Origin: an uncultured Opitutia bacterium
GTDB taxonomy: Bacteria > Verrucomicrobiota > Verrucomicrobiia > Opitutales > UBA953
Length of the DNA: 55,227 nt
Reading direction: 5' to 3'
Assembly (NCBI GenBank): GCA_903850885.1
Contig: CAINMU010000141.1
Coordinates: 1 to 55,227, forward strand
Below, in pieces: positions 1-55,227 of the stretch. The position numbers and the translations under genes are program-made. A model generated the notes under the pieces. It saw only the letters and a list, made by a program, of their open reading frames with translations. It was not told the origin of the DNA and did no database searches. The first letter of the stretch is position 1. Each line of letters starts with the position of its first letter.

Positions 1-4
1 CAAA

Positions 5-60
5 GGTAGGGCTGACCGCCCTCGGTCAGCCGCGGTTGAGCGAGGGCGCTCAACCCTACC
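5..60. repeat. REP-like double-hairpin palindromic element
   Basis: Two adjacent perfect hairpins are enclosed by an outer inverted repeat. The outer arms are GGTAGGG (5-11) and CCCTACC (54-60). The first inner stem is GCTGACCG (11-18) with CGGTCAGC (23-30) and loop CCCT. The second is GGTTGAGCG (34-42) with CGCTCAACC (47-55) and loop AGGG. The 31 bases at 32-62 recur exactly at 11901-11931, so this is a dispersed element and not a local accident. It lies beyond the terminator of the minus-strand operon. It resembles REP/BIME elements in form; no mobilising gene is visible nearby. Confidence 0.75.
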
Positions 61-83
61 CGACACCAAAGGCAGACACAAAA

Positions 84-113
84 AAGACCGAAGGTTTTTT
101 AACCTTCGGTCTT
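84..113 (-). terminator. Intrinsic terminator of the GMC/esterase operon
   Basis: A perfect 13-bp inverted repeat (84-96 with 101-113) has a four-base loop. Read on the minus strand, the stem is followed by a run of T (complement of the A-run at 79-85). It lies 37 bp past the stop codon of the last minus-strand gene, the canonical place for a Rho-independent terminator. Confidence 0.85.
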
Positions 114-150
114 CATGACCTCGTGACCTCAGGGCCTCAAGCCCTCGCTC

Positions 151-843
151 TTAAGCCAATCCCAGATGCTTCAACGCCTCGGGGGTTGGGCCGGCGAAAT
201 CTACACTGGGAACGTTGCCGACGTAGCCGATATCTTTCCAGCCTTGCGGCGTGGTGTAATAGCCGCTGGCTGCAAGGTAACGGAAACGGGAGAAGAAGTT
301 CTGTTGGTTCTTGAATTCCTTCTTCACCGCGGTCTTACCGCAGATGTCATCAGCAATCTGACATTTTTGCGCTTCGGTGATGGCCACGAAATCCTTATGG
401 AAGCGTTTCTGAGCTTCGGCATCAAGCCAATCGAGCCCTACTAAGATGATCGGCCGATCTTTGTTGGTCTCTTCGTAAGGAGAGCTGATCCATTCGTCGA
501 CGAAGTCCTGGACGCCCAGAGCGGAAGGCAACTTATCGCCTGGCTCGGGTGGCAGTATCAAGTCAATCAAGGCCGCCGCCGCGATGCGTTGCTTATCGGT
601 CAGCGTCAAAGGCCAGAGTTCGCCGGGCGTGTAGTTATGATTCAGCAACGGGTCGGTGCCGATCAATTTGGCGTTGGTCGGGCCGCGCGGGTCGGCCATA
701 CTGACCAGTTTCATCTTCTTGGCGCTGGCGCCGAAGAGCTTGAGCTGATCGCTCAGGGTCAAGGCGGCGGCCGCCGCGCCGAGCCACTTCAAGGCCTGGC
801 GACGATCGATGCGTGGTGGGGTTTCGGGAGAGTTATTTTCCAT
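151..843 (-). CDS. Gluconate 2-dehydrogenase subunit 3 family protein
   Basis: Predicted small, exported subunit of a GMC-type sugar or alcohol dehydrogenase, 230 aa. The N-terminus has a twin-arginine-like signal (DRRQALKWLG, RR at 14-15, then an Ala-rich hydrophobic stretch). The body fits the gluconate_2-dh3 family, including the segment LTDKQRIAAAALIDLILPPE. In known enzymes of this family the small subunit partners the FAD subunit and probably assists its export by the Tat route. The start at 843 is chosen because it follows the stop of the GMC gene by 11 bp and begins directly before the signal; a longer frame to 906 would overlap that gene. It is the last gene of the operon, before the terminator at 84-113. 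Confidence 0.85.
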   Translation of the reverse strand: MENNSPETPPRIDRRQALKWLGAAAAALTLSDQLKLFGASAKKMKLVSMADPRGPTNAKLIGTDPLLNHNYTPGELWPLTLTDKQRIAAAALIDLILPPEPGDKLPSALGVQDFVDEWISSPYEETNKDRPIILVGLDWLDAEAQKRFHKDFVAITEAQKCQIADDICGKTAVKKEFKNQQNFFSRFRYLAASGYYTTPQGWKDIGYVGNVPSVDFAGPTPEALKHLGLA

Positions 844-854
844 GAGCGTTTTGA

Positions 855-2630
855 TTAGATATTTCCTTTGCGCATCTCTTCGATGAGATGATCGCTGGCC
901 CGCCAAGCCAAGGCCATGATGGTGAGGGTGGGATTCTTGTCCGCATTGCTGCAGAAAGGACCGCCGTCATTGACCAGGAGGTTCGGCACATCCCAGCATT
1001 GGTTCCATTGGTTAGTAACCGAAGTCTTGCGATCGGCGCCCATGATGGTGCCGCCCACTTCGTGGATGATTGAACCCGGCGGCTCGATGGCCTTGCTGCC
1101 ATCCGTTTCGGGCTTATTGCACTTACCCCCCATAGCCTCGATGATCATCGCGAAAGTAGCTTCCATGTGCGCGGCCTGCCGCGTCTCATGCTCGGACCAT
1201 TTCCAATGGAAGCGAAGAACGGGGATACCGAACTTATCTTTCACCACGGGGTCGATATCACAGAAGGAGTCCTTATTGGGGATCATCTCGCCACGACCCG
1301 AAAAGCCGATGCCGGCTCCATAGGTGCGACGTACTTCTTCCTTATAACTCTTGCCGTAACCGGGACTAGCTCCGCCGGCGCCTAAGCTGGGCATGCGTCG
1401 CCCTGTGCCAAATTCGATGTGATAGCCGCGCGCAAAGCCGAGCTTGCTGGCATCTTTATAAAGCCACCAAGGAATGTAGACGTGTGTCCCCGCCCCTTCT
1501 TCGTTGTGCACGGGCAATCCTTCAAAGGCGGGCATGTGACCCCCCAGACCGGTACCCACCGTGTCCATGATATTCTTGCCGACCTCGCCTGAAGTATTCG
1601 CCAAACCTTGCGGGTAACGGGAGGATTTCGAGTTCAGCAAGATTCGGGAAGATTCCGCGGAACTGGCGGCCAATACGACGGCACGAGCCTTGACGGCGCG
1701 TTCCTGTCCGGTGGCCTTGTCGATATAGATTACACCGTTGGCCTTGCCCGCGGCATCCACGGTGACCTCACGTGCGTGGGCGTTGCAAAGGATGTCCAAG
1801 TTACCCGTCGCGAGCGCCGGCGGCAGGTGCACGGTCGTGGATTGGTAATTCGCTTTGATTGCGCAACCGCGACCACAATCCGTCGCCCAGAAACAAGCGG
1901 CGCGTTCTTGCATCGCCTTCGCAATGATTTTTTGCGCCTTGGGATTGTTCGGGTGAAGCCGTGCCGGGAAATTTATGTGGTCCTGGCGGGTGCTCAGGAT
2001 GGCGCGGTGGATCGGGATCACGGGCATGCCGAACTTGGCGATATGCTTTTTGACATACAACTCGCCCGCGCGTGCCTTCGGCGGCGGCAACAAAGTTCCA
2101 TTCGGCGAATCCGGCGTATTCTCCAGGCCTTCGTTCGAACCGTAGACGCCGACGAGCATTTCCACTTTGTCGTAATAGGGAGCGACGTCGTCGTAGCCGA
2201 TCGGCCAATCCACCCCGAGACCATCGCGGGAGTGCGGTTTAAAATCGTAAGGTCCGTTACGCAGTGAGATGCGTCCCCAGTGGTTGGTACGACCACCGAG
2301 CATACGCGGGCGCCACCACATGAAACGTTCGTCCGGATTGTCCGAAGCTTGCGTATAGGGTTCGCCAGGGACGTTCCAACCGCCGTCGACGGTCGCATCG
2401 ACGAAGCCGAACGGTTTCTCCTTGGTCGACATGCCGCGCAAAGGCATCTGCGCATGGGTCTGGAACATCGGAGTCTCGGTGACGGGATCGTAATTACGAC
2501 CCGCCTCAAGCATGAGGACCTTGACGCCGTTCATGGTGAGCGTGTAAGCCGACTGTCCGCCTCCGGCCCCGGAACCGACGACGATCACGTCATAGGTGGG
2601 TTGGAGATCTTTTTCGGTAATGATAGCCAT
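855..2630 (-). CDS. GMC family FAD-dependent oxidoreductase
   Basis: Predicted catalytic flavoprotein of a periplasmic sugar or polyol dehydrogenase, 591 aa. The N-terminal dinucleotide-binding motif is DVIVVGSGAGGG (GSGAGGG at about 19-25), followed by LEAGRNYDP. The C-terminal GMC domain carries HEVGGTIMG with the likely catalytic His523 and the partner Asn566 in KNPTLTI. It has no signal of its own, consistent with export together with the Tat-signal small subunit encoded 11 bp downstream. Family members of this arrangement include glucoside 3-dehydrogenases and gluconate or sorbitol dehydrogenases, so the substrate is not fixed. The start at 2630 (MAIITEKDLQ) lies 17 bp after the esterase stop; an upstream in-frame ATG at 2672 would overlap the esterase gene. 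Confidence 0.9.
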   Translation of the reverse strand: MAIITEKDLQPTYDVIVVGSGAGGGQSAYTLTMNGVKVLMLEAGRNYDPVTETPMFQTHAQMPLRGMSTKEKPFGFVDATVDGGWNVPGEPYTQASDNPDERFMWWRPRMLGGRTNHWGRISLRNGPYDFKPHSRDGLGVDWPIGYDDVAPYYDKVEMLVGVYGSNEGLENTPDSPNGTLLPPPKARAGELYVKKHIAKFGMPVIPIHRAILSTRQDHINFPARLHPNNPKAQKIIAKAMQERAACFWATDCGRGCAIKANYQSTTVHLPPALATGNLDILCNAHAREVTVDAAGKANGVIYIDKATGQERAVKARAVVLAASSAESSRILLNSKSSRYPQGLANTSGEVGKNIMDTVGTGLGGHMPAFEGLPVHNEEGAGTHVYIPWWLYKDASKLGFARGYHIEFGTGRRMPSLGAGGASPGYGKSYKEEVRRTYGAGIGFSGRGEMIPNKDSFCDIDPVVKDKFGIPVLRFHWKWSEHETRQAAHMEATFAMIIEAMGGKCNKPETDGSKAIEPPGSIIHEVGGTIMGADRKTSVTNQWNQCWDVPNLLVNDGGPFCSNADKNPTLTIMALAWRASDHLIEEMRKGNI

Positions 2631-2647
2631 GGGTATGGGAAAGGAAG

Positions 2648-4666
2648 TTATTTGGAAGAGCGGAACTGCCAAGCTTCGTCAAAGAAACCGGCCGCAGGAA
2701 TTGCCCCGGGCGCGACGGCATCCGGCGCGACTTTGAGATCGACGACGGCCCAATCGGGCAGCTTGGCGACCTGACGGGCGTTATTCAGGTAGTCGTATTC
2801 GCGGTAGGTGAAGCTGCTGTTGATCACGACGTAGCGCTTGGGGTTGAGCGGGTTCGGATAAATCAGGATAGGCGCATGATCACCGGCGGCATAGGTCTTG
2901 CCGTCGACAACGAGCTTCTCCGCCGTCCACTGAATAGGCAGCTTAGCGATGATCTTGGCGATGAGAGCGTTGCTCGAAGGATCACCCCAGAGGATGAGGT
3001 TATTCTTCGCGATATCTTCGTCCTTGATTTGAACGTCGGTCTTCACCGGTGCGACGCCGCGGAACTGCCGACGCCATTCGAAGCTGGCATGGTCCATTTC
3101 GGACTTCACCCACTTGCCAACACGATCATTCAAAGCCTTGCCGGTGGGAGCGACAAAGAGGAAAGCATCCATGAAGGCATCGTCAATCGGACCTGACACG
3201 CCGAACTGCTTCGCACCCTTGTCGGCGTATTCCGAAACCTGCGTCCATTCGCCGCTCTTGGCATCGCGCGCAAAGCTGGCCTTCCAGGAACGATCCGAGC
3301 CGGCCTTGGCCGAAGTCAGGACCTTATGTCCGTCGATCGTCACCGCGGTCGGCGCGAACTGCGATTGGAAAGATTGGCCGGGAGCGAAATCAAGCGTCAG
3401 GCCGGCGACATTGGTCGTCTTAACTTCGATCGCCCGGTCATCGATAAGTTTGGCATCAACTTGGCTGTGCTTCCAGTGTTCGACAAGCCGATCGACCTGC
3501 ACCCAGTGCATCCGGTTGTAACGCAGGAAGTAAGTGGCGAAAGAAACTTCCTTCGGGGTGCGGATGCGACCGACGGCGGCGATGGCAGCCAGGCGGCGTT
3601 CGATTTCAATCATGGCATCTGGGTGAATCTTGTGCGCGGTCTGCGGGCCGATGATATGCGTAAGCTCGATGCCGACCTTGCCCATCTCGCGGGCCATGAC
3701 GTCAGCGGCCTGCTTCTGCTTATCGATTTCGCCGCTGTAGGCAACCGTCGCGGAATTACGGAAGTTAATGGCGACATCGGTCGCGTTATACCAAGCCCAC
3801 AAGGTCTTCTGCCACGACGGGATCTTGGAGACATCCTCGTTCTGGAAAACATTCAGGAATTCTGGAGTCTCGGCAAAACCCGCCCCCGGGTTAATGCCGC
3901 ACCAGCGGTCGGTGTAGTGGGCGCCGAACTGCCAGACGGCTGCGCCGCCCATCGAGAAACCTCGGATGAACAAGCGGTCGTCGTCGATATTGTAGCTCTT
4001 GCGGGCATGGGCATAGGCTTCCCAGAGGTCTACTTCGCCAGCCATCTTATTGGCGCAGCAGTAACGACCATAGAGATGGAGGACTAGGCGGTTATTGGCC
4101 GGAACCTGACCGATGTTCGTGCGGCGGTCCTTAAGGAACGCGAGTTCGCTGAGAGTCTCGCCCCGGCCGTGGCACCAGAAATCCAGACGCATCAGCGAAC
4201 CGGCATAATTATCCGGGATGACCATGCCGTAAGGTTGGACGGAACCATCGATCTTCGACTTGTAGCCACGCACGACCAAGCCGGTCTGGCGGGTCCACGG
4301 GGTTTCACCTTTCAGGAAGGAGGCCGCGCGGACCTTACCCTCGGCGATGAGGTCATGGGCGGTCTTGAATTCTGCCTTATTAAAAAACTCGTTATACTTC
4401 GACGCCCAATCAACGGCCTTATGGTAGATCTCAAGGTCAGCGAGGAACTCCTCGAGGCGCGGATTCTTCGCCTGGGCTTTGGCCGCGGCGTCGATGGCGA
4501 CGCGAAGTTCGGCGAGCTCCTTGGCCAAGGGTGCCTTTTCAGCTTCCGGCAGGGCCACGGCCTTGTCGGTCGGCGGGATCGGCCGGACGGCGGCTGGGAC
4601 ATTATCCTTCGGGCCATCGGCCAGAACCGTAACGGCTAAAAAAGAAAGAAGCAGGAGGGAGCGCAT
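2648..4666 (-). CDS. Secreted alpha/beta hydrolase (prolyl oligopeptidase-like esterase)
   Basis: Predicted secreted serine hydrolase, 672 aa, with a Sec signal peptide (MRSLLLLSFLAVTVLADG). Residues about 40-120 form a helical, charged N-terminal region. The alpha/beta hydrolase core spans about 125-390 with an oxyanion-region segment FWCHGRGE (163-170) and the nucleophile elbow GFSMGGA (Ser238). HKIHPD further on may supply the catalytic His. Residues after about 430 form a beta-rich extension of unknown function. It is the first gene of the operon with the GMC oxidoreductase and small subunit, suggesting ester removal from a carbohydrate later oxidised (inference). The start at 4666 is set by the signal peptide; the longer frame from 4717 has a non-signal leader. 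Confidence 0.8.
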   Translation of the reverse strand: MRSLLLLSFLAVTVLADGPKDNVPAAVRPIPPTDKAVALPEAEKAPLAKELAELRVAIDAAAKAQAKNPRLEEFLADLEIYHKAVDWASKYNEFFNKAEFKTAHDLIAEGKVRAASFLKGETPWTRQTGLVVRGYKSKIDGSVQPYGMVIPDNYAGSLMRLDFWCHGRGETLSELAFLKDRRTNIGQVPANNRLVLHLYGRYCCANKMAGEVDLWEAYAHARKSYNIDDDRLFIRGFSMGGAAVWQFGAHYTDRWCGINPGAGFAETPEFLNVFQNEDVSKIPSWQKTLWAWYNATDVAINFRNSATVAYSGEIDKQKQAADVMAREMGKVGIELTHIIGPQTAHKIHPDAMIEIERRLAAIAAVGRIRTPKEVSFATYFLRYNRMHWVQVDRLVEHWKHSQVDAKLIDDRAIEVKTTNVAGLTLDFAPGQSFQSQFAPTAVTIDGHKVLTSAKAGSDRSWKASFARDAKSGEWTQVSEYADKGAKQFGVSGPIDDAFMDAFLFVAPTGKALNDRVGKWVKSEMDHASFEWRRQFRGVAPVKTDVQIKDEDIAKNNLILWGDPSSNALIAKIIAKLPIQWTAEKLVVDGKTYAAGDHAPILIYPNPLNPKRYVVINSSFTYREYDYLNNARQVAKLPDWAVVDLKVAPDAVAPGAIPAAGFFDEAWQFRSSK

Positions 4667-4686
4667 ATCGGTTATAAAAATAAGAT

Positions 4687-4722
4687 GACCTGTGGGCAGG
4701 CCTTTCCGGGGTGCCACAGGTC
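4687..4722. other. Inverted repeat in divergent intergenic region
   Basis: GACCTGTGG (4687-4695) pairs with CCACAGGTC (4714-4722), a perfect 9-bp stem around an 18-base loop. It lies 20 bp upstream of the minus-strand esterase start, in the 288-bp gap between divergent operons (4667-4954). It could be an operator or a leader hairpin; no T-run makes it a terminator. No convincing sigma-70 promoter pair was found in this gap. Confidence 0.4.
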
Positions 4723-4954
4723 TAGACTACGACCCTCCCCAACGACAAGTGTTCCCTGCAAAAACTTTGCCTGATAATGAGCGTAGCACACGCGCCAAGC
4801 TACGAAGCATCCGATGATATAATGGACCTAATCTTTTCGTTATTAATACACGGTGTAGATTTGCATGGCTTCGGAATTAAGTAAGATAAGACTATCCTGC
4901 CGCTCACCCCATGACCCAGGTACCCGCCCCTTCCTGGAGCAATCCGCAATAACC

Positions 4955-7786
4955 ATGAAATTCTGGCGTACCCTCGTTTTGAGCCTCGCGGCCGCATTGC
5001 CTGCGTTAGCGCAAAATAAGGATGCCGAAATACTATTCGTCCGTCGCGTCGCGCCGCTTTTCCACGAGAAGTGCATCGCCTGCCATGGCAAGGATGAGGC
5101 GAAGATCAAGGGCGGGCTGGACATGCGGACGCTCGCTTCGACATTAAAAGGCGGCGACAGCGAGAAGCCGGGGTTCATCGCCGGAAAGCCCGAAGAGAGT
5201 CCGATGTATCTCGCGGTCACGCGGAAACACGATGACTGGGAGCCAATGCCGCCGAAGGAAGCGGAAAAACTTTATGCAGAGCAAATCGCATGGATCAAGG
5301 ACTGGATCGCGGGCGGTGCTCCCTGGCCGAATGATTCCCGTCTGCAGGCCATCGCGAAAGCGAATGAGGCTAAGTGGGCAGCGGAAGATGGCGTGATCAT
5401 GAAAACGTCCGGCGGACTCTCCGCCGACTGGACTAATCGGAAATATAAACCCGACGGTCTCTGGGCGTATCAGCCGGTGACGAAGCCGACGCTAACCGCG
5501 AACCAGGGCAATCCCGTCGATGCGCTCATCACCGCCAAAATACCCGCTGGACTCGCCGTCGCTCCCGCCGCGGATCGCGTGACGTTGATTCGACGGGCAA
5601 CGTTCGACCTCCTCGGACTGCCACCGAAGCCCGAAGAAGTAGAAGCCTTCGTTAAAGATACCCGACCCGACGCTGAGGCTTTCGCCGTTCTCGTCGACCG
5701 ACTCTTGGCATCCCCACACTACGGCGAGCGCATGGCGCAGCATTGGCTGGATGTGACGCGTTATGCGGATTCTTCCGGCTTCGCGAACGATTACGAGCGT
5801 GGCAATGCCTGGCGCTATCGTGATTACGTCGTGCGCTCTTTCAATGCGGACAAACGCTACGATCAGTTCGTGCGCGAGCAGATTGCGGGCGACGAAATCG
5901 ACCCACGCAACCCCGAGATGGTCATCGCCGCCGGGTTCCTGCGCATGGGTCCATGGGAACTGACCAGTATGGAGGTGCCGAAAATCGCCCGCCAACGCTT
6001 CCTCGATGACGTGAGTAACAGCGTGGGCGAAACTTTCCTCGCGCATTCGCTCCAATGCGCCCGATGTCACGACCACAAATTCGACCCCATCCCCACCCGC
6101 GATTATTATTCGTTACAGGCGGTATTCGCGACGACCCAGCTTACCGAGCGAGACACTCCCTTCCTTGAAGTCGAGAACAAGCAAGGCTTCGAAGAAAAGA
6201 AATTTCTCGAACTCAGCCGTGACCAACACCTGAAACAACTGGCGATGCTGGACGAAGTCCTACTACGCAACGCCCTGCGTTGGTTCAAGGAACAGAAGAA
6301 AGATGACGCCAAGTGGATCGCCGCCGTCGCCGCGGCCAGCAAGACCTCCGCCAAGAATAAGTTCGGCTTCTCGGATATCTTCACCCGTGCCCGCCTTCGC
6401 CTCAAGACACAGGGCCTGCCGGAGAACGACTATCCGCCTAAATTATTCGGATTCACTCCGGAGCAATACGGCATGGAGCGCGTCGCCCGTAAAGGCCTCG
6501 AACGCCTACAGTGGGAGCTCGACCGCTATGTGCCGGTGGCGCTTTCCGTCTATGATGGTCGCACCCCGCAGATGACGTCCATCACCGCCCCGTTCCGCAT
6601 GCCTAAAGAACGCATGACCGAAGGCGACTTAGAGGAAAGTTGCATCCTCACGGGCGGCGACCCCTTTGGCACCGGTGCCAAAGTGAAGCCGGGCGTGCTC
6701 AGCGTCTTGGGTGCCGCGCAGAAGACACCAATCCCAGACACCATCGAAGGTCGCCGTAAAGCCTTCGTCGAATGGGTGGCGAGCCCGGAGAACCCGCTGA
6801 CCACGCGTGCGATCGTAAACCGCGTCTGGCTCTGGCATTTTGATCAACCCATCGCCGGCAATCCGAACAACTTCGGCAGCACGGGCAAGAAGCCCACTCA
6901 CCCCGAACTGCTCGACTGGCTCGCGGCGAACTTCGTCGAGAAAGGCTGGAGTTTCAAAGACCTGCATCGGGTCATCATGAACTCCGAGGCGTATCGGCGC
7001 AGCGCCACGTATCCCGACCTAAAAAAGCTTGCGGAAAAAGATCCCACCAACACGAGCTACGCCGTCTTCAAACCCCGTCGGCTCACCGCCGAGGAATTAC
7101 GCGATGCGATGCTCACGGCGACCGGCGAACTTAATCCCACGCTCGGCGGCATCCCTAACCGCCCCGAGATCAACTTGGAGGCCGCGCTGCAGCCTCGACA
7201 GGTCATGGGCACCTTCGCCGCCGCTTGGACGCCCAACCCCCTACCCTCGCAACGTCACCGTCGTTCGCTCTACGCGCTGAAGACCCGCGGCCAGCCTGAT
7301 CCGCAGCTTGAGGTATTCAACGCACCGACGCCCGACTTCTCCTGCGAACGGCGCGAAGCCTCCACCGTCACGCCTCAGGTCTTCAGCCTATTCAACGGGC
7401 AGAGCACTCGCTCCCGGGCGCTGGCTCTCGCTAACCGCGCGATTAAAGAGACAAAGAACGACGTCGAAGCCATCACCCGGCTCTTCGCACTCGTCTTCTC
7501 CCGCTCTCCGCGGACCGCGGAAATCGAAAACTGCCGCGAACATTGGCGAGCGATGGAAGCCTTAGTCGGCAACATCAAGCCCACGACGATCAAACCGCCT
7601 CTCGAGGTCCGCCGCGACGCCGTCGAAGAGAATACCGGCGAGAAATTCTCGTTTAGCGAGAAGCTTTACGCGAACGCCGAGTTCGTCCCCGACCTGCAGC
7701 CGGCCGACGTCTCCCCGCGCATCCTCGCGCTCGCCGAGGTCTGCCTCGTCCTCCTTAACTCCAACGAGTTCTCCTATGTCTACTAA
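4955..7786 (+). CDS. PSCyt1-DUF1549-DUF1553 protein (module A)
   Basis: Exported multidomain cytochrome-like protein of the PVC type, 943 aa. A signal peptide (MKFWRTLVLSLAAALPALAQ) is followed by the PSCyt1 domain with heme-attachment motif CIACH (40-44). The DUF1549 (PSCyt2) domain covers about 186-397 and holds a second motif, CARCHDHKFDP (368-378). DUF1553 (PSD1) covers about 612-940 and ends with the family-typical LLNSNEFSYVY. Biochemical function of the family is unproven; two CxxCH motifs point to electron transfer in the periplasm. It overlaps the DUF1501 gene by 11 bp, so the two are translationally linked. The start at 4955 is chosen by the signal peptide over an upstream ATG at 4865. 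Confidence 0.92.
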   Translation: MKFWRTLVLSLAAALPALAQNKDAEILFVRRVAPLFHEKCIACHGKDEAKIKGGLDMRTLASTLKGGDSEKPGFIAGKPEESPMYLAVTRKHDDWEPMPPKEAEKLYAEQIAWIKDWIAGGAPWPNDSRLQAIAKANEAKWAAEDGVIMKTSGGLSADWTNRKYKPDGLWAYQPVTKPTLTANQGNPVDALITAKIPAGLAVAPAADRVTLIRRATFDLLGLPPKPEEVEAFVKDTRPDAEAFAVLVDRLLASPHYGERMAQHWLDVTRYADSSGFANDYERGNAWRYRDYVVRSFNADKRYDQFVREQIAGDEIDPRNPEMVIAAGFLRMGPWELTSMEVPKIARQRFLDDVSNSVGETFLAHSLQCARCHDHKFDPIPTRDYYSLQAVFATTQLTERDTPFLEVENKQGFEEKKFLELSRDQHLKQLAMLDEVLLRNALRWFKEQKKDDAKWIAAVAAASKTSAKNKFGFSDIFTRARLRLKTQGLPENDYPPKLFGFTPEQYGMERVARKGLERLQWELDRYVPVALSVYDGRTPQMTSITAPFRMPKERMTEGDLEESCILTGGDPFGTGAKVKPGVLSVLGAAQKTPIPDTIEGRRKAFVEWVASPENPLTTRAIVNRVWLWHFDQPIAGNPNNFGSTGKKPTHPELLDWLAANFVEKGWSFKDLHRVIMNSEAYRRSATYPDLKKLAEKDPTNTSYAVFKPRRLTAEELRDAMLTATGELNPTLGGIPNRPEINLEAALQPRQVMGTFAAAWTPNPLPSQRHRRSLYALKTRGQPDPQLEVFNAPTPDFSCERREASTVTPQVFSLFNGQSTRSRALALANRAIKETKNDVEAITRLFALVFSRSPRTAEIENCREHWRAMEALVGNIKPTTIKPPLEVRRDAVEENTGEKFSFSEKLYANAEFVPDLQPADVSPRILALAEVCLVLLNSNEFSYVY

Positions 7787-9209
7787 GCCTTTCTTCCCCT
7801 GCGCCGGAGCCCGGGCTTTACATGCGCCCACGCGTCGTGACTTTATTTACGGACTCGGTGCGAGCCTTGGCAGCGTCGCCTTCAGCGCTTTGCTCGCCGA
7901 GGAAGCCAAGTCGCAACCAGTCACCACCAAGCCAGGCCACTTTCCGGGTGCGAAGGCCAAGAACGTAATCTTCCTGATGATGGAAGGCGGCCCTTCCCAT
8001 ATCGACACCTTCGACCCCAAGCCGACGCTGGAGAAATTGCACCTCAAAGAGTTCACGCGTGAGGGCAAGCAGAAGTCTGCCATGGAATCGGGAAAACGCT
8101 ACTACGTGCAGAGCCCCTTTAAATTCATCAAGGCGGGCCAGAGCGGCGCGGACATGGCCGATAACTGGACGCATCTCGCTAAGGTTGCGGATGACCTCTG
8201 CTTCTTCCGCGGATGCACGGTCGACAGCGTGAACCACCCGACCGCGATGTATCAGATGAACTGTGGCAATCGCTTCGGCGGCGATCCCGGTCTCGGTGCC
8301 TGGGTAAACTACGGACTCGGTTCAGCGAACCGCAACCTTCCCGGCTTCGTCGTGCTGCCCGAAGTCAGTTACCCTCAAGGCGGCGCCGCCAACTGGAGCA
8401 ACGGATACCTACCTGCCAATTTCCAAGGCACCCCCTTGCGCGCCAAAGGCTCTCCGATTCTCGACCTCATGCCTCCCGCCGGCGTAACGCAGGAACAACA
8501 ACGCAAGAACCTCGACCTAATCGCCAAGCTCAACGCCGCCCACGCCGAACAACACCCGGGCCATGACGAACTGTCGGCCCGCATGAACAACTACGAACTG
8601 GCCTTCCGCATGCAGATGCAGGTTCCCGAGACGCTCGACCTTTCGAAAGAAGACGAAAAGACCAAGGAGCTTTATGGCATCGGCAAAGATTCGACCGATT
8701 CGTTCGGCCGCAAATGCCTGCTCGCCCGCAAACTCATCGAAAAAGGCGTGCGCTTCGTGCAGTTGTATAACGGCTCTTGGGACAGCCACGATTATATCGA
8801 ACGTGCCCACGGCAATCTTGTGCGCGGCGTTGACCAGCCTATCGCCGCCTTGATCGCCGACCTTAAACAGCGTGGCCTCCTGGAAAGCACACTCATCGTT
8901 TGGTGTGGCGAGTTCGGTCGCACGCCCGACAACGGCGTCCGCGGCGGCACCGCCTATGGTCGCGACCACAACGCTAATGCCATGACCATCTGGCTCGCCG
9001 GGGGCGGCTGCAACGCCGGACACACCATCGGGGCCACCGACGAACTCGGCATGGCCGCCGTCGAAGGCAAAGCTCACGTGCGCGACCTCCACGTCACCCT
9101 CCTTCGCTTACTTGGATTAGATGACAATAAACTCACTTACTACCACGCCGGTCGCTTCAAGCAGCTCAGCCAATTCGGAGGCAGCGTAATCAAGAACCTG
9201 ATCGCCTGA
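7776..9209 (+). CDS. DUF1501 protein (module A)
   Basis: Exported protein of the DUF1501 family, 477 aa, which has an alkaline-phosphatase/sulfatase-like fold and no established activity. The N-terminus is a Tat-like signal (TRRDFIYGLG, RR at 20-21). Family signatures are MEGGPSHIDTFDPKP near residue 70 and WCGEFGRTP at 376-384, followed by a His-containing GRDHN segment; these are probable metal-site regions. It starts inside the end of the PSCyt gene (11-bp overlap). Such pairs occur throughout Planctomycetes and Verrucomicrobia and probably make interacting proteins, the partner going by Sec and this one by Tat. Confidence 0.92.
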   Translation: MSTKPFFPCAGARALHAPTRRDFIYGLGASLGSVAFSALLAEEAKSQPVTTKPGHFPGAKAKNVIFLMMEGGPSHIDTFDPKPTLEKLHLKEFTREGKQKSAMESGKRYYVQSPFKFIKAGQSGADMADNWTHLAKVADDLCFFRGCTVDSVNHPTAMYQMNCGNRFGGDPGLGAWVNYGLGSANRNLPGFVVLPEVSYPQGGAANWSNGYLPANFQGTPLRAKGSPILDLMPPAGVTQEQQRKNLDLIAKLNAAHAEQHPGHDELSARMNNYELAFRMQMQVPETLDLSKEDEKTKELYGIGKDSTDSFGRKCLLARKLIEKGVRFVQLYNGSWDSHDYIERAHGNLVRGVDQPIAALIADLKQRGLLESTLIVWCGEFGRTPDNGVRGGTAYGRDHNANAMTIWLAGGGCNAGHTIGATDELGMAAVEGKAHVRDLHVTLLRLLGLDDNKLTYYHAGRFKQLSQFGGSVIKNLIA

Positions 9210-9267
9210 CCCCTCTGGTGACCATTTTTCTCGCCTCCGCCCTTCCCCTTCCTCACATCTCCGGGCA

Positions 9268-11082
9268 ATGGCCCTACTCAGTCTCCTCGACGTCTATGTA
9301 AGTTTCGGCGGTGCGCCCGTTCTTGACCACCTCAACCTCCAGATTGAGGAAGGCGAACGGGTCTGTCTGATGGGTCGTAACGGTGCGGGCAAAACGACCT
9401 TGATGCGGATTGCCGCCGGCGAAACCCAACCCGACTCGGGCACGGTCACTTTCCCTGTCGGCGTCCACACTTCTCGCCTTACCCAAGAGATCCCCGAAAG
9501 CCTTCCCGGCACGGTCCGCGAAATCGTTAACTCCGGCCTGCGCGCCGACGATCATTCCGAAGACTGGGAAAAAGACCTCCGCGTCGACGACCTAATCGCC
9601 CGCCTCGGCTTGCCCGAAGACCGCGACTTTAACGCCCTCTCCGGCGGACTGAAGCGTCGCTGCCTTCTGGCCAAGGCTTTGGCCGCCAAACCTGGCCTGC
9701 TTCTCCTCGACGAGCCGACCAATCACATGGATCTGGATTCGATCCTGTGGATGGAAGAATTCCTGCTCGGCGAAAAAATCCCCCTGCTCTTCGTCACGCA
9801 CGACCGCGCGTTCCTCCGTCGGATGGCCAACCGCATCATCGAACTCGACCGCGGCAAACTTTCGAGCTGGTCCTGCGACTACGACACCTACCTCGTCCGC
9901 AAAGAAGAACTCTTCATCGCCGAAGAACGCCAACGCGCCGCCTTCGACAAGAAACTTGGCCAGGAAGAGGCGTGGTCGCGCCGGAGCCCAGGCGCCCGCC
10001 GGACGAAATCCAACGCTCGCATGGAGGCCCTCAAGAAAATGCGCGATACGCGGCTCAACATGCGTTCCGTCACGGGCGCCGCTAAGATGGAGATCAGCGA
10101 AGCCGAGCGTTCCGGCGTCCGCGTGGTCGAAGCCGAAAACATCGCCTTCGCTTACCCTGGCAGCACGCCCATCATCCGCGACTTCAATATCGTCCTGAAC
10201 CGCGGCGACAAAGTCGGCCTGATTGGCCCCAATGGCGCGGGCAAGACCACCCTCGTCAAGATGCTGCTCGGACAGCTGTCACCCACCTCGGGCATCCTCA
10301 AGTTCGGCACCAAGCTTGAAGTCATCTACTTCGACCAGATGCGCGAACAGATCGATGACAACCTGACCGTCGCCGAAAATATCGCGGGCGATTCCGATTC
10401 CGTCGACGTCCAAGGGCGTTCGCGCCACATCATCAGTTACCTGCAAGATTTCCTCTTCGACCCTTCCCGGGCACGCTCCAAGGCCAAAGTCCTTTCGGGT
10501 GGCGAACGTAATCGGCTCCTCCTGGCGCGGCTGTTCACCAAACCCGCGAACGTCTTAGTACTCGATGAACCGACCAACGACCTCGACGCCGAAACGCTCG
10601 ACGTTCTCGAAGACCTCTTGGTCGAATATGCGGGCACCCTGATTGTCGTCAGCCACGACCGTGCCTTCTTGGATAACGTCGTCACCGAAACCTTAGTCTT
10701 CGAAGGCAATGGTATCGTCACCGAGCACGCCGGCGGCTATACCGATTGGCGCAACGAACTCGCGCGCATCGCCGTGGCCAAACGCACCGCCGGAGTGGGC
10801 GCTGCGCCTAAGGCCCTCGCTCAGGCCAAATCAGCCGCCCCGGCCCAGCCCGGAGCCAAGTTAAATAATAAAGAACGGAAGGAGCTCGAGACCCTCCCGG
10901 CGAAGATCGAGCAGCTCGAAGCCGAACAGGCCCAAATCACCGTGCAGCTCGGTGATCCTGAGATTTATAAAGACGGCGGCGCCAAAGCCTCCACCCTGCA
11001 GAAACGCCTCCACGCCGCCGAAGCCGAACATTCCGCTGCCCTCGGGCGCTGGATGGACCTCGACGCCCGCAAGGACGCGTAA
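9268..11082 (+). CDS. uup: ABC-F family ATPase Uup
   Basis: Cytosolic ABC-F protein of 604 aa with two nucleotide-binding domains and no membrane segment. The first Walker A is GRNGAGKTT (36-44), signature LSGGLKRR and Walker B LLLLDEPTNHMDLD. The second has GPNGAGKTTLVK, LSGGERNRLLLAR and VLVLDEPTNDLDAE. The inter-domain linker contains EEAWSRRSPGARRTKSNAR, characteristic of Uup and not of EttA. A charged C-terminal coiled coil (about 530-600) matches the Uup C-terminal domain, which binds DNA in E. coli Uup. Known ABC-F proteins act on ribosomes or branched DNA intermediates. It lies 58 bp after module A and may be co-transcribed, but no functional link is apparent. Confidence 0.92.
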   Translation: MALLSLLDVYVSFGGAPVLDHLNLQIEEGERVCLMGRNGAGKTTLMRIAAGETQPDSGTVTFPVGVHTSRLTQEIPESLPGTVREIVNSGLRADDHSEDWEKDLRVDDLIARLGLPEDRDFNALSGGLKRRCLLAKALAAKPGLLLLDEPTNHMDLDSILWMEEFLLGEKIPLLFVTHDRAFLRRMANRIIELDRGKLSSWSCDYDTYLVRKEELFIAEERQRAAFDKKLGQEEAWSRRSPGARRTKSNARMEALKKMRDTRLNMRSVTGAAKMEISEAERSGVRVVEAENIAFAYPGSTPIIRDFNIVLNRGDKVGLIGPNGAGKTTLVKMLLGQLSPTSGILKFGTKLEVIYFDQMREQIDDNLTVAENIAGDSDSVDVQGRSRHIISYLQDFLFDPSRARSKAKVLSGGERNRLLLARLFTKPANVLVLDEPTNDLDAETLDVLEDLLVEYAGTLIVVSHDRAFLDNVVTETLVFEGNGIVTEHAGGYTDWRNELARIAVAKRTAGVGAAPKALAQAKSAAPAQPGAKLNNKERKELETLPAKIEQLEAEQAQITVQLGDPEIYKDGGAKASTLQKRLHAAEAEHSAALGRWMDLDARKDA

Positions 11083-11148
11083 GTTAGGGTGCGGCCTGAC
11101 CCCTTGGCTGAAAGTAACATACAAAGAGACGGCTTGGAAAAGCTGGGG

Positions 11149-11802
11149 TTACTGGCTCGGCACTGGAACCTGCAGGTGCCCGACTTTTACCAGAATGGTG
11201 GCACCTTCGGATTCGGTGAAGGGTCGGTGATGACTCATGTGCGGACTGCGAATCCAAGTACCGGCAGGATAGGCTCCATGCTCATCGCGAAAGATGCCTT
11301 CGAGGACGAGGATCTCCTCCCCACCGACATGGGTATGGGGATTGAAACGGGTCAGGGGCGCCCAACGGACCAAGGCGGTGTGCTTGGTGAGTCCTTCATG
11401 CAGCGAGGTGACTTTCAGGCCTGGCACCATGCCTTGACGCCAATCCAAACGGTCCCCCGCCAAGGCGAACGAGCCGTCTTCGGTCTCCGTCCAATCGCGA
11501 CAGTTCTCGTAAAGGACACAACCTATCTGGGTCCGCAGCTCCATGACTTGGCCCGGGAGCAGTCGGACGTAGGATTGTGGACCGAAGGTGTCTTCGCCGA
11601 TTAAAAGGCTCCCCTGGACCACAATAATTTCCAAAAGCTGCACGCCCGCATGCGACCACTCCGCACCTGCCGCATGCGCCACGACTGAAATCTGTGCATG
11701 ATCACCCTGTTCTTGACGTTCCAGCGGCACCGGCCCCAACCCTTGCAAGGTCGGGCTGGCGTCAACCACGACGCGCTGCGAATGGTCGGCATGAAGGTCC
11801 AT
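11149..11802 (-). CDS. ChrR-like cupin domain protein
   Basis: A 217-aa cytosolic protein with two cupin-like halves. The first half (about 25-110) has AHAAGAEWSHAGVQLLEI. The second (about 135-210) carries the metal-binding pattern PHTHVGGEEILVLEG and a later SPHMSHH, as in the cupin domain of the zinc-binding anti-sigma factor ChrR. The N-terminal anti-sigma domain of ChrR is missing and no sigma factor is adjacent, so a regulatory role is not implied; stand-alone proteins of this type are usually of unknown function. The start at 11802 is an ATG; an in-frame TTG lies two codons upstream. It is convergent with uup, 66 bp apart. Confidence 0.8.
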   Translation of the reverse strand: MDLHADHSQRVVVDASPTLQGLGPVPLERQEQGDHAQISVVAHAAGAEWSHAGVQLLEIIVVQGSLLIGEDTFGPQSYVRLLPGQVMELRTQIGCVLYENCRDWTETEDGSFALAGDRLDWRQGMVPGLKVTSLHEGLTKHTALVRWAPLTRFNPHTHVGGEEILVLEGIFRDEHGAYPAGTWIRSPHMSHHRPFTESEGATILVKVGHLQVPVPSQ

Positions 11803-11900
11803 ATACAATCCCTAGGAAACTTGGACCATGAAGTCGAACACCATGAAGCGTTCGTAGCTGGGGACGATGCGCTTCAAGTAACTACGATGCCGATGCGGCG

Positions 11901-11931
11901 GCGGTTGAGCGAGGGCGCTCAACCCTACCCG
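11901..11931. repeat. Second copy of REP-like hairpin element
   Basis: Exact 31-base copy of 32-62, containing the perfect 9-bp stem GGTTGAGCG/CGCTCAACC with loop AGGG. It sits in the 246-bp gap between two minus-strand genes (11803-12048). Related fragments built on CCCTACC follow at 11960-11967 and 12035-12041 in the same gap, so the whole spacer looks like eroded repeat. I see no gene in it. Confidence 0.75.
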
Positions 11932-12048
11932 CGGCACGCTAGGTCGGTACGCAGTCTCGACCCTACCTAAGGCAATGCGCCTCACACATAAAGGGGCCTG
12001 ACCCTATTATGCTTAGGCGGACTTAAAGAGAGCCCGACCCTACCTGCA

Positions 12049-14340
12049 TTACTCCGGGAGGACGTGGATGGTGTTCACGATCTGGCCGCTGACGTCCTTC
12101 CCTTCCAGGGTCTTGAGGTCATACTTGAGCAGCATCTGCATGGCGGGCCGTAAGTCCGCGATTTCCAAGAGGACGGATTTGCGCCCGGGTAGGAGTTTGG
12201 CCGATTTGACGACCAAGGTGTCGTGCTTGCGCTGCGCCATCTGTTCTTTGCTGAACTGCATCTTGCCGTCGTTGCCCAATTCGGTGGCAGCGGTCTTGGT
12301 CTCGACGGTCGAAATGTCGGGCGATCCGTAAGCCGATGACCAGACGTAATTCCAGATTTCAACGTTCCAGCTGGTAATGTCGGCCACGAATTTTGGATCA
12401 AGTTCGTCACTGAAATCGATCTGTACGCCTTGCTGAGTGACTTTCAGCCCCAAGGGCATGTCGGCCGGATGTCCGGTATAACGCACGCGCTGCAAACAGC
12501 CGTTGTGCGTAGCGGTAGTCTGCCAACCGCGGAGGCCGGTGACATACAGTTGGCCGTCTTGCGGATTAAAGCGCGCTCGCATAATGCCGCTGTCAAAGTT
12601 GACGTTAAAACGCGCCACCCCACCCTGCATGATCGCTTCGTTCTTGAGGGTAACGGGTTGCGCCATGACGCCATACAGCGAACAGGTGCCGTAACTCAGG
12701 TGCAGAAGGCGATCCTTCCACGGGCCGAACTTATCGGAGGTCACCCAGACTTGGCCGCCGCTCGAATTATCAACGTTCTTCGGGAACCAGCACAACGGGC
12801 GATCATAATCCGCGGGCGGGGTCGCACGATGCGCCAAATCAACGACGCCATAGAAGCCGCCTTGTTTCACCCAATTGAGACGGCACACGGGCGTCCAGGT
12901 GCCTTCGTTATCTCCAGTGGTGATCTGGCCGGTCGGGCTGATGCCGATGCCGTTAGGGGCACGGAAACCGGTGGCGATGACTTCGAAATTCTTACCGTCA
13001 GGCGAGACTTTGAAGAGCGAGCCGTGGTGATCGCAGATATCATCAAAACCACGACCGCCCTTACGTACGGGACCGGCTTTGATAAAGTAAAAGTTACCTT
13101 CGGGGTCGGTCTGTAAGTCGAAGACGAATTCGTGGAAACTCATCGTCACCATGACGTCGAAATTAAAAGCCTCATAGGTGTCACACTCGCCGTCGCCATC
13201 GCTGTCATGCAACCGCCAGATACCATCCCGGCAGGTGACATAGATCTCGCCTTTCACGACCTTGAGGCCGAGGGGATGATAGAGACCGCTGGCGAAGCGG
13301 CGCCAGGTGATCTTCTCAAGTTTATCGTCAATACCGGAGGCGATAAAGACATCGCCATGGAAGGTGGAGACTACGGCGCGGCCATCCGGCAAGAAATCCA
13401 AGGCCGAGGTGAACAAAGGGGCCTTCCAAGGATTGGTCTCGGGCAGGTTGATCTTATCGACGACGTAAGCCTCATCTTTCTTGGTCGAAAGTTCGCCCTT
13501 GGTCTCGACCGTCTGCGGCCAGAGGCGATCGGTCTTAGCGAGCAAAGCGGACGGAATCTCGGTCGAAGGGGTGCCAGCGATCTGCGCCACCGAACCTTCA
13601 GGCACATAAGCGATACGCACGAGGGTAGGAGTCGAGGCGGGAGCCACGCGCAAGACGTCGCGGTCGCCGAGCTTGGCCGTCTGATTACTACCCGCCGAAG
13701 AAGTCACGACGGCCGTGATGTGCGACTGAGCATACGAGAGCGGAGCCAAAATCGTGACGCCTGATTTGCTGGGACTCACTTCGATCGTGCGCACGATGAA
13801 TTCATGTTGGGAAACCTTCGCGACTTCGGACGTCTCGTAGACCAGCACGCCGCCGACATCCCACGTCAGCACGACTTTGTTACCGGCGTTATGGAAACCT
13901 TTGAAGCGCACCTTGCCCTGCGCGAGCGGTCCATAGCCCTTGCGTGCCGTTAATTCCTTCGCATCGACTCCAGGTTCAAAACCCGCGACATCTCCGGTGA
14001 CGGCAAAAATCGTCTCACCCATCGCCGTGGGGTAATCCCCACGTGACATCAGATTCATCTCGGTCGTGAACTTACCAGACCAACCGCCGAGCGGACGACA
14101 AAGCTCCAAGTCATAGGCGATGGCGAATTTGCCTTCGGTGCCGAGCTTGAGGGCGAGCCCCTTGTAGCCGGTCGATTCGATGGTACCATCTTTACGCTTG
14201 CCGACACCGACGGTACCCAAGATCCATGGCCCAGGCGCTTCAGCGGCCACGGCCGGCGTCGATGATTTCTTGGCCGACTTCTTGGCCTGACCAAAAAGCA
14301 GACCGACAGAGAGGAATAGGGCGACAAGGGGCAAGCGCAT
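12049..14340 (-). CDS. DUF6797-type secreted beta-propeller protein
   Basis: Exported protein of 763 aa with a signal peptide (MRLPLVALFLSVGLLFGQ) and a short Lys/Ser-rich linker. The N-terminal half (about 40-270) is beta-rich with segments such as GYKGLALKLG and matches my memory of DUF6797. Residues about 300-640 read as a soluble glucose/sorbosone-dehydrogenase-like propeller (SALDFLPDGRAVVSTFHGDVF, RLHDSDGDGECDTYE, GFRAPNGIGISPTGQI). There is no CxxCH motif, so it is not a cytochrome. The start at 14340 is preferred over 14352 because it sits in the CCCCATGCG context shared with other exported genes here. It lies 91 bp downstream of the cytochrome-fused propeller gene and probably shares its transcript. 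Confidence 0.75.
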   Translation of the reverse strand: MRLPLVALFLSVGLLFGQAKKSAKKSSTPAVAAEAPGPWILGTVGVGKRKDGTIESTGYKGLALKLGTEGKFAIAYDLELCRPLGGWSGKFTTEMNLMSRGDYPTAMGETIFAVTGDVAGFEPGVDAKELTARKGYGPLAQGKVRFKGFHNAGNKVVLTWDVGGVLVYETSEVAKVSQHEFIVRTIEVSPSKSGVTILAPLSYAQSHITAVVTSSAGSNQTAKLGDRDVLRVAPASTPTLVRIAYVPEGSVAQIAGTPSTEIPSALLAKTDRLWPQTVETKGELSTKKDEAYVVDKINLPETNPWKAPLFTSALDFLPDGRAVVSTFHGDVFIASGIDDKLEKITWRRFASGLYHPLGLKVVKGEIYVTCRDGIWRLHDSDGDGECDTYEAFNFDVMVTMSFHEFVFDLQTDPEGNFYFIKAGPVRKGGRGFDDICDHHGSLFKVSPDGKNFEVIATGFRAPNGIGISPTGQITTGDNEGTWTPVCRLNWVKQGGFYGVVDLAHRATPPADYDRPLCWFPKNVDNSSGGQVWVTSDKFGPWKDRLLHLSYGTCSLYGVMAQPVTLKNEAIMQGGVARFNVNFDSGIMRARFNPQDGQLYVTGLRGWQTTATHNGCLQRVRYTGHPADMPLGLKVTQQGVQIDFSDELDPKFVADITSWNVEIWNYVWSSAYGSPDISTVETKTAATELGNDGKMQFSKEQMAQRKHDTLVVKSAKLLPGRKSVLLEIADLRPAMQMLLKYDLKTLEGKDVSGQIVNTIHVLPE

Positions 14341-14352
14341 GGGGAGATTCAT

Positions 14353-14376
14353 AGGGACAGGGACAGGGTCAGGAAC
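14353..14376. repeat. Imperfect hexamer tandem repeat (AGGGAC)n
   Basis: Four hexamers in a row: AGGGAC, AGGGAC, AGGGTC, AGGAAC. On the coding (minus) strand this is a pyrimidine-rich tract directly before the propeller gene start. No Shine-Dalgarno sequence is present there. Confidence 0.6.
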
Positions 14377-14402
14377 AGGAAAAAGTATGGGGTCAGCTGG
14401 GC

Positions 14403-14422
14403 CACTTGCCAACTTGCCCCCT
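14403..14422. repeat. Octamer-type 3' element, copy 1
   Basis: On the minus strand the element reads as two octamers, GCAAGTTG and GCAAGTGG, preceded by AGGGG. It begins 9 nt after the stop codon of the cytochrome propeller gene. The 20 bases match 42212-42231 at 18 positions, and that copy also begins 8 nt after a minus-strand stop codon. Confidence 0.6.
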
Positions 14423-14431
14423 AATCACCGC

Positions 14432-17400
14432 TTATAGACTTCGCAAGTAGGCGGCGAGGTCGGCGACGGATTGTTCCGTAAGGCCCATCTGGGCCGGCGT
14501 GAACATGAGCGAGCGGTCGAGGTTTTTCTCTTCCTTCACCCGGGCCCGGGGAATCGACTGCACGAGGCCGCCCATAGATTTGATCATGAGCGGATCGCCT
14601 GACGAAAGCACCATACCGGTAATAACCATACCATCATCGAGCACCACGCGCGTGCCTTCGAAGCCGTGCGAGATGTTCGCCGAAGGCTGCGAGATGTTAA
14701 GGACGAGGGTCTCCAGCGACTGTTGCTTGGCGTAGGTGGTGAGATCTGGGCCGAAATCGATCCCGGTGCCGTCGAACTTATGGCAAGCTTGGCAGACCGC
14801 CGAAGCGGCTTTGCCACGGGCGACATCACCCTTCAACGCGGCGATGACCTCAACCGCGGCGAGCGGCTTGGAGCCCGGCATCTCTGGGGGTAAATCGCTG
14901 GCCACCAATTTAGCCGCGGAGGCATCTCCGCCGTGAGCCTTCACGATCGCATCGACATCAAAAGCCTTCCAGAGGCTGGCCTTACGATTACCAACCCACC
15001 ACTTGGCCAGATCAGCCTGGGCGAAGGTTTTATTGAGGGAGAGCTCGACCATCGTGCCCGCAGCTTCGGCGCTACGCGTGAAGGCCAACGTGGTGAGGTC
15101 GCGCTTGAGCTCGATTTCAGTCAGTTCACCGGACAAGAGACGCGCCCGGACGGCGCGCACCGCTGAAGCGGGATGCAAGCGCCAGGTCAGCCAATCGTAA
15201 GCGGCGGACCACTTAAGGGCCGGAGCAGACATCTCCTTGGCAATCGCGGCATGCACCTCGGCTTCGCGATCCGTCGAACCGAGACCGATGGCCTCGAGGT
15301 AAGCACGATCTTTGCCGTCGAACTGCTGGGCAATCTTCACGAGTAACGGAATGGCTTCGGGGCCCTTGAAATCCCGGAGAGTCAACGCGACTTCGCGACG
15401 GATGGCGGCAGAGGAATCTTCAGCATGAGCCTGAGCTAAGGCGAAAACATCACGGTCAGCGGCACGAAGCGCACGATAGGCGACCAAGCGACGCGTATCG
15501 TCTTTCGACTTCAATTGCTCGCGGACCAGCGCTTCCCCCTTTGCACCAAGCTGCGCCAATAACCACACGGCACGGTAGGAGAGGTATGGGTTGGCGTCGT
15601 TCAGCAATTCAGCCACGGCCGGCACGGCGGCCGCACCTTGGGCCTTAAGACGGGCAAAGCCGGCCCCACGGACGTTAGGTGCCGGACTCTTCAAAGCGGC
15701 AATCTGCCCTTCGGTCGTAGCGAGGTCGATTTTGGGCACCACCGATTTAAAACCCTTGGGAGCAATACGATAGATCGTACCGGACATGCTGTTATCGCGC
15801 GACGCGTGACCACCCACGCCGGGGTCGAACCAATCAGCCACGTAAATGGCGCCATCAGGACCAACCGTCACATCGCTGGGACGGAACTTGGTCTTCAATA
15901 TTCCGGTGGGTTTGCCGCCTAGGAAGTCGGAGCCCGCCCATTCTTTATCTTTGTTCGAGGTAAAGAAATCAAACCGTTCGAGTTTCACGCCCGCGCCATC
16001 GGGTTTGGGGAAATAACCGAACACCACGTTCTTGCCGGCTTCGCAGGCCAGAAGCAGGCCATTCCATTTCGGATCGAGCGCCCCATTCTCATAAAAGGCC
16101 ACGCCGGTCGGCGAGCCGCCGCCATAGACATCGCCCGCAGGCATCGTGCCTGGGTCATCCTGACGCCATTCAGCGACCGGGGTCTCTTGGCCGGGACGTT
16201 TGTCGGCGCCCCACGAACGTTGCCCGTCCGCCGAAGCGAAGCCGGCGTTGCCACCTTCCATGACCATCGTCACGCGGCAAGCGGGTGGATCATCGTTGTC
16301 GCTCTGATAAATATCTCCCAGTGAGTTGATCGACTGTTCGAAACTGTTGCGGTAATTGTGACCCATGATCTTGGCCTTGGTGCCGTCGGGCTCCATGCGC
16401 ACCGTGAATCCGCCGACCCAGATATTACCGTCATCGCTTCGGAGGCCGGCGATCTTGGTGGAATCGGCGACCTGCTTGGTCGCTTCGCCATGGGCATAAG
16501 GGCTACCGATCCGGAAAGTCTTACCCGAGTTATCGGTAAACTGGGCGCAGGTATTTCCTTGGTTGAAATACCATCGACCATCCGGCCCGGCCGTCAGGCT
16601 GTGCAAACTGTGGTCATGTTGACGTCCATTGAAACCCGTGAGCAGCACCGACTTCTTATCCACCGCCGGATCAAAGACGCCATCATGGTTGACGTCGGTA
16701 TAGAGAATCAAATCAGGCGGCTGAGAGACGACAATCTTGCCGTCAATGTGCGCCACGCCCAAGGGCGATTCTAAATTAACATCCTGGGTGAAGACCGTCA
16801 CCTTATCTGCCTTGCCAGCACCGGTGGTATCCTCGAGCACGACGATGCGATCGCCCTCCTTGCGGCGACCGGCCTTGCTGCGGTAGTTGACGCCTTCGGC
16901 GACATACATGCGGCCGCGTTCATCAAAATCAATGTTGGTCGGATTAAAAAACTGCGGAGAAGTCGCCCAGACGGTGACCTCAAAACCTTCCGGTACTGTG
17001 AACATCTGTGGATCCAGCAGGGTCGGTCCCGCATCGAAATCGACGAGTTTAAGTTTACCCGGAGCTTCGGTGAAGACCATGAAACGAACATCGGCATTCG
17101 AAGGCTTGCCGTTACGGATCGCACCGCCGTCATCGATGGCGACCTTGGCGCGGAAACCGACCACCCCTGCAGGGAGGTCGTAGCCGATGACGGAATTGGC
17201 ATGCGTTCCGACACCTTTGGCATAAACCTTACCGGCGACCTTTAACGGGCCACCCGAGTAATTTTTGCCGACCGCCGGCTTGCCGCTACCAGCCTCGGCC
17301 CATTTCCATGTCAACGTCGTTAGGTCTTTGGTCGTGCCGTCGGCCATTACCAAGACCGGTTCAATCCAGTCGGACCAGTCACACGCCTGGTCGCCAAGGT

Positions 17401-17590
17401 CATTCACGACCAGATAGAGCTGTTTCGCACCCTTAAGGTCGGCCGCGAGATCGACCAAGCGGACTTTATCCTTAGCATGTAAGTCGGCGGATTGGGCGAT
17501 GGGCTTAACCTCAGCCAGGGACGCCAGCGGTAAGACCAAGGCAGCCAAAAAGGTAGGCAGGTGCAGAGAACGGACGGAGGGTGTGCGCAT
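14432..17590 (-). CDS. NPCBM / beta-propeller / HEAT / cytochrome c protein
   Basis: Secreted PVC-type protein of 1052 aa. After a signal peptide (about 1-26) comes an NPCBM-like carbohydrate-binding domain (about 45-175, VYAKGVGTHANSVIGYDLP). A dehydrogenase-like beta-propeller follows (about 195-620, including MFTVPEGFEVTVWATSP and VAHIDGKIVVSQPPDLILYT). Residues about 630-900 hold HEAT-like helical repeats (AVPAVAELLNDANPYLSYRA). The C-terminal cytochrome c domain has CQACH at 933-937 and a likely distal ligand Met1029 in SLMFTP. The order suggests binding and oxidising a glycan and passing electrons to the heme; the substrate is unknown. It starts in the CCCCATGCG context and precedes the DUF6797-type propeller gene. 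Confidence 0.88.
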   Translation of the reverse strand: MRTPSVRSLHLPTFLAALVLPLASLAEVKPIAQSADLHAKDKVRLVDLAADLKGAKQLYLVVNDLGDQACDWSDWIEPVLVMADGTTKDLTTLTWKWAEAGSGKPAVGKNYSGGPLKVAGKVYAKGVGTHANSVIGYDLPAGVVGFRAKVAIDDGGAIRNGKPSNADVRFMVFTEAPGKLKLVDFDAGPTLLDPQMFTVPEGFEVTVWATSPQFFNPTNIDFDERGRMYVAEGVNYRSKAGRRKEGDRIVVLEDTTGAGKADKVTVFTQDVNLESPLGVAHIDGKIVVSQPPDLILYTDVNHDGVFDPAVDKKSVLLTGFNGRQHDHSLHSLTAGPDGRWYFNQGNTCAQFTDNSGKTFRIGSPYAHGEATKQVADSTKIAGLRSDDGNIWVGGFTVRMEPDGTKAKIMGHNYRNSFEQSINSLGDIYQSDNDDPPACRVTMVMEGGNAGFASADGQRSWGADKRPGQETPVAEWRQDDPGTMPAGDVYGGGSPTGVAFYENGALDPKWNGLLLACEAGKNVVFGYFPKPDGAGVKLERFDFFTSNKDKEWAGSDFLGGKPTGILKTKFRPSDVTVGPDGAIYVADWFDPGVGGHASRDNSMSGTIYRIAPKGFKSVVPKIDLATTEGQIAALKSPAPNVRGAGFARLKAQGAAAVPAVAELLNDANPYLSYRAVWLLAQLGAKGEALVREQLKSKDDTRRLVAYRALRAADRDVFALAQAHAEDSSAAIRREVALTLRDFKGPEAIPLLVKIAQQFDGKDRAYLEAIGLGSTDREAEVHAAIAKEMSAPALKWSAAYDWLTWRLHPASAVRAVRARLLSGELTEIELKRDLTTLAFTRSAEAAGTMVELSLNKTFAQADLAKWWVGNRKASLWKAFDVDAIVKAHGGDASAAKLVASDLPPEMPGSKPLAAVEVIAALKGDVARGKAASAVCQACHKFDGTGIDFGPDLTTYAKQQSLETLVLNISQPSANISHGFEGTRVVLDDGMVITGMVLSSGDPLMIKSMGGLVQSIPRARVKEEKNLDRSLMFTPAQMGLTEQSVADLAAYLRSL

Positions 17591-17743
17591 GGGGTCGGGG
17601 TTGCCATTGAGACACTCGATTTAGCTCAAGGTTGGAAGGAAAATGAGCATCGGAGGACATAATGCATCCTCGGCTTTACATCCCACTGATGCCCAGCACC
17701 TTTAAGGAACTTTCCTGCTTACAGCCTGTTACACTCATCAAGC

Positions 17744-20700
17744 ATGCCTTTTCGCCCTGCCTTGTTCGTCGTTTTGCTCGCCCCCCTCGTGGGACTTGCC
17801 GCGGAAACCACGCCCAGTCCGACCGCCGCTCAGGTCGAGTTTTTTGAAAAAGAAATCCGTCCGGTCCTCATCGATAATTGTATCAAGTGCCACGGACCCA
17901 AAAAACAGAAATCGGGACTGCGTCTGGATTCGCGTGAACTCATTCTCAAGGGCGGCGAAGTCGGTCCCGCCGTCGTCTCCGGCAAGCCCGAACTCAGCCG
18001 ACTCATCCTCGCCATCAATCACGCCAAGGCCAAGGACGTCGAACCAATGCCGAACGCGGATGAGAAAATTCCGGACAAAGCCATCGCGGCGTTGACCGAA
18101 TGGATACGGCAAGGACTGCCTTGGCCGACCGAAGTCTCCCCGATTGCCAACGACCCGCGCAACCACTGGGCCTTCCAACCCGTTGCACATCCGGCCGCAC
18201 CCGCGCTGGCCCCAGCCGATGAAACCAAAGTCCGCCAACCTCTCGATCGTTTCGTCCTCTCGAAACTCAAAACCGCCGGACTCGACTTCAACCCTGAAGC
18301 CTCTCGCGATATCATCATCCGTCGCCTGACTTTGGCTCTCTCGGGCTTCAATCCTTCCGCTCAAGAAATCGCCACGTTCGTCCACGACCAGAATCCGCAA
18401 GCCATCGAGAATCTCGTCGACCGCCTGCTGGCCGCACCGACCTTCGGCGAACGCTGGGCGCGCCACTGGCTGGATGTTGCCCGCTACTCCGACACCAAAG
18501 GGTATGTCTTCCAAGAAGAGCGCCGCTATCCCTACGCTTACACCTACCGCGACTGGGTCGTGAATGCCTTCAACAACGACCTGCCTTACGACCAATTCCT
18601 CCGTCTGCAGATCGCGGCCGACCAGATCGCCCAAGACCCCGAAAACAATCGCGACCTCGCCGCTCTGGGTTTCCTGACACTGGGACGACGCTTCCTCAAT
18701 AGCACCCCGGACATCATCGACGACCGCATCGACGTCGTGATGCGCGGCACCCAAGGCCTCACGATGGCCTGCGCCCGTTGCCACGACCATAAGTTCGATC
18801 CTTTGCCCACGACGGAATACTACTCGCTCTACTCGATTTTCAATTCGAGCCAAGAACCCAAGGAACTGCCGCCGCTCAAACCCTTTACGCGCACGAAGGA
18901 AACCGAAGAATTCGAAATCGAACTGGACCGACTGCAAAAGAAGCTCGATGACTTCATCGCGAGCCGCCGCGAAAATTCTTATGATGCCACCAAGACGGCC
19001 GCCTACCTGACGCTGATGCTACGGGCCGCAAAAGAACCAAAGTTCAATTACACCCAGGAAGCCAAACGCACCAACCTCTACCCGACCGTGCTGACTGGCT
19101 GGCAGCGCGTCTTGAAATCCAAGATGACCGACAACGACCCGATCTGGGGCGGTTGGTTTCAATTAAAAGAAATTCCAGACGAACAGTTCGTCGCGAAATA
19201 TTCCGCCCTGCTGGCCAAGCCCGAGATGTTCAAGGACCCACTCCTACGTGCTGAACTCCTTAAAAAAGCGCCAAAAAAATTCTCGGACCTCACCGCCGCC
19301 TACGCCGCCGTATTGTCCGCCGCCCACAAGCCCGATAAAACCACAACCGAATGGAAAATATGGCGCAACCTAATCGAAGACCCCAACGGCCCGACCTCCA
19401 TCACCGCCGCTTCACTGGTCCCGACTTACAACGTCGCCGACCGCAACACGCGCAATGAGCTCGAGATCGACGTCACGGGCTTCAAGGCCACGAGTCCTAA
19501 AAGCCCACCGCATGCGATGGTGCTGGTCGATAAACCCAAGCCTGTCCAGGGCGTGGTCTTCGTCCGCGGTAGCGCCTCGCGCCCAGGCAAGACCGTCCCG
19601 CGTCAATTCCTCTCCATCCTTTCCGGCGGCAACCCGAAAGAATTCACCGAAGGAAGCGGCCGGCTGGAATTGGCCAACTCCATCGCCAACAAATCGAACC
19701 CGCTGACGGCCCGCGTCATGGTGAACCGCATCTGGAACGAACTGATCGGCCAGCCGCTCGTCGAAACCCCGAGCGATTTCGGAGTCCGCACGCTTCCGGC
19801 CAAAAACCCCGAACTCCTCGACCACCTCGCGTCCACCTTCATGAACGACGGCTGGTCGATGAAGAAGCTCATCCGTACCGTCGTCCTTTCGCGCACCTTC
19901 CTGCAGACATCGGACTACAACGCGACGGCCGCCGCCAAGGATCCGGAAAACTCGCTTAACTGGCAGGCCCGTCGTCGTCGCCTCGACTTCGAAACCATGC
20001 GCGACAGCATGCTCCGCGTGGCCGGACGCCTCGACGCCAAGATCGGCGGACAACCCTTCGATCTCATCGCAGATTTCGCGAGCCCACGCCGCACGATCTA
20101 CGGCAGCATCGACCGACAAAACTTGCCCGCCGTCTTCCGTACGTTCGACTTCGCCAACCCAGACTACCACGTACCGAAACGCAACCAGACCACGACGCCC
20201 CAGCAATCGCTCTGGATGCTCAACCATCCGTTTGGTCGCACTCTCGCCGATTCCCTCGCCGTCAAGGCACTCGCGCAACCAACCGCCGAAGACAAAATCA
20301 AAGCGCTCTACCTCGCCATCCTCGGTCGTGAACCGAAGAAAGACGAAACCGCCCTCGCCTTAGAATATTTACGCGACGCAGAACTCGCCCCCTCGCCTGC
20401 CAAGTGGAGCAATGGTTACGGCGGCTGGAATCCGCAGACCAAAACCGTCGCGTTTACCGAAATGAACGTCCGCACCGGAGAACGTATCGCACCGACGGAT
20501 AAGCTTCCGGATAAGGTCTTCGCCCATACTTTCCTGACGGCCAAGGGCGGACATCCCGGAGATAGCGCACAGGCGACCGCGGTGATTCGACGCTGGACCG
20601 CGGGCAGCGCCGGCACCTATCGCATCGACGGAGTGCTTTCCGTTTCCAGCAAAGCCAGCGATGGCGTGCGCGCCCGCATCGTCACCGCCCGCCAGGGTAT

Positions 20701-20977
20701 TCTTACCGAAGTCGTGACCAAGGGGGCCTCCACTTCACCCGTCGCGCTCAAGGAAGTCGAACTGGCCGGCGGCGAAAGCATCGATTTCATCGCCGATAAT
20801 TTCCTTGGCTCTAACAGCGACAGTTTCTCTTGGTCTCCGGAAATCAAGGACGCCAAGACGGGCGAGGTCATCAGCAGCGCGGCCAGCGAATTCGGCAAGA
20901 AGCCCGACCGTCAATCCGCCCTTTCCACTCTCGCTCAGATCCTCCTTCAGAGCAACGAATTCATCTTCGCCGACTAA
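17744..20977 (+). CDS. PSCyt1-DUF1549-DUF1553 protein with C-terminal insert (module B)
   Basis: Exported cytochrome-like protein of 1077 aa. Signal peptide MPFRPALFVVLLAPLVGLAA, then PSCyt1 with CIKCH (46-50), DUF1549 from about 165 to 370 with CARCHDHKFDP (343-353), and DUF1553 from about 652. About 150 residues of beta-rich sequence (about 885-1050, with RRWTAGSAGTYRIDGVLSV) are inserted between the helical part of DUF1553 and its usual end, which reappears as LAQILLQSNEFIFAD. The insert resembles a jelly-roll carbohydrate-binding domain, absent from modules A, C and D. It is the first gene of the long transcription unit to 32160; its stop codon shares a base with the next start (TAATG). 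Confidence 0.92.
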   Translation: MPFRPALFVVLLAPLVGLAAETTPSPTAAQVEFFEKEIRPVLIDNCIKCHGPKKQKSGLRLDSRELILKGGEVGPAVVSGKPELSRLILAINHAKAKDVEPMPNADEKIPDKAIAALTEWIRQGLPWPTEVSPIANDPRNHWAFQPVAHPAAPALAPADETKVRQPLDRFVLSKLKTAGLDFNPEASRDIIIRRLTLALSGFNPSAQEIATFVHDQNPQAIENLVDRLLAAPTFGERWARHWLDVARYSDTKGYVFQEERRYPYAYTYRDWVVNAFNNDLPYDQFLRLQIAADQIAQDPENNRDLAALGFLTLGRRFLNSTPDIIDDRIDVVMRGTQGLTMACARCHDHKFDPLPTTEYYSLYSIFNSSQEPKELPPLKPFTRTKETEEFEIELDRLQKKLDDFIASRRENSYDATKTAAYLTLMLRAAKEPKFNYTQEAKRTNLYPTVLTGWQRVLKSKMTDNDPIWGGWFQLKEIPDEQFVAKYSALLAKPEMFKDPLLRAELLKKAPKKFSDLTAAYAAVLSAAHKPDKTTTEWKIWRNLIEDPNGPTSITAASLVPTYNVADRNTRNELEIDVTGFKATSPKSPPHAMVLVDKPKPVQGVVFVRGSASRPGKTVPRQFLSILSGGNPKEFTEGSGRLELANSIANKSNPLTARVMVNRIWNELIGQPLVETPSDFGVRTLPAKNPELLDHLASTFMNDGWSMKKLIRTVVLSRTFLQTSDYNATAAAKDPENSLNWQARRRRLDFETMRDSMLRVAGRLDAKIGGQPFDLIADFASPRRTIYGSIDRQNLPAVFRTFDFANPDYHVPKRNQTTTPQQSLWMLNHPFGRTLADSLAVKALAQPTAEDKIKALYLAILGREPKKDETALALEYLRDAELAPSPAKWSNGYGGWNPQTKTVAFTEMNVRTGERIAPTDKLPDKVFAHTFLTAKGGHPGDSAQATAVIRRWTAGSAGTYRIDGVLSVSSKASDGVRARIVTARQGILTEVVTKGASTSPVALKEVELAGGESIDFIADNFLGSNSDSFSWSPEIKDAKTGEVISSAASEFGKKPDRQSALSTLAQILLQSNEFIFAD

Positions 20978-22419
20978 TGCATCATATCGATCCCGTCTCT
21001 TCGCTCGGCTCCCGTCGTGAGTTCCTCCGCAAATGCGGCATGGGATTGGGCGGACTCGCCCTCGCCTCGCTCCTGCAACGCGATCTCTACGCCGGGCAGA
21101 TTAATGTGGACCCGTTGCACCCGCTAGCCGCCCGCCGTCCACCGTTACCCTGCAAAGCCAAACGGGTGATTCATATTTTTGCCAACGGAGGAGCCTCACA
21201 GGTGGACACTTTCGACCGCAAGATCGCCTTGGACAAGTACCACGGCAAGACTTTGCCCGGAGATTATATCGCCACCGAGCGCAAGACCGGCGCCGCCTTC
21301 CGTTCGCCTTTCACCTGGAAGCGCTACGGCAAAAGCGGCCTGGAGGTCAGCGAACTTTTTGAAAAGACCGCCGCGCATGCCGACGATCTCTGCGTCATCC
21401 GTTCGATGAAGGCCGACGTCCCTAATCACGAGCCCTCCTTGTTGCTCATGAATTGCGGCGAAGCCCGCCAAGTCAGACCCTCCATGGGCTCATGGGTGAC
21501 TTACGGATTGGGCACCGAAAACGAAAACCTTCCAGGCTTCATGACCTTGTGCCCTGGCGGCTTCCCGATCCAAGAAACCCAAAACTGGCAATGCGGCTTC
21601 TTGCCCGGAGTCTACCAAGGGAACTACGTCGACACGTCGAAGCGTAACGTCGACGAGCTGATCGAGAACATCCGCAACCACGGCCTATCGCGCCCCGCGC
21701 AACGCAAGCAACTCGACTTACTCGCCCGACTCAACGCCGCTCACCAAGCCACGCGCCCCATGGACGCCGCCCTTGAAGCCCGCGCCCAATCCTTCGAGAT
21801 GGCTTATCGCATGCAGCTCGAAGCCACCGATGCTTTTGACGTCGGGCGCGAATCCGAGAAGACCCTTGAGATGTACGGCGACACGACCCTCGGCCGCCAA
21901 TTCCTCATCGCCCGCCGCCTCGCCGAACGTGGCGTGCGCTTCATCCAACTCTGGCATGGCGCCGGCCAACCATGGGACAGCCACGACGACATCGAAAAGA
22001 ATCATAAGCGACTCGCCCTCGAAGCCGACCAACCCATCGCTGCTTTGCTCGCCGATCTCAAACGCCTAGGCATGCTCGACGAAACCCTCGTCATCTGGGG
22101 CGGCGAATTCGGCCGCACCCCTACCGTTGAACTACCAACTCCAGGATCCAACGCGGGCAAGATCAACGGCCGCGACCACAACAGCCACGGCTTCACGATG
22201 TGGATGGCCGGCGGCGGCGTCAAAGCCGGCACGGTCTACGGCGAGAGCGATGAATTCGGCTTTAAGGCCACCAAGGATGTCGTACACGTGCACGACCTGC
22301 ACGCCACGATCCTCCGCCTGCTGGGCTTCAATCACGAAGAATTCACTTTCCGTAATGCCGGGCGAGACTACCGACTCACGGACGTGCACGGCAATATCGT
22401 CAAAGGAATCATCGCCTAA
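20977..22419 (+). CDS. DUF1501 protein (module B)
   Basis: Exported DUF1501 protein, 480 aa. The Tat-like signal is SRREFLRKCGMGLGGLALASLL (RR at 13-14). Signatures are FANGGASQVDTFDRK near 68 and WGGEFGRTP at 374-382, followed by NGRDHNSHGF. It departs from the common GGPSHID form at the first motif (GGASQVD). The start at 20977 overlaps the PSCyt stop by one base; a longer frame to 20830 has no signal and runs inside the upstream gene. Its stop codon abuts the ATG of the esterase, so modules and accessory enzymes are co-translated. Confidence 0.92.
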   Translation: MHHIDPVSSLGSRREFLRKCGMGLGGLALASLLQRDLYAGQINVDPLHPLAARRPPLPCKAKRVIHIFANGGASQVDTFDRKIALDKYHGKTLPGDYIATERKTGAAFRSPFTWKRYGKSGLEVSELFEKTAAHADDLCVIRSMKADVPNHEPSLLLMNCGEARQVRPSMGSWVTYGLGTENENLPGFMTLCPGGFPIQETQNWQCGFLPGVYQGNYVDTSKRNVDELIENIRNHGLSRPAQRKQLDLLARLNAAHQATRPMDAALEARAQSFEMAYRMQLEATDAFDVGRESEKTLEMYGDTTLGRQFLIARRLAERGVRFIQLWHGAGQPWDSHDDIEKNHKRLALEADQPIAALLADLKRLGMLDETLVIWGGEFGRTPTVELPTPGSNAGKINGRDHNSHGFTMWMAGGGVKAGTVYGESDEFGFKATKDVVHVHDLHATILRLLGFNHEEFTFRNAGRDYRLTDVHGNIVKGIIA

Positions 22420-23268
22420 ATGCATTGCATCCTCTGGCTGGTCTGCGGCGTAACTCTCGGATTTTCCGCCACCGACCACCCGATTCATCTATCGCGTGAT
22501 ATCGCTTACAAGTCCGGCGATGAGCTGAGCGATTACGAGCGCGAACATTGCAAGTTGGACGTCACCGCACCGACCGACACCAAAGGCTTTGCGACGCTGG
22601 TTTGGTTCTATGGCGGCGGACTTAAACGTGGCGATAAGGATATGCCATCGGAATACGTTCACGAAGTGGCCGCAAGTTTGGCTAAGGGCGGCGTCGCCAC
22701 TGTTACGCCTAACTACCGTCTGAGCCCCAAGGTCGTTTACCCAGCTTATGTCGATGACGCCGCGGCGTCCTTCGCGTGGACGGTCAAGCATATCGCTGAA
22801 TTTGGGGGTGACCCGCACAAGGTCTTCATCGGTGGCCACTCCGCGGGCGGTTACCTCGCCTTGCTGGTCGGCTTTGATCCCGCTCGCCTTAAGCCGTACG
22901 GTCTCACCTTAGGCTCGGTCGCCGGCATCGCCCAGGTCAGCGGACAGATTTTCACCCACTACACGGTAAGGGAAGAACGCGGACAGTCCAAATACGCCAT
23001 CACCTCCGACGAGGCCGCTCCCTGCTTCTACGTCAAAAAAGCCCTGCCGCCCGTGCTGACGCTTTACGCGCAGAATGATATGATTAGCCGCGCCGAAGAA
23101 AACCAATTCTTCGTGGCGACGCTCAAGGCCGCCGGTCACGCCGAAAATTATTCACAGCGCATCGATGACCGCGACCACGGCAGCGTCGGCCATAACATCC
23201 GTAACCTCGACGACCCGGCCCGGCTGGCGATTTTAAACTTCATTGCGAAGGAATGCGCCAACCGCTGA
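22420..23268 (+). CDS. Secreted alpha/beta hydrolase, carbohydrate esterase-like
   Basis: Predicted exported serine esterase, 282 aa, of the hormone-sensitive-lipase/BD-FAE type. A short signal peptide (MHCILWLVCGVTLGFSA) is followed by the oxyanion loop WFYGGGLKRGD (62-72, FYGGG in place of the usual HGGG). The nucleophile elbow is GGHSAGG (Ser141), the likely acid Asp220 in LYAQNDMISR and the His253 in DDRDHGS. BD-FAE enzymes remove acyl groups from plant glycans; the same is inferred here from its position directly after module B, with no base between stop and start. Substrate unproven. Confidence 0.82.
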   Translation: MHCILWLVCGVTLGFSATDHPIHLSRDIAYKSGDELSDYEREHCKLDVTAPTDTKGFATLVWFYGGGLKRGDKDMPSEYVHEVAASLAKGGVATVTPNYRLSPKVVYPAYVDDAAASFAWTVKHIAEFGGDPHKVFIGGHSAGGYLALLVGFDPARLKPYGLTLGSVAGIAQVSGQIFTHYTVREERGQSKYAITSDEAAPCFYVKKALPPVLTLYAQNDMISRAEENQFFVATLKAAGHAENYSQRIDDRDHGSVGHNIRNLDDPARLAILNFIAKECANR

Positions 23269-23306
23269 GCGCAGCGCGGAATATTACTTTCTGCCCTACC
23301 CCTTCT

Positions 23307-25397
23307 ATGTTTCGCCGCCTTCTCCTCGCCGTCCTGCTGACCTCCACGCTCCTCGCCGAGGAAACTTATGATATCGTGATCTACGGTGGCACCTCGGCCG
23401 GCGTCATCGCCGCCGTCCAAGCCAAAAAGATGGGTAAGACGGTCGTCATCGTCGGCCCGGATAAACACCTAGGCGGCTTGAGCAGCGGAGGTCTCGGCTA
23501 CACGGACAGCGGAGATAAATCCGTCATCGGCGGGCTCTCCCGCAACTTCTACCACCGCGTCTGGCAGTATTATCAAAAGCCGGAAACTTGGGTGCACCAG
23601 AAGCGCGAGACCTTCGGCAATAAGGGGCAAGGTACGGTGGCCATGGATCAAGCAGAGCGTACCATGTGGATCTTCGAACCCAGCATCGCGGAAAAAGTCT
23701 TCGAAGATTACGTCAAAGAATTCGCCATCCCCGTCCTCCGCGACGAATGGCTCGATCGCACCAAAGGCGTCCGCCTTGAAAATGGTCGGATCGCCTCGAT
23801 CGCGATGCTCTCGGGCAAGGCCTTCGCCGGAAAGGTGTTCATCGACGCGACCTATGAAGGCGACCTCATGGCCGCCGCCGGGGTTTCTTATCATGTCGGT
23901 CGCGAAGCGAATGCCGAATTCAACGAAAAGCATAATGGCTCGCAGGTCGGCATTTTGCACCACCGTCATCACTTCGGGGTACTCGCCACCGAAATCAGCG
24001 CTTACAACACGCCGGGCGACCCCAAGAGCGGCGTCGTCGCACGCGTCACCCCGGTGCCCCCGACGCCCAAAGGCGAAGCCGATCATCGCGTCCAGGCCTA
24101 TTGCTTCCGGATGTGTCTGACCGACGTCCCTGAAAACCGTATCCCTTTCACGGCTCCAGTCGGCTACGACCCGAAGCAATACGAAGTCCTCGCCCGCGCC
24201 TACGCCGCCGGCTGGAAGGAAACTTTCGGGAAGTTCGATCTAATCCCCAACGGCAAGACCGACACGAACAATCATGGCGGCTTCAGCTTTGATAATATCG
24301 GTTATAATTACGACTACCCCGAAGCCAGTTACGAACGCCGCCGGGAAATCATCGCGGAACATGAGACCTACCAGAAAGGCCTCCTCTATTTCATCTGCAC
24401 CGATCCACGCGTCCCCGCCGACGTCCGCGAAAAGATAAATACCTGGGGCCTGCCCAAAGACGAATTTAAGGATAACAGTAACTGGTCGCACCAGATCTAT
24501 GTCCGCGAAGCCCGCCGGATGATGGGCGCTTTCGTCATGACTGAAAACGAACTCACCAAAGTGAAACCGACGCCTGACTCCGTGGGCATGGGTTCCTACA
24601 TGATCGATTCGCACAACACCCAGCGCTACATCACCCCTGAAGGCTTCGTGCAGAACGAAGGCGACATCGGCGTCTCGCCACGCGGGCCATACGAAATCGC
24701 CTACGGCAGCCTGACGCCCAAGAAAGGCCAAGCCGCGAACCTGCTCGTACCTGTGGCCTGCAGCGCCACCCACATCGCCTACGGCTCGATCCGCATGGAG
24801 CCCGTTTTCATGATCCTCGGCCAATCCGCCGCCACCGCCGCCGTCATGGCCATCGACGGCAAGATCGCCGTACAGGATATTTCGTACGCCGACCTCAAAG
24901 CCCGACTGCTCGCGGACGGGCAGGTATTGAGCAAGCCCGTCGACCTTTCCAAATACCCGCCGATGGAAGACGACCACACCGTCGCCAAACGTCTCCCGGG
25001 CATCACCGTCGACGATGCAGAGGCGAAACTCACCGGCCAATGGGCGATGAGTCGGGCCGGCAAAGGTTTCCACGGCGAAGGCTATCGTCATGACAATAAG
25101 GGCGCCAACGGACCCGCCACCGCCACCTTCGAGGCCAAACTCCCCAAGGCAGGCAAATATGAAGTCTTCATGGCCGTCGTCCCCAACGCCAATCGTGCGA
25201 CCAACACCCCGATCCGGATCATTCACGCCAACGGCCAAACCGATGTCGTGGTCAACCTTACCAAAGGACCCGCCGATGGGCTCGTTTCCCTCGGTATTTA
25301 CGATTTCTCCGACACTCAAGCCGCCCAAGTCCGCGTGAGTAACGAAGGCGCTAAAGGCTACGTGGTCATTGATGCCGTCAATTGGCAGGCACGCTGA
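23307..25397 (+). CDS. FAD-dependent oxidoreductase with golvesin-like C-terminal domain
   Basis: Exported flavoprotein of 696 aa. A signal peptide (MFRRLLLAVLLTSTLLA) precedes the FAD-binding Rossmann motif DIVIYGGTSAGVIAA (22-36) and HLGGLSSGGLGYTD, typical of the FAD_oxidored family. The flavoprotein part ends near 540 (GQSAATAAVMAID). Residues about 575-695 form a beta-sandwich like the golvesin/xanthan-lyase C-terminal domain (ATATFEAKLPKAGKYEVFMA, and VIDAVNW at the end). The start at 23307 is set by the signal peptide; the frame upstream overlaps the esterase. Substrate unknown. Within this unit it could oxidise a sugar residue freed by the esterase, an inference from position. Confidence 0.85.
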   Translation: MFRRLLLAVLLTSTLLAEETYDIVIYGGTSAGVIAAVQAKKMGKTVVIVGPDKHLGGLSSGGLGYTDSGDKSVIGGLSRNFYHRVWQYYQKPETWVHQKRETFGNKGQGTVAMDQAERTMWIFEPSIAEKVFEDYVKEFAIPVLRDEWLDRTKGVRLENGRIASIAMLSGKAFAGKVFIDATYEGDLMAAAGVSYHVGREANAEFNEKHNGSQVGILHHRHHFGVLATEISAYNTPGDPKSGVVARVTPVPPTPKGEADHRVQAYCFRMCLTDVPENRIPFTAPVGYDPKQYEVLARAYAAGWKETFGKFDLIPNGKTDTNNHGGFSFDNIGYNYDYPEASYERRREIIAEHETYQKGLLYFICTDPRVPADVREKINTWGLPKDEFKDNSNWSHQIYVREARRMMGAFVMTENELTKVKPTPDSVGMGSYMIDSHNTQRYITPEGFVQNEGDIGVSPRGPYEIAYGSLTPKKGQAANLLVPVACSATHIAYGSIRMEPVFMILGQSAATAAVMAIDGKIAVQDISYADLKARLLADGQVLSKPVDLSKYPPMEDDHTVAKRLPGITVDDAEAKLTGQWAMSRAGKGFHGEGYRHDNKGANGPATATFEAKLPKAGKYEVFMAVVPNANRATNTPIRIIHANGQTDVVVNLTKGPADGLVSLGIYDFSDTQAAQVRVSNEGAKGYVVIDAVNWQAR

Positions 25398-25456
25398 GGT
25401 TTTTAAGGAAATCCATTGAAACCCACAGGTCGCAAGGGTGTCATATTGATACCCCC

Positions 25457-28400
25457 ATGCGCGTCCTGCCTTTCGTCGCCCCTTTGCTTGCCGTCAGCCT
25501 GTACGGTGCCGGCGAACCTGGCGACACCGTCCGCTTCAACCGCGACATCCGTCCGATCATGTCGGACACCTGTTTCCATTGTCACGGCTTCGACGCTAAG
25601 GCGCGCAAAGGCGAGCTCCGTTTGGATATCCGCGAATTCGCCATCAAGTCTGGCAAGAGCGGAGCCATTGCCATCGTCCCGGGCAAACCAGACGAAAGTG
25701 AAATCATCAAACGTCTCTTCACCCAAGACGAAGATGATGTGATGCCGAACAAGGAATCGCACAAGACCCTTACCGCCGCTCAGAAAGAGCTCTTCAAACG
25801 TTGGGTCGCCCAAGGCGCCGTCTACGAACCCCATTGGGCCTACAAACCTCTCGAAGCACCAGTGGTGCCCGCCCTAACCGCTGGCGGCAAGAATCCAATC
25901 GATGCCTTCGTCGGAGCCAAACTTGCGGAAAAGAAAATCTCGCCGTCGTCCGAAGCTTCCAAGGAACGCCTGCTGCGCCGCGCTTCGCTTGATCTCCTGG
26001 GTCTACCACCCACCCCAGAAGAAATTATGGGCTTCGTACAGGATCGCTCGCCGGACGCTTACGAAAAACAAGTCGACCGACTGCTCGCTTCGCCGCACTT
26101 CGGCGAACGCATGGCGGTCTGGTGGTTGGATATTGCCCGCTTCGCCGACACGGTCGGTTACCACGGCGACCAAAACCAGCGTATCTTCCCCTATCGCGAC
26201 TACGTCATCAACGCCTTCAATACCAATAAGCCGTTCGACGTCTTCACCCGCGAACAGCTGGCCGGCGATCTCTTACCTAACCCCACCGAAGAACAACTCG
26301 TCGCCAGCGGTTACAATCGCCTGAACATGATGACCCGCGAAGGCGGCGCCCAAGCCAAAGAATATCTCGCGAAATACGGCGCCGAGCGCGTGCGCTCCGT
26401 TTCCAACGCCTGGCTGGGCAGCACCTTCGGTTGCGCGGAATGCCACGACCATAAATTCGACCCGATCAAATCGACCGACTTCTACTCACTCCAGGCGTTC
26501 TTCGCCGACGTGAAACAATGGGGGGTCTATGCGGATTATAATTACACACCTGAACCCGAACTCAAAGGCGTCGGCAACGATTACCCCTTCTACCCCGAGG
26601 TGCGGACCAAGAACGCTTACCTGAGCAAGAAGGACGCCCAAGCCCAGGCCGAACTCAGTGTCGCTTATACCAAAATCCTGTCAGAGTTAAAAACCAACCC
26701 CCAAGCGCTCGCCGACTTCGCGGCTTGGCAGAATGAAACTTCCCAATTCCTCGCCGCCCATCCTTCCGGCTTCATTAGCCCAGCAGGCACGTTCTTCCAT
26801 AAGGCAGCCTCACCCACCTCCGCCGCCGCGATGAAGAAGGCCGCCAAGGCCCCAGCAAAAACGACCCCGACTAAAACTGTCGCCCCGAAACCGGTGGTCA
26901 AACCCGTGGTCCCTCTGCCCACCGCATTCGCCGCTGGCGAGGCGATCAAGATGCCCAAAGGCATCGCCGCGGGCGAAGACCTGGCGCTCACGCTCCAGGA
27001 TATCACCACACCCATCGCTTCCGTCCGGGTCGACATCGTAAAAGGCTCCATTGCCATCGATACCGCCGCTAAAATCACCGTCCGACTTGGCGTTTTAGAT
27101 GCCAAAGGCAAAGAGCGTAATCTGGGTATCTTCCTCGCCGACGCTTCCCATCGCCAGGCTCGCTACAGTAGTTCAGTTGAATTCACCGACATCAATTCAG
27201 GTTGGATGCTTAAAATGCCTGATGCCAATGTGCATGCGGTCTGGCTACTCGATTCACCAGCCAAACTGAAGCCTGAGGAAAAGTTCGTGGTTCATTTCGA
27301 CAGCAACATCGCGCTGACGTTTAAGGTCTCGGTCTCGCCTCTCGGCGGCCCTGACCCGCTCAAGATCGCTTCGGCCTCCAACCTCGAAGCCATCAAGTCC
27401 GGGCAACCCTCTTCGGCTTCTGTCGCCAGCTACCTATCTTCCCGTGCCACCGATCGTCCGGCCCTCGAAAAGGTCCGCACCCTGACCCTACTCAAACGTA
27501 AGCACACCGATGGTTTCACCTGGTCGATGGTCACCCAGGCCACCAAGGCGTTGACGGTGCGCGTACTACCACGGGGCAACTTCCTCGACGATTCCGGGCC
27601 CGTCGTCCTGCCCACCACGCCCTCCTTCCTGCCGGGACGTCGCGAAAGCACCGCGGAAAAACTTCTTACCCGGCTCGATCTCGCCGATTGGCTGACGTCC
27701 AAAGATAACCCCATCACCTCGCGGACCGTGATGAATCGTCTCTGGCAGATTTTTTACGGCAGTGGTCTCAGCGCCGGCCTCGACGACCTTGGCTCGCAAG
27801 GCGACATGCCCTCGCACCCCGAACTCCTGGAATGGCTCTCGCTCGAGTTTCGCGACCACGGCTGGGATATCAAAAATATGGCGCGCCTGATGGTCACCAG
27901 CCGCACCTATCGCCAAAGCAGCAGCCTGCGTCCCGACCTGAAGGAAAACGACCCCAACAACCGTCTGCTGGCTTCGCAGAACCCGCGACGCCTGGACGCC
28001 GAATTCGTTCGCGACAACGCCTTGGCCATCGCCGGCCTGCTCAACACCTCCGACATCGGCGGACCAAGCGTGAAACCTTATCAACCCGAAGGCTATTACG
28101 AGCCCATGCAGTTCCCGAACCGCACGTATGTGGCGAGCAAAGACTCGGACCAATGGCGCCGCGGGCTCTACATGCATTGGCAACGTATGTTCCTCCATCC
28201 GATGCTGATCAACTTCGACGCCCCGGCGCGCGACGAGTGCACGGCCTTGCGCAACTATAGCAACACGCCGCAACAGGCGCTCACGTTGCTCAACGATCCA
28301 ACGTTCGTCGAAGCCGCCCGCGCGATGGCGACACGATTGCTCGCTTCCTCCGCGGGGACCGACCGGCTCAACCAAGCTTTCCGACTCGCGATGGGCCGCG

Positions 28401-28603
28401 ACATCAAAGCGAGCGAGCGTCCTTCGCTGGAAAAGCTAATTTCCGATCAGACGACCTATTATAAGAGCAACCCCGCTGACGCCACCAAGCTGCTGAAGGT
28501 CGGCTTTAGCCCCATGCCTACGGGCGAACCGGCGGAACTTGCGGCCTGGACGAATCTCTGTCGCGTCGTCCTTAACTCCCACGAGGCGATCACCCGCTAC
28601 TAA
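25457..28603 (+). CDS. PSCyt1-DUF1549-DUF1553 protein (module C)
   Basis: Exported cytochrome-like protein, 1048 aa. Signal peptide MRVLPFVAPLLAVSLYGA, PSCyt1 with CFHCH (39-43), DUF1549 from about 150 to 365 with CAECHDHKFDP (326-336). A flexible Ala/Lys/Pro-rich linker (about 457-490) leads to a beta-rich middle domain (about 495-640), then DUF1553 from about 753 to the end (RVVLNSHEAITRY). The heme-motif spacing matches modules B and D. It starts in the CCCCATGCG context, 59 bp after the flavoprotein gene, and is followed after 3 bp by its DUF1501 partner. Confidence 0.92.
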   Translation: MRVLPFVAPLLAVSLYGAGEPGDTVRFNRDIRPIMSDTCFHCHGFDAKARKGELRLDIREFAIKSGKSGAIAIVPGKPDESEIIKRLFTQDEDDVMPNKESHKTLTAAQKELFKRWVAQGAVYEPHWAYKPLEAPVVPALTAGGKNPIDAFVGAKLAEKKISPSSEASKERLLRRASLDLLGLPPTPEEIMGFVQDRSPDAYEKQVDRLLASPHFGERMAVWWLDIARFADTVGYHGDQNQRIFPYRDYVINAFNTNKPFDVFTREQLAGDLLPNPTEEQLVASGYNRLNMMTREGGAQAKEYLAKYGAERVRSVSNAWLGSTFGCAECHDHKFDPIKSTDFYSLQAFFADVKQWGVYADYNYTPEPELKGVGNDYPFYPEVRTKNAYLSKKDAQAQAELSVAYTKILSELKTNPQALADFAAWQNETSQFLAAHPSGFISPAGTFFHKAASPTSAAAMKKAAKAPAKTTPTKTVAPKPVVKPVVPLPTAFAAGEAIKMPKGIAAGEDLALTLQDITTPIASVRVDIVKGSIAIDTAAKITVRLGVLDAKGKERNLGIFLADASHRQARYSSSVEFTDINSGWMLKMPDANVHAVWLLDSPAKLKPEEKFVVHFDSNIALTFKVSVSPLGGPDPLKIASASNLEAIKSGQPSSASVASYLSSRATDRPALEKVRTLTLLKRKHTDGFTWSMVTQATKALTVRVLPRGNFLDDSGPVVLPTTPSFLPGRRESTAEKLLTRLDLADWLTSKDNPITSRTVMNRLWQIFYGSGLSAGLDDLGSQGDMPSHPELLEWLSLEFRDHGWDIKNMARLMVTSRTYRQSSSLRPDLKENDPNNRLLASQNPRRLDAEFVRDNALAIAGLLNTSDIGGPSVKPYQPEGYYEPMQFPNRTYVASKDSDQWRRGLYMHWQRMFLHPMLINFDAPARDECTALRNYSNTPQQALTLLNDPTFVEAARAMATRLLASSAGTDRLNQAFRLAMGRDIKASERPSLEKLISDQTTYYKSNPADATKLLKVGFSPMPTGEPAELAAWTNLCRVVLNSHEAITRY

Positions 28604-28606
28604 TCC

Positions 28607-30043
28607 ATGAAACCTTACGACCCTATCGCCCACGCCCTATCGATCAATCGACGGAGCTTCCTGACCAAGAGCGCCTACGGACTCGGCAGTACCGCCTTCG
28701 CCCTGCTCGCCGCGAAGGCCGGCGTCGGCGGATTACAGGCCGCACAATTCTCCAAGGGCGTCCTGCAATCCCCCCACTCACCCGTCAAAGCCAAGCGCGT
28801 TATCTTCCTCTGCATGGCCGGAGGTCCGCCGCACCTCGAACTTTTCGACAATAAACCGGTGCTAAAGGCGCTCCACGGCCAGGCCTTTCCCGAATCTTTC
28901 ACGAAGGGCAAACAGATCGCCCAACTCCAAAACGCCGTCCTCAAAGCGCGGGGCGGCTCTTTCGAGTTCAAGAAATGGGGGAAATCGGGCACCGAGATCA
29001 CCGATATCTTTCCGCATCTCGGTAGCATCGCCGACGAAATGTGTGTGGTACGTTCGCTCAAGACCGAACAGATTAACCACGACACGGCACATGCTTTCTT
29101 TAATACCGGCTCGATCATTAAAGGCCGTCCCTGCATGGGCTCGTGGTTACTTTACGGACTCGGTGCTGAATCCGAAAATCTACCTGGTTACATCGTGCTG
29201 ACCTCCGCGGGTCGCACCGGCCAGCAACCCATCTCATCCCGTCAATGGTCCAGCGGCGTGCTGCCGAGCAAGTATCAAGGCATCCAGTTCCAATCCAAAG
29301 GTGAAGCCGTCCACTACATCGGCAACCCTGATGGCGTTTGCCAAAGCACCCAACGTCAGGTCATCGATGAGATTCGCCGCCTCAACGGTCAGCTGGCGGA
29401 AGAGACCGTCGATCCGGAAATCGCCACGCGCATCGCCCAATACGAAATGGCCTTCAAGATGCAGTCGAGCGTGCCGGAGCTGCTCGATTTCAAGAACGAA
29501 TCGGCCAAGACGATCGAAGCTTATGGCATTAAAGAAATCGGTGACGGTTCCTTCGCTTCGAATTGCCTGATGGCACGTCGCCTCGCCGAACGCGGTGTCC
29601 GCATGATCCAACTTTATCACCGCGCCTGGGACCTCCATGGCGGCCTCGACAACGGCATGAAGATGGGCGCCGAAGATGTCGACAAGGCCACGGCGGCGCT
29701 GATCAACGACCTGAAGCAACGCGGTCTGCTCGACGACACGCTCATCCTTTGGGGCGGAGAATTCGGACGCACGCCGATGGGTCAAGGTACGGGTCGCGAC
29801 CACCACATCGCCGGCTACTCGGTCTTCCTCGCCGGCGGCGGCGTCAAGGCCGGCACGACCTATGGCGCCACCGACGAACTCGGCTACAACGCGGTCGAGA
29901 ACGTCGTGGATGTGCACGACCTGCATGCGACCATGCTGGCCCTGATGGGCATCGACCATCATCGCCTCAACGTGAAATACCAAGGCTTGGACGTACGCTT
30001 GACCGGCATCGCCGGCAAGGTGGTCAAGGGCATCATGGCCTAA
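28607..30043 (+). CDS. DUF1501 protein (module C)
   Basis: Exported DUF1501 protein, 478 aa. Tat-like signal INRRSFLTKSAYGLGSTAFALLA (RR at 15-16). The first motif is MAGGPPHLELFDNKP, in which the usual Asp of HxDxFDP is replaced by Glu (HLELFD), and the second is WGGEFGRTP at 382-390 followed by GRDHHIAGYSVF. Compared with module A the first probable metal ligand differs, so the modules may not share one chemistry. It follows module C's cytochrome-like gene by 3 bp. Confidence 0.92.
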   Translation: MKPYDPIAHALSINRRSFLTKSAYGLGSTAFALLAAKAGVGGLQAAQFSKGVLQSPHSPVKAKRVIFLCMAGGPPHLELFDNKPVLKALHGQAFPESFTKGKQIAQLQNAVLKARGGSFEFKKWGKSGTEITDIFPHLGSIADEMCVVRSLKTEQINHDTAHAFFNTGSIIKGRPCMGSWLLYGLGAESENLPGYIVLTSAGRTGQQPISSRQWSSGVLPSKYQGIQFQSKGEAVHYIGNPDGVCQSTQRQVIDEIRRLNGQLAEETVDPEIATRIAQYEMAFKMQSSVPELLDFKNESAKTIEAYGIKEIGDGSFASNCLMARRLAERGVRMIQLYHRAWDLHGGLDNGMKMGAEDVDKATAALINDLKQRGLLDDTLILWGGEFGRTPMGQGTGRDHHIAGYSVFLAGGGVKAGTTYGATDELGYNAVENVVDVHDLHATMLALMGIDHHRLNVKYQGLDVRLTGIAGKVVKGIMA

Positions 30044-30060
30044 GCGATAAATGACACATT

Positions 30061-30082
30061 AACGCCGTTTAAATTCGGCGTT
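30061..30082 (+). terminator. Possible weak terminator or attenuator hairpin
   Basis: AACGCCG (30061-30067) pairs with CGGCGTT (30076-30082) around an AT-only eight-base loop; only three T follow (30081-30083). It lies between module C and the first DUF1080 gene and may reduce read-through, so the DUF1080 genes could also have their own promoter. Confidence 0.4.
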
Positions 30083-30121
30083 TAGACTTCAAAGCCCGAC
30101 ATGGAATCATACGTTCGGGGC

Positions 30122-30778
30122 ATGCCCCTCCCCCGCCTCACCCTGTTGGCCGCCTTACTGGCGTCCACCTTCGTCAATGCCTTCGCCGCCGAGGCGATCA
30201 CGCCCAGTGCCAAAACCGAACTTTTCAACGGCAAGGACACCGTTGGCTGGGTCGTCCACCCGGAAGCCACCTCCAAGGACACTTGGTCCATCAAAGACGG
30301 CCTTCTCGTTTGCACTGGCAAGCCCAGCGGTTTTCTCCGCACCGAGAAGAGCTACAAACAATATAAGTTCACGGTCGAGTGGCGCTTCACTAAAGCGGGC
30401 AACACGGGCGTCGTCGTGCACATGACGCCCCCCGATGCGGTCTGGCCCAAGAGCATCGAATGCCAAGGCATGCATGAACACCAAGGTGATTTCTATTTTT
30501 GGAATGGCGCCACGGTCAAAGAGGGTACCGAATTGAAGGATAAAAAGACTGGTAAGGTGCGCGGCTATAAGGTTGGCCGTCCGGGAGACAGCGTCGAAAA
30601 ACCCGTCGGCGAATGGAATACCTTCACGACGATTTGCGACGGCAATACCGTCACGATTCTCGTCAATGGCAAGGAAGTGAACAAGGCTACCGGCACCAAC
30701 CTCTCCGAAGGTTTCATCGGCCTCCAAGTCGAAGGCGGCGCCTTCGAAGTCAAGCGCTGCACCCTCGAACCCCTGTAA
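30122..30778 (+). CDS. DUF1080 (3-keto-disaccharide hydrolase) protein, single domain
   Basis: Exported protein of 218 aa with a signal peptide (MPLPRLTLLAALLASTFVNAFA) and one DUF1080 domain (about 28-216), a concanavalin/LamG-like jelly roll. Recognisable segments are ELFNGKDTVGWVVHP, TGNTGVVVHMTPPD, WPKSIECQGMHEHQGDFYF and the terminal GFIGLQVEGGAFEVKRCTLEPL. Pfam names this family for members that cleave 3-keto-glycosides after sugar-ring oxidation. That would couple it to the oxidoreductases at 23307 and possibly 855-2630 (inference). The start at 30122 is chosen over 30101 because the signal peptide begins there. Confidence 0.88.
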   Translation: MPLPRLTLLAALLASTFVNAFAAEAITPSAKTELFNGKDTVGWVVHPEATSKDTWSIKDGLLVCTGKPSGFLRTEKSYKQYKFTVEWRFTKAGNTGVVVHMTPPDAVWPKSIECQGMHEHQGDFYFWNGATVKEGTELKDKKTGKVRGYKVGRPGDSVEKPVGEWNTFTTICDGNTVTILVNGKEVNKATGTNLSEGFIGLQVEGGAFEVKRCTLEPL

Positions 30779-30817
30779 TCCGACTATCCCTACCCCCACC
30801 CCTACCCCTCTTTAGTC

Positions 30818-32113
30818 ATGCTCCTCCTCACCACCCTCCTCGCCGTCGCGGCTTCCGCTCTCTTTGCGGATTCCCCACCCGCTGGCTTCACACCGTTGTT
30901 CAACGGTCAAGACCTTGCCGGCTGGCATGGCTACAATCCGCACCTCGTCGCCAAACTGACCGGCGAAAAGAAGGACGCCATGTTGCAAAAGATGCGTGAT
31001 GAATTCTCGCAGCACTGGTCCGTGATGGACGGCGAGCTCGTCAATCCAGGGTCGGGTGCGTATGCGACCACCGTCAAGGAGTACGGCGACATCGAACTCG
31101 TCCTGGAATATAATATGGCCCCCCTGGGCGACTCTGGCATCTACCTCCGTGCCTGCCCTCAAGTGCAAATCTGGGATCCCGCTAATCCCAAGGAAGTTAA
31201 AAACGACGCTCAACTGGGTTCAGGCTCGCTTTGGAATAATAGCAAGGGCGCTCCCGGCAAAAATGCCCTGGTCCTCGCGGACAAGCCTCCCGGCGAATGG
31301 AACACGATGCGCATCCTGATGGTCGGTGCCCGCGTCAGCGTCTGGCTCAACGGCAAGCAGACCGTCGACCACGCCATCCTGGAGAACTACTACGACCGAA
31401 AAGCTTCCATCCCAGCCAAGGGACCGATTTGCCTCCAGACCCACGGTGCCTCCATCCGCTGGCGCAATATCGCCGTCCGCGAAATCTCCGGTACCGAGGC
31501 CAACCAAATCCTCGCCGCTCACGGTAACGCCAACTTCAAATCCATCTTCAACGGTAAAGATTTCACGGGCTGGGCTGGTCCGACCGAGAACTTCGAAGTC
31601 GTCGAAAGCGCGATCCGTTGTAAAACCGGCAAAGGCGGCACCCCTTACTACAATCAGGACCTGACTGATTTCGCCAATCGCCTCGAGTTCAAGCTCCCGT
31701 CGGGCGGCAACAACGGCCTTGCCATTCGTTACCCTGGCAAGGGCAACACAGCCTACGATGGCATGTGCGAACTGCAGGTGCTCGACGATAATTATGAAAA
31801 GGTGAAAGGCAAAATCGACCCACGCCAGGTCCATGGTTCCGCTTACGGCATGGTCGCCGCCCAACGTGGCTACCAACGCCCCATCGGCGAATGGAACTTC
31901 CAGGAAACCACCGTCGTCGGCTCGACCCTTCACGTCGAACTTAACGGCTACATCATCCTCGACACCGACCTCTCCACGGTCGACATGGCGACGGTGATGG
32001 CCAAGAGCCCGCACCCCGGCAAGGACCGCAAAAATGGCTTCTTCGGCTTCGCCGGACATAACGACGCCGCTGAATTCCGGAACGTCGAGATCAAGGACCT
32101 GGCCGCCAAGTAA
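30818..32113 (+). CDS. Tandem two-domain DUF1080 protein
   Basis: Exported protein of 431 aa with a short signal peptide (MLLLTTLLAVAASALFA) and two consecutive DUF1080 domains. Domain 1 (about 20-232) begins GFTPLFNGQDLAGWHGYNP and ends CLQTHGASIRWRNIAVREI. Domain 2 (about 243-430) begins FKSIFNGKDFTGWAGP and ends FFGFAGHNDAAEFRNVEIKDL. The two halves are related but clearly diverged, consistent with an old duplication. It is 39 bp after the single-domain gene and ends 21 bp before an intrinsic terminator. Its ATG follows a C-rich pyrimidine tract (30785-30810) with no Shine-Dalgarno sequence. Confidence 0.9.
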   Translation: MLLLTTLLAVAASALFADSPPAGFTPLFNGQDLAGWHGYNPHLVAKLTGEKKDAMLQKMRDEFSQHWSVMDGELVNPGSGAYATTVKEYGDIELVLEYNMAPLGDSGIYLRACPQVQIWDPANPKEVKNDAQLGSGSLWNNSKGAPGKNALVLADKPPGEWNTMRILMVGARVSVWLNGKQTVDHAILENYYDRKASIPAKGPICLQTHGASIRWRNIAVREISGTEANQILAAHGNANFKSIFNGKDFTGWAGPTENFEVVESAIRCKTGKGGTPYYNQDLTDFANRLEFKLPSGGNNGLAIRYPGKGNTAYDGMCELQVLDDNYEKVKGKIDPRQVHGSAYGMVAAQRGYQRPIGEWNFQETTVVGSTLHVELNGYIILDTDLSTVDMATVMAKSPHPGKDRKNGFFGFAGHNDAAEFRNVEIKDLAAK

Positions 32114-32134
32114 AGGCCAAACCAGCCACCTTCC

Positions 32135-32159
32135 AAACCCCTCGCAAGAGGGGTTTTTT
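32135..32159 (+). terminator. Intrinsic terminator of the 17744-32113 unit
   Basis: A perfect 9-bp stem (32135-32143 with 32148-32156) has a GCAA tetraloop and runs into TTTTTT (32154-32159). It lies 21 bp past the tandem DUF1080 gene on its strand and ends the long transcription unit. Confidence 0.92.
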
Positions 32160-32220
32160 ATTAAGTACGCGTTGCAAGGAACCGCCCGCCCGCCAATCCT
32201 TCCCATAACTCGCCCACCCC

Positions 32221-35200
32221 ATGCGTCTGCGTCCGTCCACCCTTTATCTCTCCGCCGCGAGCCTCTTGGCTTTTGCCCACGGCGTCGCCGCTGAACGAGT
32301 GGAATTTAACCGAGATATTCGGCCGATTTTTTCCGATACCTGCTTCGCTTGCCACGGGCCAGATGAGAACAAGATGAAAGGCAAACTTCGTCTCGACTCG
32401 CTCGCCGCGGCGAAACGAGGCGGCAAGTCCGGCGATGCCGCAATTGTTCCCGGTCATCCAGAAAAAAGCCAAGTGATGAAACGGCTGCTGACGAAAGACG
32501 CCGACGATCACATGCCTCCGGCCGACTTCCACAAAGTCTTGAGCAAGGTGCAAGTCGAGACGGTCCGTCTCTGGATTGAACAAGGCGCGGAATATCAAGG
32601 GCACTGGGCTTTCCAAATTCCGAAGAAGCCCGCCCTTCCATCTGTTCCGACCGGCGGCAATGCCATCGATGCATTCCTCGCCAAGAACCTCGCCGCCAAA
32701 GGCCTCACGCCCAATGCCGAAGCGCCCAAGGCCACCCTACTCCGACGCGCCGCCCTCGACCTCACCGGCCTACCTCCCACCGACGCCGATCTCCAATCCT
32801 TCCTGAGCGATTCTTCCGCCGACGCCTGGCCCAAGGCCATCGACCGCCTGATGACTTCGCCCCACTACGGTGAGAACATGGCAATGCAGTGGCTCGACTT
32901 CGCCCGCTACGCCGACTCCAACGGCTTCCAGAGCGACACGCAGCGTACGATGTGGCCCTATCGCGATTGGGTCATCAAAGCTTTCAACGACAACAAGCCC
33001 TTCGATCAATTCACGGTCGAACAACTTGCCGGCGACCTGCTCCCGGCCGCCACCCGCGACCAAGTTGTCGCCACAGCTTTCAACCGTAACCACCGCCTCA
33101 ACGGCGAAGGAGGCCGCATCGTCGAAGAATGGTTCGCCGAAAACGTTATCGATCGCATCGAGACCACCGGCTCAACCTGGATGGCGCTGACGATGAACTG
33201 CTGCCGCTGTCACGACCACAAATACGATCCGATTTCGCAAAAAGAATTCTATCAATTCTTCGCCTATTTTAATTCGAACGACGAATCAGGCGTCCTGGGC
33301 GAGTTCGGCGGTTCCGGTTCGACCCGCCGCGGCGGCAATACATCTCCCTTGCTCGCCCTTCCCACGTCCGATCAACAAAAGAAGATCGACGAGACTACCG
33401 CCGCCCTAGCGACTGCCGAAAAAATCCTCAAAAGCATCCCGACCTCCCAACCCGAACTTTTTGCCAAATGGCTCGAGCGCCAACAGGCGGCCTTCGCCAA
33501 AAATGGCATAGCTTGGCAACCGCTCGTCGGTGAAACGGTTTCGGCAAAGGAGGACGCTGAATTCACCCGGTTGGATGACGGCTCTTGGCTGGTGTCCGGT
33601 GGCACCGCCGCCAAAGAGACTTACATCATCGAATCCACCCCCGCCCCAGGCTTGCTGACCGCCGTACGACTCGAGGCGCTGCCCGATGATTCCCATCCAG
33701 GGAAAAGCCTCGGCCGCGCCTTCAACGGCAATTTCGTCCTCAGCGCTATCGAGCTACGTCTCCTTACTTCCGACGGAAAATCAGCCCCGCTACCTCTTGT
33801 AAAAGCCGAAGCCGATTACGACCAGCCCGGCTGGAGTATCGCCAAGCTTGCACCGATAACCATGGCCAAGGCCAAGGGTAAGGCAGCCAAGAAGGCTGAT
33901 AACGATAAAGCCGGCTGGGCCATCGGCGGCAATCTACCCAATAACCGTGTAGCGCGTAAGGCGATCTTCACCGTTGCCCCGACGACGATTCCCGTCGGCG
34001 CCAAACTCATCGTGACCCTTCGCCAAGAAGCCGTCGCCAGTCACAGCATCGGCCGATTCCGCCTCAACGTCTCCGGCCAGGATCCGAAGATGCTTTCGCT
34101 TAAAAGCGATCCGGCCGCCGAAGCTGCCCGACACCTCCTCAGCAAACCAGCCGATCAATTGACGACCGCTGATCGCAAGGCGCTTGAGAAACTTTTCGGC
34201 GATAGCCCCGAGCACCCACGCTTCGCCGCCACCGCCAAGGTTGCGGCCGCCAAGACCGCGCATGATGGCGCCCTCGGCGCCCCGATTTCGGTGATGGTGA
34301 TGAAGGAAATCGAAAAGCCCCGCGACGCGTTCGTTTTGCTGCGCGGCGAATACGACAAAATCGGCCCCAAGGTCGAACGCAAGCTGCCCGCCTTCCTCCC
34401 ACCCCTTCCGGCTGGCGAACCCAATAACCGCCTTGGCTTCGCTCGCTGGCTCGTCAACGGCCAACACCCGCTCACGGGTCGCGTCTGGGTCAATCGCACC
34501 TGGGAGCGTTTCTTCGGCATCGGCTTGGTGAAGACCTCCGAGAATTTCGGTTCGCAATCCGAGTGGCCCAGCAACCCCGAGCTTCTCGATTGGCTGGCCG
34601 TCGAATTCGTCGACCGCAAATGGGACATGAAATCGATGCAGACGCTGATCATGACCAGCGCGGCCTATCGCCGCAGCGCCGCCGTGACCGCGGAAATGTT
34701 GGAAAAAGATCCCGATAACCGCCTGCTCGCCCGCGGCCCACGCTTCCGCTTGCCCGCCGAAGTCATCCGCGATCAAGCCCTCTCAATCTCCGGCCTGCTC
34801 GTCGATATCCAGGGCGGACCCAGCGTAAAGCCCTACATGCCTGAAGCCGTCTGGGACGAGACCAGCGTTTACGGTGACATGCGGAATTATAAGGCCGACA
34901 AGGGCGAAGGTCTTTACCGTCGCTCACTGTACACAATCTGGAAACGCACGGCGGCTCCACCTTCGATGCTGCTCTTCGACTCTCCCGGACGTGAAGTCTG
35001 CACCGTCAAACGCTCACGCTCCAACACCCCGCTCCAAGCGCTGTCGCTACTCAACGAAGTCACCTTTGTCGAAGCCGCCCGCAAACTGGCCGAACAAGCC
35101 ATGAGACAATCCGGCGATAACGAAACCAAACTGGCCTGGACTTTCCGTCACGTGGTCCGGCGCGATGCCACCGCCGCCGAGCTTTCGGTCCTGCGCAAAG

Positions 35201-35370
35201 GCCTCGAGAAACGTCTCGCGACCTATGCCGCCGACAAGACACTCGCGCCTAAACTTCTTGCGACTGGCCTGAGCCCTGCACCGAGCGATCTCGACCGCGA
35301 CCAATTGGCCGCCTGGACGGCCACGACCAATATCCTCCTCAACCTCGACGAAACCGTCACCCGCGAATGA
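32221..35370 (+). CDS. PSCyt1-DUF1549-DUF1553 protein (module D)
   Basis: Exported cytochrome-like protein, 1049 aa. Signal peptide MRLRPSTLYLSAASLLAFAHGVAA, PSCyt1 with CFACH (41-45), DUF1549 from about 150 to 360 with CCRCHDHKYDP (327-337). A middle beta-rich domain (about 465-640, AVRLEALPDDSHPGKSLGRA) carries a Lys/Ala-rich stretch near 545-560. DUF1553 runs from about 748 to the end (NILLNLDETVTRE). It starts in the CCCCATGCG context 61 bp past the terminator, so a promoter must lie in 32160-32220, though none is clear. It overlaps the DUF1501 gene by four bases (ATGA). Confidence 0.92.
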   Translation: MRLRPSTLYLSAASLLAFAHGVAAERVEFNRDIRPIFSDTCFACHGPDENKMKGKLRLDSLAAAKRGGKSGDAAIVPGHPEKSQVMKRLLTKDADDHMPPADFHKVLSKVQVETVRLWIEQGAEYQGHWAFQIPKKPALPSVPTGGNAIDAFLAKNLAAKGLTPNAEAPKATLLRRAALDLTGLPPTDADLQSFLSDSSADAWPKAIDRLMTSPHYGENMAMQWLDFARYADSNGFQSDTQRTMWPYRDWVIKAFNDNKPFDQFTVEQLAGDLLPAATRDQVVATAFNRNHRLNGEGGRIVEEWFAENVIDRIETTGSTWMALTMNCCRCHDHKYDPISQKEFYQFFAYFNSNDESGVLGEFGGSGSTRRGGNTSPLLALPTSDQQKKIDETTAALATAEKILKSIPTSQPELFAKWLERQQAAFAKNGIAWQPLVGETVSAKEDAEFTRLDDGSWLVSGGTAAKETYIIESTPAPGLLTAVRLEALPDDSHPGKSLGRAFNGNFVLSAIELRLLTSDGKSAPLPLVKAEADYDQPGWSIAKLAPITMAKAKGKAAKKADNDKAGWAIGGNLPNNRVARKAIFTVAPTTIPVGAKLIVTLRQEAVASHSIGRFRLNVSGQDPKMLSLKSDPAAEAARHLLSKPADQLTTADRKALEKLFGDSPEHPRFAATAKVAAAKTAHDGALGAPISVMVMKEIEKPRDAFVLLRGEYDKIGPKVERKLPAFLPPLPAGEPNNRLGFARWLVNGQHPLTGRVWVNRTWERFFGIGLVKTSENFGSQSEWPSNPELLDWLAVEFVDRKWDMKSMQTLIMTSAAYRRSAAVTAEMLEKDPDNRLLARGPRFRLPAEVIRDQALSISGLLVDIQGGPSVKPYMPEAVWDETSVYGDMRNYKADKGEGLYRRSLYTIWKRTAAPPSMLLFDSPGREVCTVKRSRSNTPLQALSLLNEVTFVEAARKLAEQAMRQSGDNETKLAWTFRHVVRRDATAAELSVLRKGLEKRLATYAADKTLAPKLLATGLSPAPSDLDRDQLAAWTATTNILLNLDETVTRE

Positions 35371-36830
35371 ACTGCAACGACCATCAATTCCAAGGCCTCG
35401 ACCCTGCCACGCAGATGGCCTTATCGCGGCGCACTTTCATCAAGGGTTCCGCGGGTGGCATCGGACTCGCCGCCTTAGGCTCCATCATCGGCACCCCGGC
35501 CTTCGCCGCCAATCCTGGCTTGGGTTTCCCTAACTTCAAGCCCAAGGCCAAACGGATCATCTACCTATTCCAATCCGGCGCACCTTCACAACTGGATCTC
35601 TTTGATCCGAAACCGGAGATGGAAAAAATGCGAGCCAAGGACCTCCCGGAAAGCATCCGCAAGGGTCAACGCCTGACCACGATGACGTCCGGCCAGAAGT
35701 CATTCCCCGTCGCCCCGTCGATTTTCAAATTCAAACAGTACGGGCAATCCGGCGCTTGGTTTAGCGAACTCATGCCGCACATGTCCACCAAGGCCGACGC
35801 ATGGTGCGTCGTGCGCGCCATGCACACCGAAGCCATCAACCATGACCCGGCGATCACCTTCATGCAGACCGGCAGCCAGCTCGCAGGGCGCCCCAGCATC
35901 GGTGCCTGGTCCGCCTACGGTCTCGGCAGCGAGAACGCCAACCTTCCCGCCTACGTGGTCATGACTTCGTTCGGTAGCGGCCGACCTGCCGACCAGCCAC
36001 TGTACGATAGGCTCTGGGGCGCCGGCTTCCTGCCCTCCAAACTCCAAGGCGTTAAGCTCCGCAACAAAGGAGAGCGCGTGCTTTACCTCAAGGACCCCGA
36101 CGGCATCCCCCGCGAAGTTCGCCGCGAACAGCTCGACGAGCTCGCCGCCCTTAACAACCAACGCCACGACGTCCTCGGCGACCCCGAAATCCAGACTCGT
36201 ATTTCACAATATGAAATGGCCTTCCGCATGCAGACCAGCGTGCCCGACCTGCTCGACCTTTCCAAAGAGCCGCAACATGTCCTCGACCTTTACGGGCCGG
36301 ATGTGAAACGCCCCGGCTCTTATGCGTCCAATTGCCTCCTGGCCCGTCGTCTCTGCGAACGCGACGTGCGGTTCGTCCAGCTCTTCCACATGGGCTGGGA
36401 CCACCACGGCGGCCTCCCCAATGCCATCAAAGGCCAGTGCAACGACACCGACCAAGCCACGGCCGGATTACTCACCGACCTCAAACAACGCGGACTGCTC
36501 GATGACACTCTGATTGTCTGGGGCGGTGAATTCGGACGTACCATCTATTCGCAAGGCACCCTTACCGAAACCAATTACGGACGCGACCACCACCCGCGCT
36601 GCTTCACCGTCCTGATGGCCGGCGCCGGCGTCAACCAGGGCACCACCTTCGGCGAGACCGACGACTTCAGTTATAACATCGTTAAGGATGGCGTGCATGT
36701 GCACGACCTCAACGCCACGATCCTACACCTGATGGGCGTCGACCATAAGCGCCTCACGTATCGCTACCAAGGCCGCGACTTCCGGCTCACCGACATCCAC
36801 GGGGATGTCGTCAAGCAGCTGTTGGCGTGA
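35367..36830 (+). CDS. DUF1501 protein (module D)
   Basis: Exported DUF1501 protein, 487 aa. Tat-like signal LSRRTFIKGSAGGIGLAALG (RR at 21-22). Motifs are FQSGAPSQLDLFDPKP and WGGEFGRT at 385-392, where the Pro of GRTP is replaced by Ile (GRTIYSQG); YGRDHHPRCF follows. It overlaps module D's cytochrome-like gene by ATGA. Seven bases after its stop codon lies the first octamer-repeat arm (36838-36871). Confidence 0.92.
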   Translation: MNCNDHQFQGLDPATQMALSRRTFIKGSAGGIGLAALGSIIGTPAFAANPGLGFPNFKPKAKRIIYLFQSGAPSQLDLFDPKPEMEKMRAKDLPESIRKGQRLTTMTSGQKSFPVAPSIFKFKQYGQSGAWFSELMPHMSTKADAWCVVRAMHTEAINHDPAITFMQTGSQLAGRPSIGAWSAYGLGSENANLPAYVVMTSFGSGRPADQPLYDRLWGAGFLPSKLQGVKLRNKGERVLYLKDPDGIPREVRREQLDELAALNNQRHDVLGDPEIQTRISQYEMAFRMQTSVPDLLDLSKEPQHVLDLYGPDVKRPGSYASNCLLARRLCERDVRFVQLFHMGWDHHGGLPNAIKGQCNDTDQATAGLLTDLKQRGLLDDTLIVWGGEFGRTIYSQGTLTETNYGRDHHPRCFTVLMAGAGVNQGTTFGETDDFSYNIVKDGVHVHDLNATILHLMGVDHKRLTYRYQGRDFRLTDIHGDVVKQLLA

Positions 36831-36837
36831 AGTGGTA

Positions 36838-36871
36838 GTTGACCCGTTGAAAGGTTGAACAGTTGGCCAGA
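36838..36871 (+). repeat. GTTGAnnn octamer array, left arm
   Basis: Four octamers in register: GTTGACCC, GTTGAAAG, GTTGAACA, GTTGGCCA, then GA. It starts 7 nt after the DUF1501 stop, reading in the gene's direction. It is an imperfect inverted repeat of 36976-37009: over 35 aligned bases 27 match, and all eight differences fall in the three-base spacers while GTTGA and GTTGGCCAGA are identical. Confidence 0.8.
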
Positions 36872-36975
36872 CCTAACCTGTTACCGCACGAGATAGCCAT
36901 ATCTTTACGTGCTTAGACAGACTCGGCATTTGGCGTGTGAACACGAGTTGAAAGTAAGACAAAGCAACCGCCCTC

Positions 36976-37009
36976 TCTGGCCAACCCGTCAACGGATCAA
37001 CCGATCAAC
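36976..37009 (-). repeat. GTTGAnnn octamer array, right arm
   Basis: On the minus strand this reads GTTGATCG, GTTGATCC, GTTGACGG, GTTGGCCA, GA, with the same order as the left arm and in opposite orientation. It begins 10 nt after the stop codon of the convergent sulfatase gene. The 104 bases between the arms (36872-36975) are AT-richer than the genes; I see no gene or T-run terminator there. Confidence 0.8.
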
Positions 37010-37019
37010 TCAGTCTGGT

Positions 37020-38510
37020 TTATTTACCGGTCTGCTCCCTATACATCACCTTGAATGGATTCTCGGCCGGGCCTTGGACGTTCTCATTGACCATGAGCGG
37101 ACGACACTCCTTCCACCAGGCATCATGCTTGGCGATCAGGTCCGCGACGACATCGGGATGCGCCGCTGCGACGTCGGTGGTCTCTCCATAGTCGGCGCTT
37201 AAATCAAAGAGCTCCCACTTCGGACCCGAAGAATTGCCTTCCGCATCGGCGGCCGACTTCTTGGCTTTGGCGTTGGCTTTACCCTTGCCGCCACCTGAAG
37301 CACCGGCCGAAACCAAATGCCAGCGGGCCGTACGCACACTCGTACCCGCAAACTTACCCGTCTCAGGATCTACCCCTTTGACCATGTTACCCCAGCGGCC
37401 GACGTGGGTAAAGAGCAAGCGGTCTGGCCAAGCTATCTCCGATGCGACCTTAGCCGTGAGCAAAGGCACGAGACTTCGACCTTCCATTTGCGCCTTCATG
37501 GCCTGCGAAGCGGGCGTACCCGTCAGTTCAAGAATCGTCGGAGCATAATCGATATGCGCGGCCAAGGCCTTGATATCCTGAGGCTGGAACTGTCCAGGCA
37601 AGCGCCAGAAAGACATCGCCCGGATACCGCCCATGTAAGGCGTACCTTTGCCTGAGTGCATGCCCGCATTGAAGACCTTCACCCCAGCGGTACCGCCGTT
37701 GTCGTTCATCAGGACGATCAAAGTGTCCTTGGCGATGCCCATGGCCTCAACCTTCGCCAGCAGCTTGCCGACATTAAGGTCGATATTATGAATCATCCCG
37801 AAGAAGTTTTCGGTATCCTTACCGAGGTCTTTACCTTGATAAATCGCGGCATCTTCCGGTTTGGCATGATAAGGGCCGTGCGGAGCGTTCGTCGCGATAT
37901 AAGCGTAAAAAGGACGCTTCGCCGTCACTTCGCCTTCGATCCACGTCGTCGCCTGCTTAAAAAATTCGTCGGTACAATAGCCCTCGGTCTTCACGAATTT
38001 GCCGTTATGCAATAATGTAGGGCCATAATAAGAATTGCCCGGGACGTCGCCGCAACTTCCAGGATAATGCTGTCCGATGCCGCCGGCTCCATGGATATAA
38101 ACCTCGTCGAAACCGCGCATGTTTGGCTGATACTCGGCTTCGTCGCCGAGGTGCCACTTGCCGAAGATACCCGTGCGATAGCCCGCTTTTTGCAATTGCT
38201 GAGGCAAAGTCACCGAAGCGAGCGACATCCGCTCCCGCTCCAAGATGGTATGGGTGATGCCATTCTTGAATTCATGTCGGCCGGTCAACAAGGCGCTGCG
38301 CGTCGGCGAACAGGTCGGTGAGACCTGGAAGTCGACGAAACGGGCGCTTTCGCCGCGAAGTTTATTGATATTAGGCGTCTTGAGGATGGGATTACCGTGC
38401 GCGCTCAGATCGCCATAACCTTGGTCATCGGTCAGAATAAAAATGATATTGGGACGCTCGGCGGCGAGGGTCGCCAGACAGCTCAATAAAAGAACTATAA
38501 GATATCGCAT
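37020..38510 (-). CDS. Secreted Cys-type sulfatase
   Basis: Predicted exported sulfatase of 496 aa, family S1, hydrolysing a sulfate ester. Signal peptide MRYLIVLLLSCLATLAA; metal-binding NIIFILTDDQGYGD (Asp28-Asp29); the formylglycine motif CSPTRSALLTGR with Cys67 as the residue to be oxidised; GIFGKWHLGD further on as the second signature. A Gly/Lys/Ala-rich insert occurs in the C-terminal third (KGKANAKAKKSAADAE). Cys-type sulfatases need a maturation enzyme, which is not encoded in this window. It is convergent with module D and starts in the CCCCATGCG context. The sulfated substrate cannot be told from sequence. Confidence 0.92.
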   Translation of the reverse strand: MRYLIVLLLSCLATLAAERPNIIFILTDDQGYGDLSAHGNPILKTPNINKLRGESARFVDFQVSPTCSPTRSALLTGRHEFKNGITHTILERERMSLASVTLPQQLQKAGYRTGIFGKWHLGDEAEYQPNMRGFDEVYIHGAGGIGQHYPGSCGDVPGNSYYGPTLLHNGKFVKTEGYCTDEFFKQATTWIEGEVTAKRPFYAYIATNAPHGPYHAKPEDAAIYQGKDLGKDTENFFGMIHNIDLNVGKLLAKVEAMGIAKDTLIVLMNDNGGTAGVKVFNAGMHSGKGTPYMGGIRAMSFWRLPGQFQPQDIKALAAHIDYAPTILELTGTPASQAMKAQMEGRSLVPLLTAKVASEIAWPDRLLFTHVGRWGNMVKGVDPETGKFAGTSVRTARWHLVSAGASGGGKGKANAKAKKSAADAEGNSSGPKWELFDLSADYGETTDVAAAHPDVVADLIAKHDAWWKECRPLMVNENVQGPAENPFKVMYREQTGK

Positions 38511-38551
38511 GGGGATGACTCAGCGTGAGCCATTCCCGACCGGAAGCAATC

Positions 38552-39358
38552 TCAGGAAACTCGCCGATGCAGCCTAAAAGACCGATACGTCATCTCCCCC
38601 GAAACCGCGTCACGGTAAAGCCGCGAACCTTTCACGCCGGCAAAATCCATGGCCAAGCCATGAAGCAATCGAGGCAGCGCCTGCCGCACCATCGCCTCAT
38701 AACGCGGAGTATTAAGTTCCATCCCTCGGATGACCTCTGGATTGATCAATCGCATTTGCTCCAAGCGTAACAATGCATGGTGCGATAACGCCCCCACCCA
38801 TTCGTCGACCCCATTAGGGTAGCGCAAATCGGCGTGACAGAACCAGCCACCGGGCTTCAGCACCTTGGCCACCTGATTCACGAAGCCCGGAAAATCCGGA
38901 TAGCAATGCGAAGCCTCGACATTGATGACGACATCGAAGCTACCGGCTGCAAAGGGCAAAGCCTGGGCGTCACCCGCCATAAAACTCAAACCAACGACCT
39001 GATGCTTTTCACGGCAATAACGGATACCTTCGGGATTCAGGTCCAATCCGATATATTCCTTCGGCCCATGATAACGGGCGAAATAGGAAGCTCCGCCGCC
39101 ATGCCCGCAGCTGACCTCCAACACCCGCTTACCCCGCAAATCAACCCCGCCGAGTACATGGCGATAAAGTTGAATATTCGGCCGATCTGCTTCGTCCTCG
39201 GTGCGCAGCTCTGGTCGAGGATCATCCAGGCCGTCGAAAGCGTAATTCAGAAAACTGATGCCTTGCGCCCGCACCCGGCGGGTAAAGAACGGATACCACC
39301 ATTGCCAAAGCTTCTGACGGAGTTTCGGACGAACCAGGACTTCTTCGATGAGGCCCAT
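38552..39358 (-). CDS. Class I SAM-dependent methyltransferase
   Basis: Cytosolic methyltransferase of 268 aa. The SAM-binding core has VLEVSCGHGGGASYFAR (motif I), YIGLDLNPEGIRYC (acidic motif), GDAQALPFAAGSFDVVINVEASHCY (motifs II and post-II) and LKPGGWFCHADLR. It resembles the phthiotriol dimycocerosate and related lipid or ubiquinone-type methyltransferases, but the acceptor cannot be fixed. An N-terminal basic, Trp-rich segment (RPKLRQKLWQWWYPFFTRR) could contact membrane or a partner. The start at 39358 lies 2 bp after the stop of the SMUG1 gene, so both form one operon. Confidence 0.82.
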   Translation of the reverse strand: MGLIEEVLVRPKLRQKLWQWWYPFFTRRVRAQGISFLNYAFDGLDDPRPELRTEDEADRPNIQLYRHVLGGVDLRGKRVLEVSCGHGGGASYFARYHGPKEYIGLDLNPEGIRYCREKHQVVGLSFMAGDAQALPFAAGSFDVVINVEASHCYPDFPGFVNQVAKVLKPGGWFCHADLRYPNGVDEWVGALSHHALLRLEQMRLINPEVIRGMELNTPRYEAMVRQALPRLLHGLAMDFAGVKGSRLYRDAVSGEMTYRSFRLHRRVS

Positions 39359-39360
39359 GA

Positions 39361-40089
39361 TCAGGACCAGACTCCTTGTTCGACTAAAGCCTTGGTCGCG
39401 GCTGCCGACCAACCGCGATTAGCGACTGGATTAGCCGGACTCGGGTGCGGCACTTTCGCGAAATTCACCGCCAACCCGGTCAACGCTTCCTGCGCTCGCG
39501 CCTCCGCGTAACCTCCAACGCCAACCACAGTCTTGATCTGTAAAGCCTCGACCAATGAGCGGAGCAACTGGTCACAGGCACGATTTACTGGAGCCATAAT
39601 TTCGTTTGGTAGTTCCTCCGGAATGACATTACGCCCCAACTTGGTGTTCTCCAAAAAAAGCAATGGACAATAATTATGGACGACGTGGTTCGCGAAGAAT
39701 TTATCCGCCGTGCCAAATCGCTCTTGGCATAGGCCCCAAAGCCGACGCCCGCTCACTTCCGAACGGTGACAGGCGAAGCCCGTCACTTTCTTCCCCGGGT
39801 GCTCGACGTCTGGACGCCCCACGGGCAGTTCGATCCCCATCCAATCGCGGACGGCGGCAATCTCACCGAATGGTACGCCCGTCTGCGCCATCCCGAAAGG
39901 CCCGGGATTCATCCCTAAAAATAAGATCTTCCTTGGCCCGGCGGCCGCGTAACGCGTTAGGTAGGCTTCATGTGCCTCCCAGGCGTAGTCCAAGGGACGG
40001 TACACGTAATCCGCCGGAGACGGGAAGGAAAGGCCAGCTAATGCCTTCCGTAACACGTGTGTCGCTTTGATGACGGCAGCCGCTGGCAT
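39361..40089 (-). CDS. smug1: SMUG1-type uracil-DNA glycosylase
   Basis: Base-excision repair enzyme of UDG family 3, 242 aa, removing uracil and related pyrimidines from DNA. Motif 1 is GMNPGPFGMAQTGVPFGE, identical over its length to the vertebrate SMUG1 motif as I recall it. Also present are SEVSGRRLWG, NYCPLLFLE and motif 2 HPSPANPVANRGW, where vertebrate SMUG1 has Arg in place of the first Ala. The start at 40089 gives a protein with a short N-terminal extension; an in-frame ATG at 40155 is possible. It leads a two-gene operon with the methyltransferase and is divergent from speA (110 bp between starts). Confidence 0.92.
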   Translation of the reverse strand: MPAAAVIKATHVLRKALAGLSFPSPADYVYRPLDYAWEAHEAYLTRYAAAGPRKILFLGMNPGPFGMAQTGVPFGEIAAVRDWMGIELPVGRPDVEHPGKKVTGFACHRSEVSGRRLWGLCQERFGTADKFFANHVVHNYCPLLFLENTKLGRNVIPEELPNEIMAPVNRACDQLLRSLVEALQIKTVVGVGGYAEARAQEALTGLAVNFAKVPHPSPANPVANRGWSAAATKALVEQGVWS

Positions 40090-40199
40090 ACACCCAGACA
40101 ATCCTCGCCTACCCTCGGGTCGAGCCGGAAGGGAGAACTGTTGGCAAGATTTCACCTTGCGCTTCCCCCCGTAGGTTAAAAAGTCCCCTGTCTACTCAC

Positions 40200-42152
40200 G
40201 TGAGCAAACCACAGCCTTGGACTACTAAAGACGCCGAAGAGTACTACGGCTTTAAACGCTGGGGAGGTAATAACTTCTCCGTCGACCCGCAAGGGCACCT
40301 CTGCGTGCACCCCAAGGGCGATCACCGCAAAATCCGCATCACGGATATCGTCAAGGAGGTCGAAGCCTCGGGCCTTAAACCCCCGCTGACCATCCGCGTC
40401 CAAGACCTGCTGCGCCACCGCGTCACGCAGATCAACGAGGCTTTCCGCCGCGCCATCGAAGAAGAAGATTACACCGGCCGTTACCGCGGCGTCTTCCCAA
40501 TCAAGGTGAACCAACTCCGCGAGGTCGTGGAAGAAATCCTCGACGCTGGCGAAGAATATGATTTCGGCCTCGAAGCTGGCTCCAAGCCCGAACTGATCAT
40601 CGCTCTCGCCCTGCTTGAAAACCGCAAGGCCCTCCTGATCTGCAACGGTTACAAAGACGAAGAATATATCGAGCTTGCCCTCATGGGCCGCCGTCTCGGC
40701 AAACAGACCATCATCGTCGTCGAACAACTTTCGGAAATCGATGCTATCATCCGCATCGCCCGTCGGATGGGCGTCCAGCCCCACATCGGTATCCGTGTTA
40801 AACTGACGACCGCAGGCGAAGGCAAATGGGCTTCCAGCACCGGCGAGAACGCCAAGTTCGGCCTGACGGCTTCCGAAATCGTCGAAGCCGCGAGCAAACT
40901 CTCCAAGGCCAAGATGAAGGACGCCCTGCGTCTGGTCCACTTCCACATCGGTTCTCAAGTCCCTAATATCGGGACAATCAAGAAAGCCGTCATCGAAGCG
41001 ACCCGCTTCTATTGCGAATTAAAGCGCATGGGATTCCCGATGGGACTCCTGGATGTCGGTGGAGGTCTCGGTATCGACTATGACGGCAGCCGCTCCGCCT
41101 TCGAATCTTCCATGAATTACAGCATGGAAGTCTACGCCCGCGACGTCGTCGCGAACGTCAAACAGATCTGCGACGAAAGTGGCGTCGAACTTCCGGACAT
41201 CGTCTCGGAATCCGGCCGGGCCCTCGTCGCGCCGCATTCCATCCTAATCTTCGAAGCCGTCGACCGCATCACCCGCGACGAAGGCTCAGCCAAACTGCCC
41301 AACGGCAAACTCCACCAGGTCATCCGCGAACTGGACGCTGTTCGTAAGAACAAACGCAAGTTCGACCCGCTCGAACGTTACCACGATGCGAAAGAGAAGC
41401 GCGAAGAAGCCCACGCTCGCTTCAGCTTAGGCAACCTGCGACTCGAAGATCGCGCCCTGGCCGACCGACTTTTCTGGGACATCTGCCGGCAGATCCGTTC
41501 CGACTTAGCCCACACTTCCGACGTCCCCGACGAGCTTGCGCGTCTCGATTCGATGCTGGCCGAACAATACGTCTGCAACTTCTCGGTCTTCCAATCCCTG
41601 CTCGACCACTGGGCCCTTGATCAGCTGTTCCCCATCGCGCCCATTCATCGCCTCAACGAACGCCCCAGCGTCCAGGCTACACTCGTGGACATCACCTGCG
41701 ACTCCGACGGTAAGGTCGACGATTTCATCGACCTCGAAGACGTCCGTCACACCCTCTCCCTCCACCCGCTCAAGGAAGGCCAACCCTACTACATCGGGGC
41801 CTTCATGGTCGGCGCCTACCAAGACATCATGGGCGACCTCCATAATCTCTTCGGCCGCGTGAACGAAGCCCACGTCTTCCTCGAAGACGACGAAGAAGAC
41901 GGCTTCTACATCGAAGAAAGCATCCCGGGTTACTCCGTCGAACGCATCCTGGGCATGATCCAATATAACGCCGAAGACCTTTGCCGGATGCTTAAGCGCC
42001 AAGTCGATCGCGCGACCAAGGCCGACTCTGTCCGCCCCCGCGAAGGCGTGGCGATGGTGGACCTCTACGAACGCCTCATCCGCGGCCGCACCTACCTTAT
42101 CCCGCAACGCACCGAGACGGTGGTGAAGCGTAAGGTGTCCAAAAAGAAATAA
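40200..42152 (+). CDS. speA: Biosynthetic arginine decarboxylase SpeA
   Basis: PLP enzyme converting arginine to agmatine, the first step of putrescine and spermidine synthesis; 650 aa, close to the family's usual length. The barrel domain has VFPIKVNQ with PLP-binding Lys102, HFHIGSQ and DVGGGLGIDYDG. The C-terminal part has VDITCDSDGK with catalytic Cys500, followed by FMVGAYQDIMGDLHNLFG. It starts at GTG; the frame opens with SKPQPWTTKDAEEYYGFKRWG, the usual N-terminus. A 10-bp perfect palindrome CTCACGTGAG (40195-40204) covers the start codon. It is monocistronic, ended by the hairpin at 42162-42190. Confidence 0.96.
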   Translation: MSKPQPWTTKDAEEYYGFKRWGGNNFSVDPQGHLCVHPKGDHRKIRITDIVKEVEASGLKPPLTIRVQDLLRHRVTQINEAFRRAIEEEDYTGRYRGVFPIKVNQLREVVEEILDAGEEYDFGLEAGSKPELIIALALLENRKALLICNGYKDEEYIELALMGRRLGKQTIIVVEQLSEIDAIIRIARRMGVQPHIGIRVKLTTAGEGKWASSTGENAKFGLTASEIVEAASKLSKAKMKDALRLVHFHIGSQVPNIGTIKKAVIEATRFYCELKRMGFPMGLLDVGGGLGIDYDGSRSAFESSMNYSMEVYARDVVANVKQICDESGVELPDIVSESGRALVAPHSILIFEAVDRITRDEGSAKLPNGKLHQVIRELDAVRKNKRKFDPLERYHDAKEKREEAHARFSLGNLRLEDRALADRLFWDICRQIRSDLAHTSDVPDELARLDSMLAEQYVCNFSVFQSLLDHWALDQLFPIAPIHRLNERPSVQATLVDITCDSDGKVDDFIDLEDVRHTLSLHPLKEGQPYYIGAFMVGAYQDIMGDLHNLFGRVNEAHVFLEDDEEDGFYIEESIPGYSVERILGMIQYNAEDLCRMLKRQVDRATKADSVRPREGVAMVDLYERLIRGRTYLIPQRTETVVKRKVSKKK

Positions 42153-42161
42153 GCACCAAAG

Positions 42162-42190
42162 GAGCCGGACTTAGTCTGGCTCTTCTTTTG
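42162..42190 (+). terminator. Intrinsic terminator after speA
   Basis: GAGCCGGA (42162-42169) pairs with TCTGGCTC (42175-42182) including one G-U, with a five-base loop, followed by TTCTTTTG. It begins 9 bp after the speA stop codon. Confidence 0.8.
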
Positions 42191-42211
42191 CCTTAGATTC
42201 TAGCCCGTGCC

Positions 42212-42231
42212 CACTTGCCAGCGTGCCCCCT
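42212..42231. repeat. Octamer-type 3' element, copy 2
   Basis: Matches 14403-14422 at 18 of 20 bases in the same orientation. On the minus strand it begins 8 nt after the stop codon of the flavin reductase-like gene, mirroring the placement of copy 1. Confidence 0.55.
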
Positions 42232-42239
42232 CTTGGCCT

Positions 42240-42725
42240 TTAGGCCAAGATCAGTTTCAACCGTTTCAACTCATCCAAGGTGAGCGGTTCGACTTCCCGC
42301 AAGTTCTCGTAGGACTCCACGTGGGCTAACCATGCCCAGTGATCGCCGCAATCGATCCGCTCCATGAATTTGAGCCGCAAGATCGCCAGGACGCCCTTGA
42401 GTTTATAAAGCCCATCGCCGACGTGCTCAATTTGGTCTCCGAGTTTCGCGATCTTATCCATCGTGTTGCCGGTTTTCTTGCCGAGCAGGTTGACATGGTT
42501 CGCCTGATCTATCGCCATGTAATTCAATAAACCGACGGGGTTAGCTTCCAGATTTTCCAAAGTTTTGGTATCCTTGAAAATCCCCACGATAAAGCGCTTG
42601 GGCTTCATCGAAATCGGGGTGACGTAACTGCAGATATTTAAATTACCGCGACCGTTCGCCGTCGTGGAAAGGCTGTAAATCGGGCCGTCGACACGGTTCC
42701 ATGGTTTGACGCGAATGCCAGGCAT
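42240..42725 (-). CDS. Flavin reductase-like (FMN-binding split barrel) protein
   Basis: A 161-aa cytosolic protein of the flavin reductase-like domain family, an FMN-binding split barrel. Visible segments are PIYSLSTTANGRGNLNICSYVTPISMKPKRFIVGI, in which the NICSY-PIS pattern is the usual flavin-phosphate region, then KTLENLEANPVGLLNYM and a late acidic AHVESYENL. Members reduce flavins or bind FMN in diverse oxidoreductases; no partner monooxygenase is adjacent, so the role is open. It converges on speA and diverges from the MenH-like hydrolase gene (143 bp between starts). Confidence 0.82.
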   Translation of the reverse strand: MPGIRVKPWNRVDGPIYSLSTTANGRGNLNICSYVTPISMKPKRFIVGIFKDTKTLENLEANPVGLLNYMAIDQANHVNLLGKKTGNTMDKIAKLGDQIEHVGDGLYKLKGVLAILRLKFMERIDCGDHWAWLAHVESYENLREVEPLTLDELKRLKLILA

Positions 42726-42868
42726 AGGGGGTGCTTTTTAGAGTCAATCCGCCCCCCGTTTGTTCCCACATTTTGGCTGTCTTATGGATAATCTAAAGGT
42801 TAACGTAACGCCCTCACTGACGGGCTGCCTGCGAACTCCCTCGACCCTCAACCTGCGCCCCAGCCACC

Positions 42869-43603
42869 ATGCCCCCTATCGTCGCATTACATGGCTTTAC
42901 GGGCTCAAGCTGGGACTTTTCCGCCCTTCGTTCCTGCCTGCCACCCGACCGGTCGCTCATCGCTCCCGATTTCCCAGGTCACGGCTCCTTGCGCGACCTC
43001 ACCGCCACCACGGCGTATTCGCTGGCCAATCACCTGAGCATCATCGATCAAGCGGCCGGCACGAGCGGCCCCATTACGCTTTTAGGGTATTCGATGGGCG
43101 GTCGGCTGGCCCTCCACTGGGCCATCGCCCACCCTGAGCGCATTGCCCGACTCATCCTGATCGGCGCCAGCCCCGGTCTAAAAACCGCCGAAGAACGGCA
43201 GGAGCGCCAGCTCGCTGACGCCGCCCTCGCGACTTTCATCCGGACCCAGGGCTTAGACGCATTTTATAAGTATTGGCACCATCAGCCTTTCTTTCACTCG
43301 CTTTTCAAACTGCCCTCCGAGCGACTCCATCCCCTCCTAGCTCAAAGAGCACAGAATCATCCGGAGGCCTTGGCGCTAAGCCTGGAAAACGTCGGCACGG
43401 GCACCCTTCCCTCGCTTTGGCATCGCCTGAAAGAAGTGCGTTTCCCGGTTGATCTTGTCACGGGAGAGTTTGATCCAAAATTCACGGAGCTAGCTCATGA
43501 AATGGGCGCACACTTGCCGCGCGCTCGGCTCAGCGTCGTCGAACAGGCCGGCCACGCTGTCCATCTTGAACAGCCTGGCGACCTGGCGGCGCTCCTGAGT
43601 TAA
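42869..43603 (+). CDS. MenH-like alpha/beta hydrolase
   Basis: Cytosolic alpha/beta hydrolase of 244 aa. It has the oxyanion segment ALHGFTGSSWDF (6-17), DFPGHG (34-39), nucleophile elbow LGYSMGGRLA (Ser75), likely Asp202 in VTGEFDPKF and His229 in EQAGHAVHLEQP. These fit the SHCHC synthase MenH of menaquinone synthesis (GYSMGGR and the PGHG loop are typical), but no other men gene is nearby and general hydrolases look similar. Its stop overlaps the end of the convergent DUF1501 gene by four bases. Confidence 0.8.
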   Translation: MPPIVALHGFTGSSWDFSALRSCLPPDRSLIAPDFPGHGSLRDLTATTAYSLANHLSIIDQAAGTSGPITLLGYSMGGRLALHWAIAHPERIARLILIGASPGLKTAEERQERQLADAALATFIRTQGLDAFYKYWHHQPFFHSLFKLPSERLHPLLAQRAQNHPEALALSLENVGTGTLPSLWHRLKEVRFPVDLVTGEFDPKFTELAHEMGAHLPRARLSVVEQAGHAVHLEQPGDLAALLS

Positions 43604-44904
43604 GCGAAGATTCCGAGGACGGGTTTACCTTTATTTCCGATGACCATCGGGCGACCAGCTGGCGTCAGGATCTCTTGTTCGACCGGGAGACCCGCTGCGT
43701 GTGCAATGGTGGCATGGAAATTACCCACGGTGACAGGGTCTTTTTCCGGCCCATATCCTTTGGCATCGCTCGTTCCATGGACATAGCCGCGCTTGACTCC
43801 ACCGCCGGCCAAGACCGTTGAGAAGACCAAAGGATGGTGACCGCGACCACCGCCCACAAATTCGGGCTTGCGTCCGAACTCCGTGGTGACGGCGACCAAG
43901 GTAGAATCTAAAAGTCCGCGGGCTTCAAGGTCTTCAATCAGGGTCGCGAAAACGTGGTCAAACTCACCCCCGCGATCGGCCATGCTATCATCCAAGGTCT
44001 TGTGCATGTCCCAACCACCGCTGGATACTTCGACAAAACGAACGCCGTTTTCTACCAGACGTCGGGCGAGCAAGCAGCCTTGGCCGAATTTGCTCTTACC
44101 ATAGCGTGCGCGGGTCTCTTTGGTTTCCGAATTCAGATCGAAGGCCTTGAGATCCGTGCTCTTCATCAACTGGAAGGTGGTATCGTAAAACTCGTTATAC
44201 GCTTTCACGTTTTCGTCCGCCGCTTTTTTGCCGAAGCCGGCGTCCAAGGCGATCAGAAGTTCGGCGCGCTTGGCTTGAACTTCTTCCGACTCGACGCTTT
44301 TCGTATTCATCAAGCCGTCTTCGGGACTCAAGATTGGCAGAGGTGAGTGCGAAGCGGGAAACCAACCGTTACCGTGATTCGCCGAGCGATTGATGGCCAC
44401 GGAGGATGGCAAAGTCTTATGGCTGCCACCGAGGTAATGTTGCGCCCAAGCACCTAATGTGGGGTGCTGAACGGTCCCACGCCTTTCAAAACCGGTCCGC
44501 ATCAGGTAGGCGGCCGAGGCGTGCACGCCCACCTTGGCCGTCATGGAACGGATGACAGTGATTTTATCGGCTACCCCAGCGGTCTCCGGCAGGTAAGAGG
44601 TCAATTGGAAATCCGCCCGCGTCGGAATGGGCGTTCCTGGTCCTTTGCTTTCACCCTTCTTCGGATCGAAGGTGTCGATGTGCGACATCCCGCCCGCGAG
44701 CTCCAGGAAGATCACGCGCTTCGCCTTACCGAAGCCTGGCAGGCCTGCGTTCGGCACCGCCGCCCCCTGCTTTTCAGCCGCATCGGCGACGCGCGAAAAG
44801 AAAGGCAAGACACTCAGGCCGAAAGAAATCTTCGCACAACGTTCGATGAAGGTACGGCGGTCTTCGGGTGTCCGAAGTTGATTCGCAAAGGTAGGTGAGA
44901 TCAT
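43600..44904 (-). CDS. DUF1501 protein (module E, divergent)
   Basis: Exported DUF1501 protein, 434 aa, the shortest of the five. Tat-like signal DRRTFIERCAKISFGLSVLPFF (RR at 16-17). The first motif is ELAGGMSHIDTFDPKKG. The second, WGGEFGRTP in modules B and C, is TTEFGRKPEF here, and the following segment is GRGHHPLVFS. Other segments such as LGAWAQHYLGGSHK and RARYGKSKFGQGCLLARRLVE are family-typical. The gene overlaps its cytochrome-like partner by ATGA, the same linkage as module D. Confidence 0.9.
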   Translation of the reverse strand: MISPTFANQLRTPEDRRTFIERCAKISFGLSVLPFFSRVADAAEKQGAAVPNAGLPGFGKAKRVIFLELAGGMSHIDTFDPKKGESKGPGTPIPTRADFQLTSYLPETAGVADKITVIRSMTAKVGVHASAAYLMRTGFERRGTVQHPTLGAWAQHYLGGSHKTLPSSVAINRSANHGNGWFPASHSPLPILSPEDGLMNTKSVESEEVQAKRAELLIALDAGFGKKAADENVKAYNEFYDTTFQLMKSTDLKAFDLNSETKETRARYGKSKFGQGCLLARRLVENGVRFVEVSSGGWDMHKTLDDSMADRGGEFDHVFATLIEDLEARGLLDSTLVAVTTEFGRKPEFVGGGRGHHPLVFSTVLAGGGVKRGYVHGTSDAKGYGPEKDPVTVGNFHATIAHAAGLPVEQEILTPAGRPMVIGNKGKPVLGIFA

Positions 44905-47063
44905 TGGATAAATAGGAATTCGCGGGTGTTAGCTAAGACCCAAGCCAAGTCGGCCAGGTGCAAACCGTTGGCCAGGCCTTTCTGGGCGGCGGCCAATTCG
45001 ACCGGGGTCGGATGGCGCGAAAGGTAGGAAAGGTAAAGCGAATGGATCGGACCGTCGGTCGCTTTTGACTTCAAAGCGGTGCCGATGGCCACGCCGGTGG
45101 GGTCAGAAACAAGCTTCCCGATCGAACCGTTCATCATCTGTAGCACCTGCGGCACGCTACCATCATTCGTCGCAGAATCCGTTAAGAGGCGGTCGCCCTG
45201 TCCGAAGAGTCGCAAGAAGTGGGATTCGGAGGCGGGCTGGGGCAACTCGCTGGCGCGGGCCATGATCATGCTGAAACGGGTGACGGGCTTTTCGCCTTCG
45301 TATCCCGTGGCCAAGCCCATGGAAGAACCGCCCCCGGTCTTCTTGCCGTCTGCCATACTCTTACCTTTACCGGTCTTGTTAATGCTATCGATGACCTTGT
45401 GGATGACCGCTGCGCTAACCTTGCCGTCAGGCAACGAATACGCCATCAACACGTCCGAACGACGCAGTAAGATGTTGTCGGCGTTGGTTCCGATCGAATT
45501 GACCACAAAACTGTCCCAGGCTTGCTCCGCGGTGAGGCGTCGCACGAGCGGACCGTTGAAAAGATAAGGCCCCTTGGCGAGATCTGGGGTGACGCTGGCG
45601 CCGCTCTGATAGGTCCGGGAATTGTAGATGACCCGTTGGAATTCACGCAGGTCGAAGCGGGCGGCTTTCATCACGGAGGTGAGGTGCGCCAATAATTCCG
45701 GGCTGCTGGCCTGACTTAGATCATCAATATCCACGACGGGCTCGAGCACGGCCAACCCAAAGGCTTTCTTCCAAAGGCGGTTGGCAATATTCGTGGCGAA
45801 ACGTGGGTTCTGCGGGCTGACCAACCAGCGGGCAAACTCATCGCGGAGCTGCGAAGGATGGGTCGTATCCAACTTATAAATCGGTAACTTGGCGTCGTTC
45901 TTCTCCCAGGTGATCAGCACGGGCGACACCGGGGAACTTGGCTTGGCGTCCTTATATTTATAGTCCTTAGGGAAGGTCAGGCTGTTCTTGCTCTGATCTT
46001 CCAGTCGGTAGGAATTTACCAAACCGATCTTCACGACGACGTTCTTCGATAAGGTTGGGTCCGCTTTGAGCGTACTCTGAATCTGCCGCGCGATGCCCTC
46101 GTTCTTACCATCCGTCGCACCGAAGAAGGAGGCCATCTGGAAGAAATCCCGTTGTTTCCACTCCGCCAAGGGGTGGTCGTGACATTGGGCGCAGGCCATA
46201 TTGGTACCTAAGAAAGTGGTCATGAGGTTCGAAACCCCATCCAAAGGCATGTCGGCATCGAATAACATGAAGCCCGCGGCACCGTTATCGGTCAATCGGC
46301 CGTCGGCCGTGACCATTTCCTTCACCACCTGATCCCAAGGAGCGTTCGAAGCGATGCGGGACTTCAACCAGTCTTCGAAAGTAAAGGCTGGGACCGCTTT
46401 GCCGAAGGTGTCCTTGACGCGTAAGAGGTCCGCCATCCAATTGAACATCTGCATCGTGTAACCAGGCGAATAGACCAACTTGTCGATCAACTTCGCCCGT
46501 TTATTGCCAGCCGCGTCGTTCAAGAATTCATTAGCTTCCTCCGCCGTGGGCACCCGGCCGATGGCATCCACGTAAATCCGGCGTAAGAACTGCTCATCCG
46601 TCGCCAAAGGGTTAGGTTTCTGTTCCTTACTGGCCAAAACCGCTTGGATCAGGCGATCGACATCCGCCGCCGCCGCTGTGATTACGGCCGGACTAAAGGC
46701 GGCTTCCTTGTCCTTGCCCGCACAGGCTACCGCAAACTCCCGGTCTTCAGGGATGAGAATATTGACGTTAAATTGGAAGGTTTTCCCACCCTTGGTCTGA
46801 ATGGTGATAAAATCCTTACTGTAAGCGCAGAACATCGCATCCACCTTCCGACCTTCGAGGTCGGTCCATTGGTGCCAAATCGCGCTTTGGCGGGCAATCT
46901 CCGCGACAGGCGTGACTTTCGTGATGACCGGCGGATTAGCCTTCTCCTCTTTGTGGACGGCCTTGCTTTCGGGCTTCTTGGCGGCGCCAAGAGCTGGCTG
47001 ACCTTGGCAAATCAAGAGACCAAGGGTTAAAAGCGACAGGGGGAAAGCACGCAGGTGTCTCAT
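44901..47063 (-). CDS. SHD1-DUF1549-DUF1553 protein (module E)
   Basis: Exported protein of 720 aa with a signal peptide (MRHLRAFPLSLLTLGLLICQGQPALG). It lacks the N-terminal PSCyt1 heme domain. In its place is an SHD1-like domain (about 60-115, WTDLEGRKVDAMFCAYSKDF and VNILIPEDREFAVA). DUF1549 follows (about 130-330) and keeps one CxxCH, CAQCHDHPLAEW at 291-295. DUF1553 runs to the end (VLANTREFLFIQ). It therefore has one heme site where modules A-D have two. The start at 47063 is the ATG in a CCCCATG context; a GTG four codons upstream is the alternative. Confidence 0.9.
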   Translation of the reverse strand: MRHLRAFPLSLLTLGLLICQGQPALGAAKKPESKAVHKEEKANPPVITKVTPVAEIARQSAIWHQWTDLEGRKVDAMFCAYSKDFITIQTKGGKTFQFNVNILIPEDREFAVACAGKDKEAAFSPAVITAAAADVDRLIQAVLASKEQKPNPLATDEQFLRRIYVDAIGRVPTAEEANEFLNDAAGNKRAKLIDKLVYSPGYTMQMFNWMADLLRVKDTFGKAVPAFTFEDWLKSRIASNAPWDQVVKEMVTADGRLTDNGAAGFMLFDADMPLDGVSNLMTTFLGTNMACAQCHDHPLAEWKQRDFFQMASFFGATDGKNEGIARQIQSTLKADPTLSKNVVVKIGLVNSYRLEDQSKNSLTFPKDYKYKDAKPSSPVSPVLITWEKNDAKLPIYKLDTTHPSQLRDEFARWLVSPQNPRFATNIANRLWKKAFGLAVLEPVVDIDDLSQASSPELLAHLTSVMKAARFDLREFQRVIYNSRTYQSGASVTPDLAKGPYLFNGPLVRRLTAEQAWDSFVVNSIGTNADNILLRRSDVLMAYSLPDGKVSAAVIHKVIDSINKTGKGKSMADGKKTGGGSSMGLATGYEGEKPVTRFSMIMARASELPQPASESHFLRLFGQGDRLLTDSATNDGSVPQVLQMMNGSIGKLVSDPTGVAIGTALKSKATDGPIHSLYLSYLSRHPTPVELAAAQKGLANGLHLADLAWVLANTREFLFIQ

Positions 47064-47114
47064 GGGGTATTTCACTACCTATTGAACCCCATTGCGAACT
47101 AAGAGTTTCCAAAA

Positions 47115-47168
47115 CTTAAGGAATTCTTAAGCATCCTACGCCCCCGGGGGAGACCCCGATTTCTTAAG
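47115..47168. promoter_or_regulatory. Three CTTAAG palindromes in divergent promoter region
   Basis: CTTAAG occurs at 47115-47120, 47126-47131 and 47163-47168, the last two as TTCTTAAG. The first two are 11 bp apart start to start, one helical turn. They lie in the 176-bp gap between module E and the Hsp70 operon, the AT-richest gap nearby. They could be binding sites, but no regulator is adjacent. The hairpin GGCAC/GTGCC (47182-47200) also lies here. Confidence 0.35.
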
Positions 47169-47239
47169 ATAAATATGCCCCGGCACCCTTGCTTCGTGCC
47201 CTCTTTTACCCGACACTATTCGACCATTATTTTCAAGCG

Positions 47240-49624
47240 ATGAACCCCCTGCCGCACCTCCGTCCGCCCAACGCCGAACTTCGCCCCGATTTGAAAGCTT
47301 TTCGGGCCTTAGGCATCGATCTTGGCACCACCAATTCCACCATCGCCCAAGTCCGCTGGTCACCCACGCGTCCCGATGAAATCGAATTGGCTGAGTGCCT
47401 TGAAATCATCCAGCCAACGCTTTCCGGTGACTTCACCTCCGTGCTGGTGCCCTCGGTCGTCGCTCACCTTCCCGATCGAAGTTTCGTCGGCGAAGGCGCC
47501 CGACGAACCTTGAGCCGATCAGTCGAACTAGGGCTTCGCCTGAATGCTACCTACCTCGCCGAGGTGAAAAATGAAATGGGTATCGGTCGCACTTTTCCTC
47601 AAGCCAAATCAGGCAGCCGCACGCCGGCCGAAATCTCCGGACAAGTCCTGCAATTTCTTCGCACGCAAGCCAAGGGCGCCATCGCACGTACGGTCGTTAC
47701 CGTGCCGGCTTCTTTTCAGATCAGCCAGCGTGACGACACGGTCCGAGCGGCGAAACTCGCTGACCTTACCTTGGGCCACGGCGATTTGCTCGACGAACCG
47801 ATTGCAGCCTTCATCGATTTCATCGCCCGGCAAGGACTCGCCGCCCTCGATGGCGTCAACGACAAGACCGAAGTGATGATCATCGATTTCGGCGGCGGCA
47901 CCTGCGATGTCGCCCTCTTCACTTTGCAACGTACCGCCGACCAAAGGCTCAAGATCAACCCGCGCGCGGTCTCGCGCTACCATCGCTTAGGAGGTGCGGA
48001 TATTGACCGCGCCATCGTCCATGAAATCCTACTCCCTGCCCTCGCCCAACAGAATAAACTGGAACTCGAGGAATGGGAATATGAAGTCCGCAAAGAACAG
48101 CTCGAACCCCAACTCCTGGCCACCGCCGAACAGCTTAAAATCGGCCTTTGCGAAATCATCAATCACCGGCTATCCCACGGCGAAAATCTCGTCGAAGTCC
48201 TTATCGCGGCGAAGAAACAATACCCCGGCGTCCAGACGTTACAGCTCAATGACGGCACGCGCCTAACCTTCAGCTCCCCGACCCTGACCGGGATTGAATT
48301 CGCCAACGTCATGGAGCCATTCCTCGATGAGGACAGCGTGCAAGTGCGGGAAGATGAATATACCCTGAGCTGTTCAATTTTTGCACCGATCGAAGACGCG
48401 CTTGATCGCGCCAAACTGAAACCTTCTCAGATCGGCTTCCTGCTTGCCGTCGGCGGCAGCTCGCTCAACCCGCTGGTGATTGATAGCCTGAAAAGGTATT
48501 TCGGCGAATTCTTGGTCCATCGTTTCGACAACGCCCTCGACATGCAAGTGGCCGTCGCCCGCGGTGCCGCCTACCATGCGCTCTTACTTCACCTTTACGG
48601 TCAAAGCATCTTCACCCCGGTCGCCAGCGATCTCCTCAGCCTCCAGACCGACCGCGGGAACCATGAAATCATCCCCCATAATCAGAAACTTCCTTTCTCC
48701 GGACAATTCAGGCCCAACAAAAACCACCGCTTCGTCGCGCCGGGCGGCCCGATTCGCATCATTTTCTGGGCAGGCCTGGGCATGGGCTCCCGCCCCGTAT
48801 TCACCGGCGTCACGCAACCGATCAAGGCAGGCACGCCCTTGACCCTGACCTTCACGCTCGACGCCAATCAGCATTTCACCTTCGAGATTACTCTGGAAAA
48901 TGGTAGCGAAAGTTTTTCGGGCACCATCGAGTCGCCCCTCCACAACGTCGTCAATCCAGGCAAGGATCGCGAACAGATCCTGGAGATTGAACGCAACATC
49001 CGGGCAAGCGTATATGGCCCAGACCGGCTGCCCGTCCAGATCATCGAACTCGCGAACTTACACAACAAGGTCGGCATGCACGACAAAGCCATTCATCTGC
49101 TGAAACGACTCATCCGCCAACGGCCTGATTATAAGAAAACCGGCCTCGCCCAACTGGCAATCGCCTACGGACGTAAGGGCGACGCGTATCGCCAAGAAAA
49201 AACCTACCTCGAATGCATTCTCGCGGGTAACTCTACGGCCCTTTTTAATTTGGCGAATTTTTACACCCGCAAAGGCCGCTGGCTCGAAGCCGAAGAACTA
49301 TGCCTGCGTTATGAAGCCGAAGATCCGAGTGCCATCGGCATGGTCCTGTATTCCCGATGCCTCCGGGCGCGCGGTAAGGTTGAAGAATCCCAAACCGCCC
49401 TCGCCGATGCTTTCCGCCGCTTTGGTAAAGATCTCAGCCGGCTCGATGATTCCGCTTTCTCCTGGTATGGCGCCGCTGTCGAACTGGCCCAAGATACAGT
49501 GATTAAGAATGGGTATATCCTCGAAGAGCGCAGGCGTAACGACCTTCGCCCCGGACATCCCGCTATCGGCGAAGGTCAGCTGCCGCTCTTTGAATCCCAT
49601 CACGACGAGAGGGAGCGGCCTTGA
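47240..49624 (+). CDS. Hsp70 family ATPase fused to C-terminal TPR repeats
   Basis: Hsp70-type protein of 794 aa, not DnaK. The nucleotide-binding domain (about 22-450) has all signatures: phosphate-1 GIDLGTTNS (25-33), connect-1 DEPIAA (185-190), phosphate-2 DFGGGTCD (216-223) and adenosine motif LAVGGSSLNP (402-411), so ATPase activity is expected. A beta-sandwich substrate-binding-like domain follows (about 455-570). Instead of the helical lid, residues about 597-750 form TPR-like helical pairs (LANLHNKVGMHDKAIHLLKRL, NLANFYTRKGRWLEAEELCLRY). The C-terminus is charged and lacks EEVD. No DnaJ or GrpE is adjacent. Its stop codon overlaps the TTG start of the helicase by four bases, so the two are tightly coupled. 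The start at 47240 is chosen because an upstream ATG at 47189 adds a leader that is not family-like. Confidence 0.9.
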   Translation: MNPLPHLRPPNAELRPDLKAFRALGIDLGTTNSTIAQVRWSPTRPDEIELAECLEIIQPTLSGDFTSVLVPSVVAHLPDRSFVGEGARRTLSRSVELGLRLNATYLAEVKNEMGIGRTFPQAKSGSRTPAEISGQVLQFLRTQAKGAIARTVVTVPASFQISQRDDTVRAAKLADLTLGHGDLLDEPIAAFIDFIARQGLAALDGVNDKTEVMIIDFGGGTCDVALFTLQRTADQRLKINPRAVSRYHRLGGADIDRAIVHEILLPALAQQNKLELEEWEYEVRKEQLEPQLLATAEQLKIGLCEIINHRLSHGENLVEVLIAAKKQYPGVQTLQLNDGTRLTFSSPTLTGIEFANVMEPFLDEDSVQVREDEYTLSCSIFAPIEDALDRAKLKPSQIGFLLAVGGSSLNPLVIDSLKRYFGEFLVHRFDNALDMQVAVARGAAYHALLLHLYGQSIFTPVASDLLSLQTDRGNHEIIPHNQKLPFSGQFRPNKNHRFVAPGGPIRIIFWAGLGMGSRPVFTGVTQPIKAGTPLTLTFTLDANQHFTFEITLENGSESFSGTIESPLHNVVNPGKDREQILEIERNIRASVYGPDRLPVQIIELANLHNKVGMHDKAIHLLKRLIRQRPDYKKTGLAQLAIAYGRKGDAYRQEKTYLECILAGNSTALFNLANFYTRKGRWLEAEELCLRYEAEDPSAIGMVLYSRCLRARGKVEESQTALADAFRRFGKDLSRLDDSAFSWYGAAVELAQDTVIKNGYILEERRRNDLRPGHPAIGEGQLPLFESHHDERERP

Positions 49625-50841
49625 CCTGGCTTACTCCACCCGACCGGCTCACCGCCGCGCAGGCCGCTGCCATCAAGGCGCCGACCACGGTTCCGGTCGT
49701 ACTCCGCGGTGGCCCAGGTGCCGGCAAGACCGTGGTGCTCTTACATCGCGCCCATCACCTACGGCATGCCTTAGGCCCGCAGGCCAAGATTGTGGTTCTA
49801 GTTTACACCAATGTGCTTCGCGACTTCATTCGATCGGCGGTCACCGAACTCCGCCTCGACCCCGAATCCATCCTGACTTTCGACCATTGGTGCCGGCTTC
49901 GTCATCAAGAACTGCTCGGTCCGACACCCGTCGGTCAAGATGGCTTTCCGGATTTCGAACTGATCCGAAAGAATGTCCTGAACCATCTGAAACGCCATCG
50001 GAACTCTCCCCCCCTTGCGGCCGTCCTGGTCGATGAAGGCCAAGATCTGGATGATGACTGTTACTCCCTCCTGAAGCTGAGCGGGCAACACTTGACCGTA
50101 GCGTTCGACAATAAACAAGCCCTCTACCATGAGGCCCAAAAGAACGACATCCTTCTCGCTCTGGGTACCCGTCCGATCGAAATTGATCTGGCCGCGACCT
50201 ATCGTGCCTGTCCGTATGTCGTGAATCTTGCCTGCGAGTTCATCGACGATGCCATCGAGCGCGAACAATTCCGCAGCCAAGCCGCGACCGTCCAGATGGA
50301 ACGGCAGACCCCTTTACTTTACCTAGCGGCGAACGATCAAGAAGAACAACAACGGCTGGTCGAAATCCTCCGTGAACGACTTCAGAAAAATGAACGCGTG
50401 GGCATTCTTTTTCCGACCGTCAAGCAGGTCGGGACATTCGCCGACTTCCTGCGCACCCAGGGTATCCTCGCCGATCGCCAGACCACCACTGACCGGAAAG
50501 GTTTCCGGGCCAGCTTGGATTTCTCTTCCGGCCGACCTGCCGTCCTGACTTACCATAGCGCCAAAGGCCTGACTTTCGATTCGGTGCTCATGCCCGGCGT
50601 GACATCCTCTTCCGTCCGTGCCAATCGGAACACCGTCTCGCGGATGTTCTTCGTAGCCATCACGCGCGCCACGCAATGGGTTTACCTCAGCGCCCTTGAA
50701 ACCAAAGCCCACGAAAAAGTTCTGGCCGCCATGCGTAAACTTGAGACCCAACGTCGTGGCCTAGTCCAAAATCGCAGCGATTTACCCAAAGTTCCGCGAC
50801 CGACCAACGTACCTAAGCCGGACGACTGGACGGATATCTGA
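49621..50841 (+). CDS. Compact UvrD/Rep-like SF1 helicase
   Basis: Superfamily 1A helicase-like ATPase of 406 aa. Motifs in order are Q-like LTAAQAAAI (10-18), Walker A GGPGAGKT (30-37), motif II VLVDEGQDL (135-143), motif III AFDNKQALY (161-169), motif IV TYRACPYV (193-200), motif V YHSAKGLTFDSVLMPG (311-326) and motif VI FFVAITRATQ (343-352). All catalytic motifs are intact, yet the length is well under the roughly 650-750 aa of UvrD, so the 1B and 2B insert domains are minimal or absent. No nuclease domain is present. The start is TTG at 49621, inside the Hsp70 stop codon (TTGA). Likely partner of the Hsp70-TPR protein; the process is unknown, DNA repair or phage defence being possible. 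Confidence 0.9.
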   Translation: MTWLTPPDRLTAAQAAAIKAPTTVPVVLRGGPGAGKTVVLLHRAHHLRHALGPQAKIVVLVYTNVLRDFIRSAVTELRLDPESILTFDHWCRLRHQELLGPTPVGQDGFPDFELIRKNVLNHLKRHRNSPPLAAVLVDEGQDLDDDCYSLLKLSGQHLTVAFDNKQALYHEAQKNDILLALGTRPIEIDLAATYRACPYVVNLACEFIDDAIEREQFRSQAATVQMERQTPLLYLAANDQEEQQRLVEILRERLQKNERVGILFPTVKQVGTFADFLRTQGILADRQTTTDRKGFRASLDFSSGRPAVLTYHSAKGLTFDSVLMPGVTSSSVRANRNTVSRMFFVAITRATQWVYLSALETKAHEKVLAAMRKLETQRRGLVQNRSDLPKVPRPTNVPKPDDWTDI

Positions 50842-50850
50842 GCGAGTCGC

Positions 50851-51255
50851 CTAAGCGTCCTTCTTCAGGGCCGACGTAAAGAAAGCGACAGCCAAGACCG
50901 CACCCGTCAGCAAATCCTCCCCGCTTCCGAGGAACGCCATGATACCCGGCTCAACCGTCGGTTCCACCAGTGAGAGGAAATTAAAAACAAGGCAAACGAC
51001 CAAGAGCAACCAAGCCGCCCAGCGCTGCAGGAATAAAAGCCCGATTAGGCTGATCAGCAATAACCCCAGCCCGAGTATCGCCAATCCGAAGACAGCGAAG
51101 GCCATGAACCCGACCTCCTGAGCTTCTTTCCATTGGTGCAACTCCACCGGCAACAGCTTGTCGGAAAAAAAGGAGAGGGCGAAGGCCACCGCCACCGTGG
51201 CGAGCAATCCCACCACCCCGACTCGCAAAGTGATCTGAGCATTGTTCTTATCCAT
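50851..51255 (-). CDS. Small four-helix membrane protein
   Basis: Hypothetical inner-membrane protein of 134 aa. Four hydrophobic segments are visible, about 13-32, 47-70, 72-95 and 104-126, separated by a short loop with HQWKEAQE and a negatively charged loop near 97-102. The C-terminus is KKDA. I recognise no family. It converges on the helicase gene 9 bp away, so it is not part of that operon, and it precedes no other same-strand gene closely. Confidence 0.7.
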   Translation of the reverse strand: MDKNNAQITLRVGVVGLLATVAVAFALSFFSDKLLPVELHQWKEAQEVGFMAFAVFGLAILGLGLLLISLIGLLFLQRWAAWLLLVVCLVFNFLSLVEPTVEPGIMAFLGSGEDLLTGAVLAVAFFTSALKKDA

Positions 51256-51377
51256 GACGCCAATCTAAATCAGCCGAATGCCCTTGCAAGTAAATCTACC
51301 AGCTTAACAACGTTTCTGCCGATATCGTAAAGGCGCTCATGGACAGGACGAATCTTCGCTTCAAGGCGAAGCCAGCT

Positions 51378-51662
51378 TCACTGATATTGCTCGGACCTCA
51401 GGATACCCTTTTCATCAAACACCCGGATGACCTGATTATAGGTCTTGTCGTAACGATTCTCCCCGGCGAATTTGGTTTTCTGCGTGGTCTCTCCTCGGTT
51501 CCAGACCGCAACCCGCTGGACGTCGACGAAGCGCTCCTTGTCGGGCGGACCGTAGGTAAGTACGGCCTGATCATAAGTCATGACGCCGATATTCTTATTG
51601 GCACAGGCGACCAATAGCATCGCTATACCTATCAGAGATAATACCCAGAAACTTTTTCTCAT
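51378..51662 (-). CDS. Small lipoprotein, unknown function
   Basis: A 94-aa lipoprotein. The signal MRKSFWVLSLIGIAMLLVAC ends in a lipobox (LVAC, Cys20), and Ala follows, giving no Asp retention signal. The mature part has MTYDQAVLTYGPPDKERFVD then VAVWNRGE, and RVFDEKGILRSEQY at the end. The pattern 'YGPPDK ... W ... FD..G.L' recalls SmpA/OmlA-type small lipoproteins, but this is resemblance only. A 6-bp hairpin CTTCGC/GCGAAG (51354-51371) follows its stop without a T-run. It diverges from the serine hydrolase gene. Confidence 0.75.
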   Translation of the reverse strand: MRKSFWVLSLIGIAMLLVACANKNIGVMTYDQAVLTYGPPDKERFVDVQRVAVWNRGETTQKTKFAGENRYDKTYNQVIRVFDEKGILRSEQYQ

Positions 51663-51720
51663 ATTGTCACTCTAACACCTCAGGCCCATTAGTAAAGCCC
51701 CCCTCTCCCTGCTCACACCC

Positions 51721-52929
51721 ATGCGTTCTTGTCTCTGCTTCTGCCTTTTCAGCGTCGCCCTCGGTGCGGCGGAATACTTCCCGCCCTCGGACGCCCAAGG
51801 AGGCTGGCGCACCCCGAAGGATAAGGCGGAAGCCCGAGCCCTCGCTGGCATCGACCTCGATCGGCTCGAGCAGGCCTACCATGCAACCGAACGTTCTAAC
51901 ACGGAGAACGGCGGTCTGGTCGTGATCAGCAAAGGCTACCTCGTGCTCGAGAAATATTTCGGCAAAGCCCACCGCAACGCCAACCCTGACATGGCTTCCA
52001 CGGGCAAGGCCTTCACGAGTATCGCCTGCGGCGTGATGTTGCAGGAGTTCAAAGCGAAGATTCCCGAGGGGCTCAACACGAAGGTCTACACAAAGGAATT
52101 CCTGCCCGAAGCGTTCCCGCTCCGCGACCCCCGCGAAGCCGACATCCGCCTCGGCCACCTGCTCTGCATGACCTCGGGTCATAACGGAGAAGGTGCCACG
52201 CCTTCCGCGGTCGTCCGTGGTACAGCCCAATCGCTCAAATCCGCCAAAGGTCAGGATATCCATGACGTGGACGGCTCCTCCTTGCGCACGCCGCTCTGGA
52301 TCGCTCCAGGCGAAGGTTATTCCTATTCCTCGCCCGCCCCTCATATCGCTTCGATGGTCCTCCGACGCGTGACAGGCAAGGAACTGCCGGCCTATATCGA
52401 CGAGAAGTTCGGCAAGCCGATGGGCTGGGGTCCTTGGGGCTATTGCCTCTACCGCGGCGACGTGACGATGGCCCACGCCAATGGCGCCGGATCGATCGCC
52501 CTTCGCGCGACCGATGCCGCCCGCTTCGGTTATTGCCTCGCCCAAGGCGGACGCTGGAAAGACCGGCAGCTTATCCCGTCCGATTACATCAAGCTCTGCC
52601 AGCAGACGCTTCCTTATAATCCGCACTTCCCCTTCAGCCTGCAGTTCGAACATAACCAGGCCGGCCAGATCCTCGGTGCCCCCCGCGACGCATTTTACAA
52701 GACGGGTGCCGGTGGCTTCTGTCTCTACATCGTGCCTTCGCTCGACCTGGTGATCTACAAGATGGGCGGCAAGGATGGTCAGTGGAACCCCGAGCTCACC
52801 CGCATCCCGCAGCCCGCGGATAACTTTGGCACACACACGGAACCAGCCTCGCCTCGGAAGAACGGCGCGTACGAGACCTACAGCATCCCTCGCATCCTTG
52901 AGATGGTCTGCGAAGCGACGGTCCGCTGA
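51721..52929 (+). CDS. Secreted serine hydrolase, class C beta-lactamase family
   Basis: Exported protein of 402 aa of the beta-lactamase class C / penicillin-binding-like family. A short signal peptide (MRSCLCFCLFSVALGAA) is followed by a domain with the SxxK motif STGK (Ser93, Lys96) in MASTGKAFTSIACG, and a YxS motif near YSYSSPAPH (Tyr202). The usual HxG/KTG is represented by KTGAGGFC. Many such proteins are esterases, transesterases or D-aminopeptidases and not lactamases. Start context ACCCATGCG. It converges on the sulfatase gene 4 bp away. Confidence 0.85.
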   Translation: MRSCLCFCLFSVALGAAEYFPPSDAQGGWRTPKDKAEARALAGIDLDRLEQAYHATERSNTENGGLVVISKGYLVLEKYFGKAHRNANPDMASTGKAFTSIACGVMLQEFKAKIPEGLNTKVYTKEFLPEAFPLRDPREADIRLGHLLCMTSGHNGEGATPSAVVRGTAQSLKSAKGQDIHDVDGSSLRTPLWIAPGEGYSYSSPAPHIASMVLRRVTGKELPAYIDEKFGKPMGWGPWGYCLYRGDVTMAHANGAGSIALRATDAARFGYCLAQGGRWKDRQLIPSDYIKLCQQTLPYNPHFPFSLQFEHNQAGQILGAPRDAFYKTGAGGFCLYIVPSLDLVIYKMGGKDGQWNPELTRIPQPADNFGTHTEPASPRKNGAYETYSIPRILEMVCEATVR

Positions 52930-52933
52930 GACC

Positions 52934-54364
52934 TCATTCTGCCTTCTTCTTGCCTTTACCTTTTTTAATTACCTTGGCGGCACCATCGTCGCCTTCCTCT
53001 CCTCCGCCACTCTTGTGCGGAAGATCGGCGGCATCAGACTTAGGCAGGTATTTCGCCATCTCTGCTTTTTTCTCCGCCATCTCCGGCTTGCCAGCAAGAT
53101 TGACGTACTCGAACGGGTCGGACGAATCCTGATACAGCTCTTCGCTGCCATCCGCATAACGGATGTAACGCCAGTCCTCCGAGCGCACGGCATGGTTTCC
53201 TTTCATCCAAGTGGTCACGGCGGGCAACTTCCAAGCCGCCGCCGGATCTCGCAGTAATGGCGTGATATCCGCGCCTTCTAGGTGCGAAGGCAGCGGAATC
53301 CCAGCCAAGGTGCAAACGGTAGGATAGATGCACGCGTAATCAACCGGACGCTGACACAAGGTACCCGCCGTGGTGACGCCTGGCGCCCTCCAGATGAAGA
53401 CCGTTCGCGTCGGCTCTTCCCAGAGCGCAAATTTACGCCAATGTTCCTTTTCACCTAAACTCCAACCGTGGTCGCTCCACAGGCAAATAATCGTGTTATC
53501 ACGTTCCGGTGATTTCTCCCAAGCGTCAATCAGACGTCCGACTTCGTAATCACAATACGCAATCGTCGCCAGGTAAGCCTGCACGGCCTCTTTCCATCGA
53601 CCGGACTTCAGGATCGCGGCATGATCACCTTGTGGTTTGGCGATCTTGACCCCCGCCGGCGGAACGTCGGCCAAGTCGCCTTCGATATGGGGTGGCAATT
53701 GAATCTGATCTAACGGAAACAGGTCGAACCATTTCTTGGGTACGTTCCAAGGCATATGCGGCTTAACTAAGCCTGCCGCGATGAACCAAGGCTTCTCTTG
53801 CTTCTGGGACATTTTTTCGATGCACCAGGTGACGACGGAGTGATCCGGCATATCCTCATCCTTACAGGCCAACGGAGCAAATTTGATGCCACCGACCCCG
53901 TCGTCCTTGGCCTCGGGATGGAGTTTCAGCGGGCCGCCCTTCCCTCCTGCAAAATAGTCGTCGAAATAGCCTCCGCGATCGCCGGCGCCATGGTAGATCT
54001 TGCCCGCACCGTAGACGGCATAACCGTTCTTCGCCAGATGGGTATTAAGTAATTTATCTTCACTGATACCGGGGCGCCAATTCTGGGCGTTATCATAACA
54101 CCCGGTGCTGCTCGGCCGTAATCCCGACATAAGGGAGGCTCGCGATGGATTACAGGAAGGCGCAGTGCAATAGGCCTTAGTGAAACCAACGCCCAGCTTG
54201 GCGAGACGATCGATATTCGGCGTCTTGGTCTGCGCATTTCTGCCCAAGAAACCAACCCAATGATTCAGGTCATCGATGGGGATGAAGAGGATATTCGGTT
54301 TCTTGGCCGGCTCGGCGGCGGTCAAAGAAACGATGCAAAGCAGCGCGACGAACAGGGGTTTCAT
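52934..54364 (-). CDS. Secreted sulfatase, iduronate/choline-sulfatase type
   Basis: Exported sulfatase of 476 aa. Signal peptide MKPLFVALLCIVSLTAA; metal motif NILFIPIDDLNHW (Asp31-Asp32); formylglycine motif CNPSRASLMSG with Cys71. Further segments are VYGAGKIYHG, FIAAGLVKPHMPWNVPKKWFD, CLWSDHGWSLGEKEHW and the C-terminal DPFEYVNLA. The IDDLNHW/HGWSLGEK combination is typical of iduronate-2-sulfatase-like members; the true substrate is open. The tail is Lys/Gly-rich (KKGKGKKKAE). The start at 54364 is set by the signal peptide; the frame runs open to 54544 but over the divergent sulfatase gene. Confidence 0.92.
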   Translation of the reverse strand: MKPLFVALLCIVSLTAAEPAKKPNILFIPIDDLNHWVGFLGRNAQTKTPNIDRLAKLGVGFTKAYCTAPSCNPSRASLMSGLRPSSTGCYDNAQNWRPGISEDKLLNTHLAKNGYAVYGAGKIYHGAGDRGGYFDDYFAGGKGGPLKLHPEAKDDGVGGIKFAPLACKDEDMPDHSVVTWCIEKMSQKQEKPWFIAAGLVKPHMPWNVPKKWFDLFPLDQIQLPPHIEGDLADVPPAGVKIAKPQGDHAAILKSGRWKEAVQAYLATIAYCDYEVGRLIDAWEKSPERDNTIICLWSDHGWSLGEKEHWRKFALWEEPTRTVFIWRAPGVTTAGTLCQRPVDYACIYPTVCTLAGIPLPSHLEGADITPLLRDPAAAWKLPAVTTWMKGNHAVRSEDWRYIRYADGSEELYQDSSDPFEYVNLAGKPEMAEKKAEMAKYLPKSDAADLPHKSGGGEEGDDGAAKVIKKGKGKKKAE

Positions 54365-54452
54365 GCGCTCAATCTGTCCATGAACATGACCATGTAAAGA
54401 CAGGGATACAGGCGAAGGTTGCAACGGTGTGAACCATGCCCATGATGCCCCC

Positions 54453-55227
54453 ATGCGAACCCCTGCGCTGCTCCTAACCCTGTTGGCCAGCCTAACCCTG
54501 CCGGCCGCCCAGCCGAACATCCTGCTCATCATGGTCGATGACATGGGATGGGCCGACCTTGGTTGCTACGGCAGCGAGATCCCGACGCCGAATATCGACG
54601 CGCTCGCCAAGAACGGCGTCCGCTTCACGCAATTCTACAATACGGCCCGTTGCAGCACGACCCGCGCCTCCCTGCTGACTGGACTCTACCCCCACCAAGC
54701 CGGCATGGGCCATCTCGACGGCATGCGCCTGCCGGAATCGCTCGGCACCCACGGCCGCCTCAATGACCGCGCGGTCACGATTGCCCAGGTCCTCGGGTCC
54801 GCCGGCTACCACACTTCGATGGTCGGCAAATGGCACCTCGGCCAACAAGCCGGCACAACGCCTTGGAACAAAGGCTTCCAACGTTCGGCTACCACGCGCT
54901 TCGGCGAACTGTATTTTCCTCACGAGAAGCATAAGCCGGGCACGGAATTCGTCTACCTCGACGGCCAGGAGACGCCGGCGGAATCCCCGAAGCTCGGCAC
55001 GGGCGAGTGGTACTCGACCTTCATGTTCACGGACTGGGCGCTCAAGTTCGTCGACGACGCGAAGCAGCAGCAGAAACCATTCTTCCTCTACTTCGCCCAC
55101 GGCGCGCCGCACTTCCCATTGAAGGCGCCCGCTGAGGTGATCGCCAAGTATCGCGGCAAATACAAGGCCGGCTGGGACAAGCTCCGTGAAGCCCGCCACG
55201 CGAAGCAGATCGAGCTAGGCTTGGTCG
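54453..55227 (+). CDS. Arylsulfatase A-like sulfatase, 5' part (truncated by window end)
   Basis: The first 258 codons of an exported sulfatase, running out of the window without a stop. Signal peptide MRTPALLLTLLASLTLPAAQ; metal motif NILLIMVDDMGWAD (Asp29-Asp30); formylglycine motif CSTTRASLLTG with Cys67, a Cys-x-Thr variant; second signature MVGKWHLGQ; FLYFAHGAPHFPLKAP further on. This matches arylsulfatase A-type proteins. It starts in the CCCCATGCG context, 88 bp from the divergent sulfatase. The gene would extend by roughly 200-300 codons beyond the window. Confidence 0.9.
   Translation, partial: MRTPALLLTLLASLTLPAAQPNILLIMVDDMGWADLGCYGSEIPTPNIDALAKNGVRFTQFYNTARCSTTRASLLTGLYPHQAGMGHLDGMRLPESLGTHGRLNDRAVTIAQVLGSAGYHTSMVGKWHLGQQAGTTPWNKGFQRSATTRFGELYFPHEKHKPGTEFVYLDGQETPAESPKLGTGEWYSTFMFTDWALKFVDDAKQQQKPFFLYFAHGAPHFPLKAPAEVIAKYRGKYKAGWDKLREARHAKQIELGLV

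Follow-up and report, generated by a model that had tools for sequence, protein, structure and literature searches.

A facing pair of octamer arrays between two convergent genes

The window, i.e., the whole stretch of DNA analyzed here, covers 55,227 nt from an uncultured Opitutia bacterium (GCA_903850885.1, contig CAINMU010000141.1, positions 1 to 55,227 of the forward strand). A gene encoding a DUF1501 protein and a gene encoding a sulfatase converge on a short intergenic region that carries two arrays facing each other (Table 1). Each array is 34 nt long and consists of three GTTGAnnn units followed by GTTGGCCAGA. The left box starts 7 nt after the DUF1501 stop codon (TGA, 36828-36830) and the right box 10 nt after the sulfatase stop codon (37020-37022). 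This layout, described in the original prediction, was borne out by direct reading of the sequence and by shuffling: GTTGAnnnGTTGAnnnGTTGA has four matches with at most one mismatch in the window compared to none in 100 dinucleotide shuffles. The two arms form an inverted repeat of 35 nt (77% complementary) and are separated by 104 nt. They differ at eight positions, all of them, as had been claimed, within the nine spacer positions.

The absence of a T-run terminator from the gap (36838-37009), also claimed initially, was corroborated by a scan for hairpins and U-tracts: a hairpin can form but the U-tract that accompanies the GC-rich hairpin of intrinsic terminators is absent. Two U-tailed terminator-like hairpins located after other stop codons (Table 1) show that ordinary sites of this type also exist in the genome to which the window belongs. 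No Rfam family matches the window at gathering score.

Table 1. Features of the window at the DUF1501/sulfatase junction and comparison sites
Feature	Position	Strand	Description
DUF1501 gene (PF07394)	35367..36830	+	left convergent partner
Left box	36838..36871	+	GTTGACCC GTTGAAAG GTTGAACA GTTGGCCAGA; orthologous in G001, G020, G056, G036, G011, G012
Interior (loop)	36872..36975		separates the two boxes; 104 nt, evolving rapidly, devoid of GTAG REPs and T-runs
Right box	36976..37009	-	GTTGATCG GTTGATCC GTTGACGG GTTGGCCAGA, read from 37009 to 36976; orthologous in the same six genomes as the left box
Sulfatase gene (PF00884)	37020..38510	-	right convergent partner
U-tailed terminator-like hairpin	32135..32156	+	comparison site; consensus match; past stop at 32113
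U-tailed terminator-like hairpin	42160..42184	+	comparison site; consensus match; shortly past stop 42152

Size, consensus and placement of the repeat family

The two arms of the window belong to a family of repeats found in a freshwater genus of Opitutae. The count proposed in the original prediction found 18 matches to three strict GTTGAnnn units in the genome of the window (2.34 Mb, 152 contigs) and 173 matches to a relaxed unit, the arrays being intergenic. Genomes of the same genus have 0 to 110 array matches each, and none was found in six genomes from other families of the same order. Among the public genomes scanned, those that have the array in its usual flanks are mainly freshwater Opitutae/Opitutales assemblies. 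Matches outside Opitutae (Streptomyces, Kribbella, Flavobacteriales and others) were not taken as the same element, since most of those that were inspected consist of one GTTGGCCN word repeated in a run.

All these counts result from pattern searches, and the following ones come from 61 loci (842 kb) in which genes were called by a codon-usage script. Since these loci were picked because they carry arrays, the figures are contrasts inside array-rich stretches and not genome-wide rates. This sample includes 229 arrays, only two of which are genic. Among 216 distinct arrays, 163 have exactly four octamers, in strict 8-bp register and with a consistent order of units, and the consensus of the box is A-GTTGAcCn-GTTGAtca-GTTGgCCa-GTTGGCca-GA. 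A second type of box, GCTGGCcg GTTGACAA GTTGACcn GTGGgCAA GGGAgg, often comes next after the GTTG box in the same direction.

The boxes point inward from the nearest intergenic edge in 163 cases and outward in 32, whatever the strands of the flanking genes; several of the outward boxes are roughly midway across the gap or next to a gene missed by the caller. In every intergenic region that has boxes on both strands, the plus boxes are on the left and the minus boxes on the right. Boxes are found on one strand only in 70 regions, and their pairing rank with a possible partner (0.41) is hardly above chance. Considering intergenic regions of at least 60 nt, arrays are present in 35 of the 66 regions between convergent genes, 52 of the 198 between tandem genes and 13 of the 89 between divergent genes (convergent versus divergent, P = 5e-7). 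The outermost box lies at a median distance of 26 nt from a stop codon compared to 88 nt from a start codon, and 45 of the 85 outermost boxes facing a stop are within 30 nt of it, compared to only four of the 38 facing a start.

These data modify the rule initially put forward, according to which each array follows the stop codon of its own gene and reads in the direction of this gene. Since boxes between tandem genes are sense in 50 cases and antisense in 45, and since arrays also occur between divergent genes, this is not the general rule but a special case of a wider one: boxes point inward from either intergenic edge, and are commonest between convergent genes, where they hug the stop codons. 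The preference of the boxes for 3′ ends is in line with the original prediction.

The same geometry was observed for unrelated words, whose inward:outward ratios are 19:4 for GAGGRCNN, 27:3 for GAGTAYN, 27:1 for GTGCAAAN and 29:6 for GGTGGCN, as well as for the GGTAGGG motif of GTAG REPs (244:87). Furthermore, in the 61 loci, the plus strand is rich in G over the left half of an intergenic region and rich in C over the right half, in convergent, tandem and divergent gaps, with or without arrays. Since both the inward rule and the skew extend beyond the GTTG boxes, part of this architecture may be common to these genomes at large, the GTTG box being perhaps only one of several interchangeable words. 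This general inward pattern is the main reason for caution about any account specific to GTTG.

Some of these other words were found at defined places. Another phased octamer word, GAGGRC plus two free bases (pattern GAGGRCNNGAGGRCNNGAGGRC; L206 and L207), abounds in some genomes of the genus, with up to 77 matches (G042), and is almost missing from others, with three matches in G000 and none in G001. GAGTAYN heptamers, with one free base, lie downstream of the sulfatase stop at the same convergent junction in other species (L200, L202, L205, L216, L219 and L220), and GCGGYTR heptamers make up facing arms at the RuvA/DapB junction (L279, L282, L291 and L292).

Conservation at orthologous junctions

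The DUF1501/sulfatase junction was compared across about 30 genomes of the same genus. A facing pair whose interior is alignable and gradually diverged was found in seven of them (G000, G001, G020, G056, G036, G011 and G012), which indicates that the element is homologous and old at this site; the pair is neither unique in its genome nor private to one lineage. In the alignment of the seven species, three of 50 core columns are variable compared to 12 of 18 spacer columns (P = 8e-7) and 72 of 104 interior columns (P = 2e-14), with the proviso that the sequences are related and that variable columns are therefore not independent events. The conserved core and free spacer deduced initially from the two arms alone are thus found again between species. 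In the first five genomes, no core column varies (0/50, compared to 12/18 for spacers and 68/104 for the interior), and mean pairwise differences are 0 for the core, 0.45 for the spacer and 0.40 for the interior. In the core, G012 has one change (GTCGA) and G020 has two (GTTAA and a terminal A to C); neither GTCGA nor GTTAA is accompanied by a matching change in the unit of the partner arm.

A second convergent junction, between genes that we named NuoI and OYE-like from our own reading of the sequences and whose arms were transcribed by hand, gives the same picture: positions 1-4 of the octamers are invariant (0/32), compared to nine variable positions out of 24 in the spacers (P = 1.7e-4) and six out of eight at position 8 alone. 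Given the differences between core, spacer and interior at the first junction and the agreement of the second one, the cores look selected in place whereas spacers and loops drift. Such a contrast within one short element points to selection on the core and seems hard to explain otherwise.

In some relatives, the same two genes converge with their stop codons only a few nucleotides apart and without the element, which is therefore not essential at the DUF1501/sulfatase junction in these relatives. Other species have different inverted words or almost no gap. The pair is found on several branches, with other words in its place in other species, and the tree, read by eye without formal reconstruction, suggests repeated replacement at this junction.

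The RuvA/DapB junction also differs between relatives. In two close relatives (L069:10219-10724 and L078:15794-16298), the outer boxes are kept but the interior GTAG hairpins have turned over, and the right box has four units in L069 and five in L078. A facing pair and its 92-nt interior are 99% identical between L240:6859 (G025) and L265:201 (G022) despite a divergence of several percent in RuvA, which suggests a horizontal transfer of the region.

Possible roles of the boxes and alternative explanations

The distribution of terminators links the boxes to gene ends. A U-tailed hairpin was detected within 120 nt beyond only one of 64 boxes that follow a stop codon, compared to 26 of the 143 gene ends whose region has no array (P = 5e-4; simple hairpin scan and our own gene calls). 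Several relatives have no boxes at the NuoI junction but a GTAG hairpin with T6 after it, a layout typical of canonical terminators. Together with the other words and apparent replacements at the DUF1501/sulfatase junction, these observations fit, without proving it, a replaceable bidirectional end or insulation element. Bidirectional intrinsic terminators are inverted repeats located between convergent stop codons and close to both of them. The pair of the window shares this location but has no T-run on either side, its arms are 104 nt apart and its core is conserved across unrelated loci.

The recognition of a box could depend on its sequence or on the pairing of the arms. Facing pairs fold strongly: z-scores are -3.2/-4.3 for the window (dG -55.6/-67.1), -7.0/-5.1 for L248, whose stem is perfect over more than 20 bp, and -11.1/-10.2 for L079, with a stem of about 30 bp. 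One explanation is that only the RNA or DNA hairpin matters, as a bidirectional U-less terminator or as a stabilizer of mRNA 3′ ends whose facing arms make up a long stem, the similarity between sites being due to descent. The inward arrangement of unrelated words would agree with it. However, none of the 25 arm pairs in the alignment of five species shows a compensated change, covariation of spacers between partner arms is not significant over 22 pairs (P = 0.12), the spacers of the window arms are mispaired, the rare core changes are uncompensated and many arrays have no good partner. The lack of compensated changes and of spacer covariation, together with the 70 one-strand regions with little sign of a partner, makes sequence-specific recognition more likely than a pure stem, and the hairpin alone is an improbable explanation.

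Our leading but tentative reading, held with somewhat less than even confidence, is that the boxes are sequence-specifically bound elements of gene borders or 3′ ends, acting as bidirectional terminators or insulators. The bidirectional terminator or bound 3′ element of the original prediction thus stays in front, with putative binding and termination activities. A box of about 34 bp, made of four octamers in strict 8-bp register (GTTGAYnn GTTGAYnn GTTG(A/G)Cnn GTTGGCCA, followed by GA), would be read by its sequence, on DNA or on nascent RNA, by a trans-acting factor. This factor would most likely be a protein acting as an oligomer, each octamer being read by one subunit, and the conservation of the cores would reflect selection on the bound site. 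Set at intergenic edges and pointing inward, two boxes facing each other between convergent genes would most likely constitute a bidirectional 3′-end or insulating element that replaces a U-tailed terminator and prevents transcription of either gene from reaching its neighbour; a long hairpin between the two arms may assist. The box may be kept by selection as a possibly undescribed signal that ends or fences off the reading of genes. The presence of arrays between tandem and divergent genes and the frequency of single arrays without partner count against this border or 3′-end reading.

Three other readings of the sequence were considered. (i) GUUGRY octamers could pair with each other on a single RNA strand (G.U pairs being possible), and single two-box elements do fold moderately (z of -3 to -4 on the sense strand), but this leaves the GAGGRC and GAGTAY words unexplained. 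(ii) Integron attC-like core sites (GTTRRRY) were ruled out by inspection, the third R being C or T in GTTGAC and GTTGAT. (iii) The complementary strand, C-rich with UCAAC every 8 nt and always just before entry into a gene, could be read as a Rho-loading (rut-like) site. This agrees with the inward rule and with the general shift from G to C across intergenic regions, but a near-invariant core of 5 nt is not explained by it; this is retained only as a possible mode of action.

The main rival, which we consider unlikely but likelier than the other alternatives, is a miniature mobile element (MITE or REPIN-like doublet) that has the facing boxes as its terminal inverted repeats and a transposase binding to their octamers; inward pointing would then simply follow from the geometry of an inserted doublet, and lone boxes would be remnants. 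A small transposed element was already considered in the original prediction. Like a MITE, the window pair has terminal inverted repeats (35 nt) around a short non-coding interior (104 nt). The number of copies differs strongly between species of the genus (0 to 110), and inward geometry is automatic for doublets and common to GTAG REPs. Two copies located 6 kb apart in G024 share their arms and a 29-nt interior at 93%, and highly similar two-box modules recur in clusters of G000. However, most compact pairs enclose an interior that occurs only once in the loci sampled from the genome concerned, the 29-nt pair of G024 being the repeated case; MITEs come in several near-identical dispersed copies, interior included. 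Neither a target-site duplication at the window pair nor a clean empty site was seen, the intergenic sequences of relatives devoid of the pair being wholly different, and no autonomous copy was found. Furthermore, a dead insertion would not be expected to keep its cores at a fixed orthologous site where its spacers and loop drift. A mobile origin followed by adoption for a host use is possible.

GTAG-tagged REPs, BIMEs and REPINs are intergenic and form inverted doublets, a REP being one hairpin tagged by GTAG (PMC3733652, PMC3116915), and GTAG REPs are abundant in O. terrae, a relative within Verrucomicrobia (PMC3733652). GTTG boxes are likewise intergenic and arranged in inverted doublets, and GTAG hairpins sit within many box regions. 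Unlike REPs, the GTTG box is a tandem array of octamers, and no GTAG or GGAG tag beside a short palindrome was found in the window arms or in the consensus of the family. RAYT-like Y1 transposases do not track the boxes either: among these incomplete genomes, G024, G025, G012 and G020 have arrays without any PF01797 match, and G037 has a PF01797 match without arrays. Genes encoding such transposases (PF01797) are present in 28 of 55 genomes (for example, G000:C73:13015-13227 and G000:C149:4169-4303), and it is plausible that they drive the GTAG REPs located inside many box-flanked gaps.

A more specific version of the bound-element reading, speculative at this stage, would be a border-marking system particular to the genus. 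Instead of U-tailed terminators, inward four-octamer boxes bound by a dedicated factor would end or block the transcription of either strand, and species would have swapped words (GTTGRYNN, GAGGRCNN, GAGTAYN and others) at the same junctions.

The boxes could also be arrays for a putative DNA-binding protein that would organize intergenic DNA or serve to mark it, without acting directly in termination, like the tandem operators of MetJ, a ribbon-helix-helix protein. MetJ-type operators are tandem arrays of two to five units in 8-bp register, their met boxes being palindromic octamers located in promoters. The GTTG boxes have the same strict 8-bp register, usually with four units, and a constrained core without pairing covariation, and they also occur between divergent genes. 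Unlike met boxes, GTTGAnnn is not palindromic and is located at gene borders. This explanation appears rather doubtful, since the strong preference for convergent regions and for the proximity of stop codons and the avoidance of U-tailed terminators point to 3′ ends. Finally, neutral tandem repeats born by slippage and tolerated in gene ends, as suggested by shifts in unit number (four versus five between L069 and L078) and by the other simple words found at the same places, are very improbable: unlike microsatellites, whose unit number varies by slippage without phased constraint, the boxes have a fixed four-unit length and unit order (163 of 216 arrays), an inward orientation and a conservation phased over species, and slippage is disfavoured by the core/spacer contrast at the two junctions (3/50 versus 12/18 at the first).

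For decades, short phased repeats have been listed from intergenic DNA without a consensus on their function. The TAACTGA heptamer direct repeats of Beggiatoaceae, Cyanobacteria and Bacteroidetes form about 170 intergenic sets per genome and are patchy across species; they are exact 7-mers in two to six copies, most of them lying shortly before a start codon and oriented toward it (MacGregor 2015, PMC4679880). GTTG boxes resemble them as short tandem intergenic words of patchy distribution, and the function of TAACTGA repeats is likewise inferred from position only (PMC4679880). Unlike them, the GTTG box is a degenerate 8-mer, usually in four units, located away from start codons, arranged in facing inverted pairs and showing a core/spacer contrast across species. 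The cyanobacterial repeats named STRR have a degenerate consensus. The tandem heptanucleotides of Calothrix, which are of this kind, are short tandem intergenic words with a 7-nt period (cited in PMC4692102). The inward facing-pair layout and the conservation of the core in place, both found for the GTTG box, are not described in the part of this literature accessible to us.

No description of octamer arrays in this bacterial group was found in the open-access literature, and none of the nearest published relatives (TAACTGA repeats, Calothrix heptanucleotides and GTAG REPs) has, in the accessible portions of the sources, facing four-octamer boxes with conserved cores. Here, sequence comparison alone parts selected-looking from drifting positions at two orthologous sites and offers a simple rule of placement, i.e., inward from gene edges, near stop codons and in place of U-tailed terminators. 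The function of such a repeat becomes testable by asking which protein or RNA reads GTTG every eight bases and how much read-through occurs. Outside this group, facing arrays of GTTDGCCN octamers, with six units followed by 12 on the opposite strand and hardly any interior, were observed in a Desulfosudis oleivorans MAG, which belongs to an unrelated phylum (L151:2704-2860).
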